A program made the position numbers and the translations under genes. The notes beneath the pieces are model-generated. The model was not told the DNA's origin, did not search any database, and saw only the letters and a list, made by a program, of their open reading frames with translations. A stretch of 64,000 bases of DNA from a virus: positions 1-64,000 of the IMG/VR virus record IMGVR_UViG_3300040796_000034. One strand, 5' to 3'. How positions within the stretch are numbered: position 1 is the stretch's first letter; each line of letters starts with the position of its first letter. Shown here piece by piece: positions 1-64,000 of this stretch.

Positions 1-129
1 CGGGATATTTTTAATTGGTGGATAATTGAGGTAGTTCCGTCGGCTTATTGTTTGAAACTTCCGCCTAGTTTTTACTCCCGCGATTTACAGTTTTTGCCTT
101 TGATTAACTATTCTGAAAAAGAGGGTTAA
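1..129 (+). CDS. C-terminal end of an unknown protein, cut by the window edge
   Basis: Frame 1 is open from the first base to a TAA at 127-129, giving at least 42 residues that begin RDIFNWWIIEVVPS. The stop directly abuts the ATG of the Thg1-like gene (TAAATG), the close spacing seen between the other genes of this plus-strand operon, which supports translation. No family could be recognised from this fragment. Confidence 0.6.
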   Translation, partial: RDIFNWWIIEVVPSAYCLKLPPSFYSRDLQFLPLINYSEKEG

Positions 130-861
130 ATGATTAAAGACGGAGAATATTTAAAATCGATAGAGCAGCAGTATTGTAAAAGAGTTGAAAAACCACATCT
201 TTTACTAAGATTAGATGGTAAATGTTTTAGCTCTTTCACTAAACCACTAGATAAGCCTTACGACAAAAATTTAATGGAAGTCTTTAAGGACTTACTTTTA
301 TATCTAAGTAAAAAATATAGTTCTAAGTGGAGTTATTCTCAATCTGATGAAATCAGTTTGTATTGGGATATTTCTAATTCTACAAGAGAACATATTTTTG
401 GAGGTAAGACATATAAAATTAACAGTATCATAGCATCGGATTGTACACTGTATTTTAATGAAACAATAAAGAGTGTATTTCCTTCACTAATTAATAGAGA
501 TAACCTTCCATTGTTTGACTGTAGATGTTGGGGTTATGATACAGAAAAAGATGTTTTACGTTACTTCAAGTGGAGACAAAAAGACTGTTTTAAGAACGCT
601 GTCACATTAATAGCTTCTAAACACTTCAGTCATAAGGAGTTGTTAGGTAAGAAGACTAGAGAAAGAATTACTATGATACCTGAGAGCTTAGAAGATTATA
701 GTACAGATTTCTTGTACGGTTTATATCTTCATAAAACTCAAGAGCTAAGAAGTTTAACTTATCACGAGATTGAGCAGTTACCAGAAAAGCATCATGCAAG
801 ACAAAACCCTAATTTAGTTAGAGAGTATGCAAGTTTCGATTTTGTTGAAAGGAGGTTTTAA
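130..861 (+). CDS. Thg1-like 3'-5' RNA polymerase (tRNAHis guanylyltransferase family)
   Basis: Thg1 and Thg1-like proteins add nucleotides to RNA 5' ends in the 3'-5' direction; eukaryotic Thg1 adds G-1 to tRNAHis, and bacterial or phage-type relatives repair truncated tRNA 5' ends. The 243-residue protein shows the family signatures: RLDGKCFSSF near residue 27 (first metal-binding Asp), YSQSDEISL near residue 68 (second metal pair, Asp-Glu) and the hallmark FKWRQKDCFKNA near residue 144. All three catalytic carboxylates are present, so it is probably active. Length matches the catalytic core of the family. A GAGGG sequence lies just upstream of the ATG. It leads an operon with a nucleotidyltransferase at 1541, and the window also holds seven tRNAs and two RNA ligases, which favours tRNA repair as the role. 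That role is inference. Confidence 0.9.
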   Translation: MIKDGEYLKSIEQQYCKRVEKPHLLLRLDGKCFSSFTKPLDKPYDKNLMEVFKDLLLYLSKKYSSKWSYSQSDEISLYWDISNSTREHIFGGKTYKINSIIASDCTLYFNETIKSVFPSLINRDNLPLFDCRCWGYDTEKDVLRYFKWRQKDCFKNAVTLIASKHFSHKELLGKKTRERITMIPESLEDYSTDFLYGLYLHKTQELRSLTYHEIEQLPEKHHARQNPNLVREYASFDFVERRF

Positions 862-1548
862 ATGTCGAGTAGTAGCATAAGTGTAGAGGATAAGACTATT
901 GAATTTTATGAATATCTTCAAAAATTGCAAGAAAAGTTTGGCGTTAACTTATTAACTCTTGGTATATACCCTAAAACGTATAATGAAAAGGATAAAAAAC
1001 TAGACAATCCTGATTTAAACTTTCAAATTTGGTTTGACATTATTGTAATGGAGGATGAAAAAAATGCTCCTAAATGGTTGTTTGAAAAAATTGCTTATGA
1101 TGACTGGGGTCTTGAAAAATCTAGTAGTGACAGTAATAGTTTTGAAATTGCTTACATAAAACTAGGTGTCATAATAGATAGGTCTAAATTATCTGAAGAG
1201 TTTAGTTTCGGGGCTATAGAAAACCCTAGTTCAACAGGCTATTCTTTAAACTTAACAAATGAAAACTCATGTACAACGATATTACTTTTTATTCGTATAG
1301 ATGATGAAGATTTTAATAACCTTGTTTATAAAATTAAATATGACTGTACAGTTCAACAGAGTACGAATGTTTTAATAGATGAGAAAAAGTTTGTTTGTAA
1401 AAGTATAGGAGAGGTTATAGATTTTCTTAACAAGCTCTATTGGTTAAAAACAGACCCTTTACAAGTTTGTTCTGATATTTCACTAATGATACCTAACGAC
1501 CCTATTATAGAACTACTTAGAAAAAGTAAAAAGGTTTTAAATGTTTAA
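862..1548 (+). CDS. unknown protein in the tRNA-processing operon
   Basis: A 228-residue acidic protein that I do not recognise. It has a strong Shine-Dalgarno (AAAGGAGG, 8 bases upstream of the ATG) and starts directly after the Thg1-like stop; its own end overlaps the nucleotidyltransferase start by 8 bases, so the three are translationally coupled. No signal peptide or membrane segment is seen. The position between two RNA-end-processing enzymes hints at a shared pathway but gives no function. Confidence 0.75.
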   Translation: MSSSSISVEDKTIEFYEYLQKLQEKFGVNLLTLGIYPKTYNEKDKKLDNPDLNFQIWFDIIVMEDEKNAPKWLFEKIAYDDWGLEKSSSDSNSFEIAYIKLGVIIDRSKLSEEFSFGAIENPSSTGYSLNLTNENSCTTILLFIRIDDEDFNNLVYKIKYDCTVQQSTNVLIDEKKFVCKSIGEVIDFLNKLYWLKTDPLQVCSDISLMIPNDPIIELLRKSKKVLNV

Positions 1549-2203
1549 TAAAAAGTTAATTCAATGGCAGCAAGACGTAGCAACGAAGGTTATTAAACCA
1601 CTACATCAAATGATAGACCACACTGCTATTTTAGCGGGAGGAGCGCCCCGAGATTGGTATTATCATAAACCTGCAAGAGACTTGGATTACTTTATCTCGA
1701 AAGATGCTTTTAGAGTTAATTGGGGCAACAGAGGAGATAATATCCGAGACCTCCTTTGCAAAGTTTATAATACTAAAAATATTAGCAAGCTATATGACTT
1801 TGGAAACTATGCGCCAAGAGATGTATTTGAACAAGACAAAACTAATAGTGTATTAGCTATTTATGAATCGACTTACAAAGGATTGAAAATACAATTCATT
1901 GTATGTGATTCTACTTTTACACAGATAAATAAGTTTTCAATGTCATTATCAAAGTTCTGGTGGCATCCAGATAAGCCTATAGTAATTCCGGCTTCTAAAT
2001 CTCTTAGTGGCGAACATGAAGTATCCTGTATTCACAGTGAACTTACTTGTAAAGAGTGGGATGCTTATGAAAGGAATCAAGTTTTGGTATATGACCAAAC
2101 AGTGTTAGGCAGAAAATATTTGAAAAAAATTCAAGAAAAGTATCCTTATTTTAAATATATTACAGAAGAGGAGAGTGAAAAGCTAAAACAGTTAAGATGG
2201 TAA
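1541..2203 (+). CDS. nucleotidyltransferase-fold protein (CCA-adding/poly(A) polymerase type head)
   Basis: Near residue 30 the 220-residue protein reads AILAGGAPRDWYYHKPARD followed at once by LDYF. This is the class II polymerase-beta nucleotidyltransferase pattern: GG, an arginine-aspartate pair, then a DxD-like metal site, as in CCA-adding enzymes and poly(A) polymerases. It is much shorter than host CCA enzymes, with no recognisable tRNA-binding tail domain, so the substrate is uncertain. Similar short proteins are common in phages. None of the seven tRNA genes in this window encodes its own CCA end, so a CCA-related function is attractive but unproven. The start overlaps the preceding gene by 8 bases. 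Confidence 0.7.
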   Translation: MFNKKLIQWQQDVATKVIKPLHQMIDHTAILAGGAPRDWYYHKPARDLDYFISKDAFRVNWGNRGDNIRDLLCKVYNTKNISKLYDFGNYAPRDVFEQDKTNSVLAIYESTYKGLKIQFIVCDSTFTQINKFSMSLSKFWWHPDKPIVIPASKSLSGEHEVSCIHSELTCKEWDAYERNQVLVYDQTVLGRKYLKKIQEKYPYFKYITEEESEKLKQLRW

Positions 2204-2238
2204 TGTTTTTTCAAAAGTAAATCTAGTGGAGTTTAACC

Positions 2239-2493
2239 ATGTTTGCAGTAGATAATTCACAAGACTTAGACCTAGCAAAACAATTTCTTAAGCATTTAGA
2301 GCAGTTTGACATGGGTCGTCCTAGTTACTGTCTCGTCGGTGACAAAGTTTACAAGATTATTTCTGATGAACCCGAGAAGCTCACTGCTCAAGCTAAAGGG
2401 TCTCTGAGGACCATAGTCGTACCTAAAAACAGTAAGACGTGGGTTTACTTACCAGTAAGCCTTAACGACTACTGTAGGTCATTATTTAGCTAA
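2239..2493 (+). CDS. small unknown protein (84 aa)
   Basis: An unrecognised 84-residue protein preceded by a GGAG motif 9 bases before the ATG. It follows the nucleotidyltransferase by 35 bases and is followed by a hairpin at 2505-2530, so it probably ends the transcript. The central stretch VGDKVYKIISDEPEKL looks like a small beta-rich fold; no function assigned. Confidence 0.6.
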   Translation: MFAVDNSQDLDLAKQFLKHLEQFDMGRPSYCLVGDKVYKIISDEPEKLTAQAKGSLRTIVVPKNSKTWVYLPVSLNDYCRSLFS

Positions 2494-2504
2494 GGTTCTA
2501 AAAT

Positions 2505-2530
2505 AGGAGTAGGTTTCTATATCTACTCCT
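2505..2530 (+). terminator. hairpin terminator candidate
   Basis: Perfect 8-bp stem AGGAGTAG / CTACTCCT around a 10-base loop, just after the stop of the 2239 gene. The following tract (TTCAC) is poor in T, so termination strength is uncertain. Confidence 0.5.
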
Positions 2531-2569
2531 TTCACAGACTAAAGTTCACCAACTACTAATTTAGAAAAC

Positions 2570-2929
2570 ATGAAAGAACCAAACAAACACACGGTTATAC
2601 TAACAAACGCTTTAGAGTTATCTATTGACTCTACGTCTTTTTTAATTAAGCTAAACTTACACAAACAACGTATTCGTGTTGTTAATAGTACGACTGGAGA
2701 TGAAGCTACTTTTAGTAGTAAGCAAGCTTATAGCTCGGACATAGACATCATACGTTTAGAAAATACTTCTACTCATTCAGATAAAGTTTGGACTATTCAA
2801 AAATGGAACCTTTCTTTTTTAGTGAGTAGTAAACCCCGAGGCACTAATTTCCGAATCTATTTAGGAGATATAAATGCTTCTGATAGTAACTTAATTGTAG
2901 GTTTTTGTTTACCAAATCCTAGTTGGTAA
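2570..2929 (+). CDS. unknown protein (119 aa)
   Basis: An unrecognised 119-residue protein rich in serine, threonine and beta-type sequence. No clear ribosome binding site precedes the ATG. Its stop lies 4 bases from the stop of the convergent minus-strand gene at 2934, marking the junction between the plus-strand RNA-processing genes and the minus-strand tail genes. Confidence 0.6.
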   Translation: MKEPNKHTVILTNALELSIDSTSFLIKLNLHKQRIRVVNSTTGDEATFSSKQAYSSDIDIIRLENTSTHSDKVWTIQKWNLSFLVSSKPRGTNFRIYLGDINASDSNLIVGFCLPNPSW

Positions 2930-2933
2930 GTAG

Positions 2934-3941
2934 TTATAGAGAAGGTGGAGCGTTATTAACCTCACCTTCTTCTACGACATTATCAAACAAGTTGAGAATA
3001 AACTCAGTGTTCACTAAATAACTTTCAATAAAGAATAGTGAAATTATTGTCCAAAGAACTATAACTAATCTCTTGTTATTTCTTATAGTGTTAAGAAAAT
3101 TCATTAAAGAAGCTTTTGTGTATAAATCTTTCTCAATAAGTTTAACATCTGTCTTAATCTCAGCTAAACTACCTAAAAGCCTTTGTTGATTTGATTCTAC
3201 TACATCTAAGTGGGATATTTCTTTTTTTATTTCAGTAATTTCTTCAACGTTTCCTTTAATTTTTTCAAGTAAATCTGTTATTTGATATTTTAACGTCGGT
3301 ACAATGTAGAGAATTTCTTGTGTATTAATTATTTCACAATAACTAGCTGGAACTATCATTAGCAATACAGAGTTTTGAGTAAGAGATTTTATTGGTATGA
3401 AAGATACAAGAAAGTTTTCTGAAATGAATATACCTTTGTAATTAGTTTTTAACAACATATTAACGTGGTACATCGGCTCATTACTGTTTAATACATATAG
3501 ACAATCTTTTAACAAATTTTTTGTTTCTTTAAACCACAGACTTTTTCTTAGAGGAATATCTACTAAAGTTTTACCATTGTTAAGCTCTGTTACATACTCA
3601 TTATGGTAAACTATTTTAAATTCATATAACTCTTTTCTAAGTAATACAAATCCTAATTGTAAAGCATTTTTGAGATATGTACTTAAATAATTATCGACAC
3701 ATTCTAGTACACACTCAATATTAAAAAGTTCTACTGGAATAGTTACAGCATCAGAGTTAAACACTAAAAGAATAAACGCATTATTGTTAATTACAACTTT
3801 TTTATTTACAAGAGGAGTCTTTTCATCTATTAGAATAGTTACAGGTAATGTAATTATTTCACCTTTTTCTGTTTCAAAAGTAGAGGTATTTGCAATTGTT
3901 TCTTTATATCTTAATTTAGTTATCTTGTTTGGGCTAATCAT
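2934..3941 (-). CDS. unknown protein with coiled coil and C-terminal membrane anchor
   Basis: 335 residues, no family recognised. From about residue 225 to 275 the sequence is heptad-like (coiled coil), and near residue 292 there is one hydrophobic segment (LVIVLWTIISLFFIESYLV), followed by a short acidic tail. That topology suggests a protein anchored in the host membrane. It is the last gene of the minus-strand fibre operon, directly after the GH10-like glycosidase, where phages often keep lysis or host-takeover genes. A role in lysis is only a guess. Confidence 0.7.
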   Translation of the reverse strand: MISPNKITKLRYKETIANTSTFETEKGEIITLPVTILIDEKTPLVNKKVVINNNAFILLVFNSDAVTIPVELFNIECVLECVDNYLSTYLKNALQLGFVLLRKELYEFKIVYHNEYVTELNNGKTLVDIPLRKSLWFKETKNLLKDCLYVLNSNEPMYHVNMLLKTNYKGIFISENFLVSFIPIKSLTQNSVLLMIVPASYCEIINTQEILYIVPTLKYQITDLLEKIKGNVEEITEIKKEISHLDVVESNQQRLLGSLAEIKTDVKLIEKDLYTKASLMNFLNTIRNNKRLVIVLWTIISLFFIESYLVNTEFILNLFDNVVEEGEVNNAPPSL

Positions 3942-3943
3942 TT

Positions 3944-4696
3944 TTAATTAGATAAGTAGTCTTGGTAGTTAATGAGTGTTTGCCACGCTTTTTTGTAATG
4001 TATTTTACTAGAATCTTTAGAAATTAATCCGGGTAATAAAGTTGAAGGTTTGTAAGGAGCTTTGTTGTTTTCACTATCTTCGAGATACCAATAACAAAAT
4101 GTTTCACAATTTGTTTTAACTCCAACTTCTAAGAGTTTTTGAAGTAAGTTAGCTTGTTTAACTTCATCAGGTTCCCAGATAGATACTTCACAAAGATGTG
4201 TCTTTATGTTATTTGAGGTAAAAAAATTAATTAAACTTTCTAATAACGGTAATACTATAAAGCTCGGGTTGTATTTATAGTGAAATTGAATACCTACAGA
4301 ATTAATATCATGTTTTTTTAAAAACTCTAACATACCTTTTTTCTTTTGATACCACATTCGACCTATTTGATTTTCGCAAATCATTAATGATTCATAATTT
4401 TTTTTTGTTTTTAAAGTAGTCATTACATTGTCAAGTATCTTTTGATTTAGTGGATATTTAACTAACCCATCACTATTAAACACCTCATTAAAGACTAAAA
4501 GATATTTATAAGGTATATTTTCTCTAAACCTTTTTAAAATAAACCTTTCTTTGTCTTTATCAGATAAATTTCCTACCTGTTTTTCTTGGTAGGAAAGTGT
4601 AAATAAAGTTTTGTAGTAGTCGTGAAAAGTATCAAAGCCAAAGTTCTTAACAAAACTTGTTTCAGTATCGTTGTTAGTATGTATTAATATTTTCAT
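3944..4696 (-). CDS. GH10-like glycoside hydrolase, probable tail depolymerase
   Basis: The 250-residue protein follows the order of motifs of glycoside hydrolase family 10 (endo-xylanase type): VFNEVFNSDG near residue 67, corresponding to VNEAF with the acid/base Glu; NSVGIQFHY near residue 132, corresponding to the GxQxH strand; THLCEVSIWEPDE near residue 168, corresponding to the TELD nucleophile strand with Glu kept; then FCYWYLEDSENN, corresponding to the WGxxD strand. The fold therefore looks complete from the second half of the barrel, and both catalytic glutamates appear present. The family's usual length is about 300 or more, so the first strands are shortened. Its place among fibre genes suggests a virion enzyme that cuts host sheath or capsule polysaccharide. 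The identification is by eye and the substrate is unknown. Confidence 0.65.
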   Translation of the reverse strand: MKILIHTNNDTETSFVKNFGFDTFHDYYKTLFTLSYQEKQVGNLSDKDKERFILKRFRENIPYKYLLVFNEVFNSDGLVKYPLNQKILDNVMTTLKTKKNYESLMICENQIGRMWYQKKKGMLEFLKKHDINSVGIQFHYKYNPSFIVLPLLESLINFFTSNNIKTHLCEVSIWEPDEVKQANLLQKLLEVGVKTNCETFCYWYLEDSENNKAPYKPSTLLPGLISKDSSKIHYKKAWQTLINYQDYLSN

Positions 4697-4702
4697 TGTT
4701 TG

Positions 4703-5071
4703 TTAAGAGATGTTACTGTCAATATAACCATCAACAACTAACCAATCAGTTCCATCAATATAAAAATAGGCTTTTTCATCGTGTGTACTTACTACTGTAG
4801 AACCTTGAGGGTATGTTTGAGTAATACTACTAAAAGGCTCTGATATGACAGTAAGACTTGCACCCCCCGCTCTCGCTCCAAACTTAACCCACCTACCACT
4901 GCCAGACAACGTGCTTAAAACTTCTTCTGAGTCAACTGTATCTGTTGCTGTTTTAATTAACAAGTAAAAAGCTTTATTCTCTACACAGAGAAAAATAGTG
5001 TAGTTTTGTAAAACAGTATCATCAAGAGTCGATATGCTAGTTTTTGTTTCTATGGATATGCCGTGTGTCAT
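4703..5071 (-). CDS. small tail-fibre-associated protein
   Basis: 122 residues. The start overlaps the preceding stop (TAATG). The segment IFLCVENKAFYLLIKTATDT and the C-terminal YFYIDGTDWLVVDG resemble short beta-hairpin modules found at the ends of phage fibre and receptor-binding proteins. No enzyme motif is visible. Its place between a large tail protein and the GH10-like enzyme supports a virion role. Confidence 0.6.
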   Translation of the reverse strand: MTHGISIETKTSISTLDDTVLQNYTIFLCVENKAFYLLIKTATDTVDSEEVLSTLSGSGRWVKFGARAGGASLTVISEPFSSITQTYPQGSTVVSTHDEKAYFYIDGTDWLVVDGYIDSNIS

Positions 5072-5469
5072 TATGTAATATTTTTCTCAATAAAGCTGAT
5101 TGAACAGTTAATTTTACCGGGTAAATCTGGTATAGATAAAGACTCCCAGTCTAGTTGAGTCATATTAGCCCAATCAGTTTGACTATATGACCCCCATTGA
5201 GATGTATCTAAAGACCTAAAAGCTATAAGTCTATCGTTCTCTTTTACTATGAATTTATGACCAATTCTATAAGGTACAGATTTACTAAGATTGAGTTTAT
5301 CTATTATTAAGTAATCTGTTTCAAGTAAAGAAAACTCTGCTACAGTTTCCGTTGTGGTAAAAAGGTCACTAAAGACAATCTTTTCTTTACCAGGCTCCCC
5401 TTGAACTAGGATTGTACTGAAACTACCGGAAGTTAATGTATTTTTAGTATTTCTGTTAAAACTTGTCAT
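5071..5469 (-). CDS. small tail protein
   Basis: I place the start at the ATG at 5469 (MTSFNRN, 132 residues), because it forms an ATGA overlap with the stop of the large upstream gene; a longer frame to 5523 would overlap that gene by 58 bases. A repeated SQTDWANMTQLDWES stretch near residue 101 is unusual. No family recognised; context says tail. Confidence 0.6.
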   Translation of the reverse strand: MTSFNRNTKNTLTSGSFSTILVQGEPGKEKIVFSDLFTTTETVAEFSLLETDYLIIDKLNLSKSVPYRIGHKFIVKENDRLIAFRSLDTSQWGSYSQTDWANMTQLDWESLSIPDLPGKINCSISFIEKNIT

Positions 5470-8468
5470 GTAAAAGTTTCTATAGGGTAAAAATGAGTAA
5501 TCCAAGTAAAATCTCTTCTCCAACCAGGCTCTATTAAAAGATTAGAAGGTTTCTTTAGTATTACTTGTCTGTCTCTCTCTAAGTTATCTATATCTGTAAA
5601 TAAAATAGGAGGTAAAGTATCTAAATGAAGTGCTGTAATTTCTGTATGACCCTTTGAGGAGGTATTTCCTAAATTAGGTTGACTTATGTAAAAATAATCT
5701 TCTAAAGAGTAAGGTGTATAGTTAGGTTTACTTGTCGTCACGTTAATTATAACAGATTTGTTAGCTAGGTAATTAACTAAATGCTTACTAAAAAGATTGT
5801 TGTAAAAATAATCTAAGTCCTTCTCAAACTCATAAGCTCTAAAAGATTCTGGTGTACAGTTGTATGTTATATCAGTTAAGTTTTCTAAGCTTTTTAAACC
5901 TGTAATTCTGTATAATTTTTTTAATTTCTTATCATAGTTTATAAGATATCGGTAATACAAATTTCTATTATAACTAGAGTTAAGTAAACATAGAAAATTA
6001 GCAAGGTTCGGTGTATCGAAACCTAAATGTGTAGTATATCCTAAAAGTTCATAATCTACAGGGTTATTTTGATAGTAGTAAGTTTTTGAACTACTGTCGG
6101 TAATTTTAAACTTGATACTGTAGTTTATTATAAAATTAATAATACTGTCAAAGTCTTCATTCTCTTCACTAAAATCAATCATATTAAGTGAGTCTAAAAT
6201 ATTAAAATTATCTAAATTCCAACTATCGTTAAAAGTTGTTTGTGACAAATCAGTGATTAAGTAACCCTCTTGTAAATTTACAGACTTTGCATTAACACCT
6301 GTATTAAAAGCACTCCCTGTTCTGCTACCACCATAAGGGTTGACATACTTAACTAATTTAGTTACATCTCTATTAATTTTAAAAAAATCAGATAAATAAT
6401 TTTTATCATATTGACTAAGAATTTGTTCGACGGTTTCTAACTCAGAATCTAAATTATAAATCTTTGATGACTTTATTTTAAAGTTTTTTAAATTAACTTT
6501 AATCAACTTAATTTTTTGAAACTGAAAATAATAACTTCCATCTGCTGAAAGGTTTTTTAAATCTAATAAAACACAAATTAGTAAAGACTTTTTACCTCTT
6601 AATATGTGAACAGTGTTCTGTAAATCTTTTATTAAATCTAAAGAATAAAGAGGTAGTTGGTCTATAAAAGTCCTTGCTTTTCTGTGTATGTTTATTTTAC
6701 TTAAATATTTAAACAAAAAAGAATCTTCATCAAATTCGTTAGTAGGTACTTCTCTTCCATAAAAACCTTGAGGTTTATAGGTTTTATGTAAATCCCAAAA
6801 AATTGTAAAAGGTAATCCAGGAGAGCCATCTTCGCAAGACTCTCGTTGTAAAGAATCTATTACTAAATCCCATATAGGTTTATAGTCACCATACGTTCTC
6901 TTTAAGGTTTCTTGACTAGCTGTTAAATCTCCTGTAGATTGATTAACAGATAAAGCTTTGTAATGTAATTCTTTCTTAAAAGGGCTATTATTAAATTCAA
7001 AACTTTGTAAAGATAGATAATCTTCTAAAGGTAGTTTTGTTAATAGTAGAGATTTCTTCTTTTTATTAGAGCAAAGATGTACTTCTACATGATAATTAGA
7101 CAAAGCTACTACATACTCATTTATTTTTGTAGGGTCTGAAAGCCTCCCTCTTTCTGATTTTTCGTTAGTAAAACAAACTCTCCCTCCTCCCGGTGGCTTA
7201 AAACAAATTGTTGGTTTACCTCCTGTAGGCCATTTAAGCTCAGGGTTATTGTACCAACGCTCTCCATAATGTGCCGCATTTTCCCACCATATTCTACACT
7301 CACCTATTATACCAGACCCTCCTGTACCTGTTCCAATATATCCACCGCTACTTGCATAAGACCCTGTTCGAGAAATATACGGCTCGACCATCCCTAAATA
7401 TATCTTTTCTGCATCTGTTAAGGTCGGGCTAGTACCTCCAGCTTTACATTTATAAACAAATCGTTCTGCGGGACGAGGCCCAAACCCTCTATCTGGTAGA
7501 TTAGAAGACTTTGAATGCGATGATATCCCTGCACTTATACTACTTGCATCACCTCCTTCACGATTTGTACCATCTGCAATTCTCACTCCGTTAAACGAAA
7601 AAGCTCTATATACACGGGTTATACTCTGGCCAAAATTATTTATATTCTGTGTTTTAGCAACAAGATAACCCCCATTATGTGTAAAAGGTTCACTTGAGCT
7701 TTCTTGAGGAGTACCTACGTCCCAGTGAATTTGTATTACAGTCCCATCAGGAAAATAAGGAGTTATTAAAGTACCTTTATTTAAGTCATACTTTTCTAAA
7801 TCCCACCAAGGCCCTTCTATAGATTTATACATTTCAAACCCCGTCCCAGAAGATTGAGCATCGGAAGAATTTTCATACACTGGCATATCTAATATTGCAT
7901 GAACGGATTCACCGTTTAACAAAGCTGATACAATAGCATCCCTGTCGGTATAGTCGATTTCAAAATCGAAACATTCCTGACTACTGTTAAAACAATGAGG
8001 TAAATCGATTTCAGAAACAAGTCCTATATTTTCAAAAGCATATTTATTTGTAACGTAATTTAGTTCACCATCTACATTAGCAAAACCTTGAGAAATACAC
8101 CTAATGTATTGTTTATTTGATTCACTTTCTATTTTCCCTTCTTTAACAGTACTAAGTAAATAATACATCTCTAACCCTGTAGATGTAGTATCTTCTACAG
8201 TTCTATTTTTTCTTCGGTTAATTATTGTAGGAGAGGGTGTCTCACCTCTACCTAATTCTGATAAACAATAATTTCCATTGGTACTATAAACTAAAAGAGC
8301 GTCACCAAGTTTGTTTACATTCAGATTTTTTACAGTAAGAGTCTCTTGTGTATCCGGTAGTAATACAGTTACTTGAGTATTATTAAATTGTATTACTTTA
8401 CAAGGTTTTAAATACTCTGTACTCTTAATTAACTTTTCAAATTTGTTTATAAGTTCTAAATTATCCAT
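5466..8468 (-). CDS. large tail/baseplate protein (1000 aa)
   Basis: A 1000-residue protein. The N-terminus (residues about 20-75, including CKVIQFNNTQVTVLLPDT) looks like a small beta-barrel of the sort found at the start of baseplate and spike proteins. Around residues 335-430 it is rich in Gly and Ser with cysteines (GGYIGTGTGGSGIIGECRIW). The second half is Asn/Tyr/Leu-rich. No catalytic motif stands out. It lies between a C39-like peptidase and small fibre genes, with 4- to 8-base overlaps on both sides, so it is probably made with them as a distal tail component. The exact role is not established. Confidence 0.65.
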   Translation of the reverse strand: MDNLELINKFEKLIKSTEYLKPCKVIQFNNTQVTVLLPDTQETLTVKNLNVNKLGDALLVYSTNGNYCLSELGRGETPSPTIINRRKNRTVEDTTSTGLEMYYLLSTVKEGKIESESNKQYIRCISQGFANVDGELNYVTNKYAFENIGLVSEIDLPHCFNSSQECFDFEIDYTDRDAIVSALLNGESVHAILDMPVYENSSDAQSSGTGFEMYKSIEGPWWDLEKYDLNKGTLITPYFPDGTVIQIHWDVGTPQESSSEPFTHNGGYLVAKTQNINNFGQSITRVYRAFSFNGVRIADGTNREGGDASSISAGISSHSKSSNLPDRGFGPRPAERFVYKCKAGGTSPTLTDAEKIYLGMVEPYISRTGSYASSGGYIGTGTGGSGIIGECRIWWENAAHYGERWYNNPELKWPTGGKPTICFKPPGGGRVCFTNEKSERGRLSDPTKINEYVVALSNYHVEVHLCSNKKKKSLLLTKLPLEDYLSLQSFEFNNSPFKKELHYKALSVNQSTGDLTASQETLKRTYGDYKPIWDLVIDSLQRESCEDGSPGLPFTIFWDLHKTYKPQGFYGREVPTNEFDEDSFLFKYLSKINIHRKARTFIDQLPLYSLDLIKDLQNTVHILRGKKSLLICVLLDLKNLSADGSYYFQFQKIKLIKVNLKNFKIKSSKIYNLDSELETVEQILSQYDKNYLSDFFKINRDVTKLVKYVNPYGGSRTGSAFNTGVNAKSVNLQEGYLITDLSQTTFNDSWNLDNFNILDSLNMIDFSEENEDFDSIINFIINYSIKFKITDSSSKTYYYQNNPVDYELLGYTTHLGFDTPNLANFLCLLNSSYNRNLYYRYLINYDKKLKKLYRITGLKSLENLTDITYNCTPESFRAYEFEKDLDYFYNNLFSKHLVNYLANKSVIINVTTSKPNYTPYSLEDYFYISQPNLGNTSSKGHTEITALHLDTLPPILFTDIDNLERDRQVILKKPSNLLIEPGWRRDFTWITHFYPIETFT

Positions 8469-9012
8469 TATTTTGCTTTAGTAAATGTACCCAAAAAGTG
8501 CCGTTAATAATACAAGTGTCTTTAATTAGCTTGTATGAGTAAAGTAATTCTTTTCCTAGTGTATCCTCTGTGTAAGGATTATTCCTTTTGTAACCACTTG
8601 AGAACCATTCACCGTAAGGGTCGTTAACAAAGAAACCTTTTTCATTATAGCCTATTAAAGTTATTAAATGACCTGCGTTAGTAAAATAACCATGAGTTAT
8701 AACAGGGTTTCCTTTAGCTATATGTTTTTTTACAGATTCTATTGTACCGTAATTGTTGTATTTATCTGTTACTCCGTAATTTTCAATACATTTAACCATG
8801 TCGTTTGGGGAGCCTATCATAAGACCATTGTCTAGGAAATACTGATATATCTCATCTTCAAACTGAGTATGATTACCCCATCTACGTTGTACATCATAGT
8901 ATTTTAAAACCATTGCAATACAAGTGGTACTACAACTACCATCAGGGTTATATTGATTATTTCTTTGAGAGAAATACGGTATATCGAGTATTATTGATTT
9001 TGGGTTCTTCAT
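8461..9012 (-). CDS. C39-like cysteine peptidase, possible tail lysin
   Basis: The 183-residue protein begins IILDIPYFSQRNNQYNPDGS and continues CSTTCIAMVLKYYDVQ: the peptidase C39-like (papain-fold) signature with the catalytic Cys in the helix following DGS. A later AGHLITLIGYNEKGFFVNDP supplies the His and Asp of the triad. Relatives cut peptides or peptidoglycan cross-links, and in phages they occur as tail-associated lysins. There is no signal peptide. The end overlaps the start of the 1000-residue tail gene by 8 bases, so it is probably a virion protein that helps penetrate the wall. The substrate is inferred. Confidence 0.75.
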   Translation of the reverse strand: MKNPKSIILDIPYFSQRNNQYNPDGSCSTTCIAMVLKYYDVQRRWGNHTQFEDEIYQYFLDNGLMIGSPNDMVKCIENYGVTDKYNNYGTIESVKKHIAKGNPVITHGYFTNAGHLITLIGYNEKGFFVNDPYGEWFSSGYKRNNPYTEDTLGKELLYSYKLIKDTCIINGTFWVHLLKQNNG

Positions 9013-9128
9013 ATTATATTATTTGATTATTATTAAACCAGCCGTCTAGTACAAGGTTTTCATAAGACTTAAGTTGTTTGAACTTTTTTATTTAGTTTCT
9101 CTCTTTTAGGGTTTGGCTAAGGGGGGGC

Positions 9129-9566
9129 TTATGACAGCGGTTCTTCTAGCGACTCTTCCACTAAAATATCTTCCGATGAGAGAGCAAACCACCCATTATC
9201 TTCCAAATATTGCTCATTAACCAACTGTTGAAACCAAATTGCAGGCAACATTTCTTGTAGATTAACTTTTGTATTTCTATGAGCATTTATTTTATTTTGA
9301 ACATCAGTAACCTCTTGAGAAGTGATGTATCCGGCATTAACAAAAAACTGCAAAAAATCATCAAAAATATGCTCATCTGCATTTTGATGAATTGGCAAAA
9401 ATTTCGATTCAATCGGTAATCTTATTTCTCCTGTTTTCGGATGAACAATCGGAGAAGCATAATACTTTGTTAGTTTTTGAGAATTAGGATTGGTTAATTC
9501 CCAAAAAAGTTCTTTCAAAATATTTGCTCTTTCTAAATTTAAAACAGGGATGTATAAAATCGTCAT
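9129..9566 (-). CDS. unknown protein downstream of the LRR fibre gene
   Basis: 145 residues, unrecognised, acidic at the C-terminus. It has a clear Shine-Dalgarno (AAAGGAG, 7 bases before the ATG), unlike many genes here, and is 25 bases downstream of the LRR fibre gene. Base and codon use of this pair looks less AT-biased than the flanking tail genes, which would fit joint acquisition. Small proteins next to a fibre gene are often fibre chaperones; this is only a possibility. Confidence 0.7.
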   Translation of the reverse strand: MTILYIPVLNLERANILKELFWELTNPNSQKLTKYYASPIVHPKTGEIRLPIESKFLPIHQNADEHIFDDFLQFFVNAGYITSQEVTDVQNKINAHRNTKVNLQEMLPAIWFQQLVNEQYLEDNGWFALSSEDILVEESLEEPLS

Positions 9567-9591
9567 TTTTCATCTCCTTTATTAAAGTTGC

Positions 9592-11160
9592 TTAATTAGT
9601 CGTAATATTCCAATTGCCTTTAGCTTCAAGGTTGGTGATTGCAGCTAATCCATCAAATCCGCCACTACTACTATCTGGTGCTGCATTTCCCGTACCGCTT
9701 AAATCAATATATCCTGATGTTTTGCCAGCAGTGTCAAATGCAACTAATATTTCATTGACAGCAGCGGCAGATAATTGATTGTTTTTAGCAACAAAATTGT
9801 TTAAAGTGGTAGGAACGCTAAATCCAGATACTACCCCCGTTAATTGATTATCTTCTACCCTAAAGATAGTCAGGGAAGGACAGTTTACTAAAGTTGGGAT
9901 GTTTCCTGTAAGCTGATTTTGGAATCCATAAATATAAATTAACTTAGGCAAGTTAGGTAGAATCGGTAAATTGTCCTGTATTTGATTGTTATAAAAATAA
10001 AACCTGAGAAGTTCGGGGCAATTCTGAATATTCCCAGAAAAACGGGAAAAGTTACAGGTATTCAAATAAAAATATTGAAGTCGAGCGCAATTACTTGGCA
10101 AAACAACTGCACCATTTAACCTTATACTCGAAAAGCAATAAAAAGTTTTGATAGTGGAATTACTAATATTAGGAGAATCTCCAGTTAAAAAATTATTATT
10201 TTGGAAGTCAACTGTATCTAATGATGATGAAGAAAAATCTGAAAAACTAGGGAAAAAACCAGAGAACCAATTGCTTGAACTGTAAACATTAGTAGCATTT
10301 GTCAACGTACTTAAATGTTGAGGTACGCAGCCTTTTAAATTTTTTCCTCCTATGTCAAAATTCAATATATTTTCAGGGTTGCTTAATTTTAGAGAAATCC
10401 AATCATTTTGTCTCCCTTGCCCAAAATTTATATAATTTAATAAACTGCCTTTCCATAAAGCACCAGAATCAGAAATCTCGGTGATATTGCTAAAAATATA
10501 AGATGTTGTTAATTTTAATTGCGATTTTAATACATAACCCTCATAAGGCCCATCCAATATTCTGTTTGAAATATTGGGGATTATGGTATTAATTTCCGAA
10601 TTATCCGCTAAGATTAGCAAATCAAAGAAATCTACCCCAAAAGGTAGTTTGGTATCCCCGGAAGAAGCCGTGTAAAAGTTGCCATGAGTAATACCAGACC
10701 AGGTAGAGGCGATACAATAATAAACTTGGTTATTGGGGAGATTAACATTTAAACTGTCGTTACTTAAGTCGTGTCTTAAGTGTGGCTGAGAGCCGTTTGT
10801 TCTTACTATTTCTCCTAATTCAATAACAGTGGGCTGTTCCGCTGCTGTGGGTTGAATAGCTGCATACCCGTTGCCGGATTGGTCTTCAATTGATACGATT
10901 AACCCGTCATTTAAACCAGTAAAAGTTTGAGCGGATGTTTCATTAAAACGATGTTCTGCATTAAAACCAATATCTGATTCTGTATTACCTCCACTTTCTC
11001 GGATTCTGCAACACACTGTATTTGTAGATTTTAATTTAGTAAAAGAGTATGCGGCGACTACAGTAGTTAAAGATTCTAACCAAAAAGTCACATCGGGAAA
11101 TGCAGGATAAATTAAGTTACTACCTGCATAAATTTTTTGAATTTCTGTTAAATTTGGCAT
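9592..11160 (-). CDS. tail fibre protein with LamG-like domain and leucine-rich repeats
   Basis: I start at the ATG at 11160 (MPNLTEIQKIYAG), giving 522 residues; a frame from 11214 would add a hydrophobic leader that looks like non-coding sequence. Residues about 20-210 follow a pattern known from phage fibres (AAYSFTKLKS, then CRIRESGGNTESDIGFNAEH), a concanavalin/LamG-like carbohydrate-binding fold. The C-terminal half holds plant-type leucine-rich repeats (NQLTGNIP, DNQLTGVVSG, KNNQLSAAAV). Both modules bind ligands, so this is probably a receptor-binding fibre. It lies between another fibre gene and a small unknown gene. Confidence 0.75.
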   Translation of the reverse strand: MPNLTEIQKIYAGSNLIYPAFPDVTFWLESLTTVVAAYSFTKLKSTNTVCCRIRESGGNTESDIGFNAEHRFNETSAQTFTGLNDGLIVSIEDQSGNGYAAIQPTAAEQPTVIELGEIVRTNGSQPHLRHDLSNDSLNVNLPNNQVYYCIASTWSGITHGNFYTASSGDTKLPFGVDFFDLLILADNSEINTIIPNISNRILDGPYEGYVLKSQLKLTTSYIFSNITEISDSGALWKGSLLNYINFGQGRQNDWISLKLSNPENILNFDIGGKNLKGCVPQHLSTLTNATNVYSSSNWFSGFFPSFSDFSSSSLDTVDFQNNNFLTGDSPNISNSTIKTFYCFSSIRLNGAVVLPSNCARLQYFYLNTCNFSRFSGNIQNCPELLRFYFYNNQIQDNLPILPNLPKLIYIYGFQNQLTGNIPTLVNCPSLTIFRVEDNQLTGVVSGFSVPTTLNNFVAKNNQLSAAAVNEILVAFDTAGKTSGYIDLSGTGNAAPDSSSGGFDGLAAITNLEAKGNWNITTN

Positions 11161-11223
11161 TTTTTTTATTAAGTAAAAAACAACTTTTCTGAAACTGAAA
11201 AATATAAAGTTCAAATGACTTTA

Positions 11224-11258
11224 AAGGATTGACCTACATTTTCTAAACATTAATCCTT
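11224..11258 (-). terminator. weak inverted repeat between two fibre genes
   Basis: AAGGATT and AATCCTT, 7 bp each, are separated by 21 bases in the gap between the 11269 and 9592 genes. There is no T tract. It could be an attenuating hairpin or a processing site. Confidence 0.3.
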
Positions 11259-11268
11259 CCAAAGATTA

Positions 11269-12183
11269 CTAAATAATGAAATACAAAGTATTTGAATCCG
11301 TTGAACTCAAAGCATCGTAATTTTCTTGAGTAATCATTACTGCATTCACTATTTGTAATGCGCCTAAAATACCCGTAGTATCAGAAATAATTGTATCCGT
11401 TAGTCCACTTCCACCGCCACTTGCGGCTAATTCATTTAAAGCAGATTGAACATCAGATGAAGTTAATCCAGAAACAGTATTATCATATAAAACTGTTGTA
11501 GCAGCTTGAAAACCTGTATGGTTAGTTCTGCTTAGTAAAAAAGCATTAGTATTATTAGCTGTTGCACCATCTTGTACATTAAGAAGGTTACGAGCTTGTA
11601 CAGTTGTAAGTATCTCAGGGTCTCCTGTACCTGCTGTAACTCTACCTAGTATTGTATTTTCACTAAAATCTACAAGTTTATTAAGGGTTACAGCATTGTC
11701 AGAAATGGTTAATGCCGAACTTCCAGTAACATCCCCAGTATGTGTTGCGTTAGTAACTTTAGCTGTATTAGCTGCTACAAGTGTATTATTATTCACTGCA
11801 ACATCGAAACCAGTAATTTTGTTTGTAGGTATATCGGGTATTACAGAAAGATAGATAAGACCAAACTCATCTAACCCAGGATAGCCCTCTATCTGATTTT
11901 TATTAGCAGGGTCTTCTTTAAGAAGCAACTCTGCACTTATTTTGGTACTAGACCAAGTAGTTGAGTTTGATATAGTACCATCACTAATACCTACACCAGC
12001 GCCACCTCCCGATATAGCATCTATTTCGAGTTGTAGTTCTTGAATCCGTGCATAAGTTTTATATGCACTCCAAAGTTCTGTTTGAGAAGCCCCCATATCG
12101 TTAATAGGGAGTAAATCAATTCTCAGATGTCCATTTTCATCTGCAAGATATGATAAATTAGGATATATTCGAGTTGTTGTCAC
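11269..12183 (-). CDS. tail fibre protein
   Basis: 304 residues with the low-complexity Ala/Asn/Thr/Gly composition of trimeric fibres. Typical pieces are THTGDVTGSSALTISDNAVT near residue 143 and the C-terminal MITQENYDALSSTDSNTLYF, an end sequence common in phage fibres. A glycine-rich linker (SGGGAGVG) follows a short helical stretch near residue 50. Its start codon lies only 14 bases from the divergent start of the annealing protein at 12198, so the promoters of both units must overlap coding sequence. Confidence 0.75.
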   Translation of the reverse strand: MTTTRIYPNLSYLADENGHLRIDLLPINDMGASQTELWSAYKTYARIQELQLEIDAISGGGAGVGISDGTISNSTTWSSTKISAELLLKEDPANKNQIEGYPGLDEFGLIYLSVIPDIPTNKITGFDVAVNNNTLVAANTAKVTNATHTGDVTGSSALTISDNAVTLNKLVDFSENTILGRVTAGTGDPEILTTVQARNLLNVQDGATANNTNAFLLSRTNHTGFQAATTVLYDNTVSGLTSSDVQSALNELAASGGGSGLTDTIISDTTGILGALQIVNAVMITQENYDALSSTDSNTLYFII

Positions 12184-12197
12184 AATATTTAATTATT

Positions 12198-13037
12198 ATG
12201 GAAGAGATTACTAAAGATTATAACAAAGGTTTGACTAAGGTACTTTTATGTGAAGGTGTGTACGGTATTGAAGAGACTGGTCTTCTTTATATAGACCCTG
12301 ATTATTACAAAAAATTAGCCAGTATTGATATTTCAGATTTCTTGAAACAAAAGAAAGATTTTAGTAAGAGTAGTGACAAAGTTTTTGACTATATTCCATA
12401 CCACAAAGCTATTGACTTGTTAAGACAAAACTGCCCGGCATTGTACCCAGATTTTGTAAAAAATGTTGATGGGGGTTATGTTCATTATGAAAATCTTGAA
12501 GGAAATAAATTAGTCTATATTGAAGTCTTTTTAACTAACGGAATTTATAAGTCAATCCCTTTGATGGTTGCTATTACTACAGGAGCTAACCGAGCTATGT
12601 CTCCTAAAGAAATATCTTCTACAGACCTTCGTAATAACATGGCAAGAGCCTCAGTGAAAGCTATAGCGGCTGTTACTGGTATTGGCGTACAACCCTTTAC
12701 ACAAGAGGATTTAGAAGAGTTTAAACAAAAACAAGACTTAATATCTACTGTAAATAGCTTGTACTCTCAGATTGATGAATTGGGTATGCACATTGAGATA
12801 CGAGATACGTCAAATATGACTCCTGTACAATTACAGAACCATATTAAAGTGTTATCTCTAAATGTTAAGGAGTCTAAGAAACGTAAAACTTATCATCAAA
12901 GAATTAAGGAACTACAAAAGACTATTGAAAGTAAAGGAGTTATGTTAGCTGATTACCCGGCTCTTGAGTCGATGTCTATAGATGAATTAGATAAATACGG
13001 TAAATCTCTTTCTGAACAAGTTAAGAAGCTTAAATAA
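12198..13037 (+). CDS. Sak-type (DUF1071) single-strand annealing protein
   Basis: I take the ATG at 12198 (MEEITKDYN, 279 residues). The pattern VAITTGANRAMSPKEISS, then DLRNNMARASVKAIAAVTG and IGVQPFTQEDLEEF, matches the DUF1071/Sak single-strand annealing proteins, whose core ends with an arginine-rich helix and KAIAxxTGIG. These RecT/Rad52-like proteins anneal complementary strands during phage recombination. A coiled-coil C-terminus (about residues 165-279) is longer than usual. It opens the plus-strand replication block and precedes an SSB-like gene and a RecB-type nuclease, the classical partners of such proteins. Identification is by motif order only. Confidence 0.65.
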   Translation: MEEITKDYNKGLTKVLLCEGVYGIEETGLLYIDPDYYKKLASIDISDFLKQKKDFSKSSDKVFDYIPYHKAIDLLRQNCPALYPDFVKNVDGGYVHYENLEGNKLVYIEVFLTNGIYKSIPLMVAITTGANRAMSPKEISSTDLRNNMARASVKAIAAVTGIGVQPFTQEDLEEFKQKQDLISTVNSLYSQIDELGMHIEIRDTSNMTPVQLQNHIKVLSLNVKESKKRKTYHQRIKELQKTIESKGVMLADYPALESMSIDELDKYGKSLSEQVKKLK

Positions 13038-13108
13038 AAAGCTATGCTAAATAAATGTCGATGTTGATACTAAACGTAAGTAAGTTGCCAAATTTAACAA
13101 ATACAGTT

Positions 13109-13216
13109 ATGACACCTATAGGCAACTGGAATACTTCCAACTGGAAATGGGATAATTGGAAAAATCTTCCCGCATCAGGTTGGAAATGCTCTTGTGGATT
13201 TTGCGACAAAAATTAA
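13109..13216 (+). CDS. possible small zinc-knuckle protein (35 aa)
   Basis: ATG at 13109 to TAA at 13214-13216. The peptide is Trp- and Asn-rich and ends WKCSCGFCDKN, a CxCxxC cluster able to bind metal. No clear Shine-Dalgarno. It lies in the 246-base gap between the annealing protein and the SSB-like gene. The unusual Trp/Cys content argues for real coding, but this is unproven. Confidence 0.35.
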   Translation: MTPIGNWNTSNWKWDNWKNLPASGWKCSCGFCDKN

Positions 13217-13283
13217 CCCACTTATAAGATTCTGATAAACTTAGACAACTGATAGATTTATTTACCAACACTAACAAACTAAT

Positions 13284-13721
13284 ATGTCCACATTTAACAC
13301 CAAAGCAATCATTACAACTCAAGCAACCTTTAACGCTTGCCGCCCGACAAAAAACGGTGCAGGGACTCAGGCTACCTTTGTCTTGAATAATAAAGACCGG
13401 AACAATAATGAGACAACTACCTGGATTAATGTCTTATTAAATGATGACTTAAAGGCTTATTTTGAAGGTAAGTGGAAACCCGGTACAGATGCCCTTATTA
13501 CTTTCACGACTCCTTTTGATAACTATTTTGTAAATAGTAAAGACAGTCCCAAAGGTAAGGTGTACAACCTCTCCGGCATACTTGTATCGGCTCAAAAGAT
13601 TGTCTCTTACGGTGATAAGTCTTCTAACGCTAATAAGCAAGAAAAAGTGAAAAATAGTAATGATAAATTTGTTGAAGGTAATATTGATACAGATATTGAG
13701 GAGATTACACCCGGATGGTAA
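13284..13721 (+). CDS. single-stranded DNA-binding protein-like (OB fold)
   Basis: 145 residues with an N-terminal beta-rich half (QATFVLNNKDRNNNETTTWI followed by NVLLNDDLKAYF) and an acidic C-terminal tail ending DTDIEEITPGW. The alternation of strands followed by a disordered, acidic, aromatic-ended tail is characteristic of phage and bacterial SSBs. Position between the annealing protein and the nuclease/primase cluster fits. No signature unique to SSB is present, so this rests on architecture and context. Confidence 0.5.
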   Translation: MSTFNTKAIITTQATFNACRPTKNGAGTQATFVLNNKDRNNNETTTWINVLLNDDLKAYFEGKWKPGTDALITFTTPFDNYFVNSKDSPKGKVYNLSGILVSAQKIVSYGDKSSNANKQEKVKNSNDKFVEGNIDTDIEEITPGW

Positions 13722-14050
13722 ACAAGTATATCAAAGACTGTGCTGTAAATATTGAGAGGGATTACAGCATAGTTATTAATTTCACACCTCATTTAACTCT
13801 TGATAAGTACAATAAAATTTTTGCCGATATAAGCAAATTAGTTGAAGGTATTCCCATCTTTAAATCTAAGGATACAGGGATATGTCCTTACGATAATGTA
13901 ATCAAAATAAGTCTTTCAAGATACATGGACATACAACTCTTGTACTGGGATTTGTATGCAATGCTTCAAAGAAGGAAAGATATCTCTGTTGTAAAAACTT
14001 CTTTAAAAAAACCTAGTACAGGTAGAAGTAAAAAGACAGATAAAGAATAG
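13715..14050 (+). CDS. unknown protein in replication block (111 aa)
   Basis: 111 residues, unrecognised. The start overlaps the end of the SSB-like gene by 7 bases, so the two are coupled. The C-terminus is strongly basic (KTSLKKPSTGRSKKTDKE), consistent with nucleic-acid contact. No catalytic motif seen. Confidence 0.65.
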   Translation: MVNKYIKDCAVNIERDYSIVINFTPHLTLDKYNKIFADISKLVEGIPIFKSKDTGICPYDNVIKISLSRYMDIQLLYWDLYAMLQRRKDISVVKTSLKKPSTGRSKKTDKE

Positions 14051-14115
14051 ATAGCTGAGTAATATTCGATATAAGACTGGAACGATACCATACACCAATT
14101 ACAAGATTTAGACAC

Positions 14116-14928
14116 ATGGACATGACTAATTTTTCAAAAATAAAAAATGAGATAATCTTAGATGCTCAAGGTCGTGGATTTATTAGCAGGCGTGGTCTTG
14201 CTAAACTCTTAGGAATTTCTCATACCTCGATTCTCCCAGACAGGATGTCAAAGAAACTTTCTAAGGCTCTTGAAATCTTTAAGAATGGTGTGATAATTGA
14301 AGGGGGTAAACTCGCAAACCCTGAGAGTATAAAGGATACGGCCCTCTCAAAAAATGGTGCGATATGGATTCCTGACGTTGAAATCCCTATCTATGCCCAA
14401 CATTTTGCCTATATAGCTCGTAGTAAATCCCTGCAAGCTGCTGAGTTTATTAATGCCTTTGCAGCAGTAGGTATCCGTAAATGGATACAGTCTATTAAAG
14501 AAGAGGAGACTCCGGTTTTAGAACCTGTACAAGAGGTATCTAGTCAAAAGCTGATGTTACAGGCAATGAAAGAGCTAATGAATGTTTATGAGTATGCAGA
14601 CGACAAAAAAGGTTTACAAGATATCCTTGATTTTGCTAAAGTTCAATCTAATTCAATACAAGGAACCTTAACTGTACAAGATGTATTTGAAGAGATGAAG
14701 ATAGCCCCCTCTAGGAGCTTAAATATTCAAATTTGCTTACAAGTGGCTCAAGCATACCGGAATCTTACGCAAAAGGAACCCGGCAAAACTCGTCGTGAAT
14801 ATTACTGTAAGAGCCAAAACCAAGATAAGAAGGTTAAAAGGTTCAACCTTGTAAACTCTTACCCTGCTGAATGTAAAGTCATAATTGAGAATGCGATTAT
14901 GAAAAACATAGGTCGTTATGATGGCTAG
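14116..14928 (+). CDS. antirepressor-like / helix-turn-helix DNA-binding protein
   Basis: 270 residues. Near residues 22-45, GFISRRGLAKLLGISHTSIL reads as a helix-turn-helix (start-point helix, turn at GIS). It is followed by a segment like those in phage antirepressor and KilA-N/Bro type proteins (QAAEFINAFAAVGIRKWIQS). The C-terminal part near residues 190-240 is helical and basic (CLQVAQAYRNLT, then KTRREYYCKSQ). It could be a transcriptional regulator or a replication initiator; position just upstream of the nuclease and primase allows either. A hairpin follows between this gene and the next. Confidence 0.5.
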   Translation: MDMTNFSKIKNEIILDAQGRGFISRRGLAKLLGISHTSILPDRMSKKLSKALEIFKNGVIIEGGKLANPESIKDTALSKNGAIWIPDVEIPIYAQHFAYIARSKSLQAAEFINAFAAVGIRKWIQSIKEEETPVLEPVQEVSSQKLMLQAMKELMNVYEYADDKKGLQDILDFAKVQSNSIQGTLTVQDVFEEMKIAPSRSLNIQICLQVAQAYRNLTQKEPGKTRREYYCKSQNQDKKVKRFNLVNSYPAECKVIIENAIMKNIGRYDG

Positions 14929-14937
14929 GTTACAATA

Positions 14938-14961
14938 GCTATAGAAATCTACATCTATAGC
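14938..14961 (+). promoter_or_regulatory. hairpin directly before the nuclease start codon
   Basis: Perfect 7-bp inverted repeat GCTATAG / CTATAGC with a 10-base loop. It ends one base before the ATG at 14963, so in RNA it would occlude the ribosome landing site. It may be a translational operator or a weak terminator; no T tract follows. Confidence 0.4.
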
Positions 14962-14962
14962 A

Positions 14963-15832
14963 ATGTCTAAAGTAAAAATCGTCACAAAAAACAATCAAAG
15001 ATTTTACGAGATTGACGGTAGGAAATGTCCAAGCGTAACTACCGTCCTCTCTTTTTTTGAAGATAAGTCATTTCTTAACGATTGGAAGTCTATTCCAGGT
15101 AATGAAAAGAAAAGTAGAGACAGTCTTAATCGTGGTAAACGTATTCACCGTTATTTAGAATTAGTTCTTAAACAAAATGTGAAAGAATTAGATAAATGTA
15201 AAATATGTCTAACTGACGATGACTGGAAATACATTAAGCTTTATCAGGCTTATTTAGAGTCATTTACTCCTTTATACCTAGAACATAAGGTAGGCTATTT
15301 TAGAGAGGTAGAAGGCTCAACAATAGGCGCTGGTGGAACGTTTGATGCCTTAGTTCAGTTAAGAGATAACATTGCCCTTAAAGAGAAAGGGACTAAAAAC
15401 AGTGAAGAGAAAAATATTGAACTACCAAATACTAAATTCATTGTAGATTATAAGAATGTTTCTAAACAAAATAACTTGTATTACTATATCAAATACTTTT
15501 TACAAGTAGCTGCCTATACGGCATTTTTCAATTTTCAAGATGAGTTAAAGTTAAGAGTAAATCAAGCAATAGTAGTGGTTAATTCTGGACATACAATTAA
15601 ATACTTGTACGTTAAACCTAGATTACTTTCACTGTATTTTAGTATGTTTCAAGACTTACTATTTTATTACTCTAAAAAAAGTGATACAAGAAAAGATGCA
15701 ACTCAGTTTTTTAAAGACATGATACGAGAAAAGTTAAATGTTTCATATAAAAATAACTACTACATCTTAGACAATAATTTCATGCCACAAAATGTAATCC
15801 TTTTCCCAACAGTTACTAATGAAACAAACTAA
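14963..15832 (+). CDS. PD-(D/E)XK nuclease (RecB/Cas4-like exonuclease)
   Basis: 289 residues with the motif order of phage RecB-family nucleases: CPSVTTVLSFF near residue 18, LNRGKRIHRYLE near residue 52 (the conserved His and Glu), GAGGTFDALV near residue 114 (motif Asp) and FIVDYKN near residue 151 (D-x-K). All catalytic positions are present. Such enzymes resect DNA ends and are paired with an annealing protein, here the Sak-like gene at 12198. The next gene starts inside the last 14 bases, showing coupling. Confidence 0.75.
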   Translation: MSKVKIVTKNNQRFYEIDGRKCPSVTTVLSFFEDKSFLNDWKSIPGNEKKSRDSLNRGKRIHRYLELVLKQNVKELDKCKICLTDDDWKYIKLYQAYLESFTPLYLEHKVGYFREVEGSTIGAGGTFDALVQLRDNIALKEKGTKNSEEKNIELPNTKFIVDYKNVSKQNNLYYYIKYFLQVAAYTAFFNFQDELKLRVNQAIVVVNSGHTIKYLYVKPRLLSLYFSMFQDLLFYYSKKSDTRKDATQFFKDMIREKLNVSYKNNYYILDNNFMPQNVILFPTVTNETN

Positions 15833-16187
15833 GTTTAGTATAGACTATTCTAGTGAATCTATTGATAAAATAAATACTAACAATATTTGGTTTCAGTTAT
15901 GTAAAAGACTTTTATTAAGAAATGGTGAATTAGTGTCTGAGATTGATAATTACATTCAAATAGAGTCAGTATTCTCTAATATGTGTAACTTTTTTGAAAT
16001 ACATAATAGAACAAAGTTTATTAAAAAGCTTTGGTTCGATATCTCCTTTACTGAAGGTTGCTATATTTTTGAAATAGAGTGGCTTTGGTTTAGTTTTTCT
16101 AGTAGAAATAGTAGTTATTATCCTCCTAAAAAATCTAAAGATAACTGGAAAAATTGTGATTATTTAACTCCGTTTCCTTTAATCTAA
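15819..16187 (+). CDS. unknown protein (122 aa)
   Basis: 122 residues, aromatic-rich (WLWFSFSSRNSSYYPP near residue 87), unrecognised. It overlaps the nuclease gene by 14 bases and is separated by 5 bases from the next gene, in the middle of the replication operon. No motif found. Confidence 0.65.
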   Translation: MKQTKFSIDYSSESIDKINTNNIWFQLCKRLLLRNGELVSEIDNYIQIESVFSNMCNFFEIHNRTKFIKKLWFDISFTEGCYIFEIEWLWFSFSSRNSSYYPPKKSKDNWKNCDYLTPFPLI

Positions 16188-16192
16188 AATAA

Positions 16193-16681
16193 ATGAAACT
16201 AAACAAACTACAAACAGTTTATACAACAACACAAAGAGAGATTAGACAAGGCTTTATTTCTCTAACAATACAGTCAGAAGTATCTAATACAGTTTCCGAT
16301 TTCTCCTTTTGTTTAGATTTTACTAAATCTAGTTACTTTACAGTCTTAGAGAACTATAATATTTATTTTGGTAAAAAATGGTATCATTATATATTACCGT
16401 TAATAAGACCTAAAGTTAATATCGAATTTGTACATGAAATTACACCACAAAAAATTTTAGAGTATCAAAGTGCTAATCAATATTTTAATTTTTCATTAGG
16501 TTTTTGGTTTGATTTAGGTGTAGAGTTTTCGACTATAAAAGACTATTGGAGAAAAGAAGAAGCTTATAGAAAAAATTGTGAACGTTGGTATTTAGAAAAT
16601 GAAAGTAAATTGAAAGAAGAGGCAGATAAAGAATGTAATTATTTAATTAACTATTTTGAAGAAATAAGTAAAAATAAATAA
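16193..16681 (+). CDS. unknown protein (162 aa)
   Basis: 162 residues; aromatic beta-type N-terminal part and a charged helical C-terminus from about residue 115. It shares with the preceding gene a tryptophan/tyrosine-rich composition, and the two may be distant relatives. The stop touches the primase ATG (TAAATG), so it is in the same operon. Function unknown. Confidence 0.65.
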   Translation: MKLNKLQTVYTTTQREIRQGFISLTIQSEVSNTVSDFSFCLDFTKSSYFTVLENYNIYFGKKWYHYILPLIRPKVNIEFVHEITPQKILEYQSANQYFNFSLGFWFDLGVEFSTIKDYWRKEEAYRKNCERWYLENESKLKEEADKECNYLINYFEEISKNK

Positions 16682-17519
16682 ATGATTAATAATATTCATA
16701 AACTAAGTGTTTACAAAGAGACTGCTACTGAATATCATTGTTACTGTCCAATATGTAATAGTAAGAACCTTAAAATAAATAAGGAGTCCGGTAAGTGGAA
16801 AAACTTTCTCATGTAACTGTAATAGACATTTAATCTATTCAAGTGTTTCTGATAAAGATGAGTATGTACCAGTCTATAGAGAAAAGGAACTACCTCCGAA
16901 TCCTATTCTTTATCAAGATGCTCGATTTAAGACACTCTCTAACGCCGTAGAGCTTCTTAAAGTTGGTAATAAAACATATTATCATTATGACAGTGAAAGG
17001 GCAGTAGAAAGGCTAGAAACAGTCAATGGTAAAAAAATTTATCCGACATACCAAAGGAGTTACGGTTTAGGTAAAGACATTTGGCCTTTGTATTCTTGTA
17101 AAGGGTCTATTGGAAAAGGTAATTCTGTAATAGTTTTAGAAGGTGAGAAGTGTGTAGATGTCTTTACAAAAACTACGGGACTGTACTCGTGTACACTGTT
17201 AACGGCATATACATCCAACGAAACTCGTATAGAAGAGAGTCTAAAGAAAACAGAAGCTTTACAAGACGTTACTAAATTTCTCTACATCTCAGATAACGAT
17301 AAACCAGGTTATGATAAGGCAGTAAAGTTTAATAGAACTCTTTGGAAGCTAGGTTACGAGTCTAGTATGATTGATATTAATAATTTTGCAAGATACTATA
17401 ATATTTCACTAAAAGAAGGGGATGATATTGTAGAATTTCTTGCAAGCTATAGAAGCAAAGGTGATGATAAAATAAGGTTTTTAAAACTTTTGAGAGGTTA
17501 CATTAATCGTGACAATTAG
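16682..17519 (+). CDS. DNA primase (zinc-binding plus TOPRIM), interrupted by a +1 frame change at 16808
   Basis: Frame one starts at ATG 16682, encodes YHCYCPICNS (a CxCxxC half zinc site) and stops at 16814. Skipping one base at 16808 continues the reading as SCNCNRHLIYSS, supplying the second Cys pair, and stays open to 17519. The TOPRIM domain follows: VIVLEGEKCVDVF (Glu motif) and LYISDNDKPGYDKA (D-x-D motif). The two frames therefore together make one zinc-ribbon/TOPRIM primase of about 278 residues, of the DnaG/T7-gp4 N-terminal type. No helicase domain is attached; the helicase is the next gene. The break is either a recoding event, a mutation or a sequence error. Confidence 0.75.
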
Positions 17520-18930
17520 TATTTTTGACGACAATAAGGATTTAGAGAGGAAATTAAAAAACTTAGATAATGACTTAAAAGATTTAGGTAAGATAGATGA
17601 AAGTGAAGTAGCTAAAATAGATGTTTTACTTTCACTTCTAGTCATAAAATACAGTAGAGGTGAAGATGCTATACCGGGAATTACTGAAGCAAAACTAAAG
17701 AGCTACTACAAGCACTATAGACAACCAGGTACTAAAGATTCTAAGACTTACAAGTTAGGTGAATTACTTGACCAGCAAGACTCTCGAAAAGAGTTAGTTA
17801 GAGGAATGATACCGGAAGGTGGTTTAACCCTGGTAGGAGCGCAACCTAAGACGGGTAAATCTCTTTTAATGTATGAGTTAATCTATTGCCTACTCACTCA
17901 TACTCCGTTTCTTGGGTTTACTACAAGAGAGTGTCAGAAGATAGCTTTTTATCAGCTTGAGGAACCTAAGTCAATCGTAAGTCATAGATTAAAAACTCGT
18001 GGATTTAAAGAAGCTGTTGAAGATTATAATTGGAGTGAAAAGGGTAAAGAGTTAATTACCTTAAGGTCTTTACAACTTGTAGGTAAAGGTCTTCAAAATA
18101 TTAAAGAGTTCATTGAAAAGGAGAGACCTGACGTAGTTATAATAGATAGTCTTAGAGCCGCTACATATACGTCAAATATTTCAGAAAACAGTGCTGAGTG
18201 GGCATTTCCTTTATATTTTTTACAAACGTTATGTAAAGACTACGATACAACAATTATCGTTATTCACCACTTTAATAAAGCAGCATCCAATGGTAGTACA
18301 AGAGGTACAATCAGTGACTTTGCAGGTACAAGTGCTATTACCGGGAATTGTGACATGATGATAATGTTGTACAGGGATATTGACAGTAATAATATTAAAC
18401 TTAAAACCATTCCAAGAGAAGGTGAGACAATTTACTGTGACGTTGAAAGATTACTTGAAGAAGGTGAAAGATTTAAGTATGCTAGGATTGTTTCAAATAG
18501 CGTAGATAAGAAAAATATTTTAATTGAGACGTTAATTCTGTATTACCTATATCCAAGGAACAAACTTACTAAGACAGAGATTACTAATAAGATTTACACG
18601 GTAATTCCTTATGATGAAGAGTTCTACAGTAAATGTTTAAGTAGTCTGTATTCTTCTGGAGTCGTTGATACAGAAAGAGTTCTTAACGGTACAGAAAAGA
18701 CATGGTACTACTTAATTAAATCCGGTGTTTTAGAAAGTGGAGACCTGGTACTTTATGTGACTAGGCTTTTGTACAAGATAATTTCTTTATATACTCAGAA
18801 TAAAGATAAAATGTATGAGTTTTGGGAAGAAATAAAGTCTAAACAAAATCAAGAAAGACTTCAGTTATTAAAAGAAGCTATTAATATTATTAATCCAGAA
18901 ATTAGTTTAAATAAAGAAAATGTTAATTAA
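17509..18930 (+). CDS. RecA-fold replicative helicase (RepA/DnaB-like)
   Basis: 473 residues starting at GTG, overlapping the primase end by 11 bases. After an N-terminal region it has Walker A GAQPKTGKSLLMYE near residue 110, Walker B VVIIDSLRAAT near residue 210 and TTIIVIHHFNKAASNGSTRG near residue 245, the strand and loop used for DNA binding in hexameric RepA/DnaB-type ATPases. The C-terminal region (about residues 340-430) resembles a winged helix followed by a helical tail. Together with the primase upstream and polymerase downstream it forms the replication fork set. It could also be called an AAA_25 family ATPase. Confidence 0.8.
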   Translation: MTISIFDDNKDLERKLKNLDNDLKDLGKIDESEVAKIDVLLSLLVIKYSRGEDAIPGITEAKLKSYYKHYRQPGTKDSKTYKLGELLDQQDSRKELVRGMIPEGGLTLVGAQPKTGKSLLMYELIYCLLTHTPFLGFTTRECQKIAFYQLEEPKSIVSHRLKTRGFKEAVEDYNWSEKGKELITLRSLQLVGKGLQNIKEFIEKERPDVVIIDSLRAATYTSNISENSAEWAFPLYFLQTLCKDYDTTIIVIHHFNKAASNGSTRGTISDFAGTSAITGNCDMMIMLYRDIDSNNIKLKTIPREGETIYCDVERLLEEGERFKYARIVSNSVDKKNILIETLILYYLYPRNKLTKTEITNKIYTVIPYDEEFYSKCLSSLYSSGVVDTERVLNGTEKTWYYLIKSGVLESGDLVLYVTRLLYKIISLYTQNKDKMYEFWEEIKSKQNQERLQLLKEAINIINPEISLNKENVN

Positions 18931-19459
18931 AGGCACTTTAAAAAAAAGTATTGAAGAGAGTTATGAAAATGAGACAGTTAAGGTTCGATATTTTCTTGAA
19001 ACAGAAATAGATTCTCAAGTTGTACAGATAGATTCAACTTTATCAAAACATCTTATTCAGAAATATCCTGAAATAGATAGTCGTGAATTTATCTTCAGAG
19101 GACTACCTTACACAGTCCCTAAAGGTTCTGGTGATGACTATGAATCTATTCTTCATTTTGATTTATTCAAAATTACTGACGAGACAGTAGCTTCTAAATT
19201 CTTTGTATTAGACGTCTATGTAACAGGTGTCTATACAAAAAGTGAAAGAAATAAACAAAGTTTTTTAATTGCAGAAATCATTGATAATAGAGATTTTATA
19301 AAGAACAATATAAATAAGAGACGTAAAATAAAACTTCTTTTTGATGAGAATGAGTTAAGTAACGTAGCTAAAACTAAGGGGCATAATACATTTATATGCA
19401 CTCTTAGTTCTGGTAATTGTGTGTATGTTGTAAATAAAGATAAAGAATCTTACAGGTGA
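18920..19459 (+). CDS. unknown replication-operon protein (179 aa)
   Basis: 179 residues, beta-rich throughout, unrecognised. It overlaps the helicase by 11 bases and the polymerase frame by a few bases, so it is encoded as part of the fork module. The composition would suit an OB-fold accessory protein; no diagnostic motif seen. Confidence 0.65.
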   Translation: MLIKGTLKKSIEESYENETVKVRYFLETEIDSQVVQIDSTLSKHLIQKYPEIDSREFIFRGLPYTVPKGSGDDYESILHFDLFKITDETVASKFFVLDVYVTGVYTKSERNKQSFLIAEIIDNRDFIKNNINKRRKIKLLFDENELSNVAKTKGHNTFICTLSSGNCVYVVNKDKESYR

Positions 19460-19464
19460 TTAAT

Positions 19465-21549
19465 ATGAGATTTAGTACATGGAGTGACGTATTTAGATAT
19501 AACAAAGATACTGGATATATTAATTCTAAAGATGTACAATTAACTAAAGAAGTCCATATATGTAATACAAAAACTAAACCTAAAGATTGGCAACCTCTTT
19601 GTGACTTATTTAGTTTATGTACAGAATTTACGTTAGACATAGAGACGTATTCAGAAAAAGAAGGTGGCGCTCTTTATTTTAGATACGGTCATATAAGACT
19701 AATCTCAGTGTCTTTTTTTAGTGAAGGTAATAAACACTGTTTACTTTATGATACAGGGCGTGAACAGGATTATAACCACCTTAAGAATGATTACTTTTAC
19801 TCAATATTACGAAAAAAGTGTGGCGACCAAGATACTAAAGTAATTCTACACAACGGTTATTTTGATGGTAGCTTTTTACTTTTTCACTTAGACATTAAGC
19901 TAAGGAATGTTAGAGACACTATGCTCATGTCACAGGTTGTATGGGCAGGGGTCGGTTCAAGAGGTAAAGCTCCTGGTATTTCACACTCTCTCAAAGCATT
20001 ATCAGAACGACTCGGTTTAGGTGATGTTGATAAGACTGAACAGAAAAGTGATTGGGGAAGTATTCTCGATACAAGACAGTTAAATTATGCGGCACAAGAT
20101 ACACTTCTCTTACTAGATATCTATAAACGACTTAATAAGCTAGTGTATGACAACCTTTTGACGACTTCATGTCTAGCAGAGTGTTTAGCCCTACCTGTTT
20201 TTATAGAATTTGCTGTATGGGGATTTCCTATTGATATAAATAAAGTAGAATCTTCTTTACTTGAGGAGTATTCTAAGTTAGAAATACTTCGAGAGTCTGT
20301 ATCTAGTCAATTCCCTGATATAAATATTAACTCCCCTGACCAATTAAAGAAAGGTATTAAGAAACACTACGGTATTGATTTAGATGATACAAGTAAAAAA
20401 ACTCTTTTAAATCTAAATCTTGATAGTTTAACTATCTTACTGAAATATAGGTCTCAACTAAAGGTTGTAAGGGATTTAGAAGCCTTTAAAGACACTGAGG
20501 TAGCGTGGCCTACAATAGACGCACCCCTAGCTGTTAGAGGACATTTTAGACAGATTGGCCCTGCTGCTATGGGTAGAAGTACCTGTAGTCAAGATATTTC
20601 ATTAGGGAGGAAAAAGCTTTATAGAATAGGTGTTCAGTTACAGAACGTAAGTAAAGGTAGTGCATTACGAAGTGTTTTTGCAGCACCAGAAGGTAAAGCA
20701 TTAATCATATTAGATTTAAGTCAGTGTCATAGTAGGATATGCGCTCAACTCTCTAAAGATGATGCTCTGCTGAAGATTTACAACGAGGGAGAAGACCAAC
20801 ACCTCCTTATGGCTTTTACATTATACGAGCTTGATAGTAAAGCCCCTATTAAAGGGCTTTCTTACGACGAGTTTAAGAATGCTTACCGTATTTACAGTAA
20901 CGACCCTGAAACTCATAAAGAGTATGCCTTTATCAAGCAATTACGGGCGTTAGGTAAGACTGGTAACTATAGTGGGTTAAATCAAGCGGGTGCTATTAGA
21001 ATCCAAGATGCGTTAGAAAAAGCTGGTGTACAAGCGTCTATTGAACAGTGTAAACAGATACAATTAGCTTGGAGAGCGACTTATGCTAGACTTTATAATT
21101 TTATTAAAGATATGGTTAATAGGGCAAATAATCAAACAATATGCTTTGATTTTCTTCCTGATAGAGTTTATGGTTCTGTAAGAGGTCTTACTAATCGAAT
21201 CTTTTATAGTGAAAAGAGAGTTAAACTTAATGACAAATACAATAAAGCTCAGGTAGCTTATACTAATACAATTTCTTCTCTATGGCTGACTTCTGAAGCT
21301 GATATGATTAAAATGTCTATGGGTTTAGTATTACAAGAGTTTGATAAAAAACCTTTATGGCAAGCTCGTTTTGTAGAATTTACTCACGATGAGTATGGTG
21401 TAATGATTGATGAAGAGTATGCTTTAGAAGGAGCTACTTTGTGTCAGGATATTACTCACAAAATTTTGAAAAAATATATTAAAGTAATACCTGTTGATGA
21501 TAATTTTGACCCTAGTAAGTTAATTTGTAAATCTTGGAGTGAAAAGTAA
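19465..21549 (+). CDS. family A DNA polymerase with 3'-5' exonuclease domain
   Basis: About 694 residues (ATG at 19465; an alternative GTG lies at 19456). The exonuclease domain has FTLDIETYSE (D-x-E) near residue 53, ILHNGYFDGSFL near residue 128 and NYAAQDTLLLLDIY near residue 208. The polymerase domain has motif A at LIILDLSQCHSRICAQL near residue 411, motif B at RALGKTGNYSGLNQAG near residue 494 and motif C at EFTHDEYGV near residue 638. Both catalytic aspartates are kept. Motif A differs from the usual DYSQIELR: the Glu that acts as steric gate is His. In motif B the position of E. coli Phe762 is Tyr and the usual YG is replaced. It is the last gene of the replication operon. Confidence 0.9.
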   Translation: MRFSTWSDVFRYNKDTGYINSKDVQLTKEVHICNTKTKPKDWQPLCDLFSLCTEFTLDIETYSEKEGGALYFRYGHIRLISVSFFSEGNKHCLLYDTGREQDYNHLKNDYFYSILRKKCGDQDTKVILHNGYFDGSFLLFHLDIKLRNVRDTMLMSQVVWAGVGSRGKAPGISHSLKALSERLGLGDVDKTEQKSDWGSILDTRQLNYAAQDTLLLLDIYKRLNKLVYDNLLTTSCLAECLALPVFIEFAVWGFPIDINKVESSLLEEYSKLEILRESVSSQFPDININSPDQLKKGIKKHYGIDLDDTSKKTLLNLNLDSLTILLKYRSQLKVVRDLEAFKDTEVAWPTIDAPLAVRGHFRQIGPAAMGRSTCSQDISLGRKKLYRIGVQLQNVSKGSALRSVFAAPEGKALIILDLSQCHSRICAQLSKDDALLKIYNEGEDQHLLMAFTLYELDSKAPIKGLSYDEFKNAYRIYSNDPETHKEYAFIKQLRALGKTGNYSGLNQAGAIRIQDALEKAGVQASIEQCKQIQLAWRATYARLYNFIKDMVNRANNQTICFDFLPDRVYGSVRGLTNRIFYSEKRVKLNDKYNKAQVAYTNTISSLWLTSEADMIKMSMGLVLQEFDKKPLWQARFVEFTHDEYGVMIDEEYALEGATLCQDITHKILKKYIKVIPVDDNFDPSKLICKSWSEK

Positions 21550-21585
21550 TTGATACTCCTCGCGTCTTCAGAGCGGAGATTCTTA
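21550..21585 (-). mobile_element. remnant of an IS200/IS605-type right end
   Basis: Read on the minus strand this gives GAATCTCCGC, a short loop, then GCGAGGAGTATCAA. That is the imperfect-hairpin layout typical of the right end of IS200/IS605-family elements, downstream of tnpB. It lies directly after the polymerase stop and abuts the TnpB-like fragment. No left end or tnpA was found. Confidence 0.55.
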
Positions 21586-21699
21586 AGCAATCCAAAACTG
21601 GACTTTTAGAGGCATTATCAAAGTGCCTCTACCAACTCCTTTAAGAGAAAATTCTAAAATTGTTGCTACTTTTTTGAGGATATTAGCTGCACCAGTAAA
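21583..21699 (-). pseudogene. tnpB: 3' fragment of a TnpB (IS200/IS605 orfB) gene
   Basis: The minus strand encodes FTGAANILKKVATILEF followed by SLKGVGRGTLIMPLKVQF and a stop at 21583. This matches the C-terminal end of TnpB proteins (usual pattern ADxNGAANILRKV, then a short variable stretch, then a hydrophobic end). The conserved Asp just before NGA, part of the RuvC site, is not present, and there is no further TnpB upstream, so only about 40 residues survive. TnpB is an RNA-guided nuclease carried by small transposons. The fragment is a scar of a past insertion behind the polymerase gene. Confidence 0.6.
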
Positions 21700-21750
21700 A
21701 TTTTTTACAGAAATCCGTAATATGGCTAATCATTTATTTGGAAAAATCGT

Positions 21751-22251
21751 ATGAGTAATGTAAATAACAATCTTTGGGCAGATAAAGCTATTCTAAAGAA
21801 CCTACTAGATGGTCTTAAAAAATCAATGCCTCATGTAGATATTGTAGTAGATTCTTTTTGTATATTTGAAGAAAGGAGATATAGTCCGTCATTAGATACA
21901 TTTAAAGATTGTCAAAGTATTAGTTTTGAAGGAACTGTTTATTATAGAGGTATTTTAGTAGAATGTTTAGATGAAAGTATTGATTGTACAGAAAAGGCTT
22001 TTAACGAATACTTTACAGAAATCTCTAATCTCTTATTAAAAGAGGATAAACGACCGGAACTATGTCCAGGAGTTGATGTGTATTTTGGTGCTTATGACAA
22101 ATCTCAAAGAAACAAATTAGTGAAATATAAAATAGTCGAAAAAATAAAAGCTTACACTACGTCAGAGGCTATTAATTTTTTAGTTTTAAAGAATGCTAAA
22201 GGTGAATTATCAATTGAGTATTCTGACTTGGTTTATACTATAGGAGAATAA
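21751..22251 (+). CDS. unknown protein, possible paralogue of the HicB-fusion N-terminus
   Basis: 166 residues, unrecognised. The opening pattern (ILKNLLDGLKKSMPHVDIVV) resembles the start of the protein at 23879 (RAVLLGYLVSHYPHQKIDIL), suggesting a common domain. The last 24 codons are closely repeated at 23803-23878, in front of the HicB-fusion gene. There is only a weak ribosome binding site. It is the first plus-strand gene after the TnpB scar. Confidence 0.65.
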   Translation: MSNVNNNLWADKAILKNLLDGLKKSMPHVDIVVDSFCIFEERRYSPSLDTFKDCQSISFEGTVYYRGILVECLDESIDCTEKAFNEYFTEISNLLLKEDKRPELCPGVDVYFGAYDKSQRNKLVKYKIVEKIKAYTTSEAINFLVLKNAKGELSIEYSDLVYTIGE

Positions 22252-22314
22252 TGAAAAAATAAAGAGGTATAACTAGAAGTGGTGGTGGTATTGTTGGTAG
22301 TATTTTGTAGATTG

Positions 22315-22352
22315 AAAAAAAAAGACCAACCCGGTTAAGAGCAGTCTTTGGT
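22315..22352 (-). terminator. terminator candidate for the antirepressor-like gene
   Basis: On the minus strand a short stem (ACCAA / TTGGT) is followed by a run of U (complement of the nine A residues at 22315-22323), 13 bases beyond the stop of the 22365 gene. The stem is short, the U tract good. Confidence 0.5.
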
Positions 22353-22364
22353 TAAAACCTGATA

Positions 22365-23102
22365 TTAGATTTTTCCTTTTCCCGTTAGGTTTTCAATTGC
22401 TAACTTGACAAGCTCTTTTTCCGTTAACTTGGTTTGGAGCTTAGGGATAAGGTGCATAATCTCCTGCTTTACCCTTACCACTATCCTTACATCCTCCGGC
22501 TCCTCAACTCGGTTTAAAGCTACATGAGGATTTTTCCACTTTTCACTCTCTACTTGAGTCATCGTTTCTAGCATAACCCTGGCTCTTTTCCCAAACAATG
22601 CTTGGTAGATTGCGTTGTGGATATGCCCCGCTCTATTCCCGGTCGTGTCCTGGTAATAAGCTTGAATCTCGGCGTTAAAGTCCCGTTCGGCTTCCCACCT
22701 TGCTAGCTTTTTTCCAGTTTCAATTTGGATTTCGATGTCTGCTGTGGATGGAATGTTATGTCCCAATACCTGACTGGCCCGAGTGTCTAAGGTCTCGTTC
22801 ATCAGGGTCTCACAGAGAATACTGGCCTTACCATTATTATTTAAGGCTTGGGTCATCCAATAACTAGACACAACTCCTGAAGGGATAGCAGATATGGTTT
22901 TCAGACCACCCTTTGTTTGGGCTTTTACCTTGAGAGGTTCAATATCTTTGGCTTTTAAGTAATTTTGCATACTTGATTGGTTACGACTCACACACACCGC
23001 AGCACCCTTTTGAGAATAGAAATACTCTCCTTTGGCCTTAGAGTAGCATTCTAAGGAGATTTCGTCAGAGAACTTGATTTCAGCAGATTTGTAAGTAGCC
23101 AT
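22365..23102 (-). CDS. antirepressor-like protein on the opposite strand, probable insertion
   Basis: 245 residues, minus strand inside a plus-strand region. The middle part (SGVVSSYWMTQALNNNGKAS, then LCETLMNETLDTRASQVLG) follows a pattern I associate with cyanobacterial and phage antirepressor-like proteins, in which a helical domain follows an N-terminal DNA- or protein-binding domain; the C-terminal 60 residues are charged and helical. Codon use is visibly richer in G and C than neighbouring genes. With its own terminator, a repeat-filled upstream region and a duplicated gene end on the far side, it looks acquired. A Shine-Dalgarno-like AAAGGAC lies upstream of the ATG. Confidence 0.5.
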   Translation of the reverse strand: MATYKSAEIKFSDEISLECYSKAKGEYFYSQKGAAVCVSRNQSSMQNYLKAKDIEPLKVKAQTKGGLKTISAIPSGVVSSYWMTQALNNNGKASILCETLMNETLDTRASQVLGHNIPSTADIEIQIETGKKLARWEAERDFNAEIQAYYQDTTGNRAGHIHNAIYQALFGKRARVMLETMTQVESEKWKNPHVALNRVEEPEDVRIVVRVKQEIMHLIPKLQTKLTEKELVKLAIENLTGKGKI

Positions 23103-23217
23103 TTTAGTTTGTCCTTTTTGTTTTTGTTGTTTAGAGGTTTCTTTACCCTCATACCTACATTATAACAATCCTGTCTGGCAGTGACAACCCCTCAAGCCTT
23201 GAAAATACCTGATGGTT
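23103..23217. other. upstream region of the antirepressor-like gene
   Basis: No open frame is supported here. The stretch is the 5' flank of the minus-strand gene and leads into the nested repeats; it probably contains that gene's promoter, but no convincing -35/-10 pair could be fixed. Confidence 0.3.
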
Positions 23218-23790
23218 ATGTTATTTCCTACTATTAAAAAATCTTAAAAACTCAGATAGCCTTGAAATATTTTTTCCGGTATGTTTTCCTCTATTCCTAT
23301 ATGGTTCTTATAAAACTGTAGCCTGAAACCCACATTCTGTCGTTAAAAATCTCGCATGACCTTGAAATATTTTTTCTAGTATGTTTCCATCCATTCTTAT
23401 AATGTTCTTATAGAAGGCCAAATATTTTTACCAGCTTATTTTCTCTAATATGAAAGTTACTTATGGGTTAGATTTTAAACATTTATGAATCTTATGTGGC
23501 CAGTCTTTTAGGCTTTGACAACCCTACTTTACTTAAAAAATACGATGGTGTTGTTATTTCCTACTATTAGAAAACCTCAAAAATTCAGATAGCCTCGTTA
23601 TACTTTTCTTGTGCTGTTTTCCTCTATTCTTACATGGTTCTTGAAAAAGTGGTCTCTGAAACCCTCATTCTGTCGTTAGGAAACTCAGATAGCCTCGTTA
23701 TACTTTTCTTGTGCTGTTTTCCTCTATTCTTATACAGTTCTTATAGAAGGCCAAATATTTTAGTCTGCAAATTTGGTCTAATATAAAACT
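23218..23790. repeat. nested direct repeats: 100-bp units inside a 333-bp duplication
   Basis: A segment from about 23218 to 23458 recurs, diverged, 333 bases further on at about 23551-23790 (both begin GTTATTTCCTACTATTA and share AAGGCCAAATATTTT). Inside each, a unit of about 70 conserved bases occurs twice at exactly 100-base spacing: around 23247 and 23347 in the first copy, around 23580 and 23680 in the second. The unit contains a TCAGATAGCCT element and TTTTCCTCTATTCTTA. No coding frame runs through it. It could be an operator array for the adjacent antirepressor-like gene, a replication-related iteron region, or debris of repeated duplication. Confidence 0.8.
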
Positions 23791-23802
23791 TAAAAAAGGT
23801 TT

Positions 23803-23880
23803 ATTTTTTAGTTTTAAAAAATACTAAAGGTGAACTATCTATTGAATTTTCTGTCTTTGTCTGCAAATTAGGAGAATAAT
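23803..23880 (+). pseudogene. duplicated 3' end of the 21751-type gene
   Basis: Translated, this gives FLVLKNTKGELSIEF and ends in LGE before a TAA, matching the FLVLKNAKGELSIEY...GE end of the 21751 gene. The shared block continues through GGAGAATAATGAAA into the next start codon. The copy lacks the rest of the gene. It marks either a decayed tandem paralogue or the far border of the inserted segment. Confidence 0.75.
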
Positions 23881-24610
23881 GAAAGAAGTAATACTAAACC
23901 AAGCTAAAGAAATTAGAGCCGTTTTATTAGGCTATCTAGTAAGTCATTACCCTCATCAGAAAATCGATATCTTAATAAAAGAAGTCACAACTTATCATAC
24001 TTTTGATGAAGAAAATACTTTTGATAAAGAAGAGGGTTTTAACAAAGATTGTGTCGTTGTGACTTTAAAAGTAGTTATAGAAGGTTTTAATGGACTATCT
24101 CAGAGTGACTGTTTTAAATTAAAATCCTCAGATTTAGATGCTTGGATGATTAAATTAATTGAAAATCTAGCAAATACCCCGTTTAAATACACTAAAGATG
24201 ACCTTTTAATAGGAGTTAATAAAGATGAAAATACTCTTGAGTATTGTAAAGTGCTAGATATGACAAGAGAGTTGAAACTGAGTTTTGATGTACAGACTTT
24301 TAAAAATAGTAATATTTATAAAGTCCGCAGTTGTGGTGTAGAGAAAATTTTTTCTGAGGATATGCTGTTTAAACATATTTACAAATGTAGAGCCATGATG
24401 AAATATAAAGGTTATAAAGGTTTCGTAGAAAAAGATGAAGAAGCTGGAATTTGGTTTGGGCAAGTTATTGGTATTAACGATGTAATAACTTTCAAAGCAG
24501 AAACCATGGAACAAGCTCGCAAAGAGTTTGAAATTTTAGTTGATGATTATTTAGAATTTTGTCAAGATTTAGGAGAAGAGCCAAATTCTCCAGATAGCGA
24601 CGTAGAATAG
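23879..24610 (+). CDS. HicB-domain protein fused to an unknown N-terminal domain
   Basis: 243 residues. The C-terminal 65 read YKGYKGFVEKDEEAGIWFGQ, then VIGINDVITFKAETMEQARK, then VDDYLEFCQDLGEEP. This is the HicB antitoxin-type partial RNase-H-fold domain (usual pattern YxGYxGxVEYxxEDGxxxGxVxGIxDxI, then DDYLexCxexGxeP). HicB normally neutralises the mRNA interferase HicA. No HicA-like small basic partner is visible nearby. The N-terminal 150 residues resemble the protein at 21751 and have no known family. A strong AGGAGA site precedes the ATG. The gene may act as an orphan antitoxin or regulator. Confidence 0.7.
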   Translation: MKEVILNQAKEIRAVLLGYLVSHYPHQKIDILIKEVTTYHTFDEENTFDKEEGFNKDCVVVTLKVVIEGFNGLSQSDCFKLKSSDLDAWMIKLIENLANTPFKYTKDDLLIGVNKDENTLEYCKVLDMTRELKLSFDVQTFKNSNIYKVRSCGVEKIFSEDMLFKHIYKCRAMMKYKGYKGFVEKDEEAGIWFGQVIGINDVITFKAETMEQARKEFEILVDDYLEFCQDLGEEPNSPDSDVE

Positions 24611-24657
24611 AGCTTTGATAAGATGTTGATAGAATAGAGCTTTGATAAGATGTTGAT
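24604..24657 (+). repeat. perfect 27-bp tandem repeat, two copies
   Basis: The unit (AGAATAGAGCTTTGATAAGA followed by TGTTGAT) occurs exactly twice back to back, 24604-24630 and 24631-24657. The first copy contains the stop codon of the HicB-fusion gene. It lies 24 bases before the ribonucleotide reductase start, so it may be regulatory or simply a recent slippage duplication. Confidence 0.95.
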
Positions 24658-24681
24658 AGAAAACCATTATTATTTTTCACA

Positions 24682-26376
24682 ATGACTTTAAAAATAAAAG
24701 AGCTAACCAAATATCAACGAGACCTTCTCTGTGTAACGGGACGAGTTGAGACATACATTAATCATCCAGAACGAGAAACCTACCCAGTATCTTGTACAAA
24801 CTACCGATACGACAATAATTTAGGTAATGCTTTGAAATACTTAAGTAAAGCTTTACGAGGTGGAGCGGGTATTAACGTAAATCTTGCAGACTATGTACAA
24901 CCTAATAAGCCTATCATTACAAAGCAGTGGGAGTATGAAATATCAAAATCTCATGCAGATTATGATGCTAACTATGATTCACCTACTTCGTCGTTAGTAG
25001 ATGCTTCAAGTGAATATATAAAGATAATCACTGTTGCAGACTCTATGGAAGAAAGCGACCAAGGTTGCGTATCTATTGAAGACTCTTGGATACTTTTTTA
25101 TGAATATTTAGTAAATTTGTACAGTGTTTATGTTAAGTTATCTTATTTAAGAGCTAGGGGTACAACTAACGATAAAGGGTTAACAGCCTCGGGGCCTTAT
25201 ACGTTCCTAAAGTTTTATGAGTCTCTATACATCTACTACAAAGAACCAAGTTTAACCAATATAATCAAACTCTTTGGTACTCTTAATGAGTGTATCCGTA
25301 GAGGAGGAGTGTACAAGAACGGTATTATTACTTTCTCATACCCTAGTTACGGCTCCTATGTTGACGAATATCTTGATATCCCATTAGAAGATATTCCGGG
25401 AAGTGGTAAGAAAAAACTAATAGTAAACAGTAATCTATTGACACAAGATAAACAGTTTTTTGATATGTTAGCAGAGAAAGTGAACTCTAATAACATAATG
25501 CTTGTCAAAGAGCGTTTAGATAAAGAAGGTAAACCATTAGAGATTAATGTCTGTAACGGTATCTACTTTAGGGAAAGAGGTACTTGCTTACTTAATCACG
25601 TCAACCTCGGTATGTGTCTAACCCCTAAAGATATAGTAGATGCGTTTCGATTAGGTATGAATCTTTTAGTAGATTTGCATTTTAAATGGAAAAGACCCGA
25701 CCAGTATTTATCTGCAAACGATGATAAACAAGTAGCACTCGGTGTAGTAGGATTAGCAAACTTTTTATCTTTTCACGACATCTCTTACCTAAAATTTACT
25801 GAAGGATTAAAGAACCGGGTTAATGGAGTGCCTGCTGAAAGTTTAGAAGCAAACAAGTGGATTGACAGTCTTTTTCAAGGTTATTCAGTTGCTACAGAAA
25901 TAGCTAAGAATTGGGGTATTGAAAGAGCTTTTACAATTGAACCTACTCAGTCTTGTGCATATCGACATACAGACTTACTAGGAAATACAGTATGCCGGAA
26001 TATCTATCCACCACATCATAATGTAGTGAAGAGAAGAGGGCATACAGTTAAAGAATTGTCTAAAACATACCATCATGGTCTTGTAGAGACTGTACCAGAT
26101 GTATTGGAAGATAGTCATAAAAACAATATTAATATCCTTCAGACTCTCTGTGAGTCCTGGCAAAAGATGATGGATAGTACAGGATTAAGTCACTGTATTA
26201 GCTATGACATCTATGAACCTGTTACAGGTGATTGGGTTTTAAATTTTATAGAAAACAGCCCTTTATGGACTACTTACTATGTAAGGACTGGAGAGATAGA
26301 TATGTCTGTTATGGACAAAGGGATGTGTTCAATAAATAAAGATGATAAAGAGGACTGCACGGCTTGTAGTGAATAG
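24682..26376 (+). CDS. nrdA: ribonucleotide reductase large subunit (NrdA-like)
   Basis: Reduces ribonucleotides to deoxyribonucleotides with the small subunit encoded next. In 564 residues the class I/II active-site landmarks occur in order: VSCTNYR near residue 32 (first cysteine of the redox pair), INVCNGIYF near residue 293 (thiyl-radical cysteine region), TCLLNHVNLG near residue 306 (second cysteine), and EPTQSCAYRHTD near residue 421. The C-terminal DCTACSE gives the shuttle cysteines. The protein is shorter than cellular NrdA (about 760) and lacks an ATP-cone. In E. coli the radical motif is NLCLEI; here the Glu is Gly. The next gene encodes a small subunit, which supports class I despite class II-like brevity. 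Confidence 0.85.
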   Translation: MTLKIKELTKYQRDLLCVTGRVETYINHPERETYPVSCTNYRYDNNLGNALKYLSKALRGGAGINVNLADYVQPNKPIITKQWEYEISKSHADYDANYDSPTSSLVDASSEYIKIITVADSMEESDQGCVSIEDSWILFYEYLVNLYSVYVKLSYLRARGTTNDKGLTASGPYTFLKFYESLYIYYKEPSLTNIIKLFGTLNECIRRGGVYKNGIITFSYPSYGSYVDEYLDIPLEDIPGSGKKKLIVNSNLLTQDKQFFDMLAEKVNSNNIMLVKERLDKEGKPLEINVCNGIYFRERGTCLLNHVNLGMCLTPKDIVDAFRLGMNLLVDLHFKWKRPDQYLSANDDKQVALGVVGLANFLSFHDISYLKFTEGLKNRVNGVPAESLEANKWIDSLFQGYSVATEIAKNWGIERAFTIEPTQSCAYRHTDLLGNTVCRNIYPPHHNVVKRRGHTVKELSKTYHHGLVETVPDVLEDSHKNNINILQTLCESWQKMMDSTGLSHCISYDIYEPVTGDWVLNFIENSPLWTTYYVRTGEIDMSVMDKGMCSINKDDKEDCTACSE

Positions 26377-26401
26377 AGATATGTTATATTGATAGAATCT
26401 T

Positions 26402-26428
26402 GCCCATCATTCGGTGGGCTTCTTTATT
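26402..26428 (+). terminator. hairpin with T-rich tail between the two reductase genes
   Basis: Stem GCCCATC / GGTGGGC (7 bp with one G-T pair), loop ATTC, followed by TTCTTTATT. It lies 16 bases before the ATG of the small subunit and could attenuate transcription, so that the two subunits are produced in different amounts. Confidence 0.7.
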
Positions 26429-26443
26429 CTATTCAAAAATTAA

Positions 26444-27185
26444 TATGAACCAGACTAATTATCTAAACTTGCTTTCTCAACGTGCCAATTACTCTCAAAG
26501 TTCACAGTCAGTAAATGGGTATGAATGGGTTGCTCATAAAATGCCCTTAGATACACTTTACGAGAAAAACCAGGCAATGATGGGGAGAGTTGTAAACCTT
26601 GCATTACAGCTTGAAATACCTGTTGGAAATTGGATATCTGAAGCAATTAAAAAAAATCTAGTAGATGACCCGGTTGCTAAAAAACTTTTATTGAGTAATG
26701 TAGGTGATGAGACTGTACACTATAAAGCTTTTGAAAATCTGTATCATCAGTACATTAACAAAAAAGATGACGAAGCTGTACAACTAGGAAAACAGTGGGT
26801 AGATAATAAAGAGCATCCTGTATTAAAATCTTTTGTTGCAGAGAATGGAGTCTTTTTAATTACGTTAACGTTAATGAGACTGATTGAAGAGAATGAGTCT
26901 GTCTTTACTGTTTGTGTGAATGTCTCTAAAGATGAGATACGTCACATACATACTAATAGACAAGTGTTAGAAGACTTGAACTATTCTTTTATTTCACCTT
27001 CTTTAGATAAACTCAGAAAAGATACAGTGTCATATTTAGTTAATGGAATACCTCAAAAAAGAAAGTTTGAACAAGCTAGTGATGATTTAATGAGTACAGG
27101 TAGGAGTAAATTCTTATCCAGACTTACTACAGTTGCTTCAGAACTATCTCCTTTTGAATCTCCGAACAATGCTTTAGGTTATTAA
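26444..27185 (+). CDS. nrdB: ribonucleotide reductase small subunit, R2c-like (Phe in place of radical Tyr)
   Basis: ATG at 26444 gives 246 residues (MNQTNYLNLL). An upstream TTG at 26400 would run through the terminator stem and is rejected. Ferritin-like dimetal ligands can be assigned: Glu57, Glu89 and His92 (VGDETVHYKAF), Glu133 and Glu164/His167 (KDEIRHIHT). The E. coli sequence SETIHSRSY places the radical tyrosine where this protein has Phe96, and the first ligand is Glu rather than Asp. Both changes are hallmarks of the Chlamydia-type class Ic protein, which uses a Mn/Fe cofactor. At 246 residues it is short for R2 (about 350). The C-terminus ends SPNNALGY. Confidence 0.8.
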
Positions 27186-27379
27186 TGAAACATCTTGCAT
27201 ATAGTATGGATGCCTTAATTCCTGGCTTGTACATCTGGTTAGGTTTTGTATTTATTCGTATAGGTGGTTGTAAAGCAGAGAAAAACTACCCAAGTACGAT
27301 AAAAAGTTTAACAGGTGTGTGTTTAGTTTTACCAGGATATAAGATATACACGACTTATAAAGAAAATTACACGGTTTAG
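27185..27379 (+). CDS. small hydrophobic protein (64 aa)
   Basis: 64 residues with two weakly hydrophobic stretches (LIPGLYIWLGFVFIRIGG and SLTGVCLVLPGYKIYTT). It begins on the last base of the small-subunit gene and ends 6 bases before the RNA ligase, so it is in the same operon. It could sit at the membrane; function unknown. Confidence 0.55.
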   Translation: MKHLAYSMDALIPGLYIWLGFVFIRIGGCKAEKNYPSTIKSLTGVCLVLPGYKIYTTYKENYTV

Positions 27380-27385
27380 TAAATT

Positions 27386-28420
27386 ATGTCAAGAAAACTA
27401 ATTACTTTACGAAAAATTGAAGATATTAAACCTATAGAAGATGCTGATTTTATTGAGATAGCTGTAGTAGATGGTTGGAACGTAGTTGTAAAGAAAGGTG
27501 AATTTAACGTAGGTGATTATGCTGTTTATGCAGAGATAGATAGCTTCATACCTCACGAGTTAGCGCCGTTTTTGTCCACGGGAACCATGCCTAAAGTTTA
27601 TAAAGGTGTAGAAGGTCAAAGACTTAAAACTAAACGTCTTAAAGGTGTTTATAGTCAAGGTTTACTCTTACCTTTTGAAACTCTTTTAGACAAAGACTTA
27701 AGTCAATCATTAAATGTGAAATACTATGACCCGTTTGAGACTAGAGAGAAAAAGTTATCTACAGAAGCTCTTAGTAAATTTCCTTCATTTATTCCAAAAA
27801 CCGACCTTGAAAGAGTTCAAAACCTTAAGAGAGACTTTAATATTTGGAAAGATAGTCAACTAGAGTTTGAAGTGACAGAAAAACTTGACGGTAGCTCTGT
27901 TACTATTTTTCTGGATAAGTCAGAATTAGAAAAAGGTATCTCTGTATTAAGAGTTGCTAGTAGAAAAGAGGTTAAAAAAGATATACCAGAATCTATTTTT
28001 TGGACAGGTGTTAGGAATGAAAAAATAGATGAGTTATTTCTCTCATATAAAGATGCAAAGAAATATGCTCTTCAAGGCGAGCTTTTAGGAAATAAGACAG
28101 GTTCAACAGGTAGAAATATTTATAGTGTAGAAGATTACTCTATTTATATTTTTGATGTATTTGATATTTTAAATGGACGTTATTTAACTTCTAGTGAAAG
28201 AAATAAAGTTTTAGATGATGTAGGTATTTCTATTAATCAAAGAGTTCCTTGTATTAATCAACAGGCGACTCTTTCTAACTTTGAAAACGAGTTACTTTCA
28301 GCAGATGGTATCTCAAAAATCGCTAAAGTTAAGAGAGAGGGTCTTGCCTATAAATGTCTTTCTGATACAAACATTCGATTTAAAATTATCTCAAATAAAT
28401 GGTTATTAAAATATGATTAA
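27386..28420 (+). CDS. ATP-dependent RNA ligase, Rnl5/DraRnl-like with N-terminal OB module
   Basis: 344 residues. The first 100 (IEIAVVDGWNVVVKKGEFNV, then GDYAVYAEIDSFIP) resemble the N-terminal OB module of the Deinococcus RNA ligase (Rnl5) family. The nucleotidyltransferase core follows: motif I EKLDGSSVTIF near residue 165 with the adenylated Lys, VASRKE (motif Ia), YALQGELLG (motif III), YSIYIFDVF (IIIa), EGLAYKCL (IV) and RFKIIS (V). All motifs needed for activity are present. Rnl5 enzymes seal nicks with a 3'-OH RNA end. It is one of two unlike RNA ligases in the window, the other at 34254. Together with the Thg1-like enzyme it points to tRNA or RNA repair. Confidence 0.85.
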   Translation: MSRKLITLRKIEDIKPIEDADFIEIAVVDGWNVVVKKGEFNVGDYAVYAEIDSFIPHELAPFLSTGTMPKVYKGVEGQRLKTKRLKGVYSQGLLLPFETLLDKDLSQSLNVKYYDPFETREKKLSTEALSKFPSFIPKTDLERVQNLKRDFNIWKDSQLEFEVTEKLDGSSVTIFLDKSELEKGISVLRVASRKEVKKDIPESIFWTGVRNEKIDELFLSYKDAKKYALQGELLGNKTGSTGRNIYSVEDYSIYIFDVFDILNGRYLTSSERNKVLDDVGISINQRVPCINQQATLSNFENELLSADGISKIAKVKREGLAYKCLSDTNIRFKIISNKWLLKYD

Positions 28421-28855
28421 ACAATATTCGATTGCAATTAATTTTAACGATAATGATTTTTTACAAGGGTTTATAGAGTTTTTGATTCATTATTTACTTT
28501 AATTAAAGCTAATAATTACAACAATCATCTAAAAGATACTTTAGAAAACTTAGAAAAACTTACAGATGTTAATAATAAAGAGTTTTTAAAATCACAAATA
28601 CTATCTCTTCTATCTTTTGATAAAACTCTTTTAGAAGACACCTTTGACTATCAAGATTACTTTGAAAAAACATTAAAACAAGTTTTAGTGAATGAAGAGG
28701 TACAGACTTTTATTGAAGATAGCGTAAAAGATATTAAAACCAACACTTATTGGTATAATCAAGAGTTTTATATTTTAGATATTTATGTAATACCAGATAA
28801 TCGATTTGCAGATAACCATGATTACCGGATGTTTCACAAAATCTCAGTAATTTAA
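28413..28855 (+). pseudogene. unknown gene split by a -1 frame change in a T5 run
   Basis: The ATG at 28413 overlaps the RNA ligase end and encodes MIKQYSIAINFNDNDFLQGF, then stops after 29 residues. Moving to the -1 frame within the five T residues at 28479-28483 opens a frame running to TAA at 28855, giving about 148 residues in all (DSLFTLIKANNYNNHL, later FHKISVI). The second part has normal codon use for this genome and is closely packed against the next ATG. No family recognised. It is a frameshift mutant, a recoded gene or a sequence error. Confidence 0.65.
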
Positions 28856-28856
28856 T

Positions 28857-29363
28857 ATGACAGGAAATATTTTAGCAGTTAATATTGGACAAAAATCTGT
28901 ACAACTAACTTGTATTTCGGGTAAACTTGATAAAGTAGAGGGTCTTTTTAGTAAGATTTCTTTTGCTAATGAAGGTTTAATCAGAAGTTTTTCAGATAAC
29001 TTTAAAAAAATATGTCTAGTGAAGCATATAAATCAAATTGTTATCTCAAACTTAGGACCATATAGTACCTATTCACAGGGTCTTGTACATGGATTTATTT
29101 ACTCTTTTGTGACTAATAATTCTCGATTTATTAAATTTGATATTTACAGTAAAGAGGGTGTTATAGATGCTATGGGAATTGATAGATACTCCGAATATTT
29201 TAGAAAACCTTACGATAGTCTTACTACCAAAGAAGTTAATGACTATTTAGATACACATCCTTTACTCGAAAAGATTAGTTATGTAAATCCAAGTAATAGA
29301 GGTACTCGATATTCTGATGTTTTAGCGTATCACTGTTTAGAAGAGGTTTTACAAAATGACTGA
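28857..29363 (+). CDS. RuvC-fold paralogue 1, catalytic residues replaced
   Basis: 168 residues. Aligned by eye with the RuvC-like protein at 29871: ILAVNIGQKS replaces IIAIDTGLQR (Asp to Asn), IVISNLGPYSTYSQGL replaces FLVYEYPCFTNKTSQI (Glu to Asn), and TRYSDVLAYHCLEEVL replaces ELDDTIDAIAIALVTY (one Asp kept). The strand-helix order is preserved, so it looks like a Holliday-junction-resolvase fold that has lost its metal site. It could bind junctions or partner the active enzyme. It overlaps the next gene by 8 bases. This relation is my inference from short motifs. Confidence 0.5.
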   Translation: MTGNILAVNIGQKSVQLTCISGKLDKVEGLFSKISFANEGLIRSFSDNFKKICLVKHINQIVISNLGPYSTYSQGLVHGFIYSFVTNNSRFIKFDIYSKEGVIDAMGIDRYSEYFRKPYDSLTTKEVNDYLDTHPLLEKISYVNPSNRGTRYSDVLAYHCLEEVLQND

Positions 29364-29883
29364 CACTAATATTCTTGTAGGAAATATCTTACCTAAATCA
29401 GTACAAATATCTTTAATTGAAAGAGTTTCTGTTAATAATACTTTCTATAATCGAATTATTAGTACAGACAAAAAAATTAAATACAGTAAAGAAGTTGACC
29501 CTTACAATTTTATTGATTTATTAATGAAATGTTTTTATCATAAAATGTTGAGTAAAGATAAGCTTGATACTAGGCTCGTTTTTTCTAATATTGGACCATT
29601 TTCATACAATAACTTAGCTTTTTTTAAAGGTTTACTTAAAGGTTTGAATAGAGAATATACTCTTATAGATTGGAAAAAAGTTTGTCTGCATATACGGGAT
29701 GACTTAGGTATTAAAAATCGAATACCTGAGCCAATGACTAAGGAAACGATAGACTCCTACATCGATAACAATCTAATGTTAAAGTCAGAGAACGTAGAAT
29801 ACTTAAATTTTGATATAAATAGGTCAAGATATGCTGATGCAATTGCGTTTTATTATTTACGAAACTACTTATGCCAAACATAA
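29356..29883 (+). CDS. RuvC-fold paralogue 2, catalytic residues replaced
   Basis: 175 residues, clearly related to the preceding protein: NILVGNILPKSVQISLIE at the N-terminus, LVFSNIGPFSYNNLAFFKGL near residue 72, and SRYADAIAFYYLRNYL at the C-terminus. As in paralogue 1 the first Asp is Asn and the central Glu is Asn. The start overlaps the previous gene by 8 bases, and the end overlaps the RuvC-like gene by 13 bases, so the three are translated together, consistent with one complex. Confidence 0.5.
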   Translation: MTDTNILVGNILPKSVQISLIERVSVNNTFYNRIISTDKKIKYSKEVDPYNFIDLLMKCFYHKMLSKDKLDTRLVFSNIGPFSYNNLAFFKGLLKGLNREYTLIDWKKVCLHIRDDLGIKNRIPEPMTKETIDSYIDNNLMLKSENVEYLNFDINRSRYADAIAFYYLRNYLCQT

Positions 29884-30401
29884 TAGCAATTGATACTGGA
29901 TTACAAAGACTCGGTTATTGTCATTTACGCTATAACGATACCGGGTTTGAATTAAAAAATTACGGTACATTTGAAACAAGTAATAAAGACTGTAGAGGAA
30001 AAAGACTTTACAATATTCGACAATTTTTACTAGGTGAGCTTTTTGTAATTCCCAATTATAGTTTTAAAGATGTTTATGAATTTGTAAATTTTTTAGTTTA
30101 TGAATACCCATGTTTTACTAATAAGACAAGTCAAATTTTAGGAACCGTGATAGGTGTTATTGAATCCTCTTATTTTGAATATGAGTATAAAGAAGCTTTA
30201 TCTATTTCACCTACAGAAGTTAAAAAGAAAATCTTCGGAAAAGGTACTGCAAGTAAAAATCAAGTTAAAATTGGCGTTATAAGAAAACTTCAAGAATATA
30301 ACATTGAGTTAGATTTATCAAAAGAGCTTGACGATACCATAGATGCTATTGCAATTGCTTTAGTAACTTATGAAGATTTAAAATCAGATATAAACCCTTA
30401 A
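29871..30401 (+). CDS. RuvC-like Holliday junction resolvase
   Basis: 176 residues with the four RuvC carboxylates: IIAIDTGLQRLGYC (Asp7), FLVYEYPCF near residue 76 (Glu), and ELDDTIDAIAIAL near residue 155 (two Asp). The segment between them contains ISPTEVKKKIFGKGTASKNQ, which corresponds to the yxPxEVKkxvtGxGxAxKxQV signature of RuvC. Length equals bacterial RuvC. Resolvases cut branched DNA before packaging and resolve recombination intermediates. It is the third of three consecutive related genes. Confidence 0.8.
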   Translation: MPNIIAIDTGLQRLGYCHLRYNDTGFELKNYGTFETSNKDCRGKRLYNIRQFLLGELFVIPNYSFKDVYEFVNFLVYEYPCFTNKTSQILGTVIGVIESSYFEYEYKEALSISPTEVKKKIFGKGTASKNQVKIGVIRKLQEYNIELDLSKELDDTIDAIAIALVTYEDLKSDINP

Positions 30402-30423
30402 ATCATGTGTTATTAAGAAGACT

Positions 30424-30969
30424 ATGAAAATAGAAAACTACAAAAAGTTTATTAAGACTACAGCGATATACCCTAAAGATATAGAAGTTGAATATCTTGT
30501 ACTAGGACTATTTGGAGAAGCTGGTGAACTCTGCAATCTCTATAAAAAAGTTTTAAGAGATAATCTATCTAAAGAAGGTTGGGTTATTAAGTTTAAGAAA
30601 GAGTTAGGAGACTTCTTCTGGTATTTATATTCACTTGAAAACTGTGGATATTTAAAAGCTAAAATAATCGATGACTCCTCTTACTCAAGAAATCAGTTAT
30701 CAATAGAGGACTCTTTAATTGACTTGTCAATCACACTTTCCGTAATTATGAAAGATATAAATAGTGAAAGATGTTACGCTAAAGAACAAAATAGGAAAGT
30801 TTCCTACATTAAAACTGTTCCAGATACATTAGATTTTAGTGGATTTGTTTATAACATAATTGAAAATCAGCTAAACTCCTCTATTGAAGAAATCTTACAA
30901 ATTAATGTAGATAAACTATCCTCTCGTAAAGAACGGGGTGTATTAGGGGGTAGCGGTGATAATAGATAA
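30424..30969 (+). CDS. MazG-like nucleotide pyrophosphohydrolase
   Basis: 181 residues. The N-terminal half has YLVLGLFGEAGELCNLYKK near residue 23 (E-x2-E metal motif) and FKKELGDFFWYLYSL near residue 57 (E-x2-D), the alpha-helical MazG/all-alpha NTP pyrophosphohydrolase pattern. Phage MazG proteins hydrolyse dNTPs or (p)ppGpp-related nucleotides and can reshape host nucleotide pools. The C-terminal 80 residues are not recognised. It follows the RuvC-like gene by 22 bases. Confidence 0.75.
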   Translation: MKIENYKKFIKTTAIYPKDIEVEYLVLGLFGEAGELCNLYKKVLRDNLSKEGWVIKFKKELGDFFWYLYSLENCGYLKAKIIDDSSYSRNQLSIEDSLIDLSITLSVIMKDINSERCYAKEQNRKVSYIKTVPDTLDFSGFVYNIIENQLNSSIEEILQINVDKLSSRKERGVLGGSGDNR

Positions 30970-30970
30970 A

Positions 30971-30984
30971 TTAGAAGCTTCTAA
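30971..30984. other. perfect 14-base palindrome at a convergent junction
   Basis: TTAGAAGCTTCTAA lies between the stop of the MazG-like gene and the stop of the minus-strand gene at 31001. It has no loop, so it may be a protein site rather than a terminator. Confidence 0.4.
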
Positions 30985-31000
30985 GGTTTGATAAAGTAAA

Positions 31001-31990
31001 CTAATTTTCTAAAGCAAGAGACTCTATCTCAGATACAGATAAGTGAATAATGTCAAGATAGTCGCCCCACCCTCGTACAAAAGAATCTTCATAAACACCC
31101 GTACCTAGTGATGTCATATAGAAAAATCTATATTTTTTTTCATTAGGTATGGATTTTTTATGATGTACAAGTACAAAACCTTTATAAATAGGTGTATCTA
31201 TCTTCATGTAAAAGTTTTCCATTGTTACATATCGAGGCGTAACTTTTTCATATTCCAGAAAAGACTTACTATCCAGTAAAGTAAGCTTGTCTATAATATT
31301 TTTTAAACAATCTCTTTTAGAGATAAAAGTATCTTCCATTTTAGTTAGGTACTGTTTATGTAAATTTAGTTTGTCAAAGTATTCTTTTACTGTAAAATAA
31401 TTATCTGGATTTCTTATATCATTGGAAATCCTATTATCAGAATACTTGTGCTGTATTTGTAAAACGGCTCTACGTCTAGGTCTTGTAAAATACTCTTGAA
31501 TGTAAGGGTTTACATAAAAACCATACTTTTGAGTATCTAAATGGTACTTAATAATTACATCACTTCTACCTAAAACAAACAGTCTTCTTTTGTAATTCTT
31601 ACTCCAAGCCTTTACTAATTCAAGAGGTTCCTCCATATTTACCAAAGTTATAAACTCTTCAGTAGATATATAGAAATAAGACTCTCTTCTATACGAGAAA
31701 GCCTGTAAAGCTACTTCAAACTTGTCCGGCATTAGTGAATAAAATTTAGGTACTACAATACTTTCTCTAACCACTTTGACGCTGGTTCTATTTAATTTTT
31801 CAGTAGCTTTTTCATATTTTTTCTCTAACTTAGTAAGGTCTATACAAGACTTAATATTGTGTTTCTTTTTTACATTTTTCACACCTCTCAAATATCGACT
31901 ATTTCGTAACTTTTCGTTTGGCGCGACAGTAGGTAGTTCACAGTTTTTTACATATTCTTTTGCAATTAAGTATCTTTTAGTTAAACTCAT
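31001..31990 (-). CDS. unknown protein after the portal gene
   Basis: 329 residues, no family recognised. It starts 1 base after the portal stop, so the two are one operon. The N-terminal 60 residues are basic and helical (KRYLIAKEYVKNC); the middle contains many Tyr and Arg (FTRPRRRAVLQIQHKYSDN). The place next to the portal suggests a head or connector protein. Confidence 0.65.
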   Translation of the reverse strand: MSLTKRYLIAKEYVKNCELPTVAPNEKLRNSRYLRGVKNVKKKHNIKSCIDLTKLEKKYEKATEKLNRTSVKVVRESIVVPKFYSLMPDKFEVALQAFSYRRESYFYISTEEFITLVNMEEPLELVKAWSKNYKRRLFVLGRSDVIIKYHLDTQKYGFYVNPYIQEYFTRPRRRAVLQIQHKYSDNRISNDIRNPDNYFTVKEYFDKLNLHKQYLTKMEDTFISKRDCLKNIIDKLTLLDSKSFLEYEKVTPRYVTMENFYMKIDTPIYKGFVLVHHKKSIPNEKKYRFFYMTSLGTGVYEDSFVRGWGDYLDIIHLSVSEIESLALEN

Positions 31991-31991
31991 A

Positions 31992-33296
31992 TTAATAAGA
32001 CTTACTTTGATTTTCTAATTCTTTAAGGACTTTACTTATTTCATCTGTAGGAATTGTAGGGTTCTTTTCTGTAGGAGGTAAGCCTAGTAAATCTCTTATT
32101 TTACTTTGGATAACCGGGTCATTCGGGTCAAAAATTTGCATACTAATAGCAGTATAGATATTTTGTAGTAAAACCATTTCTGAATTAGGTTCGCTTGCAT
32201 AATCTAAATGAAACTTTCCGTAATTTTCTTTTTGACCGTAGTTTAAAATAATGAGAGGTTTACAAATTTTTTCAATAAACTCTTCTTGTATTTGTTTTAC
32301 TACAGAGTGTACAGTTGAATCTAGTATATGATGATGTCTCTGAGATAACCCGGCCATCCCGAATGAACCAGAACCCTCTTCAAAGACCAAGGAAGGCACG
32401 CCAAAGGCTCTTGTTATGTATTTATCTAAAAGAGGTAGAACACTTTGCCAAAAGCTATTTCCGTCAGGGATTTTAAGACCTTCGATACGAACACCGTTAT
32501 CGACTACTAGAACCGAATTATTTTCGATATTCTGAAGTTGACGAAACACTCGTTCATCTTTACTCATTCTAAGAGGTTGACCATCTGAACCTGTAATAGT
32601 ATTACCAAAAGAATCTTTTACTTCACTGTATGATGAAGATACACTAGGGTCAACGTAAGCTACTGTAATACCTGTTGCTAGATTTTTTCCAGCAACTACC
32701 ATATCTCCAATAATTGCTTTTTTAGCTTGGTAATATGGGTAAGCCCTTTTACATTCAGGACTACCGTAAGGGTTGTTGAAGTTAGCGGTATATCCATTCA
32801 CAATATGAATACATTTTCTGTAAGGTATATTCACCGTGCTTTTGTTTAAAGTTTTATAAAGAATCCATTGAAGATACCCTTTACGACCTTTAAACGAAAC
32901 TTTACAAGGGTCTAATATATTTACTCGTTCAAGAACCCATTTACGATTAAAAGGTTTAAGACTTACTTCTGCAACAGAAAATCCAAGAGCCATCGCTGAA
33001 GCTAATTGACCAATAATACTACTCATACTTTCATTCATGTTTTCAAAATTACTTTGAATAAATTTCTGTATGATAGGGTCATCGTTTTGATAAGAACCAA
33101 ATACAATAGTAGCTCTTAGTGCTTTCAGTTCGCTACAAGACTTTGCAATAGGGTCTTTATTTAAAAATTGAATATATTCTGATAAAAGATTTTCATCATT
33201 GACTCTGTGTATCTCAGTTAACGTATCAGAAGATACTTGATTAATCTTAGGGGAGAACTGTGTTTGATAGTTTAATTGATTTAAGGTATAATCCAT
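31992..33296 (-). CDS. portal protein, DUF935 (Mu gp29-like)
   Basis: 434 residues. The sequence follows the DUF935 portal family: an N-terminal helical region with DPIAKSCSELKALRATIVFG, SIIGQLASAMALGFSVAEVS near residue 95, KGYLQWILYKTLNKS near residue 140, NPYGSPECKRAYPYYQAKK near residue 175, and ITRAFGVPSLVFEEGSGSFG near residue 294. The portal dodecamer is the DNA gate of the head and joins it to the tail. The length matches this family (about 430-510). It sits apart from the other head genes, with plus-strand genes on both sides. No other packaging gene is in the window. Confidence 0.85.
   Translation of the reverse strand: MDYTLNQLNYQTQFSPKINQVSSDTLTEIHRVNDENLLSEYIQFLNKDPIAKSCSELKALRATIVFGSYQNDDPIIQKFIQSNFENMNESMSSIIGQLASAMALGFSVAEVSLKPFNRKWVLERVNILDPCKVSFKGRKGYLQWILYKTLNKSTVNIPYRKCIHIVNGYTANFNNPYGSPECKRAYPYYQAKKAIIGDMVVAGKNLATGITVAYVDPSVSSSYSEVKDSFGNTITGSDGQPLRMSKDERVFRQLQNIENNSVLVVDNGVRIEGLKIPDGNSFWQSVLPLLDKYITRAFGVPSLVFEEGSGSFGMAGLSQRHHHILDSTVHSVVKQIQEEFIEKICKPLIILNYGQKENYGKFHLDYASEPNSEMVLLQNIYTAISMQIFDPNDPVIQSKIRDLLGLPPTEKNPTIPTDEISKVLKELENQSKSY
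33264..33292 (+). promoter_or_regulatory. sigma70-type promoter inside the portal N-terminal codons
   Basis: TTGATA (33264-33269), a 17-base spacer and TATAAT (33287-33292) give a near-consensus vegetative promoter on the plus strand. Transcription would begin near 33299 and read the genes from 33331 onward. It overlaps the start of the minus-strand portal gene. Confidence 0.65.
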
Positions 33297-33330
33297 ATAT
33301 GATTAACATCGTTTATTACATAATAGCATT

Positions 33331-33636
33331 ATGACAAAAGAACAAATTCAGTTTTATTTAGTACAAATAAATAAGAAACAAATACCTGTAGAAGGTTTTA
33401 GAGATACAAAAGAATATAAAATACTGTACAACCAAGGTCTTGACATAGTTTTAGTTTTACAAGATTATCTATCTGTCAAAGACTTTTTACCAAAACAGTA
33501 TATTCTAATCCTTTTAGAAGACATCTTACAAGAAAAACCAGAGATACAAGAAAATTCTAATTTAGATAGTCAAGTAAACTCTTGGATAAAGTTTTTACAG
33601 CAAGCAAATACACAACAAAATAATGAAGAGGAGTGA
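33331..33636 (+). CDS. unknown protein (101 aa), first gene of the NADAR/ligase operon
   Basis: 101 residues, helical, ending in a Gln/Asn/Glu-rich tail (QQANTQQNNEEE). It is the first gene after the promoter at 33264. The next small gene starts one base after its stop. No family recognised. Confidence 0.65.
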   Translation: MTKEQIQFYLVQINKKQIPVEGFRDTKEYKILYNQGLDIVLVLQDYLSVKDFLPKQYILILLEDILQEKPEIQENSNLDSQVNSWIKFLQQANTQQNNEEE

Positions 33637-33637
33637 C

Positions 33638-33781
33638 ATGAAAAAATCTACAATAACTTACACACTTTTGTTTCTACTGTTCTTTACACTGACATTAATT
33701 AAACCCGCTCTAAATGAAGAGATGCCTCCCACCCCTGGAGATGGCAGACAGGATAGTAAAAACGAATATGCAGTTAACTAA
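33638..33781 (+). CDS. small N-terminally anchored peptide (47 aa)
   Basis: ATG 33638 to TAA 33779-33781. The sequence MKKSTITYTLLFLLFFTLTL is a basic start plus a hydrophobic helix, followed by a polar Pro/Gly/Asp-rich tail. GAGGAG directly precedes it. The design is that of a membrane-anchored or secreted micro-protein. There is no lipobox Cys. Function unknown. Confidence 0.55.
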   Translation: MKKSTITYTLLFLLFFTLTLIKPALNEEMPPTPGDGRQDSKNEYAVN

Positions 33782-33787
33782 AAAACT

Positions 33788-34279
33788 ATGATTCTCCCAG
33801 GTTTAGACGGAATTAATCATATCAATATTTACTCTAAGGGTCAGACAGAGTTAGGTAGATGGTTATCTAATTTTACTTTTCATCCTATCAAAATAGATGA
33901 CATTGTTTTTAAAAGTATTGAAACATACTGGTACTATCTTTTAACTAATGATAGTAAAATATTAAATACTTTTGGTTATAAATCAAAAGAGTTAGGTAAA
34001 CAAATTATGAAAGATAAAAATTTACCTAGCTATTTTGATTTTAATTCAGTGAAAAAAGAAGAGTTTGAGCTAAAGATTAAAAATGCTTTAGATACTAAGC
34101 TTAAGTCAAATAAAGATCGCTTGATAAGTTTTGGTAGAGAAACTTTACCTTTTGCTCACTACTATGTCTATGGAGGTAGAAAATTTAATGCTGGACATGA
34201 TTGGATAATTCAACATTTAGAGAAAAGACGACAATTTTTAAGAGAAACAAACTATGCTAGATGTACAGAGTTACCTTAG
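33788..34279 (+). CDS. NADAR-domain protein (YbiA/DUF1768), possible ADP-ribose N-glycosidase
   Basis: 163 residues. The N-terminal pattern GRWLSNFTFHPIKIDDIVFK then SIETYWYYLL corresponds to the NADAR core (FSNFxxxPixxdGxxyxSxExyyqa), with the Glu in ScE position kept, and the end has FAHYYVYGGRKFNAGHDWII. Characterised NADAR proteins act on N-glycosidic linkages, including removal of ADP-ribose from modified guanine when paired with DarT-type toxins. A phage copy could therefore undo defence-related ADP-ribosylation. It overlaps the RNA ligase gene by 26 bases, linking the two. The biochemical role is inferred. Confidence 0.75.
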   Translation: MILPGLDGINHINIYSKGQTELGRWLSNFTFHPIKIDDIVFKSIETYWYYLLTNDSKILNTFGYKSKELGKQIMKDKNLPSYFDFNSVKKEEFELKIKNALDTKLKSNKDRLISFGRETLPFAHYYVYGGRKFNAGHDWIIQHLEKRRQFLRETNYARCTELP

Positions 34280-35474
34280 AGACCTTTCCTGTGTCTTTCC
34301 GTTAGAGACTGTTTTAGAAGACTTAAAAAATAACTACGGTATATCTTCAAAACAATCCAAGATATATCCAGAACTTTATCTATTCAAATACAGTCAAACA
34401 CAAAGTCCTTTTAGAGAAAAAATTGTTAGAGAGTGTCGCGGTCTAATTCTTAATAGTCAAGATAATTGGAGTATTGTCTGTTACCCTTTTGACAAATTTT
34501 TTAATTTAGGTGAACAGCCGCAACTTCAGAAAGACTTTAACTGGAATAACTATCGTGTGTACAATAAACTCGATGGTAGTTTAGTTTGTTTTTGGTACTA
34601 CAAAAATAAGTGGAACATAAGTACAAGTGGAGACCCTGACTCTTTAGGTGAAATAAACAATAGTGGACGTAGTTTTAAAGATGCTGTAGAACCACATCTT
34701 AACTACAAATTGTGGATAGATAATTACGTTAGTCGAGTTTTACCAGAGTTTTCTTTATCTCATCTTTTTTTAAATACTAAAAATACTTATATGTATGAGT
34801 TTATTAGTGTTGACAATAAAAATGTAGTTGATTATTACAGATATAACCATGATTATGTAGGAATTAACTTAATAGGTATTCGTGACAACAACACTCTATT
34901 AGAAGAAAATCTTGCGAATAGTGTCTCTGTATTTCCTAGTCGAAGATATATGGATTTAGCAAAACGAGACCGAGATACGATGTTTTATTGGCAAGTAGTT
35001 GATAGCTCTAACAATGATGTATGGAAACAAGTTGATGAATTAAACCCTATTTATGGAGGTGAAGGTTATGTATTAGTAGATGACTCGTTTAACAGAATAA
35101 AAGTTAAGTCTAAGAGTTATGTTGCTTTACATCACCTAAAACATAGCTGGTCCTTACCTAGTGCAATTCAAGTAGTTTTAAATGGTGAAGTTGACGAAGT
35201 AGCTAATTATTTTCCTGAATATCGAGAGCAACTTTATCAGATAGAGTCCTGGCTTAGAACTTCTATTGACAGGATTGAAAAAATTGATATAGAGCTAGCT
35301 AATTTAAGCCGTAAAGAGCTTGCATTGAAGATTGACGAACTAAGAGATGTAATTCCTTTTACAAGCGCCTTATTTGCTAAAAGAGATGGCGTTGTAATTA
35401 AGGATTATATCTATTCACTTTCTACTAAAAAGATTAAAGAATTTTACGAAAATACTAATGACTTTAGTTTATAA
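34254..35474 (+). CDS. T4 Rnl1-like RNA ligase
   Basis: 406 residues, long for an RNA ligase and of T4 Rnl1 type. After an N-terminal domain ending RECRGLILNSQ the nucleotidyltransferase motifs run: I YNKLDGSLVCFW near residue 103 (adenylated Lys), Ia NISTSGDPDS, III NTYMYEFIS near residue 180, IV GGEGYVLVDDS near residue 264 and V RIKVKSKS near residue 278. The C-terminal 110 residues are helical, matching the tRNA-recognising domain of Rnl1. T4 Rnl1 repairs tRNA cut by host anticodon nuclease. No polynucleotide kinase was found in the window. It lies directly downstream of the NADAR gene and upstream of the tRNA cluster. Confidence 0.85.
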   Translation: MLDVQSYLRDLSCVFPLETVLEDLKNNYGISSKQSKIYPELYLFKYSQTQSPFREKIVRECRGLILNSQDNWSIVCYPFDKFFNLGEQPQLQKDFNWNNYRVYNKLDGSLVCFWYYKNKWNISTSGDPDSLGEINNSGRSFKDAVEPHLNYKLWIDNYVSRVLPEFSLSHLFLNTKNTYMYEFISVDNKNVVDYYRYNHDYVGINLIGIRDNNTLLEENLANSVSVFPSRRYMDLAKRDRDTMFYWQVVDSSNNDVWKQVDELNPIYGGEGYVLVDDSFNRIKVKSKSYVALHHLKHSWSLPSAIQVVLNGEVDEVANYFPEYREQLYQIESWLRTSIDRIEKIDIELANLSRKELALKIDELRDVIPFTSALFAKRDGVVIKDYIYSLSTKKIKEFYENTNDFSL

Positions 35475-35493
35475 TGCTGTATTGTAAAAAAGT

Positions 35494-35727
35494 ATGAAAA
35501 AACTAACAATTATAATAGATGATGAAAGTTCAGAAGAAATAGTTGAATTGGGTACAGATGTAGATAGCGAGTGTACAGAAGATAGTAAAATAGAAAGAGA
35601 GAGTTCTATAAAAATATTTATTGTCTCTATTTTAATATTTTCCCTAATATTTAGTTTTGCCGCAGCTATGTCAAGTAGTTTTATACAACCAACTTTTGTA
35701 CAACATGAAGATTTGCCAGAAATGTAA
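35494..35727 (+). CDS. small acidic membrane-anchored protein (77 aa)
   Basis: 77 residues: an acidic N-terminal half (DDESSEEIVELGTDVDSEC) and one membrane helix near residue 46 (IKIFIVSILIFSLIFSFAA) followed by a short tail. It follows the RNA ligase by 19 bases. Topology would leave the acidic part in the cytoplasm. Function unknown. Confidence 0.6.
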   Translation: MKKLTIIIDDESSEEIVELGTDVDSECTEDSKIERESSIKIFIVSILIFSLIFSFAAAMSSSFIQPTFVQHEDLPEM

Positions 35728-36115
35728 TTACCTTAACGTAGAATACTGTACAACAAACGACTTACCTGTACAAATGTGTATGTATCATCAATGTAACGGG
35801 TATGATAAAGACATCTATTTTTATTTCACTTTCACTAAACAAAATCACTGTAAAGGGTTTACTAACATGACTGACAATAAAAATACTACAGAGTTAATGA
35901 TACAAGAGCTTTCCGATGTAGCTAGTCAAATTAAAATGCAAGAAAATATTATGTCTTCAGAATCTTTTGACTCAGAAGCACTTTACATAGACAACATCAA
36001 CTTACATAACGAGGTCATGTCTTTACGAGAAGAGATGGCTGATATGGATTGGTATGTTAATATATTAGAAAACAAGATTAAGAGACACGAGTTCATGTAT
36101 TCAAATATTCAATAA
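35705..36115 (+). CDS. unknown protein with Cys cluster and coiled coil
   Basis: I take ATG 35705, inside the end of the previous gene, giving 136 residues that begin MKICQKCNYLNVEYC and continue with MCMYHQC. The CxxC pairs suggest a zinc ribbon. From about residue 58 (LMIQELSDVASQIKMQ) onward it is coiled coil. A second possible start is the ATG at 35868. It is the last protein gene before the tRNAs. Confidence 0.5.
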   Translation: MKICQKCNYLNVEYCTTNDLPVQMCMYHQCNGYDKDIYFYFTFTKQNHCKGFTNMTDNKNTTELMIQELSDVASQIKMQENIMSSESFDSEALYIDNINLHNEVMSLREEMADMDWYVNILENKIKRHEFMYSNIQ

Positions 36116-36129
36116 TAAGGAATAACTAA

Positions 36130-36151
36130 CCCAGTGCCTATAAACACTGGG
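36130..36151 (+). terminator. hairpin before the tRNA cluster
   Basis: CCCAGTG / CACTGGG, 7 bp, with an 8-base loop, ending 6 bases before the first tRNA. It may be a terminator or a tRNA-processing signal; there is no T tract. Confidence 0.5.
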
Positions 36152-36157
36152 TTATCT

Positions 36158-36230
36158 CGGGATATAGCTCAGTTGGTAGAGCGCCACTTTTGGGAAGTAG
36201 ATGTCGGAGGTTCAAATCCTTCTGTCCCGA
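36158..36230 (+). tRNA. tRNA-Pro (UGG)
   Basis: Cloverleaf: acceptor CGGGATA / TGTCCCG, D arm GCTC-AGTTGGTA-GAGC, anticodon loop TTTGGGA (anticodon TGG), T loop TTCAAAT. The anticodon stem has one C-A mismatch. CCA is not encoded. Confidence 0.9.
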
Positions 36231-36233
36231 TAA

Positions 36234-36305
36234 AGCGGGGGAGTGAAATGGTGTCACACGAGTCTCATAAGCTCGTAATAGCAGGTTCGATTCCTGTTCC
36301 CGCTA
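36234..36305 (+). tRNA. tRNA with CAT anticodon (Met, or Ile if lysidinylated), copy 1
   Basis: Acceptor AGCGGGG / TCCCGCT, D stem GTGA / TCAC, anticodon loop CTCATAA, T arm GCAGG-TTCGATT-CCTGT. CCA not encoded. With two CAT tRNAs here, one may be the isoleucine type modified by TilS; the sequence alone cannot tell. Confidence 0.85.
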
Positions 36306-36309
36306 TTAA

Positions 36310-36382
36310 GCTCTTTTGGCCGATTAGGGAGGCAGCGAACTCATAATTCGCCTTAAGGCTGGTTCGATTCCAGCAGAGAGCA
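36310..36382 (+). tRNA. tRNA with CAT anticodon (Met, or Ile if lysidinylated), copy 2
   Basis: Acceptor GCTCTTT / AGAGAGC, D stem GCC / GGC, anticodon stem GCGAA / TTCGC with loop CTCATAA, T arm GCTGG-TTCGATT-CCAGC. Distinct from copy 1 in every stem, so not a recent duplicate. CCA not encoded. Confidence 0.85.
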
Positions 36383-36490
36383 TCTTTAGTTAACATCGTA
36401 GTATGAAATTTGTAATTTTTCTGCTAATCTAATAAAAGAAAATATAGACACTATTATCGTGAATAGTTTAGTAATTTAAAAATAATTAAT

Positions 36491-36742
36491 ATGTCATATC
36501 CTACAGACAAAGAGTACGTTATTGTTGAAAGTTTTATTCTTCTAGCTCGTAAAAAATATGGAGAGAGTGCTTTAACGGTTTTAGTTAAAACAGTAGAGTG
36601 GTTACAAGAACTTGAATGGACAGAAAAAGAAATAAGTTACTGGATTAGTAAATTTGATGAGTTTGAAGTAGCTAAGAAATTTTTACAAGATGCAATGAAT
36701 ACGAGTGAGGAAACACAAAATCAATTAGAAGATAAAATGTAA
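36491..36742 (+). CDS. small unknown protein between tRNAs (83 aa)
   Basis: 83 residues, helical and acidic, unrecognised (ESALTVLVKTVEWLQELEWT near residue 24). It lies alone between the tRNA pair and tRNA-Tyr. The 108 bases in front of it (36383-36490) hold no gene that I can support. Confidence 0.6.
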   Translation: MSYPTDKEYVIVESFILLARKKYGESALTVLVKTVEWLQELEWTEKEISYWISKFDEFEVAKKFLQDAMNTSEETQNQLEDKM

Positions 36743-36755
36743 AAATAAGATATTC

Positions 36756-36842
36756 GGGTAGGTATCCAAATTGGTGAAGGAGTTTGACTGTAAATCAAAT
36801 GCTCGTGTGCTGAACATGGGGGTTCGAGTCCCTCCCTGCCCA
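36756..36842 (+). tRNA. tRNA-Tyr (GUA)
   Basis: Class II tRNA with a long variable arm. Acceptor GGGTAGG / CCTGCCC, anticodon stem TTTGA / TCAAA with loop CTGTAAA (GTA), T arm GGGGG-TTCGAGT type. Only CA of a possible CCA follows the stem. Confidence 0.9.
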
Positions 36843-36865
36843 TCAAAAATCTATAGAAAACGAAA

Positions 36866-37654
36866 ATGAATAAAATTAGATTAATCAATGGTGACTGTCT
36901 TATTGGATTAGATAAGTTATTTAGTGAAAAGATTAAAGTAGATGCTGTTATAGCAGATATTCCTTATGGAGTTACCGCTGCTAAGTGGGATTCTGTCATA
37001 CCTTTTGACCTTATGTGGAATTTTATAGACAAGGTTAGTAAAGAAAATGCTGCAACAGTTTTATTCGGAGTAGAACCTTTTAGTAGTAAGCTTAGGTTAA
37101 GTAATTTACAAAATTTTAAATACGACTGGATTTGGCACAAAAATACTACAAGTGGTTTTGCTTTAGCTAAGAAACAACCTTTGAGAAACCATGAAATCAT
37201 ATCTGTTTTCTATGAGAAACAGTGTACATACAACTATATTAAAGAACCTAGAGATTTATCAGAGTCTTCTCAAAAAAGATTTCAATATGCTTTTAATACT
37301 GAGAAAGGGTTAAACGTTTTACAAAAAGGTTTAAAAAAAATTAAATATATACCAGAAGATAAAAATCTTTCTTATCCTAAGACTGTTAAATATTTCAAAA
37401 CATTAGGTAACAACTCTAAAGATAAAATACACCCTACTCAAAAACCGTTAGATTTAATAGAATACTTAGTAAAGACATATACAGACAAAGACCAAACTGT
37501 ACTAGATTTCACAGCAGGGTCTTTTACGACGGCAATTGCTTGTATTAACACTCAAAGGTCTTTTATAGGTATTGAGTTAGATAAAACTTATTTCGATAAA
37601 GGTCTTTCTCGTGTACAGAATAGTCTTTTAGATAGTTTTGTGTTAGAGTATTAG
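36866..37654 (+). CDS. N6-adenine/N4-cytosine DNA methyltransferase-like, altered SAM motif
   Basis: 262 residues. Catalytic motif IV VDAVIADIPYGVTAAKWD lies near residue 27 (DIPY variant of D/NPPY), and the SAM-binding motif I follows near residue 213 (TVLDFTAGSFTTAIAC, then FIGIELD), the beta-class order. HPTQKPLDLIEYL precedes it. Motif I normally reads DxFxGSG; here the second Gly is Phe (GSF), which may weaken SAM binding. A paralogue with the normal Gly lies on the other strand at 37889. No restriction endonuclease is nearby. Position inside the tRNA cluster suggests protection of phage DNA or epigenetic control. Confidence 0.8.
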   Translation: MNKIRLINGDCLIGLDKLFSEKIKVDAVIADIPYGVTAAKWDSVIPFDLMWNFIDKVSKENAATVLFGVEPFSSKLRLSNLQNFKYDWIWHKNTTSGFALAKKQPLRNHEIISVFYEKQCTYNYIKEPRDLSESSQKRFQYAFNTEKGLNVLQKGLKKIKYIPEDKNLSYPKTVKYFKTLGNNSKDKIHPTQKPLDLIEYLVKTYTDKDQTVLDFTAGSFTTAIACINTQRSFIGIELDKTYFDKGLSRVQNSLLDSFVLEY

Positions 37655-37662
37655 AAAAAATG

Positions 37663-37734
37663 GCGGGTGTCGTCTAATGGTTAAGATTGTAGGCTTCCAC
37701 CCTATCGATAAGAGTTCGAGTCTCTTCACCCGCT
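37663..37734 (+). tRNA. tRNA-Gly (UCC)
   Basis: Acceptor GCGGGTG / CACCCGC, anticodon stem GTAGG / CCTAT with loop CTTCCAC (TCC), T arm AAGAG-TTCGAGT-CTCTT. It starts 8 bases after the methyltransferase stop. CCA not encoded. Confidence 0.9.
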
Positions 37735-37745
37735 TTTCTCAGTAT

Positions 37746-37819
37746 GCAAAAGTAACTCAGATGGATAGAGTAGCGACCTTCTAAGTCGTTTGTCGTAGGT
37801 TCGAGTCCTACCTTTTGCG
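37746..37819 (+). tRNA. tRNA-Arg (UCU)
   Basis: Acceptor GCAAAAG / CTTTTGC, D arm ACTC / GAGT, anticodon stem GCGAC / GTCGT with loop CTTCTAA (TCT), T arm GTAGG-TTCGAGT-CCTAC. It reads AGA codons, frequent in this AT-rich genome. Confidence 0.9.
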
Positions 37820-37822
37820 TAT

Positions 37823-37894
37823 GCTGATGTAGCTCAACGGTAGAGCGGTTCACTTGTAATGAACGGGTTAAGAGTTCAAATCTCTTCTTCAGCT
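37823..37894 (+). tRNA. tRNA-Thr (UGU)
   Basis: Acceptor GCTGATG / CTTCAGC, D stem GCTC / GAGC, anticodon stem GTTCA / TGAAC with loop CTTGTAA (TGT), T arm AAGAG-TTCAAAT-CTCTT. The last 6 bases overlap the 3' end of the minus-strand methyltransferase gene. Confidence 0.9.
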
Positions 37895-38671
37895 TATCTC
37901 TAGTTTATATTTTTCACTACAAATTTTTTCAGTAAGCCTCTCTACGGCTGTATTAAAATAAAATTTATCTAATTCGATACCAATAAACTGTCTATCAGTA
38001 TTCATACAAGCTAACCCTGTATTACCACAACCCATCGTAAAATCTAATACAACATCGTTTTCATTGGAATAAGTCTTTACAAGGTATTCCATAAGGTCTA
38101 AGGGTTTTTCTGTAGGATGCATAAACGTCTTTTTAGTAACTTGATTACCTCGTTTACAATTATCGAATTTTTGAACAGACCTTGGATATCGTTTACCTGA
38201 TGTATTTTCAGTAGAATAAGACGCTTTAAACTTTGCAAAGTTTGTACTAGGTCTTTCACCTGAACGTTGCTTGTAAGGCTTTCCTTGAGTAAACTGAGGG
38301 TTATATTTAGGTTTCCTTATCTTACTGAATACCATAATACATTCATGTACTTTAAAAGGTCTATACTTAACTTGTAGAAAATTAGCTCCATTAGGTTTCT
38401 CCCATATCCAGTCATAAAGAAAGTCTTTTCTATTACTTAAACGTACTGTACTTGCAAAAGGTTCTGTTCCAAACAAGACTATATTAGTGTCTTTTTTAAT
38501 AACCTTGTATAAGCTTTTCCACATATTGTCTAAAGGAATTGGAGTATCCCATTTGTTAGCTGTAATCCCATAAGGGATATCTGTTATAACAGCATCTACT
38601 TTAACACCTTCTTCAGTTAGAGTATCTAGTATTTTAAAACAGTCACCTTCGACTAATCTTATTTTGTTCAT
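37889..38671 (-). CDS. N6-adenine/N4-cytosine DNA methyltransferase
   Basis: 260 residues, paralogous to the 36866 product. Motif IV VDAVITDIPYGITANKWD near residue 27; HPTEKPLDLMEYLVKTY near residue 184; motif I VVLDFTMGCGNTGLAC then FIGIELD near residue 209. The glycines of motif I are intact, so this copy is likely active. It has an insertion near residues 115-170 (GKPYKQRSGERPS) lacking in its paralogue, possibly changing target recognition. It forms a minus-strand pair with the C5 methyltransferase (1 base apart) and lies directly downstream of tail genes, so it is probably a late gene. Confidence 0.85.
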   Translation of the reverse strand: MNKIRLVEGDCFKILDTLTEEGVKVDAVITDIPYGITANKWDTPIPLDNMWKSLYKVIKKDTNIVLFGTEPFASTVRLSNRKDFLYDWIWEKPNGANFLQVKYRPFKVHECIMVFSKIRKPKYNPQFTQGKPYKQRSGERPSTNFAKFKASYSTENTSGKRYPRSVQKFDNCKRGNQVTKKTFMHPTEKPLDLMEYLVKTYSNENDVVLDFTMGCGNTGLACMNTDRQFIGIELDKFYFNTAVERLTEKICSEKYKLEIS

Positions 38672-38672
38672 T

Positions 38673-39512
38673 TTATTTTATGTTCTTTAACAAATGTTTA
38701 ATAACATCTACAGTCCAAGCATTTCCAATCATTTTATACCTTTGAGTCTTTGATGTGTTTACTACGTTTGTGTAGTTATCAGGTAAGGTTTGTAGTCTTT
38801 CACATTCTAAAGGAGTGAAATACCTAAGCCAGTCTTCATACTCTAAATACCCTACACCATCCCTACTACAGTAATGAGTAGTAACTGTATTACTTTTAAG
38901 TCTATTTGTACAATTAAGATATTGTTTCTTAGGGTCATTAAAAAGTTTACATAAGAATGGAAGTTTATTAGCTTTATATTGCCCTAAAACGTTATTATCT
39001 GTTTCTAAGATATCCTGAAGTAAAATACCTTTATCTTTAGGTTGTCTTACGTTCGGTATATTTGTCCAATAATATCTTTTACGGTTCTGTGCCGATACAA
39101 GATTACTATTTATTTCAATTGGTTGTACTTCTAAAAACTTTGATATGATGTCTTTTACAGTGTTTTTAACTTTCACATTTTCATATAAAAAGTATTTAGG
39201 TTTACTCTCTTTTAAAGCTCGTACATATTCAAAAAACAGTTTACTACGAGGGTCTTCAAAGTTGTAACATTTTCCTGAGTTAGAAAACCCTTGACAAGGC
39301 GAACCACCTAATAACAAATCTATCTTAGGTAGAGATGTGAAAGTAATATCTAATACATTCCCTAGCTGTATTGTATTCGGATAATAATGTTGAGTAACTT
39401 TTATAGCAAACTTATCAATCTCAGATGCAAAGTAATTATCATAAGATATGTTGGCGCGATTTAAAGCTATTTGAGCGGCGCTAAGACCGTCGAAAAGGCT
39501 TAGTATGTTCAT
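38673..39512 (-). CDS. C5-cytosine DNA methyltransferase
   Basis: I start at the ATG at 39512, giving 279 residues that begin with motif I MNILSLFDGLSAAQIAL. Further motifs: SEIDKFAIKV (II), LLLGGSPCQGFSNSGK near residue 75 (IV, catalytic Cys), FLYENVKVKN (VI), SAQNRKRYYWTNI near residue 144 (VIII), and TPLECERLQTLPDNYT plus MIGNAWTVDVI (IX, X). The motif set is complete. The short target-recognition region resembles DNMT3/M.HhaI-sized enzymes. It begins 5 bases after the tail gene stop at 39517, indicating co-transcription with virion genes. Product: 5-methylcytosine, sequence context unknown. Confidence 0.9.
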   Translation of the reverse strand: MNILSLFDGLSAAQIALNRANISYDNYFASEIDKFAIKVTQHYYPNTIQLGNVLDITFTSLPKIDLLLGGSPCQGFSNSGKCYNFEDPRSKLFFEYVRALKESKPKYFLYENVKVKNTVKDIISKFLEVQPIEINSNLVSAQNRKRYYWTNIPNVRQPKDKGILLQDILETDNNVLGQYKANKLPFLCKLFNDPKKQYLNCTNRLKSNTVTTHYCSRDGVGYLEYEDWLRYFTPLECERLQTLPDNYTNVVNTSKTQRYKMIGNAWTVDVIKHLLKNIK

Positions 39513-39516
39513 TTGT

Positions 39517-41670
39517 TTATCCCCCAAATACAATAGCGTACTCTAGTGACGTATTCTCAATTGCAGTCATTACTTCATTAGTTATCCGATTGTTTACAGT
39601 AGCTATTTCCGCAGTTATTTCATCTCGGATATTTTGATTAAAGGTATAAGTTTTTATAACCCAAAGACCCCCTTCTCCAGATGCTAGATTACTAGGTTTC
39701 CAAGTAGTTGTATTATTACCAGAGCTTGTATTATAAGCATCATAGACTATTTCTTCTTTACTATTGTCACTGTAAATAATTTTAGACTCTGTACCGTCAT
39801 ACAACGTCGTAGAAGGTATTGAAGTTAAAATACTCTCGTGTATAGGTGCAATAAAGTAAGCCATGTTATCAAGTGATTCTATTAAGGAATACTTAAGTTC
39901 ATAGCAAATATTATCTTCAAAAGTTTTCAAATATTCTGGTAAATGCCGAATACTTGTAATAGTATCTCCTTCATAAAGAAAACTGTAATAAACAGAATGT
40001 GTACCTGTTGTAAAATTAGTACCTCCTGATACAGAGCTTACCGTAGTAATATTCTTAACCTCATACAAGTTAAAGTAAACATCTGTATTTGTAGGTAGTG
40101 AAGTAATAACAGTACCTATGTTGTAATCAGTAATCTCAAATACTTCAGAAGACAGTGTATTATTAATTGGCAAAGTGTATCTTCGTATTTCACTATCAGA
40201 ATTTCTAACGATATAGATGTTAATACTCTTTACAGCAAAGGTACATAAAGAGTTAGCAATAACATCCGGGTAATCTGTCCTAACCTTTGTCGGGTAATTT
40301 ATCGTGATTTGCAGTTTATTAAGGCTTGAAGCTACGTTAACGTTCTTAGAGGTAGAAAGACTCGATTCTCCGGGTAAAGTACCTACAACGGCTCGTAAAG
40401 CGCTGCTAGGTGACAGTGAATCAACCGTAGTTGCATAAGCGGTTCCATCTCTATTAATGGCAATCTTATTTAAACTACTATCTTCAAGTCCGTAGAGGGT
40501 CTGTTCACCTTGTAAAGGAAATGAGTATGACTGTATTAAACCACTACCTGACTGTACAATACATGAATATCCTTGTGAAGGTAATACTCTCATGTAATCC
40601 CCTGTACTTAACATGATGTTTCCTAGTATTTCTCCTGATTCATTAAAGACTCCATTCTCTTCACTAAAATAAAGTAAAATGCTTATTAAACTTTCACTAG
40701 GAATATATCTAAGTATTTCATAACTATTAAAACTTAATCGTACTACAACATAGTAGGCTTTATTTACATCTAAGTCATCTTCTAAATATAGTTCAGTTTC
40801 TTCAGAGTTGTACATAACCTCTGTATCTAAATAGTTAAAGATAAAAGAATCATCATTAAGCGTTGTTTGTAATTCACCTGTATCTAGGTGTACATAACCT
40901 TTAAAAGTTAAATAGAGCTTACCAGAAAAAAGAGAAGACTTGTTAATAGCATCTACAAAGACACTTGCTGATATACGAGTACCTTTAATAATTAAGTCAC
41001 TACCACTTAACCACAAATGAATCTCTTCAGAGTTACTACCGTCGCCTGAGTAAGTAGAGTAGTAACTTGAATCTACTGTATTACTAGAGATGTCGTATCT
41101 ACAACCATCTACAGCATAAACATCTGAAAGGTATATAGACCAACCTCCTCGTATTTTCCATCTATAACCATTATCAGAGAGTAAGACATTAAAACCATCA
41201 ACTAGGGTAGTAGTATCTAGTTCATCATATTCATAAATAAAACCTGTACTTGCAAAACCTCTTAACATACCGTGGGTGTACAAGGTTACATTAGCTGGAG
41301 CATCAAGTATTGCCTCAGTAGTTAGTAATATGTCATCATTAATGATTACCTCTAATGGATATACACCTGTATTAGGTATTCGACATATCTGATTAAAAGA
41401 TTCTAAAGCTGTTGTATTTGAAATACCTATGACATAGCTAGTCCAGTATTCTCCTGTATTCTCTGCTGTACTGTTAATAGTAAAAGTAATGCTGTCACCA
41501 TCTAAGATAGAGATAGGTGAAGATATAATATTGTAATTTCTACCAATACGGTTGTATGCACATATTGAGAAGTAGTAAATACCTGATGATAGATTACCTC
41601 CTGTATTAGTAGTTATAGTCCAATCTGCATTATCTAGCCTTACTCGGCCATTTGCGTACATAAGTGTCAT
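39517..41670 (-). CDS. large tail/baseplate protein (717 aa)
   Basis: 717 residues of beta-type, Ser/Thr/Asn-rich sequence, lacking cysteine-rich or catalytic motifs. The N-terminal part (NLSSGIYYFSICAYNRIGRN) resembles fibronectin-III-like modules that decorate tail tips. It overlaps the small gene upstream by 4 bases. Probably a tail-tip or fibre-attachment protein; exact role unassigned. Confidence 0.65.
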   Translation of the reverse strand: MTLMYANGRVRLDNADWTITTNTGGNLSSGIYYFSICAYNRIGRNYNIISSPISILDGDSITFTINSTAENTGEYWTSYVIGISNTTALESFNQICRIPNTGVYPLEVIINDDILLTTEAILDAPANVTLYTHGMLRGFASTGFIYEYDELDTTTLVDGFNVLLSDNGYRWKIRGGWSIYLSDVYAVDGCRYDISSNTVDSSYYSTYSGDGSNSEEIHLWLSGSDLIIKGTRISASVFVDAINKSSLFSGKLYLTFKGYVHLDTGELQTTLNDDSFIFNYLDTEVMYNSEETELYLEDDLDVNKAYYVVVRLSFNSYEILRYIPSESLISILLYFSEENGVFNESGEILGNIMLSTGDYMRVLPSQGYSCIVQSGSGLIQSYSFPLQGEQTLYGLEDSSLNKIAINRDGTAYATTVDSLSPSSALRAVVGTLPGESSLSTSKNVNVASSLNKLQITINYPTKVRTDYPDVIANSLCTFAVKSINIYIVRNSDSEIRRYTLPINNTLSSEVFEITDYNIGTVITSLPTNTDVYFNLYEVKNITTVSSVSGGTNFTTGTHSVYYSFLYEGDTITSIRHLPEYLKTFEDNICYELKYSLIESLDNMAYFIAPIHESILTSIPSTTLYDGTESKIIYSDNSKEEIVYDAYNTSSGNNTTTWKPSNLASGEGGLWVIKTYTFNQNIRDEITAEIATVNNRITNEVMTAIENTSLEYAIVFGG

Positions 41671-41840
41671 CGAATGTTAACCTTGTTTGTAATGTTTTTA
41701 TTTGATTTGTCAAGCCTATAGATTACTTCACCTTTAACTAAGATTTCTGTAAATCTAGCTTGTGTATTAACAGTAGGTCTATAGACTTGCATAAACTCTT
41801 GTAGTTTATTATATAGCTCTTGATTAGTTATGTCCGACAT
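41667..41840 (-). CDS. small conserved-position tail-operon protein (57 aa)
   Basis: ATG 41840 to TGA 41667. It begins MSDITNQELYNKLQEFMQVY, a helix, followed by a basic beta stretch ending in NKVNIR. It starts 3 bases after the hub gene stop and its TGA overlaps the next ATG (ATGA), so packing supports translation. Function unknown. Confidence 0.65.
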   Translation of the reverse strand: MSDITNQELYNKLQEFMQVYRPTVNTQARFTEILVKGEVIYRLDKSNKNITNKVNIR

Positions 41841-41842
41841 GA

Positions 41843-44329
41843 TTAAAATTTATACCTAGATTTGTCAATATTAAAGGGAGTTGCTTGTAAAATTTTATCA
41901 TTATATTTGACATTAACTAATTGAAAAATATTATTAGGTTTTGGTATTTTTCTCTCTTTAATCTTTAAATTAACAAAAGATTCTACGCCTAAAGTTAGTT
42001 GTGTATTAGCTACGCTCTCTATGTTTTTAAAATCCAAGTTATAACCTAGTATCGAGATGTTGTGATTGATGTTAAGGATTCTACACTTGTAAGTAATGTC
42101 GTTGTATTTAACTATAAGTCTGTCACCAATCTCATAATCCAAACTAAAAAAAGTAGTTAAGTTTAAACTCTCTTCCTGTAAAGTACGTTTAATTCGTAAG
42201 TCTGTTTCAGCAGCAGCGAAAGCTTTCTGTTTTGTATCTACATCAAAGCTTATAACTCCTTTCACGGGGTCTTTATCTGTAAAAGAATCTGTGTAAATTA
42301 AATACTCTATATCGTCTTTTTTTCTTGTACGATTGCCAGAAGTATGTTGACTACTGTCTTTACTTATTTCATCTTTATTGTAAAAATACAAGGGTTTAGC
42401 TTTATGTTGACCGGGTTCACCTGATGAAATCTCTGTCTGTGTATTTTCTGAACTATTTCTAAAACCATCATCTTGTGCTGAGTATTCTGTCGTGAAAGTA
42501 GTATAGCTGTATTCTTTTATATCAGGTTTAATAGATAAATCTGTTTGAACCCTACCTTCTCCATTGGTTACATCGTCAAACTGATATAGTACAGAGTTAT
42601 CTCCAGAAACTTGAACCCTACGACGTATTTGTGTGTCTTTTCCAACGGTTAGCGGAGGCAGTAAAGTTATTGGGTCTGCATCGGGGTCGTTAGCTGCCGC
42701 TTGTTCCTCTATCTCTCTTCTAAGGGCTATATTCTCAGGGTTTTCTATTTTATCAAAACAACTGTATATCGTCTCTTCAGCTAGCATAAACATTGGTTCA
42801 ATATAGTTAGGGTCTCGTACAGAACCTAACTGAAGATTTCCTTGAGAATCACAGTAGTAGAAAGTTATGTAAGGTAGTAGATGTCGATATGAGTTAAAGT
42901 AGTCTCTAAGTTGACCTAGTTTGTATCTAGTATATCCTCTAACAGAGACAGTCCTATACAGGTATGTATTTAAAAATGCTTGTATCTCTGCGGCATCTTC
43001 ATCTTCAGGCTCTAGTTCAGCTAGCTCTTGCTGATACACCCAAGTTTCTAAAGCATTAGTCTCAGCCTTAAAACGACATCTCTTCCACCCAGTTATATTA
43101 TTGCCTAAGTAGTATCCAGTAAACTTGTCATAGATATATTCAGTTTGTTGATATTCAATCTGTCTCCAAACACTTCCAGGGCCATTTATCTCAAATTTAG
43201 CTTCATCACCATTCACTACAATATGGTCTTTACTAACGTATTCAAAACCGTAAGTAGATATTTCCTCAAACAATATATTTTTTTCACCTTTAAAACCTAT
43301 CTCATAAGTAGTCTTAATCCGTTGTTTACGAGGGCCTGAGTTATCAAAGGTTAAATCTAGAGTCTTAATAACTCCTTCAATACTAGGAGGGCTATTATAG
43401 GTCTCATCTCCACTATATTCTGTTTTTGTTTTAGGATTCTTTTTTACAAATCTAGGTATCCCTTTTGTGTCTGTAAAGTCTTCTTCACTATTACTCCAAG
43501 TAAGTAAGTAAGGGTCATATTTAATCTGTACACCTTGTTTAGAATAACTAACACCTGTATCTTCAATAACAGTAGTGTCATCTAATTTATGCTTAGAAAC
43601 TCTATCCCAATCTCTTAGCTCAACAGATTTGCCAATATAGACAAAGGATTTGTTTTTTCGACTCTCTGCCTGTAAAAGATTGTTAAAGGTACTTGATGCC
43701 TTTGTATTTTGCTTATCTACTTCGATTTTATGATTAAGTCCTTTGTACTTTACATCAGCTTTACGAGCTAATTTAGAAAGACTGACTTCGTATTTATCCT
43801 TATCTTTTTTACTTTCACTAAAATTAACAACTTCAACATTATTGTAACTGCAAGTTTTATCATTCTTATTAAGTAAGTATATCTGAGTATTAAGACCTTT
43901 TGTCCAATAAGAATCTAGTGAAATATTAAATACAAATCTGCCTTTAGGGTTTATAACTCTTGGGTTACTTTGATAATTTATGTAGCTTACTCTATATGGA
44001 ATATTAAAAAGAGTAATCTTTCTATCTTCTTTCGTAAAATACTTGTACACATCATCATAAGCCCCCCTATCACATTCTAGTGTCATACTAACTCTAGGAC
44101 TATTTTCAAAGGACATACTAATACTGACATTTCCCCAAAGCTTTAAGTCAGTAAAAAGTTTAGGTGTGTCAATCTTATTGGTGTACAGCTTTTCAGTAAG
44201 GCTTACATAGCGTATATAGTTAACATCACTGTAGTTATGTAAATCTAAATACAATTCGTTTAAAGATGTGTCAACTTTATAACTTGGTTGCACGAGTCCT
44301 AGTAAAGGCTGTATGTTAGTTAATTTCAT
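41843..44329 (-). CDS. baseplate hub/tail-tip protein (828 aa)
   Basis: 828 residues. The C-terminal third has SLDYEIGDRLIVKYNDITYK then CRILNINHNISILGYNLDFK, the beta-barrel strand pattern seen at the end of late-control/gpD-type and gp27-like hub domains, where surface-plug proteins attach. The N-terminal part (LWGNVSISMSFENSPRVSMT) fits the first barrel of these hubs. The middle part is acidic (QQELAELEPEDEDAAEI). The position downstream of the tape measure group fits a tail tip role. No lysozyme or peptidase motif was seen. The hub assignment is by fold impression. Confidence 0.55.
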   Translation of the reverse strand: MKLTNIQPLLGLVQPSYKVDTSLNELYLDLHNYSDVNYIRYVSLTEKLYTNKIDTPKLFTDLKLWGNVSISMSFENSPRVSMTLECDRGAYDDVYKYFTKEDRKITLFNIPYRVSYINYQSNPRVINPKGRFVFNISLDSYWTKGLNTQIYLLNKNDKTCSYNNVEVVNFSESKKDKDKYEVSLSKLARKADVKYKGLNHKIEVDKQNTKASSTFNNLLQAESRKNKSFVYIGKSVELRDWDRVSKHKLDDTTVIEDTGVSYSKQGVQIKYDPYLLTWSNSEEDFTDTKGIPRFVKKNPKTKTEYSGDETYNSPPSIEGVIKTLDLTFDNSGPRKQRIKTTYEIGFKGEKNILFEEISTYGFEYVSKDHIVVNGDEAKFEINGPGSVWRQIEYQQTEYIYDKFTGYYLGNNITGWKRCRFKAETNALETWVYQQELAELEPEDEDAAEIQAFLNTYLYRTVSVRGYTRYKLGQLRDYFNSYRHLLPYITFYYCDSQGNLQLGSVRDPNYIEPMFMLAEETIYSCFDKIENPENIALRREIEEQAAANDPDADPITLLPPLTVGKDTQIRRRVQVSGDNSVLYQFDDVTNGEGRVQTDLSIKPDIKEYSYTTFTTEYSAQDDGFRNSSENTQTEISSGEPGQHKAKPLYFYNKDEISKDSSQHTSGNRTRKKDDIEYLIYTDSFTDKDPVKGVISFDVDTKQKAFAAAETDLRIKRTLQEESLNLTTFFSLDYEIGDRLIVKYNDITYKCRILNINHNISILGYNLDFKNIESVANTQLTLGVESFVNLKIKERKIPKPNNIFQLVNVKYNDKILQATPFNIDKSRYKF

Positions 44330-44564
44330 TTATCAACACTCCATTAACATATATTGATTGAATAACCTCTCGGTCTTGTAGTGAAAAGAATACACGATAA
44401 CCTCCTGATGAAATACCATAGTCATTAAGTCGAGTAAACTCTGTTTTAAACGTACCTTTTTCAATTAGTCGATATAAGGTATTATTAACAGTTGTATTGG
44501 TTAGCTTAAATAAAGGAGATGGGTGTATATTTGTATTGTCTGTATTAGGTTTATAAAGAAACAT
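44316..44564 (-). CDS. small tail protein preceding the hub gene (82 aa)
   Basis: 82 residues, unrecognised; it overlaps the hub gene by 14 bases, so the two are coupled. It is the first gene of this minus-strand block. The upstream minus strand has a short AUG-led 8-codon frame ending in TAATG at this start, possibly a leader. Confidence 0.65.
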   Translation of the reverse strand: MFLYKPNTDNTNIHPSPLFKLTNTTVNNTLYRLIEKGTFKTEFTRLNDYGISSGGYRVFFSLQDREVIQSIYVNGVLINEIN

Positions 44565-44607
44565 TATCTACCAGAACCTCTTTCAGTCATATTTCTGTCG
44601 TAATTAA

Positions 44608-44627
44608 TTACAATAAAATAATTGTAA
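44608..44627. promoter_or_regulatory. inverted repeat in the divergent intergenic region
   Basis: TTACAAT / ATTGTAA, 7-bp arms, 6-base spacer, in the 179-base gap between the minus-strand tail block and the plus-strand island. It may be an operator or overlap promoters for both directions. The rest of the gap holds a short GCC/GGC hairpin near 44709; no clear promoter was fixed. Confidence 0.4.
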
Positions 44628-44743
44628 CACTAATACCTTCACTAAAAGCCCTGTAACGTCTATTAGATATCTTTAGGTAAAAAATTACAGGAAAAATTGA
44701 ATAGATGCCTTTACAAGGCTATTAGCAACAGGTACGTTAAGAT

Positions 44744-44866
44744 ATGAAACTTAAGAGACATGAATCTTCCCGTAAGCAGGGAAGAAACGATAAAGGCAGA
44801 AATTCATCTGCTAGATTGAGACAACTGAAAAAACAAAGACAAATATTAAGGAGCAAACTTAAATGA
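44744..44866 (+). CDS. small highly basic protein (40 aa)
   Basis: ATG 44744 to TGA 44864-44866. It begins MKLKRHESSRKQGRNDKGRN and is over one third Lys/Arg. The stop overlaps the next ATG (ATGA), and a strong AAGGAG serving the next gene lies within it. Such composition suits a nucleic-acid-binding or RNA polymerase-targeting peptide; no family recognised. Confidence 0.6.
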   Translation: MKLKRHESSRKQGRNDKGRNSSARLRQLKKQRQILRSKLK

Positions 44867-45324
44867 CAAATACAACAGATTATAAAATATTATTCACAGA
44901 ATTTACAAACAATGAGATGTTCACTCTTTATTGTGATGATGGGTTTTTACGAAAAGGTGTAGTTAACAAAGGTATCTATCTAACAACATTACCTGAATGG
45001 GGTGGTTTTTTACATTCTGGAATGATGGTACAATCTGATAAAAATGAGTTAGTTAACTCTGCTAGTAAGTTAGACTATGGTATTTACTTGTATTGGATGA
45101 TATGGTTGTACAAAAGTCCAGAGTTATTTAATGAACTATTTGTTAAATCAGATAATGTATCAGAAGATATAGATTACAAGAAAGAATTTGATGACCTTTA
45201 TGAAGAGTTTAAAATACTCGAAGATAACTATGATATGTTAAAAGAGTCTTATGATTATTTACGAAAGATTCAACACAAAGAAAACCAGATGATAGAACAA
45301 GATTTAGGAACTGAATATGATTAA
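44863..45324 (+). CDS. unknown protein with C-terminal coiled coil (153 aa)
   Basis: 153 residues. The first 95 are globular with aromatic residues (FLRKGVVNKGIYLTTLPEWG); the last 45 are acidic coiled coil (EFKILEDNYDMLKESYDYLR). Preceded by AAGGAG. It overlaps the next gene by 8 bases. Not recognised. Confidence 0.7.
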   Translation: MTNTTDYKILFTEFTNNEMFTLYCDDGFLRKGVVNKGIYLTTLPEWGGFLHSGMMVQSDKNELVNSASKLDYGIYLYWMIWLYKSPELFNELFVKSDNVSEDIDYKKEFDDLYEEFKILEDNYDMLKESYDYLRKIQHKENQMIEQDLGTEYD

Positions 45325-45679
45325 TAATTTTAAAATTACAAGCATTGTACCCATTGAAGCTGATTATGAAATTGAAATAGATATCTGTACACTAGAATCT
45401 TTTGTTAGTAGTACACCTGCGATTAACTTAGCTTACGACGAAGCTGAGATACAAGCTGTTTTTGACAAACTAAAAGAGGATGACGAGTTGTGTATTGACA
45501 ATTTAAGTTTAGATGAAAAGGAAATTCTTCAGATAACTCTTGAAAATTATATAGAATATCAACAGAGAAGTTTTTCCACTGTTTTTGACCTTAAGAATCT
45601 TACAAACATAGAGTTTACTTCCTGTGACATTGTAGATACTACTCACCTAGATTGTTCAGAGTATGAAAAAGTTAAATGA
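45317..45679 (+). CDS. unknown protein (120 aa), related opening to the next gene
   Basis: 120 residues, acidic. The stretch YEIEIDICTLESFVSS near residue 16 resembles KEIEIDLDELENFCET in the following protein, so the two may be diverged duplicates. It overlaps both neighbours (8 and 4 bases). Not recognised. Confidence 0.65.
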   Translation: MINNFKITSIVPIEADYEIEIDICTLESFVSSTPAINLAYDEAEIQAVFDKLKEDDELCIDNLSLDEKEILQITLENYIEYQQRSFSTVFDLKNLTNIEFTSCDIVDTTHLDCSEYEKVK

Positions 45680-46005
45680 AAACTAAACTACAATTACCGA
45701 CTGTTCAATTTAAAGAAATAGAGATAGATTTAGATGAACTAGAAAATTTTTGTGAAACTCAAAGTATCTCTTCTCTTAAGAAAGACTTCTGGTATCGTTT
45801 AAGTGGTGAAATACATAGATACAAAGCAGGTAAGTCTTATCGTAATTACTTAGAAGAGTTTTTAGAAGGTGTTTATTTTTTTTTAAAATCTGTTTATCCA
45901 GATGTGTATGAAGAATACTTTGACCCGTATTTTGAATATGAAGAAGGTCATATCGATACACAGCTTTGTAAAATAATACAAGATATGAAAGATTTAAACG
46001 AGTAG
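45676..46005 (+). CDS. unknown protein (109 aa)
   Basis: 109 residues, helical and acidic, overlapping the previous gene by 4 bases (ATGA). Opening EIEIDLDELENF is shared in pattern with the previous gene. It is the last gene before two hairpins at 46033-46112. Not recognised. Confidence 0.65.
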   Translation: MKTKLQLPTVQFKEIEIDLDELENFCETQSISSLKKDFWYRLSGEIHRYKAGKSYRNYLEEFLEGVYFFLKSVYPDVYEEYFDPYFEYEEGHIDTQLCKIIQDMKDLNE

Positions 46006-46032
46006 GAGGCTTGTTAGCCCTAGTTATTATAT

Positions 46033-46054
46033 AGGGATTCTTTAAAGAATCCCT
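46033..46054 (+). terminator. perfect hairpin after the 45676 gene
   Basis: AGGGATTC / GAATCCCT, 8-bp stem, loop TTTAAA (itself self-complementary), 27 bases past the stop. It lacks a T tract and may act with the next hairpin. Confidence 0.55.
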
Positions 46055-46090
46055 GAATGCCTTTCTACATAAGAGTTACAGCAAATGACT

Positions 46091-46116
46091 AAATCCCGAA
46101 AACCTGGGATTTTCTT
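46091..46116 (+). terminator. rho-independent terminator
   Basis: AAATCCC / GGGATTT, 7-bp stem, 8-base loop, followed by TCTTTT. It closes the 44744-46005 operon and lies 24 bases before the next ATG. Confidence 0.75.
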
Positions 46117-46139
46117 TTCACTAAACAAACGAAAAAAAA

Positions 46140-46574
46140 ATGAATAAATTAGAAAGTGAATACCTGACAAAAAACAGTATTAGCTTAAATGATTGGTTAG
46201 ACATACTGACTTTAGTAGGTAGCTCTACTTATCTTAAAATTAATCAAGATTGTAGCGAAGCTAAACTTACTCGAACTAAATACTACAAAATTCTTAAAAA
46301 ATTTAAAGACGCTGACTTAGTTAAACAGGTTAAAGGTGAATACCGCTTAAATCCTTATTTCTACTTGCGTAATGACTGTAGTAAGGCTCTTGCTACCAAA
46401 TTACAGAACGAGTGGGATAATGAGCCTGAGAAGGGTAAATCAGAGCATCTACCGAAGACTATAACAGACCCGGTTACAGGAGAACTTTATCTTTATGACG
46501 ATAGTGAAGTAAGACCAATGGATAAAACACTAGGTTGGTACAGACCTGCAACTGTTGAGGATTATGAAAACTAG
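46140..46574 (+). CDS. winged-helix-type DNA-binding protein (144 aa)
   Basis: 144 residues. Residues about 38-80 (EAKLTRTKYYKILKKFKDAD, then LVKQVKGEYRLNPYFYLRN) form a helix-turn-helix plus wing like that of plasmid replication or replication-initiator wHTH proteins. The C-terminal half is acidic (KTITDPVTGELYLYDDSE). It stands first after a terminator, so it has its own promoter that I could not locate. A transcription regulator is the cautious reading. Confidence 0.5.
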   Translation: MNKLESEYLTKNSISLNDWLDILTLVGSSTYLKINQDCSEAKLTRTKYYKILKKFKDADLVKQVKGEYRLNPYFYLRNDCSKALATKLQNEWDNEPEKGKSEHLPKTITDPVTGELYLYDDSEVRPMDKTLGWYRPATVEDYEN

Positions 46575-46977
46575 ACCACAGACAACGGCTTGCTTAGGTG
46601 TTAAGAAACATCTCCCGGTAAACCTTAACAAATCTCAAACGACGCTTACTGCTGCTTTCTTTAGGGAAGTTTATGGGGTTGATGTTAACTCTCATTACCG
46701 TTCTTGGATTTTAAGCATACTTCTTAAGTACCCAAACATTTACTTTAGTCGTGAAAATATTCAAGAAATCGTTGACAATGAATATCATAATGTAAAAATG
46801 CGTTATAAACTATCTGATGAAGATTACTTTAGTACAATTGATTATATTAGTGACTTTGTAGAGATAGTAACAGCATTAGGTAATTATGTTCATCTTGTAA
46901 AAATAAAAGAGAATGTTCATACAGCTTATACAGCTTTTATTAAAGGAGTATATGCTGAGATTAGTTTAGATAGTTAA
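46564..46977 (+). CDS. unknown protein (137 aa)
   Basis: ATG at 46564 (MKTRPQTTACLGVKKHLPVN), overlapping the previous gene by 11 bases. 137 residues, mixed helical. Not recognised. The 86 bases to the next gene contain no supported frame. Confidence 0.65.
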   Translation: MKTRPQTTACLGVKKHLPVNLNKSQTTLTAAFFREVYGVDVNSHYRSWILSILLKYPNIYFSRENIQEIVDNEYHNVKMRYKLSDEDYFSTIDYISDFVEIVTALGNYVHLVKIKENVHTAYTAFIKGVYAEISLDS

Positions 46978-47063
46978 CTGTACAAGTGAAAAATAAATAT
47001 TGAAGCAGATATATTACCCACTGATATCGAAAAAAGTTTTGATTACATTATTCAAGATTAATT

Positions 47064-49076
47064 ATGTTTGACCAATTTAAAGAAGCCTATCTTGACTATT
47101 ACAACACTCATTTACGACTACAGCAGTTTTTTAAGGTAGATGTAGATACAGATTTGTTATGGGATACCTATTTAGACTGTTTTCCTATAGAAGAAAAGCA
47201 GCATCATAACTGTTCAGCTTGTAAATACTTTATTAGAAATTACAGTAATCTTGTAACTATTGACAAAGACTGTGTTGTACGCAGTATTTGGGATGTACAA
47301 CCGTTGGTAGAGATACACCCAATCTTTAGTAAAGTATTACAAAGACTAGCTGTTGAAATATATAAGCATCCGATTAAAGATGTTTTTGTGACAGATACAA
47401 CTAAGCTTGGTGTTGACCATAACTACCAATTACTAGAGGACAAAACTTCTATACGGTGGGAACATCTATTTATTACGATTCCCAAAGAAAGTATTCAACT
47501 GGTTAAGCACTATGAAGAGATAAATCCTAAACAAGCGGCGTATAGAGACCTTCAGAGTGTCTTTAAAAGAGGTTTAGATGAGATTAGCCTGGAAACAGTT
47601 AACACTGTCTTAGATTTGATTTATGACAACAATCTGTATCGTGGTGAAGAGTTTAAATCTACTCTTGAGTCTTGGAAAAAATTAAAGACCGAGTATGAAG
47701 TAGTACATGAAGATAATAAAGTTAACTTTACTTGGTCAAAGATTTTACACACTCCTGCTACAGTATTACGATTAAGGAATAGTAGTATAGGAACTCTTTT
47801 AGTTGATATAGAGAAGTCAGAAAACATGGATGCGGCTGTAAGTAAGTTTGAGGCGTTAATGGCTCCTACGAATTATAAAAGACCTAAAGCATTAATTACT
47901 CCTCAGATGATTAAATCTGCTAAGGAACGTTTAACTGAGTTAGGTATCTTAGATTCATTACAACGGACTTTAGTAACTTCAAAAGATGTACCTGTTAAAG
48001 ATTTAATTTATCTGAATAGAGATAAGCCTAGTGATAACATTTTCGATATACTGGATAACGATGTACAACATAACCCATCTAAGCTAAAAACAAAAAAGAT
48101 TGGCTTATCAGACTTCTTAACAAAAGTTTTACCCAAATCAAGTAAAGTAGAAGTCTTATTTGAAAGGAAACACATTAGCAACTTAGTGTCTCTTGTAGGC
48201 CCTTCAGTAGAAGATTCACCTAATATCTTTAAATGGGATAACCCTTACAGTTGGACGTATCACAACGGTCTAAGCGATTCAATAAAAGAAAAAGTAAAAC
48301 AGGCTGGTGGGGAGACTGATGGCTATTTAAGGGTTTCATTAGGTTGGTCAAATTACGATGACTTAGACCTTCATATACTTGAACCAGGTCGCATTAAAAT
48401 CTATTACAGGAATAAGACATCTTGTAAAACAGGTGGTAAGCTTGATGTAGATATGAATGCAGGGGGAGGATATACTCGTACACCTGTAGAAAATATAATT
48501 TACCCTTCACAAAAAAAGATGACTGAAGGGGCTTATCTTGTAAGCGTTCACCAATTTTGTAAAAGAGAGACTAAAGACACTGGCTTCACTGTAGAAATTG
48601 AAGTAGGAAATCAATTTTATTCTTTTTCACAAAAAGACTCTCCTAAAGATTTAGCTTATGTAGATGTTGCTAAAATTTACTATTGTAGTAAAAGTGGTGA
48701 AATAACAATAAAGCCTCTTATTGATTCAGAAAGTAATATCTGTACAAGCAATGAGTGGGGTATAGACACTTACAAGTTTCACAAAGTTAATGAAATATGT
48801 TACTCACCTAATTACTGGGACAATGAAATAGGTAATAAACACATCTTCTTTTTCCTGGAAGGTTGTACAAATCAAGATGTATCAATAAGACCTTTCTTTA
48901 ATGAGTATCTTAAAAATGAGTATATGAATGATAAACGAGTCTTTGAAGTATTAGCTAATAGATTAGATGTACAACGAGTAAATAAAGAACTCTCTGGTCT
49001 AGGCTTTTCACTTACTCAAGATAATAATTTAATAGTCCGAGTAGATAGTAAACTGTACACAATTAACATCAAGTAA
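47064..49076 (+). CDS. large protein with a YfaP/DUF2135-like domain (670 aa)
   Basis: 670 residues. Residues about 424-545 read LRVSLGWSNYDDLDLHILEP, GGKLDVDMNAGGGYTRTPVE and ENIIYPSQKKMTEGAYLVSV. This is the DUF2135/YfaP-type beta-sandwich (W..DaDLDLHv..P, then GG.LD.D...gg..pEni, G.Y.v.v). The first 400 residues are helical with a Cys pair CSACKYF near residue 51, and the end is unassigned. Proteins with this domain occur with von Willebrand-type and Ter-type stress systems. Here it is an isolated, large, plus-strand accessory gene. It could be a virion protein or a host-interaction factor; no function is known. Confidence 0.6.
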   Translation: MFDQFKEAYLDYYNTHLRLQQFFKVDVDTDLLWDTYLDCFPIEEKQHHNCSACKYFIRNYSNLVTIDKDCVVRSIWDVQPLVEIHPIFSKVLQRLAVEIYKHPIKDVFVTDTTKLGVDHNYQLLEDKTSIRWEHLFITIPKESIQLVKHYEEINPKQAAYRDLQSVFKRGLDEISLETVNTVLDLIYDNNLYRGEEFKSTLESWKKLKTEYEVVHEDNKVNFTWSKILHTPATVLRLRNSSIGTLLVDIEKSENMDAAVSKFEALMAPTNYKRPKALITPQMIKSAKERLTELGILDSLQRTLVTSKDVPVKDLIYLNRDKPSDNIFDILDNDVQHNPSKLKTKKIGLSDFLTKVLPKSSKVEVLFERKHISNLVSLVGPSVEDSPNIFKWDNPYSWTYHNGLSDSIKEKVKQAGGETDGYLRVSLGWSNYDDLDLHILEPGRIKIYYRNKTSCKTGGKLDVDMNAGGGYTRTPVENIIYPSQKKMTEGAYLVSVHQFCKRETKDTGFTVEIEVGNQFYSFSQKDSPKDLAYVDVAKIYYCSKSGEITIKPLIDSESNICTSNEWGIDTYKFHKVNEICYSPNYWDNEIGNKHIFFFLEGCTNQDVSIRPFFNEYLKNEYMNDKRVFEVLANRLDVQRVNKELSGLGFSLTQDNNLIVRVDSKLYTINIK

Positions 49077-49077
49077 T

Positions 49078-49461
49078 ATGACTGACAATATCTTTTTCCT
49101 AGCTTGTTTAAATGAGTTTCGATATAATTGGAATACAGCTTCTTTTGATACAGAAGACTTGTTTAAAATTCCTCTAAAAACCTTAGATGCAGTAGCCGTT
49201 TCTCTGTATGAGGAGCTAAATAAAAGCAATGTATCCTTCATTAAGGACGTAAGCTCTGAGAATGAGTTACTTGCTCTAAAGCTTGACGTCGTGAAACAAG
49301 TAATTAAGTATCGACTTCAGTTAAAGGAAGAGGCTGAAACTGCAAAAGTGAATGCAAACAAACGTCAAGAAATCTTGGCGGTATTACACGATATGCAGAA
49401 AAATAAGCTACATTCTAAAACAGAAGAAGAGTTACTTGAGATGCTTAAGACTCTTGATTAG
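49078..49461 (+). CDS. unknown helical protein (127 aa)
   Basis: 127 residues, mostly helical, ending in a charged coiled coil (AETAKVNANKRQEILAVLHD). It begins 1 base after the 670-residue gene and overlaps the convergent minus-strand gene by 4 bases at the stops. Not recognised. Confidence 0.65.
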   Translation: MTDNIFFLACLNEFRYNWNTASFDTEDLFKIPLKTLDAVAVSLYEELNKSNVSFIKDVSSENELLALKLDVVKQVIKYRLQLKEEAETAKVNANKRQEILAVLHDMQKNKLHSKTEEELLEMLKTLD

Positions 49462-49994
49462 TTAATCCTTCTACCATATTCTATAAACGTTAATGTAAAC
49501 GACATAATGTAGAACGGTATTTCTAAACCAACTTGAGGATTCATTGAACCGGAATACTGAACAGGGAATAAGATAATACCTTCCCTGTTTGTGTACCCGG
49601 TTTGTAAATCCAAAGGTTCTGGTTTTACATAATCCTTAATTAATATAGTTTCACGATTTTTAATACAGTCTTGACCAATAAGTGATACAATCTCTGCTAA
49701 TTCAAAATAAGGGTATTCTAGTAAAACATTAAAACCTCGTCTAACTGTACTGTATGTAAGATATGAACCATTACCCGTACTGTTTAACGTAGAAGCTGAC
49801 CCTTGGTTCGCATCATTATATTTTTCAGGGTCAACGTAAAAACAAATATAGTCTTCACCTTCTATTGTTTCAAGTAATTCATCTTTAAAACCTTCAGGGT
49901 CTTGTACCACAGCTTCATTAAATACACTATTTCTTAAGTATTGAGCTTTATCTTGTATTTTAATTTTACGATAGGGTGAACAATTAGTTGGCAT
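49458..49994 (-). CDS. tail-operon protein (178 aa)
   Basis: 178 residues, beta-rich with an aromatic C-terminus (PFYIMSFTLTFIEYGRRIN). It overlaps the PAPS-reductase-like gene by 11 bases and is the last gene of the tape-measure operon. A distal tail or baseplate component is likely from position. No family recognised. Confidence 0.6.
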   Translation of the reverse strand: MPTNCSPYRKIKIQDKAQYLRNSVFNEAVVQDPEGFKDELLETIEGEDYICFYVDPEKYNDANQGSASTLNSTGNGSYLTYSTVRRGFNVLLEYPYFELAEIVSLIGQDCIKNRETILIKDYVKPEPLDLQTGYTNREGIILFPVQYSGSMNPQVGLEIPFYIMSFTLTFIEYGRRIN

Positions 49995-50787
49995 CTGTTA
50001 TCTCACTAATTTTTAATTTATTATTTAATATTTGTTCAGTCTTTTCATCTAAAACATCTGTAAATTCTAGGTCACAAAATAGACTACAATCAGGTATGTC
50101 AATCTTAGGTAAACGACCTGTACCAGGTTTTAAATCTTTAAGAAACACACCTTTAATACAAGAGTGTCCTTTACTTTTCTCTAATTCAGACATCTTATCA
50201 AAAGTTTCTGGAAACAACTCTCTTATTAAATTCCAGTACCCCATACCACCTTTAACACAACCTACACAGTTATTGTTGTTAAAACCTAGTTGATACATCT
50301 TAGGTATTTCAATACCCTCTTTTAGTAAAATTTTAAGACAACTTTTTTTAGTTAACTTCTCCTCAATTAATGGAAATAAAGGTCTAGTATTAGGGTGCTG
50401 TTCGACAAAACGTATAGCTCTATTTATTTCACTTTTTGAGTATTCAAACCCAAAGACTTGATTAGTGAACTCATTTTCTTTTTCAAAATGTACTCTAACA
50501 TCTTTTTTTAAATAAGTTGTACAAGGCGCACCTCTAGGCCCGTTTACATACGACCTAGTACCTCTTTTGATTGCGTCAAACTGGTCAGTGTATTTTAAAC
50601 TTTTAATCGTTTCAATTTTTTTACCGTACCAGTCTTCACAATCTTTTTTAAACCTTTCATTATCAGGATGTGCAGTGTCAATATGAATATATACTGCGCG
50701 AACGTTATCTATGGAATATTTATCAAAAGCAAGTTTACAAGCAACAGCACTTGTAACACCTGCTGACCACCAAGCTATTATTTTCAT
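49984..50787 (-). CDS. PAPS reductase/adenine-nucleotide alpha-hydrolase family protein
   Basis: 267 residues. The N-terminal IIAWWSAGVTSAVACKLAFD near residue 3 is the PP-loop-like nucleotide motif (SxGxTS), and YIHIDTAHPDNERF near residue 33 is the family's second strand, as in PAPS reductase and DndC. Cysteines follow in GAPCTTYLKK (about residue 87) and NNNCVGCVKGGMGYW (about residue 171), with later SLFC, able to hold an iron-sulphur cluster. The family includes sulphur-transfer enzymes of phosphorothioation and tRNA thiolation. No Dnd partner is present. It sits between the tape measure and a tail gene, immediately after the tape-measure stop, so expression is late. Confidence 0.75.
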   Translation of the reverse strand: MKIIAWWSAGVTSAVACKLAFDKYSIDNVRAVYIHIDTAHPDNERFKKDCEDWYGKKIETIKSLKYTDQFDAIKRGTRSYVNGPRGAPCTTYLKKDVRVHFEKENEFTNQVFGFEYSKSEINRAIRFVEQHPNTRPLFPLIEEKLTKKSCLKILLKEGIEIPKMYQLGFNNNNCVGCVKGGMGYWNLIRELFPETFDKMSELEKSKGHSCIKGVFLKDLKPGTGRLPKIDIPDCSLFCDLEFTDVLDEKTEQILNNKLKISEITDAN

Positions 50788-53700
50788 TTACAATCTTTTT
50801 TGAACTTCCTCAATTACATTATAGAACTGATTGTTAAAGTTAGGTATATTCTTAGCTTCTTCAGTCATTGTAATTGGTGAGTTAATCGTAATGTTATTTT
50901 CTTTCTTGTCTTTAAGTAAGTCTCGAATCTCCTCTAATGTATGTGTCTGTCTAGCTATTACCTTTTCACTGTCTTTTCTAGTTTCATTAGACATCGTAGA
51001 TTTAGATTCTTTATTAATTAAAGAACGCATTTCATCAATATCTGGGATATTTGTTTTTAAAAGATTATAAGAACGGTTGTCATATTTTTTTTGGTCTTCT
51101 GCATAAGAAGAAGGCATATCATCTAAAAGACCTCGCTCCTTAGCTAATTTAGCATCGTCTTGTACTTTTTTTGCTATTTCATCTTTAGTCCAAACTTTTT
51201 TGATTTGGTCTTTTCTATTAAAACCACCGAGACGATGCCAAACATCTAAAGACTCTAACTCTAGTTTAGTCTGCCTCATATCATAAAAAGACCTCTCTAC
51301 CTCAGATAATTGGTCTGGGTTAAAATTAAGACTAGCCATAGCCTTATCAATTTTTTCATATATCTGCTTAGTAATATTATCAACAAATTGTGAATTATTC
51401 TCTTTAACTACAGTAGCCTGTCTTTCAATTATTGCGGTTTGATTTTCAATATTTTTAACTAACTTTCGTTCACCCTCTGTCATGTTTTCGGGAGAGAACC
51501 GATTTATGGCAGATGTCTGATTTTCAATATTTTCAGTAACCTTCTCTGGTATTAATTTACTTAGAATCTCTGTCTGATTTTTAAGTATTGGTGTCTGGCT
51601 CTGAATAGCTGTTACGATTTCTTTAGTAACTATCTCAGCATTTGATTCAGATAAACTCTTAGAGTAAACTTCTAAATCTTTTTTAAGACTTTCTGTTATG
51701 TCTTTTCTTTCTGGTAGTTTTAAACTAAAATCTGATAACTCTCTAAGCTGTTTAAGAAGTCTGTCTTCGGATTTATCTCTAAGTTTATTAGCCTCTCTAC
51801 GAACTCTTGCATCATCTTTACTTGACTTAGTAAATTTAGCTTTCTCACCTTCAAGCTGTAACCTCTCTTGGTCTTGCTGAAAATCTAACTGACCTACTCT
51901 TTGTCGGTCTAAATTAGCTTCTAATGCCTGTTGTTTTTGGATAACGTCATAGAGTTCCTTTTGACTATTTAAAGTCTGTACAGCAGCTTCTACAGTGAGT
52001 CTAGCAGCTTCCTTATCCTCTTCAGAAGAGTTTCTGTTTGCTTGAATCTTTTTCTCTTCAATAATTGCTAATCTTACAGCGGCTTCAGACCGTATTAACT
52101 CTGTCTCTTTTTCAATAAGCTGTCTTTGTCTAGCAAGCTCGTTTCTCTTTAACTCAAACTTAAGTTGTTTATCTTGAATTTCTTGAACTATATCTAGTCG
52201 TTTAAGCTCACCATCAAGTCTTTGCCTTTCAAGAGTACGACTACGCACTTCTGTTTTTACTAAAGACTTTTCTAAATTAAATAGGTTAGCAATACCTGAA
52301 GTAAGAATATCAATACTATTTTGTTGAGACGCAATTAGCTTATCTTGTAAACCTAAAGTAGCATCTAATACCTGATTCATGTCAGTGTATTTTTGAAGTG
52401 AAATAGAAATACTTTGTTGTCTAAGTTTTTCTAAAGATATCTGCTTATCTAACCTAGCAATAACCTCCCGGTTTTTAGCAATCTCAAGGTCTAGTAAACC
52501 ACGTTCACCTACAAGTTCCCTTCTCTGTTGGATAATTAATTGTTCATTTTTAATCTGCCTTTCTTGTAAGATTAGTTGCTCATTCTTTATTTCACTTTCT
52601 TTATCTAATAGAGATAAGTTTTGCTCAATTTGTTTTAATTGAACTTCTAATAATTCAATATCTTCTTTAGATTTATTAAATATTTCAGCTTTTTTAATCT
52701 CAAGCTCTATACTAATTTTTTGAGAATTAAGCTGTAACTCTTGTAACTGCTGTTCAGCTATAATAGATTTTTTCTGTAACTCAAGACTTTGTTTTTGATT
52801 TTCTAATTTACGGTCTTCTATATCTAAAGACTTAAGTTGTATCTCATTTTGTCTTTGTACAAGCTGTGTATTTATTTCAGCTTTCTTAACCCGGTCAGTT
52901 TCTCTATCTATGACAAGTTGAAGTCTTTCTCGCTCTAGTGAAAGTAAACTTTGTTCATACTCAAAACCAATTTCTTTCTCTTGTTGTAATAATCTAATTT
53001 GTTTAATTTCTAATTTAAGTAGTTGAATCTTATACTCTTGGGTAACTTTAAACTTTTCAAAAGCAAGCTGCTCTTGTTTAATTTGTTTCTCAAGTGCCTG
53101 GATTTTAACATCTTGAACTATCTTTGCAAATTCAGTTTCTAATCTTTCTTTTTCTTGTAAAAGTTTGGTATGTTCTACATTACCTTTTTTAAATGTCTTT
53201 GAAAGTTTTTCATTAGCCGCTAATTCTTCTTTAATCTTTGACTGCTTTAGTGCTGAAATTTTATTCAAATAGTTCTCATAAGAGATAGTGTCTTGAATAT
53301 AAGCTTTCTCCACTTCTGCTATTTCTAAATTGATTAACTGAACTCGTTCATCTTTAGCAGCTTCAAGTGTTTGCCTTTTTTGCTCTAAATGATTTTTTAA
53401 TAATTCCGTTTCTAAAATATTAATTTCTTTCTGTGTCTTAAGATACTCTTCACTACCTTTAATAGTTAGCTTAAGTTTAGCTTTTAGATACTGTATCTGT
53501 ATTTTAATCTTCTCATTGGCTAAGTTTTGCTCCTCTGCTAAGAGTTCTAAATTACTTCCTTTAGTTCTTTTTAAGGATAATGCAGCTTCTTCAATCTCTA
53601 CCTTATAAATTTTTTTACGATACTCTCTATCAAGTGTCTGGATTTTAACATCTTGAATTGTTTTTGCGGACTTAGTTTCTAATTCCTCTCTTTCTTGTAA

Positions 53701-56700
53701 AAGTTTAATATGTTCTACACTATTCTTTTTAAATGTCTCTGAAAGTTCTTTATTAGCCGCTAATTCTTCTTTAATTTTTGACCGTCTTAATGCTGAGATT
53801 TTGTTTAGATAGTTTTCATAAGAAATAATGCCTTTAACATAAGCTTTCTCCACTTCTGCTATTTCAAGATTAATTAGTTGAACTCGTTCATTTTTAGCGG
53901 CTTCAGTCATTCGTCTTTTTTGTTCTAAATGACCTTTTAATAACTTTGTCTCTAAAAAATTAATCTCTTTCTGTGTATTAAAATACTCTTCACTATCTTT
54001 TACCGCTAAGTTAAGTTTGGCTTTTAGATACTGTATCTGTATTTTAATTTTTTCATTAGCTAAGTTTTGTTCTTCTGCTAAAAGTTTTAGATTATTTCCT
54101 TTAGCTCTCTCTAAGGCTAGTTCAGCTTCTTTAATCTCTATCTTATTAGTTTTTTGACGATACTCTCTATCAAGTTTTTCCTGTTCAAACCGTTTATCAC
54201 TATTTAGTAACTGAGATTCTTTTTCTGCAATCTCTTTTAGTAAATTAAGACGTTCTATACTACCTTTTTTAAGAGTCTTTAGTCTAATCTTTTGATACTC
54301 AATATCGTTTTCTAAAATAGTATTTTGTAATTCTTTACTTTTTTGTAAATAAATATTTTCAGAAAGATTTTCTTTTAAGTATTTTTTTTCTAACTCAGCT
54401 TGTTCTAAATTAAAGTTTGCAACTCTTTTCTGCATATAAAACTTAGAAAGTTCAAGACTTTCCTTTTCAGCTAATTCAGCTAAATCTAATCTAGTTTTAT
54501 GTAATTGAGCATCTAGTTCAAGATATTCGTCGGAACCCTCTTGTAGCGCAACAAGTCTCTTTTCTAACGTATCTTTATCAATCTCTAAAGACCTTCTGTT
54601 TTGTTCAAATCTTTGTTTAAAAAGTTCCTCAGTAGTACCATTGTTTATTTCAATTTCTAATTCAGACTGCTCTTTTCGTAGTTCAATAATACGTTTAGTT
54701 TTATCCCGTTCAATATTTTGAATCTGTTTATCTCTATACAGCTTTTGTTTCTCAAAAGTATTCTCAAGTAACTCTAGTTGAATCTCTTTTCGTTTATCTG
54801 CATTATTTCTATATAAACCAAGTTCTTTAAGTAAACCTTGACGAGCTATCTCCAGTTTCTTTTCTTGCAATTTAAACTCTTTATCTAATTCACTACTGTC
54901 AGAGCCGTCTAACATAGCTTGCTGACTTTGAATAAGCTGTTTTTGAAGTGCTGAATTTTTTAACCGTACTTGTTCTTCAATTCTCTTTTTATTTAGTTCC
55001 AATATAGTACGATTTTTCTCAATTTCTAAATCTTTTATTGCTTGAACAATTGCAGCATACTTTTCTTTATATAACTCATCTTCTTTATCTAAAGATGCAA
55101 GAGTTTCTTTTTTCTCTCTAATTAAGTTGACATAGTATTTAGTCTCTAATCGTGAAATATTATCTAAGTAAGTCTGTCTAGTTACTATACCTGACTCAAG
55201 ATTGTCTTGTAAATCTTTCTTCTCTCGGTCTATTAAAATTTGTCGAAGTTTAGTTACTCTATCTTGTTCCTGTATCTGTAGTTTAAGTCTGAGATTGATA
55301 AGTTCTTGTTCAGCTTTTTGTACATAAACACTCTCTTCTGAATAAGATTTTTTAAGAGTTTCTATTTCAGCTTCTTTTACTTCAATAAATTTTTTAGTAA
55401 CTAACTCTTGTAAATCAAATGTTTGTTTTGCATAGGTCTGTTCTAGTAAAAGTTTCTGATTAAATAAGCTTTCATACTTCTCAATACGCAACTTGTTTAA
55501 CAGGGTTTCCTCTTGACCAATATTTTTCTGAATATTTAATACCTGTTCTTGTAAAGCTTTATAGACTTCAGGTTCAATATACTGTTTAATTTCTTCAGTG
55601 AAAATAGATAGTCTTTGTACAGCTTCTTTAGATGTAATTTCCCCGGCAGCGTTAAGTTCTCTGATGTTATTTAAGTAACTATTAATCTGAGAGTTAAACT
55701 TTTGAGGGTCAATCTCTTCAAAAGAAAATGTTTTAACTAATTCAACTCCAATATCCTTAAGATTACTAATTAGCTCTTCTTTATTTTCACCGTTAATACT
55801 TTCATAGATTTTGTCAAGTTTTTCTGTAGGAATATCTGAAATAGCTATACCTAACTGTTTAAACTCTTGAGCTAATGATTCTCTAGTGACCTTTATTCGC
55901 CCGTTTAATAAGCCGTCAACTAAGTTTTTAACTTCTGTATCAACGTAAGATGTTTGACCCTCTATAACAGCACTAATCTTTGACAAGGTATTATCTAATT
56001 GAGCTTCCAACTTATCACTTTCAGTATTTAGTGAAGTAATAAAAGAAGTTACGCCTAAGTTATCTTCATTAGTATTTAAGAATTTTCTACGAGTTTCTTT
56101 ATACCTGTCTTCCATAACCTGTACAGAAGTAATGATTGACTTAAATGTGTCTGTATTAATATTTTTAAGTACATTACTATTTTTTAGATATAGCTCTTCT
56201 AAATTCGCTGCAATCCTCTCAACATCCTCTTGATTCTTAGCTCCTAAACTATTTAATAGAGGTTTGTATTCATCAATAGATGCTAATAATTCAGCTATTT
56301 TAATTTTTTGACCGTCAATCTGTTCGCCCGACAAAGCTTTAGTCAATGTATTAAACGCCTCTTGATTTATTTTAAGAGTTTCTTGACCTTCTTCATTAAC
56401 AGATACAAGGTCTGTTTTTAAATCAGTTAATGTTTGTTTAAGTACAATAGAACCGTCATTAACACTTTTAATAAAATCTGTACTATTATTAACGATTTTA
56501 TTTTGATACAAGCTAAAACTAGACTGTATTTCGTTATTTAGTTCATAGTTAAGGTTTTGTAAACTATTTTTTGTATTGTCTAATTCATTTACAGAGATAA
56601 CTTCGTTTTGAGTGTCTTTAAGTGTATCTAAATATTGGTTTCTTACTTTTAGGTATTTTTCTTGCTCTTTATATGTTTCAATACTTACTCTTTTCAACTC

Positions 56701-59700
56701 TTCAAGTGTTTGAATTTTTGCACGAGTCATATCTAACTCAGCCTTTTCTAAATCAGTCATTTTCTTACCTTTGTCTTCTAAAATCTGAACTCGTTGCTCT
56801 TGTACAGCTATAGAATTTTCTACAAACTTAATCCTTTGTTTATGTATCTTCTCTTCACGGTTAAAATCCTCAGCAGTTAATAAGATTTTTTCTTTAATTT
56901 TTTCATTAGTTATTTCTGATAAAGGTACACCTTCTCTCATTAACTTATTCTGTTTAATTATTTGAAGATTGCCTCTATGTAAAGAATCTTCTAAATCAGC
57001 AAATACTTCAGCCCTTTTACTATAGCCAGACAACCTAGCTTGCCAGTCTTTAATACCTAACATTTTTGTTAAGCTATTACCGACATCACCGTAAGTTACC
57101 ACCTCTTTATTAAAATTTTTTAACTTCTTATCAGCATCTACTAATCTATCTGAGAGTTTAAGTAAAGTCTTTTCGCTACGATTGTAAGCAAGACCGAGGT
57201 TATCCATATTACTTACATGGTCTTTTACATCTTTACTTAGTTCTTTATAAGTCTCTTTAAGCTCGTTATTCTTACTTATAAGAGAACCTATTTTCATAAT
57301 AAGCCCCATTACGACCGTTAGAACTGCCATAGAAGCAATTGTTGACATAAGACCTGCAACAGCTAATCCAGCACCCTTAATAGCTCCAGAAAGCCCTCCA
57401 AACTTAATCTTTAAAAAATCAACTGCTTTAGCTATAAAAGGAAATTTTGTAAGAATACTTTTAGTGAATAGGCTAATCTTTGTTTGTGCCGTCTGTGCTT
57501 TAGTTGATAGAAATGTAAAACCTTTACCAACTTTAAGTAACCAAGGAAACTTTTTAATCAAAGACGCTGTAGTGGCATCTATTTGATTTTTCACAAAGCC
57601 CATTATTTTAGCATTAGTTTTATGTATGATATTATTTCTTACAATTACTTCATTGCCAAAAACCATGATTTTAGTTAACTTACCTTGAGCTAACCCTTCC
57701 TCCTGTATAGCTATTTTTTTAGCTCGTGAAAGATTAAGAGAAGTTTGTTTAACTACATTTTGTTGAGCTTCAAGTTCCGTGTTTACTTGTGTTAATTGAT
57801 TTGTTAACCTCTGTATATTCCACTCATTTTTATTAACTTCGAGTTTTGCTTTATCAAGTTGTATAGACAAAGCTTTTTGAGTGTTTTGTAAACGAATTAA
57901 TTGAGCTTGTTCAAAATCCTGTTTAATTTGTGCAGCGCTTAAGTTTAAATATACTTGTTTAATATTATTTACTTGCGTATCGACTTTAGCAGACACACCT
58001 TTTTTAATAGCTCCTAGTTCTTTAAGCTGTTTAATTTCTATATCTCTTTGTATTCTCAACATTTCTCGAAGTTTTCTCTCTTTCTCTAATTGAATTTGAG
58101 TAAGATTTTGTTGAGAACGCATCTCTTTTCTTTGAGCGCTAGTTAAATTCGCGTCGTTAGCTAGTTGGTCTTTTGAACGAGCTAATCTTTCATTTAGGTC
58201 AGCACTTCTGTTACTACTAGCCCCTATATCTTTTGCAACTGCTATAACACGACCCTTCTGTTTATTGTATTTCTCCGTAGCTTTTGTCATACCAGTTCTT
58301 TGAAGTATCTGTGTATGAGTAAACGTACCTTTAACAGCGGCATCTAATTCTTTTTGAGCATCTTTAGATAGTTTAGCTGTCTGTACAATGCCTAAGTTAA
58401 TATCAGTGACAATACCTTTTTGCTTTAATAAAGTTTGGTTAACACTTGTTAAAACTCTTCTATGCTCTTGATTAACTCCTACAAGATGTCCTAATACTTT
58501 TAACCAACCATGTTTTTCTTTTATTAAGCTTTTAATTAATTTTGTCTGGTCTAATATACCTGCATTGGTTGTACCGAAAAATTTATTTGAAATACTATTA
58601 AAGACAACTGTGAAAGCTTTAAAAGATAAAATAGTAGTGAAGGTACTAAACAGTGCTTTTCCTATAGCTACAATTGTACCCGTAACTTTACCAATCTTTT
58701 CTACAACTATTGCTAAGTTCTTTGCTAATTCAATTACTAAATCTTTATTCTCTAAGATAATATTTCTAATAGAAAAAGCACTTTCTTCATAACGTTCAAG
58801 ATATTTATTTTGCTGTTCCGAAAAAGCTTTACCAAAAGAAATCAATAGCTCGTTATATGAGTTTTGAATTGCTTGAAATTTTTTCTCTGTTGATTGAGCG
58901 ATATTCTCAAAAGCTTCATCTAACGTACCTGTTGTAGTAGCATTTATCTGTTCAAGGTTATCTACGAAACTGTTTGCTTCATCATTTGTTAAAGCAATAG
59001 CAGCTTTAAAAGCATTCATTTCTGGGAATAACTCTCTTAGCTTTTCAATATTCCCACCAAGAGCTTTACTTAACTGTTGTAGCTTAGGTCCAAAGTTAGA
59101 TAGGTCATCAAAAGTTACTCCAAGCTCTCTTAATATTTTTTTCTGTTCCGGTCCCATAGAGAGGACTGAGTTAATAAAGCTGTTTAAAGCGGTTACAGAG
59201 GGCGCTGTAGGCATACCAGAGGTTGTTAACGTATCAACCGATGCAAGTACGTCCTCAAACTCTAACCCGGCGGCTTTAGCTGAGGTAAATGCCTGGGGTA
59301 AAATATCTTGAGCTTCTTTAACAGAAGTTAAACGCAACTGTTCCATCTTCAGTAATTTAGCTGCGACATCTCCCGCCTCTTCACCACCTTTGTCAAAACT
59401 TCTAAGACTTTTAATAATAAGACCACCTACCCCAAACTTATCCGGGGAGCTTGCACCGACGGATAGTTTCTCAATAGATTCTAAAATGCTTAAGTTTTCC
59501 TTCATATCACTAAATTCACCAGAAGCAACTTGATAAGAGATAGCTAGTGAATCAATAGAGGATGTTAGGTTTTTTAAAGGGCCATCAACAGTTTTTTGTA
59601 ACTCATTACCGTATTCTTTTAAGACTGATTTAGATGCACCAAAGATTGTATTAAATTGATTTAAACTTGCTTCAAATTGGTCAAATGCAACTAAGGATTT

Positions 59701-60249
59701 ATTTGTAAACTCTTCTACAATAGCAGGGTTGAGAGTGAAAAAACCAAGCATCTCATCCTTAAGTCTGGCAATAGATACGTCATATCCACTATTTGCCATA
59801 CGATTTAATACTTTATCTGTCCTACTCCATACGTTTGTTATATCTTCTGCAAACGTTTTAGCAATTTTAGTAAATTCTGCCATGAAGATAGAGACATTAG
59901 AGTACGCATTAAAACCACCCCAAAGTATCTTACCAAGATTTATCTTTCCTGAGAGTTTTGATAGGTTACTCAACTCTTTAGTTACATTTTTTACAGATTT
60001 CTCATAAGCTTTTAATTGTTTACTCGATATTTCTACTGATTTATTAACAGCTTTTATCTGTTTATTTTGTTTAGTAAAACTTTCAGAATAACTTTTAAAT
60101 GTTTTCTGTAAAGGTGTTAATATTTTCTCTGATAAATCTTTAAGCTTCTTCTTACTTTCGTCAAAAAACTTTAATAGTTCATCACTATCCTCAATACCAA
60201 AGGCTATTTTCTTTTCTGTAGAGTTTGTGTTTTGTCCTGCCGCTACCAT
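50788..60249 (-). CDS. giant tape measure protein (3153 aa)
   Basis: Sets tail length and threads inside the tail tube. 3153 residues. The first 130 are coiled coil; residues about 200-430 contain the typical tape-measure core (ELQKTVDGPLKNLTSSIDSL and DELLKF at the start); hydrophobic helices lie near residues 530-545 and 955-990 (LMSTIASMAVLTVVMGLIMK). Residues about 1030-2900 are almost unbroken charged coiled coil, with a 180-residue tandem repeat at about 2027-2386. At the usual 0.15 nm per residue it predicts a tail near 470 nm. No lysozyme or peptidase domain was seen. It follows the frameshifted chaperone gene, the standard order. Confidence 0.95.
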   Translation of the reverse strand: MVAAGQNTNSTEKKIAFGIEDSDELLKFFDESKKKLKDLSEKILTPLQKTFKSYSESFTKQNKQIKAVNKSVEISSKQLKAYEKSVKNVTKELSNLSKLSGKINLGKILWGGFNAYSNVSIFMAEFTKIAKTFAEDITNVWSRTDKVLNRMANSGYDVSIARLKDEMLGFFTLNPAIVEEFTNKSLVAFDQFEASLNQFNTIFGASKSVLKEYGNELQKTVDGPLKNLTSSIDSLAISYQVASGEFSDMKENLSILESIEKLSVGASSPDKFGVGGLIIKSLRSFDKGGEEAGDVAAKLLKMEQLRLTSVKEAQDILPQAFTSAKAAGLEFEDVLASVDTLTTSGMPTAPSVTALNSFINSVLSMGPEQKKILRELGVTFDDLSNFGPKLQQLSKALGGNIEKLRELFPEMNAFKAAIALTNDEANSFVDNLEQINATTTGTLDEAFENIAQSTEKKFQAIQNSYNELLISFGKAFSEQQNKYLERYEESAFSIRNIILENKDLVIELAKNLAIVVEKIGKVTGTIVAIGKALFSTFTTILSFKAFTVVFNSISNKFFGTTNAGILDQTKLIKSLIKEKHGWLKVLGHLVGVNQEHRRVLTSVNQTLLKQKGIVTDINLGIVQTAKLSKDAQKELDAAVKGTFTHTQILQRTGMTKATEKYNKQKGRVIAVAKDIGASSNRSADLNERLARSKDQLANDANLTSAQRKEMRSQQNLTQIQLEKERKLREMLRIQRDIEIKQLKELGAIKKGVSAKVDTQVNNIKQVYLNLSAAQIKQDFEQAQLIRLQNTQKALSIQLDKAKLEVNKNEWNIQRLTNQLTQVNTELEAQQNVVKQTSLNLSRAKKIAIQEEGLAQGKLTKIMVFGNEVIVRNNIIHKTNAKIMGFVKNQIDATTASLIKKFPWLLKVGKGFTFLSTKAQTAQTKISLFTKSILTKFPFIAKAVDFLKIKFGGLSGAIKGAGLAVAGLMSTIASMAVLTVVMGLIMKIGSLISKNNELKETYKELSKDVKDHVSNMDNLGLAYNRSEKTLLKLSDRLVDADKKLKNFNKEVVTYGDVGNSLTKMLGIKDWQARLSGYSKRAEVFADLEDSLHRGNLQIIKQNKLMREGVPLSEITNEKIKEKILLTAEDFNREEKIHKQRIKFVENSIAVQEQRVQILEDKGKKMTDLEKAELDMTRAKIQTLEELKRVSIETYKEQEKYLKVRNQYLDTLKDTQNEVISVNELDNTKNSLQNLNYELNNEIQSSFSLYQNKIVNNSTDFIKSVNDGSIVLKQTLTDLKTDLVSVNEEGQETLKINQEAFNTLTKALSGEQIDGQKIKIAELLASIDEYKPLLNSLGAKNQEDVERIAANLEELYLKNSNVLKNINTDTFKSIITSVQVMEDRYKETRRKFLNTNEDNLGVTSFITSLNTESDKLEAQLDNTLSKISAVIEGQTSYVDTEVKNLVDGLLNGRIKVTRESLAQEFKQLGIAISDIPTEKLDKIYESINGENKEELISNLKDIGVELVKTFSFEEIDPQKFNSQINSYLNNIRELNAAGEITSKEAVQRLSIFTEEIKQYIEPEVYKALQEQVLNIQKNIGQEETLLNKLRIEKYESLFNQKLLLEQTYAKQTFDLQELVTKKFIEVKEAEIETLKKSYSEESVYVQKAEQELINLRLKLQIQEQDRVTKLRQILIDREKKDLQDNLESGIVTRQTYLDNISRLETKYYVNLIREKKETLASLDKEDELYKEKYAAIVQAIKDLEIEKNRTILELNKKRIEEQVRLKNSALQKQLIQSQQAMLDGSDSSELDKEFKLQEKKLEIARQGLLKELGLYRNNADKRKEIQLELLENTFEKQKLYRDKQIQNIERDKTKRIIELRKEQSELEIEINNGTTEELFKQRFEQNRRSLEIDKDTLEKRLVALQEGSDEYLELDAQLHKTRLDLAELAEKESLELSKFYMQKRVANFNLEQAELEKKYLKENLSENIYLQKSKELQNTILENDIEYQKIRLKTLKKGSIERLNLLKEIAEKESQLLNSDKRFEQEKLDREYRQKTNKIEIKEAELALERAKGNNLKLLAEEQNLANEKIKIQIQYLKAKLNLAVKDSEEYFNTQKEINFLETKLLKGHLEQKRRMTEAAKNERVQLINLEIAEVEKAYVKGIISYENYLNKISALRRSKIKEELAANKELSETFKKNSVEHIKLLQEREELETKSAKTIQDVKIQTLDREYRKKIYKVEIEEAALSLKRTKGSNLELLAEEQNLANEKIKIQIQYLKAKLKLTIKGSEEYLKTQKEINILETELLKNHLEQKRQTLEAAKDERVQLINLEIAEVEKAYIQDTISYENYLNKISALKQSKIKEELAANEKLSKTFKKGNVEHTKLLQEKERLETEFAKIVQDVKIQALEKQIKQEQLAFEKFKVTQEYKIQLLKLEIKQIRLLQQEKEIGFEYEQSLLSLERERLQLVIDRETDRVKKAEINTQLVQRQNEIQLKSLDIEDRKLENQKQSLELQKKSIIAEQQLQELQLNSQKISIELEIKKAEIFNKSKEDIELLEVQLKQIEQNLSLLDKESEIKNEQLILQERQIKNEQLIIQQRRELVGERGLLDLEIAKNREVIARLDKQISLEKLRQQSISISLQKYTDMNQVLDATLGLQDKLIASQQNSIDILTSGIANLFNLEKSLVKTEVRSRTLERQRLDGELKRLDIVQEIQDKQLKFELKRNELARQRQLIEKETELIRSEAAVRLAIIEEKKIQANRNSSEEDKEAARLTVEAAVQTLNSQKELYDVIQKQQALEANLDRQRVGQLDFQQDQERLQLEGEKAKFTKSSKDDARVRREANKLRDKSEDRLLKQLRELSDFSLKLPERKDITESLKKDLEVYSKSLSESNAEIVTKEIVTAIQSQTPILKNQTEILSKLIPEKVTENIENQTSAINRFSPENMTEGERKLVKNIENQTAIIERQATVVKENNSQFVDNITKQIYEKIDKAMASLNFNPDQLSEVERSFYDMRQTKLELESLDVWHRLGGFNRKDQIKKVWTKDEIAKKVQDDAKLAKERGLLDDMPSSYAEDQKKYDNRSYNLLKTNIPDIDEMRSLINKESKSTMSNETRKDSEKVIARQTHTLEEIRDLLKDKKENNITINSPITMTEEAKNIPNFNNQFYNVIEEVQKRL
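53092..54171 (-). repeat. 540-bp tandem repeat inside the tape-measure gene
   Basis: Two in-frame 540-bp copies, 54171-53632 and 53631-53092 (180 codons each, both beginning DREYR). Shared blocks include EEQNLANEKIKIQIQYLKAK and NLEIAEVEKAY. The copies differ by scattered substitutions but by no indel. Shorter related blocks recur elsewhere in the coil region. Confidence 0.9.
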
Positions 60250-60283
60250 AATTAAATCCTGTTAATAAAAAAAAGAACTTTAA

Positions 60284-60618
60284 CTAATTAAAATTAAAGT
60301 TCAAAAAATCTTTGCTAGATATGTTTTTGCCACCTATATTAATAGTATGGTTGTCTTTACCCTGTTCTCGTATTTTATCCATACTCTCTTTTACACTTTC
60401 AGCTTTTTTCTCTTCTTCGGGTTTTCTTAAATAAACAGTTTCTTTAATAAGATTTCTGATAAAGATGTGGTCAAAAGTTTGCCAGAGTTCGATAGGGTTT
60501 AAATTAGATTCTTTATATATTTCAATAAGGAAAGCTAACTCTTCAGCGTCATAGTCATCTACTCGTCGTTTTGTATTTGAGACATTCTGTGAGTTAGACG
60601 TTTCTCTATCCGCTTTCC
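60284..60618 (-). CDS. -1 frame extension of the tail assembly chaperone (gpT-like part)
   Basis: The -1 frame is open from the slip site through the stop of the short chaperone frame to TAG at 60284. It reads ADRETSNSQNVSNTKRRVDD then YDAEELAFLIEIYKESNLNP. It has no start codon of its own at a suitable place. Joined to the 61038 frame it makes a protein of about 250 residues, parallel to lambda gpGT. The C-terminal extension recruits tape measure and tube in lambda; the same role is expected here. Confidence 0.8.
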
Positions 60619-61038
60619 CATTTCTGCAATAGGTAAGAGTAAATCAAGATAATGTAATTGAGATATCAAAGAAGGGTTCTCTGCTACATCATCGGGGGTT
60701 ACTCGAAGATTATCCTCTTGAATCGCTGAAGTAAAAAAGATTGAACCTAATTGTGTCAAGTCATCTTCTATTTCACTTAAATTAAAACCTGCCTTAGCTT
60801 TACCTACGACAGGTAACATTTTTGCTAAAGTACACATTTTATCCCAAGTTGTATCGTCTTTGATAGTAGTTCCAATACTTAAGTTGTTTACAAAAAACTC
60901 TTCTAGTATTTCTAGTTGTAACTGTTCAACCTCCCTATATTTAATACGGGGGACTCTTTTTACAATATACTCTTTAACTACTATCTCATTATTATCTTGT
61001 TCGTTGTATTCTTTAATCTGTACTTTAAAATGTTTCAT
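60559..61038 (-). CDS. tail assembly chaperone, short form (gpG-like)
   Basis: 159 residues, directly between the tail tube gene and the tape measure, the invariant place for these chaperones. It begins MKHFKVQIKEYNEQ; the rest is helical with VPRIKYREVEQLQLEILEEF near residue 29. Near the end the codons ATG GGA AAG include the slippery heptamer GGGAAAG, after which ribosomes can enter the -1 frame. The short form should be the abundant product. No sequence match to lambda gpG is claimed; the identification rests on position, size and recoding site. Confidence 0.8.
   Translation of the reverse strand: MKHFKVQIKEYNEQDNNEIVVKEYIVKRVPRIKYREVEQLQLEILEEFFVNNLSIGTTIKDDTTWDKMCTLAKMLPVVGKAKAGFNLSEIEDDLTQLGSIFFTSAIQEDNLRVTPDDVAENPSLISQLHYLDLLLPIAEMGKRIEKRLTHRMSQIQNDE
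60613..60619 (-). promoter_or_regulatory. -1 programmed frameshift slippery site GGGAAAG
   Basis: On the minus strand the zero frame is G GGA AAG, exactly the X XXY YYZ form and identical to the lambda gpG/gpGT heptamer. The -1 frame downstream stays open for over 100 codons. Confidence 0.85.
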
Positions 61039-61040
61039 TA

Positions 61041-61781
61041 TTATTCACACACTAGAAGTTCATCAGTCCAGGTATATTCAATCGGTTTACAAGCACCTAA
61101 TGGGGTATAAGCTTTGAGTGTAAGTCCGATTGTCTCACCGTTAAAGTCAATACCAGAGTCCGTAAACGAGAGTTGTACTTTAGGTGCATACACATAACCT
61201 AGTCGATTACTAGATGATAACACGACACCCGCTAAGGAGTGTAGTTGTAAAGGTGTATTACTTAAAGAGAACCCAGTTGTACTCTTCTTATATCGAACAC
61301 TGACAGTCTCTAAAGCATCTACTAAAGCTGCATCAAAAGTAACTACATCAGCTAACACCGTATATTCTGTATCTAGTGTTAATAGAACAGACTCATGTAA
61401 ATCATTTTTGTAAGAAATTTCTAATTCAGTGAAACCAGTAGGTAAAGTAATACTGTCTCCAATTTTTCCACCAAGCTCATAAGCCTCAGTAACATAGACA
61501 TCTGTTGTTTCACTAATACCTTCATAACCCAGTTTAAGGTACTGAAGTTCGGGGCTGTTAATTGGATACTCTAAGCTGATTATTGGAGTTTCTCCTGTTA
61601 AGTAGGATGCAACTTCTCTTATTAAGCCACCTTGTCTTCCCATAATCTGTCTTTCATTACGACCGGGGTCGTAAGTGAAATTAGAAGGGACGGGTAAGTG
61701 GTAAACAACTCCATCAGATAATCTTTTTAAATGTAATTCGACTACACCTCTAGGAGTTTCATAGTATTTTTGTTGTGTCAT
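61041..61781 (-). CDS. major tail tube protein
   Basis: 246 residues, beta-rich with few charged helices, 2 bases upstream of the chaperone, the expected tube position. Internal ISLEYPINSPELQYLKLGYE near residue 73 and KVQLSFTDSGIDFNGETIGL near residue 206 are typical strand pairs of tube folds. It is also possible that a C-terminal Ig-like domain is included (residues about 110-200). No sheath gene accompanies it, supporting a non-contractile tail. Confidence 0.7.
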   Translation of the reverse strand: MTQQKYYETPRGVVELHLKRLSDGVVYHLPVPSNFTYDPGRNERQIMGRQGGLIREVASYLTGETPIISLEYPINSPELQYLKLGYEGISETTDVYVTEAYELGGKIGDSITLPTGFTELEISYKNDLHESVLLTLDTEYTVLADVVTFDAALVDALETVSVRYKKSTTGFSLSNTPLQLHSLAGVVLSSSNRLGYVYAPKVQLSFTDSGIDFNGETIGLTLKAYTPLGACKPIEYTWTDELLVCE

Positions 61782-61808
61782 TTTTGTATCTTATTTTTTA
61801 AAGGTTAA

Positions 61809-62330
61809 TTACTCTACTACAGTAATATTTGTAGTAAGGTAGGAATAGACTGCCTGATTTAATTCACTCATCAAGGTTCTATACTGAAACGTCAGACCTC
61901 GTTGTATCATTAAAGGGCAGGTCGGACTTAAAAGAGCGTTGTTAATTGCTTTAGATATACCGTGAAGTAATGGTTGAAGTTTTTCTTGTTCTGGTAATAC
62001 AAGGCTGTAGTGAATGTTAATAGTGTTGGTATTATTTAAAGACCTATTACTAAAACTACTACTAACTCTAAAGACTTTTAATAAAGGAAAATCTGAATTA
62101 GATAGACTGTAAGCATCGTAAAATTTAACAGTTCGTACAATTTTATCTCCTAAAGAGTATCCATGTTTTTTAGCTGAGGTAAGGTACATCCGATTAAGGG
62201 TGTCATACAGATATAGACCAAGACTTTCTACTGTATTGTCTTTATGAAAGACTGTATCAGACTCAAGAAAACCTCGACCATCTGTACTATCTTTCACTAT
62301 TAACTGATTAAGTCTGTCGTTTGGTATCAT
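61809..62330 (-). CDS. tail terminator/completion-like protein (173 aa)
   Basis: 173 residues; alternating helix and strand with a C-terminal TYSYL-type strand (QAVYSYLTTNITVVE). It sits between the gpG-like morphogenesis protein and the tube gene, the place of gpU/tail terminator in siphophages. It overlaps the upstream gene by 23 bases. Assignment by position only. Confidence 0.5.
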   Translation of the reverse strand: MIPNDRLNQLIVKDSTDGRGFLESDTVFHKDNTVESLGLYLYDTLNRMYLTSAKKHGYSLGDKIVRTVKFYDAYSLSNSDFPLLKVFRVSSSFSNRSLNNTNTINIHYSLVLPEQEKLQPLLHGISKAINNALLSPTCPLMIQRGLTFQYRTLMSELNQAVYSYLTTNITVVE

Positions 62331-62910
62331 TCTTTTTAGTCTTTTTCTTCTTACCTTTATCTTTTTCAGCTTTCTCGTCTTCTAATATCTGCATCTCTAC
62401 TTCAGGAACATACTCAGTTTCCATGTATTCTCTGCCTTTCATAAAGTAAGTCATTAAATACAACGCTACCTTTTCTGATAATTCATCGTGTATAAACATA
62501 AATCTACGTCTTGGTACACCTCTACCAGGTTCACCATACTGATGACTGTCAGCATAAGGGACAAGTGTTACATACTCAAAAGAATCGTTCTGTATCCTAA
62601 AATAAGATTCCTGGTTATCTACGAGTAAAGACCTGTACAATCTACCAGTATCTTTTAGAATCTGTTTACCTTGTCTTCTAGGATTCCTTTGTAAAGTTAC
62701 TTCAGAAAGGGGTTCCCAGTATTCTCCACCATAGACTATACCTCCACTTTCTACTGAAGGCGCTGTCCTAAACCTTATTTCAAAATCTTCTTTAACTATG
62801 TTTTTTAAACCAATCTCTACTTCATAAAGGTTAGCTCTACGATTACCTACAGCTTCTACAAACTCATTGTAGCCTAAATATGCGGTTAAATCTATTTCAA
62901 GTTTAGCCAT
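62308..62910 (-). CDS. phage virion morphogenesis protein (Mu gpG/HK97 gp10-like)
   Basis: 200 residues. The pattern YWEPLSEVTLQRNPRRQGKQ, LKDTGRLYRSL, then YVTLVPYADSHQYGEPGRGV and PRRRFMFI matches the phage virion morphogenesis family (xxLxdTGxLxxS, YAxxHxxG, pRxFl). These proteins act in head-tail joining. The C-terminal 35 residues are strongly charged (EKDKGKKKKTKKNDTKRQT), unusual for the family. It belongs with the Mu-type portal at 31992. Confidence 0.75.
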   Translation of the reverse strand: MAKLEIDLTAYLGYNEFVEAVGNRRANLYEVEIGLKNIVKEDFEIRFRTAPSVESGGIVYGGEYWEPLSEVTLQRNPRRQGKQILKDTGRLYRSLLVDNQESYFRIQNDSFEYVTLVPYADSHQYGEPGRGVPRRRFMFIHDELSEKVALYLMTYFMKGREYMETEYVPEVEMQILEDEKAEKDKGKKKKTKKNDTKRQT

Positions 62911-62911
62911 A

Positions 62912-63778
62912 TTAACAAGGGCTTATTGTAATTTGTCCACATTCAATTACATATTGTTCATCTAAGGAATTATCTACAATTAATTCGTAGTTAAATTTCC
63001 TATCAATAGATGATTGTGGGAAAAGACTCATATCAGAAGTCCTTAATTGAATTTGATAAATCAACTCTTTCTTATTATCTTCAAGTAGAGTTTCACTACG
63101 AAGAATAATTGAATTATCTCGATATCTTGTAGATTTATCTATTACTAAGTTGTTTCCATCAAATACTTTGAAAAGAATAGCTGTACCGATTTGAGATATC
63201 TGTTTCCCATATAAATAAAAGTCAATAGCATAGTTGTTAAGTCTTTTAAGTTTTTGATTCTTAAAAGCTTTGTCGCCTAACATTAAGTCACCGCTTGGGG
63301 GTGTAGTCATCATGTATCGTTGTACAGGATTTACTACAAAATGAGACTCATCAATCCCTATTTCACTACCTATATTTCTTATGTAATTTGTCTTTGCAAA
63401 GGTATTACATGAATCAATATAGGCAGACATTTCTAAACTTCTTTCTTTATTTGGGCTAACATCTATATCAAAGGTTTCTAAATATGTTGAAGCTTTCATA
63501 GACCTTTCATAATACACTTTTGAAAGCATATTACTTATATCTGTTTTAGCTGAAACATATAAAGCACTTGATTTATTTGGAACTACTGAAACACTAAAAC
63601 TATCAAGATAACTTTTTGCCGTCGCACTACGCTCAAAGAATACATCAGACATTACTGTATTAGCAGAATCCAATACAGCTTTATTAGATAAACTCCTTTC
63701 AAAAAAGAGAAGAGCATTGTCTAGTTGAATGTTTGAAGTATCTAAATAGGTCGTACATTGTAAGTTATATGTAGTCAT
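62912..63778 (-). CDS. unknown virion protein with internal repeats (288 aa)
   Basis: 288 residues. The first 140 contain four copies of a module built as a conserved F/YERS, a short helix, then YLDxxxV (for example DVFFERSATAKSYLDSF and KVYYERSMKASTYLETF), spaced about 36 residues apart. The C-terminal part is beta-type (YAIDFYLYGKQISQIGTAIL). It is packed 1 base from its neighbours on either side. Probably a neck or tail protein; repeat function unknown. Confidence 0.65.
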   Translation of the reverse strand: MTTYNLQCTTYLDTSNIQLDNALLFFERSLSNKAVLDSANTVMSDVFFERSATAKSYLDSFSVSVVPNKSSALYVSAKTDISNMLSKVYYERSMKASTYLETFDIDVSPNKERSLEMSAYIDSCNTFAKTNYIRNIGSEIGIDESHFVVNPVQRYMMTTPPSGDLMLGDKAFKNQKLKRLNNYAIDFYLYGKQISQIGTAILFKVFDGNNLVIDKSTRYRDNSIILRSETLLEDNKKELIYQIQLRTSDMSLFPQSSIDRKFNYELIVDNSLDEQYVIECGQITISPC

Positions 63779-63779
63779 G

Positions 63780-64000
63780 TTATTCAGAAATAGTTATAGA
63801 ATTAATACCGATTTTAAGTTTGTCATCTTCAAATAAGACTACACTTTTACTACTATCAAAATTATTTGCATAGAGTAAAGAAGTCATACCTGTTGCGGTT
63901 TTATAAATCGCGTAAGACTTTGCTTGTGGCCAATCAGCGGTAGCTTTTTCAAAAATAAGCACCAGTAAGTTCACTGCATTACGACCTGTAACTGACCAAT
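63780..64000 (-). CDS. C-terminal part of a virion protein running off the right edge
   Basis: The frame is open through the window edge at 64000, reading WSVTGRNAVNLLVLIFEKAT and ending GINSITISE. A GTG at 63974 could start a 64-residue protein, but the open upstream frame with good codon use makes a longer gene more likely. It is followed 1 base later by the repeat-bearing gene. Not recognised. Confidence 0.55.
   Translation of the reverse strand, partial: WSVTGRNAVNLLVLIFEKATADWPQAKSYAIYKTATGMTSLLYANNFDSSKSVVLFEDDKLKIGINSITISE

Follow-up and report, generated by a model that had tools for sequence, protein, structure and literature searches.

Two small genes of a phage lie directly upstream of its ruvC gene, and the question is whether they encode relatives of the resolvase that no longer cut DNA. 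The locus lies in a window of 64,000 nt, the whole stretch of DNA that was analysed, which comes from a virus record of 126,850 bases. The features concerned are:

28857–29363, + strand: ORF of paralogue 1 (168 aa), predicted to be RNase-H-like, homologous to paralogue 2
29356–29883, + strand: ORF of paralogue 2 (175 aa), predicted to be RNase-H-like, with a BLASTP E-value of 2e-8 to paralogue 1
29871–30401, + strand: RuvC-type Holliday junction resolvase (176 aa), predicted to be active from PF02075, PHROG 159, NF000711 and alignment with relatives
29356–29363, + strand: overlap of genes 1 and 2 (8 bases, from the sequence), with GAAGAGG located 9 bases upstream of the second start
29871–29883, + strand: overlap of genes 2 and 3 (13 bases, from the sequence)

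An earlier note on this DNA had described three consecutive, overlapping genes, and the arrangement is as it stated: the three ORFs share a strand, lie where they were placed and overlap by 8 and 13 bases. Translational coupling was also considered as a sign of a special complex, and was rejected as weak, since 16 of the 31 close same-strand gene pairs across the window, about half, overlap.

The product of 29871–30401 is, on its profile matches, a genuine RuvC. It passes the curated Pfam cut-off for PF02075 (E-value 4.1e-7; 30.4 bits against a cut-off of 22.2) and also matches PHROG 159 (E-value 1.6e-16) and NF000711 (E-value 2.8e-14, below the NCBIfam equivalog cut-offs). The catalytic set is intact as D8, E78, D155 and D158 (positions D, E, D/H and D). 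All four residues are identical in the RuvC of the nearest relative, and the four positions are kept in all full-length RuvC copies gathered from relatives. The enzyme is thus predicted to be active. The source phage is, judged by its proteins, distant kin of the freshwater Pseudanabaena cyanophages; the top GenBank phage matches of its portal protein are PA-SR01 and Pam2 (27–28 % identity), and 20 ORFs of the record match PA-SR01. Among the records found, an IMG/VR virus of 150 kb (L012/G001) is the closest, with approximately 40 matching ORFs and a portal identity of 45 %. In the nearest relative, no companions of the paralogue type are detectable alongside RuvC, therefore a RuvC of this type needs no companions; the pair would be dispensable to it or would have been gained in one branch.

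The genes at 28857 and 29356 are almost certainly paralogues of each other, as their predicted proteins align in BLASTP with 25 % identity and find each other in reciprocal phmmer searches against 1,993 ORFs (E-values 4e-4 and 9e-5). Relatives of the pair are harder to find. No convincing match was returned by the family libraries (Pfam, PHROG and NCBIfam), and the match of paralogue 2 to PHROG 33368 (E-value 0.0015) extends over the far end of a family whose function is not known. A PDB sequence search gave no matches for the pair, and PADLOC nothing of note. Likewise, no homologues were found in IMG/VR, GenBank phages, bacterial genomes or eleven related virus records; as the pattern-based scans detect no more than fairly near relatives, this absence is not proof. 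A weak match at L010:18327–18779 was judged to be due to chance.

No link between the pair and RuvC could be found at the sequence level. In BLASTP against RuvC, the two paralogues gave E-values of 0.92 and 4.5, and the RuvC profile did not match either protein at E-values up to 10. The profile–profile alignment proposed in the earlier note was run with hhalign and returned probabilities of 0.1–0.3 %, with the paralogues ranked 45th and 68th among 104 ORFs of the same genome, as would unrelated ORFs. Semi-global alignment to the RuvC profile, compared with shuffled sequences, yielded z-scores of 1.5 and −0.3 for the pair, against 44.5 for the RuvC control. The alignment by eye in three motif blocks, on which the earlier note had based the kinship, is consequently not significant in itself, as BLASTP, hhalign, the shuffle comparison and the family libraries were all negative.

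Predicted structures point in a different direction. AlphaFold2 models were built from a two-row alignment of the two paralogues only. As this alignment contained no RuvC sequence, any structural match is independent of the initial idea. Mean pLDDT was 42 for paralogue 1 and 48 for paralogue 2, with a pTM of about 0.4, so the fold matches are to be taken only as suggestive. In the model of paralogue 1, strands at 4–10, 14–20 and 27–35 are followed by a helix at 41–56, a strand at 58–64, a helix at 71–87, a strand at 93–98 and helices at 124–133 and 150–167. The model of paralogue 2 has strands at 3–12, 15–26 and 29–37, a helix at 49–64, a strand at 73–76, a helix at 85–95, strands at 98–104 and 108–114 and helices at 129–138 and 158–174. 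Both models thus follow the RNase-H-like order of three strands, helix, strand, helix, strand and C-terminal helices.

Foldseek searches of the PDB with paralogue 1 matched Thermus thermophilus RuvC (TMq 0.43–0.46) and Deinococcus radiodurans RuvC (0.42), as well as RuvX, YqgF, Tex, Spt6, aRF1/Pelota, ribosomal protein S11, ROK, NanK and PPX. Paralogue 2 matched YeaZ and the domains of Hsp70, glucokinase and hexokinase; its model favours ATPase domains of the actin-like type, which superpose poorly on it (TMq about 0.2, rmsd about 16). The highest TMq of either model in the PDB was 0.46, for models at pLDDT 42 and 48. Judging from their names, we take the PDB matches of both models to be RNase-H-like or actin-like (SCOP c.55) folds. 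In a viral structure library, the top match of paralogue 1 was an annotated phage RuvC (E-value 2.1e-4), and its best matches include several RuvC proteins or resolvases. Models lacking an RNase-H-like fold, which the earlier note had named as the outcome that would speak against it, were not obtained; the top 50 PDB matches were RNase-H-like or actin-like throughout, for models of low confidence. An RNase-H-like fold is thus probable for both paralogues on these models.

If the fold is accepted, the places of the RuvC catalytic residues can be read from the low-confidence models. They are occupied by N9, N65, R151 and D154 in paralogue 1 and by N10, N78, R158 and D161 in paralogue 2, where RuvC has D, E, D/H and D. 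In both models the first Asn (N9/N10) lies in strand 1, the second (N65/N78) at or just past strand 4, and the Arg and Asp (R151/D154 and R158/D161) at the N-terminal end of the last helix. Provided that the motif alignment is correct, the last Asp would be the sole RuvC catalytic residue kept in the pair. The proposed replacement of the first Asp and the central Glu by Asn therefore agrees with the models, although the alignment with RuvC behind it has no sequence support.

To describe these sites as dismantled is not the most apt choice. The motif blocks NIL..NI..KSVQ, SN.GP.S and RY.D..A are the best-conserved parts between the paralogues, with identity at 19 of 31 columns compared with 45 of 156 overall (the blocks were chosen after the alignment had been seen), and the Asn/Asn/Arg/Asp set is common to two proteins that are only 25–29 % identical. 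The site therefore looks retained and not decaying, which suggests re-purposing over decay. Pure decay of both genes was also considered and is unlikely, given two uninterrupted frames and an altered site common to both.

RuvC is known as a homodimer whose two active sites are equal. The reading that we tentatively put forward, at somewhat short of an even chance, is that the pair are non-catalytic RNase-H-like proteins of RuvC type, cutting-free partners that bind branched DNA or RuvC itself. Both paralogues and the predicted-active RuvC would probably be produced from the same message. As the metal-binding carboxylates are missing, the paralogues presumably have no nuclease activity. The two neutral Asn residues together with the Arg could grip a DNA phosphate without metal, and the proteins may therefore act as a clamp on branched DNA, or associate with RuvC and direct or restrict its cleavage, for instance ahead of packaging. 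Descent of the pair from a RuvC-type ancestor is evenly balanced between true and false, and a physical complex with RuvC is doubtful. Paralogue 1 is not net basic (pI 6.9), which counts against this reading. Similar sizes (168, 175 and 176 aa) and consecutive genes were counted in support of the RuvC-type reading. Of the duplicated, non-catalytic resolvase subunits of the earlier note, the RNase-H-like models and the presence of RuvC among their matches speak for the idea, while the sequence link to RuvC was not found. A more far-reaching version, in which a phage resolvase is built from three RuvC-fold proteins, of which one is active and the other two carry a conserved Asn/Asn/Arg/Asp site free of metal, is unlikely; if true, it would be the equivalent in prokaryotes of nucleases that include an inactive member of their own family as a subunit, and could allow asymmetric or single-strand cutting of branched DNA.

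The same negative comparisons (BLASTP, profile–profile and shuffle) would be expected if the genes were a lineage-specific tandem RNase-H-like pair that does not descend from RuvC and merely lies beside ruvC, with an unrelated role such as host takeover, anti-defence or RNA/nucleotide metabolism. This is possible but on the doubtful side. The neighbouring genes for RNA ligase, ribonucleotide reductase and MazG suit such a role, the top PDB matches also include aRF1/Pelota, ribosomal S11, ROK and PPX domains, and relatives are lacking from every set searched. However, several RuvC proteins or resolvases are among the best viral structural matches, and the key residues are positioned as are the four of RuvC, in proteins of equal length encoded next to it. 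A more radical view, that the likeness to RuvC arises from chance short motifs and weak models and that the paralogues have some other fold, draws on the uniformly negative sequence tests and the low model confidence. It is improbable, given the agreement among the two models, a number of motif positions and the RNase-H-like/actin-like matches from two PDB searches.

The actin-like matches also raise the possibility of a split actin-like (ASKHA-type) unit, with one RNase-H-like domain per gene and a heterodimer binding nucleotide or sugar. Foldseek matches to YeaZ, Hsp70, glucokinase and hexokinase for protein 2 and to ROK, NanK and PPX for protein 1 would fit, as would the similarity of the N-terminal NILAVNIG to a phosphate-1 motif. 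Nevertheless, the phosphate-1 Asp is replaced by Asn in both paralogues, each domain has only about 170 aa and lacks the additional elements found in such kinases, and TM-scores are low, leaving this very unlikely.

Several known systems bear on the reading of the pair as RuvC-type proteins that do not cut. The gene at 29871–30401 is itself a member of the RuvC family (PF02075; phage type, e.g. that of lactococcal bIL67), with the four acidic residues present. The upstream pair resemble RuvC in size, predicted strand/helix order and motif order, but carry Asn, Asn and Arg for three catalytic residues and have undetectable sequence similarity to it. Asn at the first catalytic position, as in the pair, gives nuclease-deficient RuvC in phage bIL67 (D8N) and Escherichia coli (D7N) (PMC3864405); these are single engineered laboratory mutants, whereas the pair differ naturally at three of four positions, in both paralogues. 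Incomplete active sites are known in the RNase-H-like superfamily and often leave the protein inactive (PMC3985635). The YqgF-like domains of Tex and Spt6, structural matches of protein 1, are RNase-H-like with an incomplete active site, as predicted for the pair (PMC3985635), but sit in large transcription factors and not in small genes beside a resolvase. For the division of work, the model would be MUS81–EME1/EME2, a nuclease whose partner subunit is a diverged, inactive member of the same family (PMC3973302). The likeness lies in the proposed working, in which the inactive EME member acts on MUS81 and shapes the substrate choice of the active subunit; it is an analogy only, as this complex has the ERCC4 fold and is eukaryotic. 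A search of the open-access literature turned up no account of naturally inactive RuvC partners from phages. Natural non-cutting RuvC kin encoded beside RuvC would offer a simple system for testing how the binding and cutting of junctions can be split between subunits, and how inactive nuclease subunits originate. If the pair are not tied to RuvC, they nonetheless make up a small new family, with a probable RNase-H-like fold and an altered site that is conserved.

Additional observations were made on the relatives and the neighbourhood. In the nearest relative, two small adjoining ORFs (approximately 100 and 109 aa; L037:7471–8090, − strand) that are alike by eye lie 3′ of ruvC; they are unrelated to the 28857/29356 pair. 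A second so-called RuvC of PA-SR01 (L003:25178–25546; PA-SR01 75193–75549) is without the N-terminal third, including the first catalytic Asp, and resembles a remnant of another RuvC subtype at the end of the neighbouring gene. The genes around the trio encode ribonucleotide reductase, a PHA02142-type RNA ligase, a MazG-type pyrophosphatase and the portal protein. Between the RNA ligase and the paralogue pair, a gene at 28413–28855 is in two frames: an ATG at 28413 leads to a stop at 28502, and the −1 frame is open from 28457 to 28855, with no usual start codon close to where it opens. The heptamer T TTT TTA occurs in frame at 28457–28463, with no unusually stable RNA fold 3′ of it; the split may be a −1 frameshift, or else an indel in the record. 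Further along the window, seven tRNA genes are clustered at 36157–37894 (Pro, two with CAT anticodons, Tyr, Gly, Arg and Thr), and an eighth (Cys) lies outside the window. A 3,153-aa ORF at 50788–60249 on the − strand shares partial similarity with the PA-SR01 tape measure protein and with a 2,273-aa ORF in the nearest relative.
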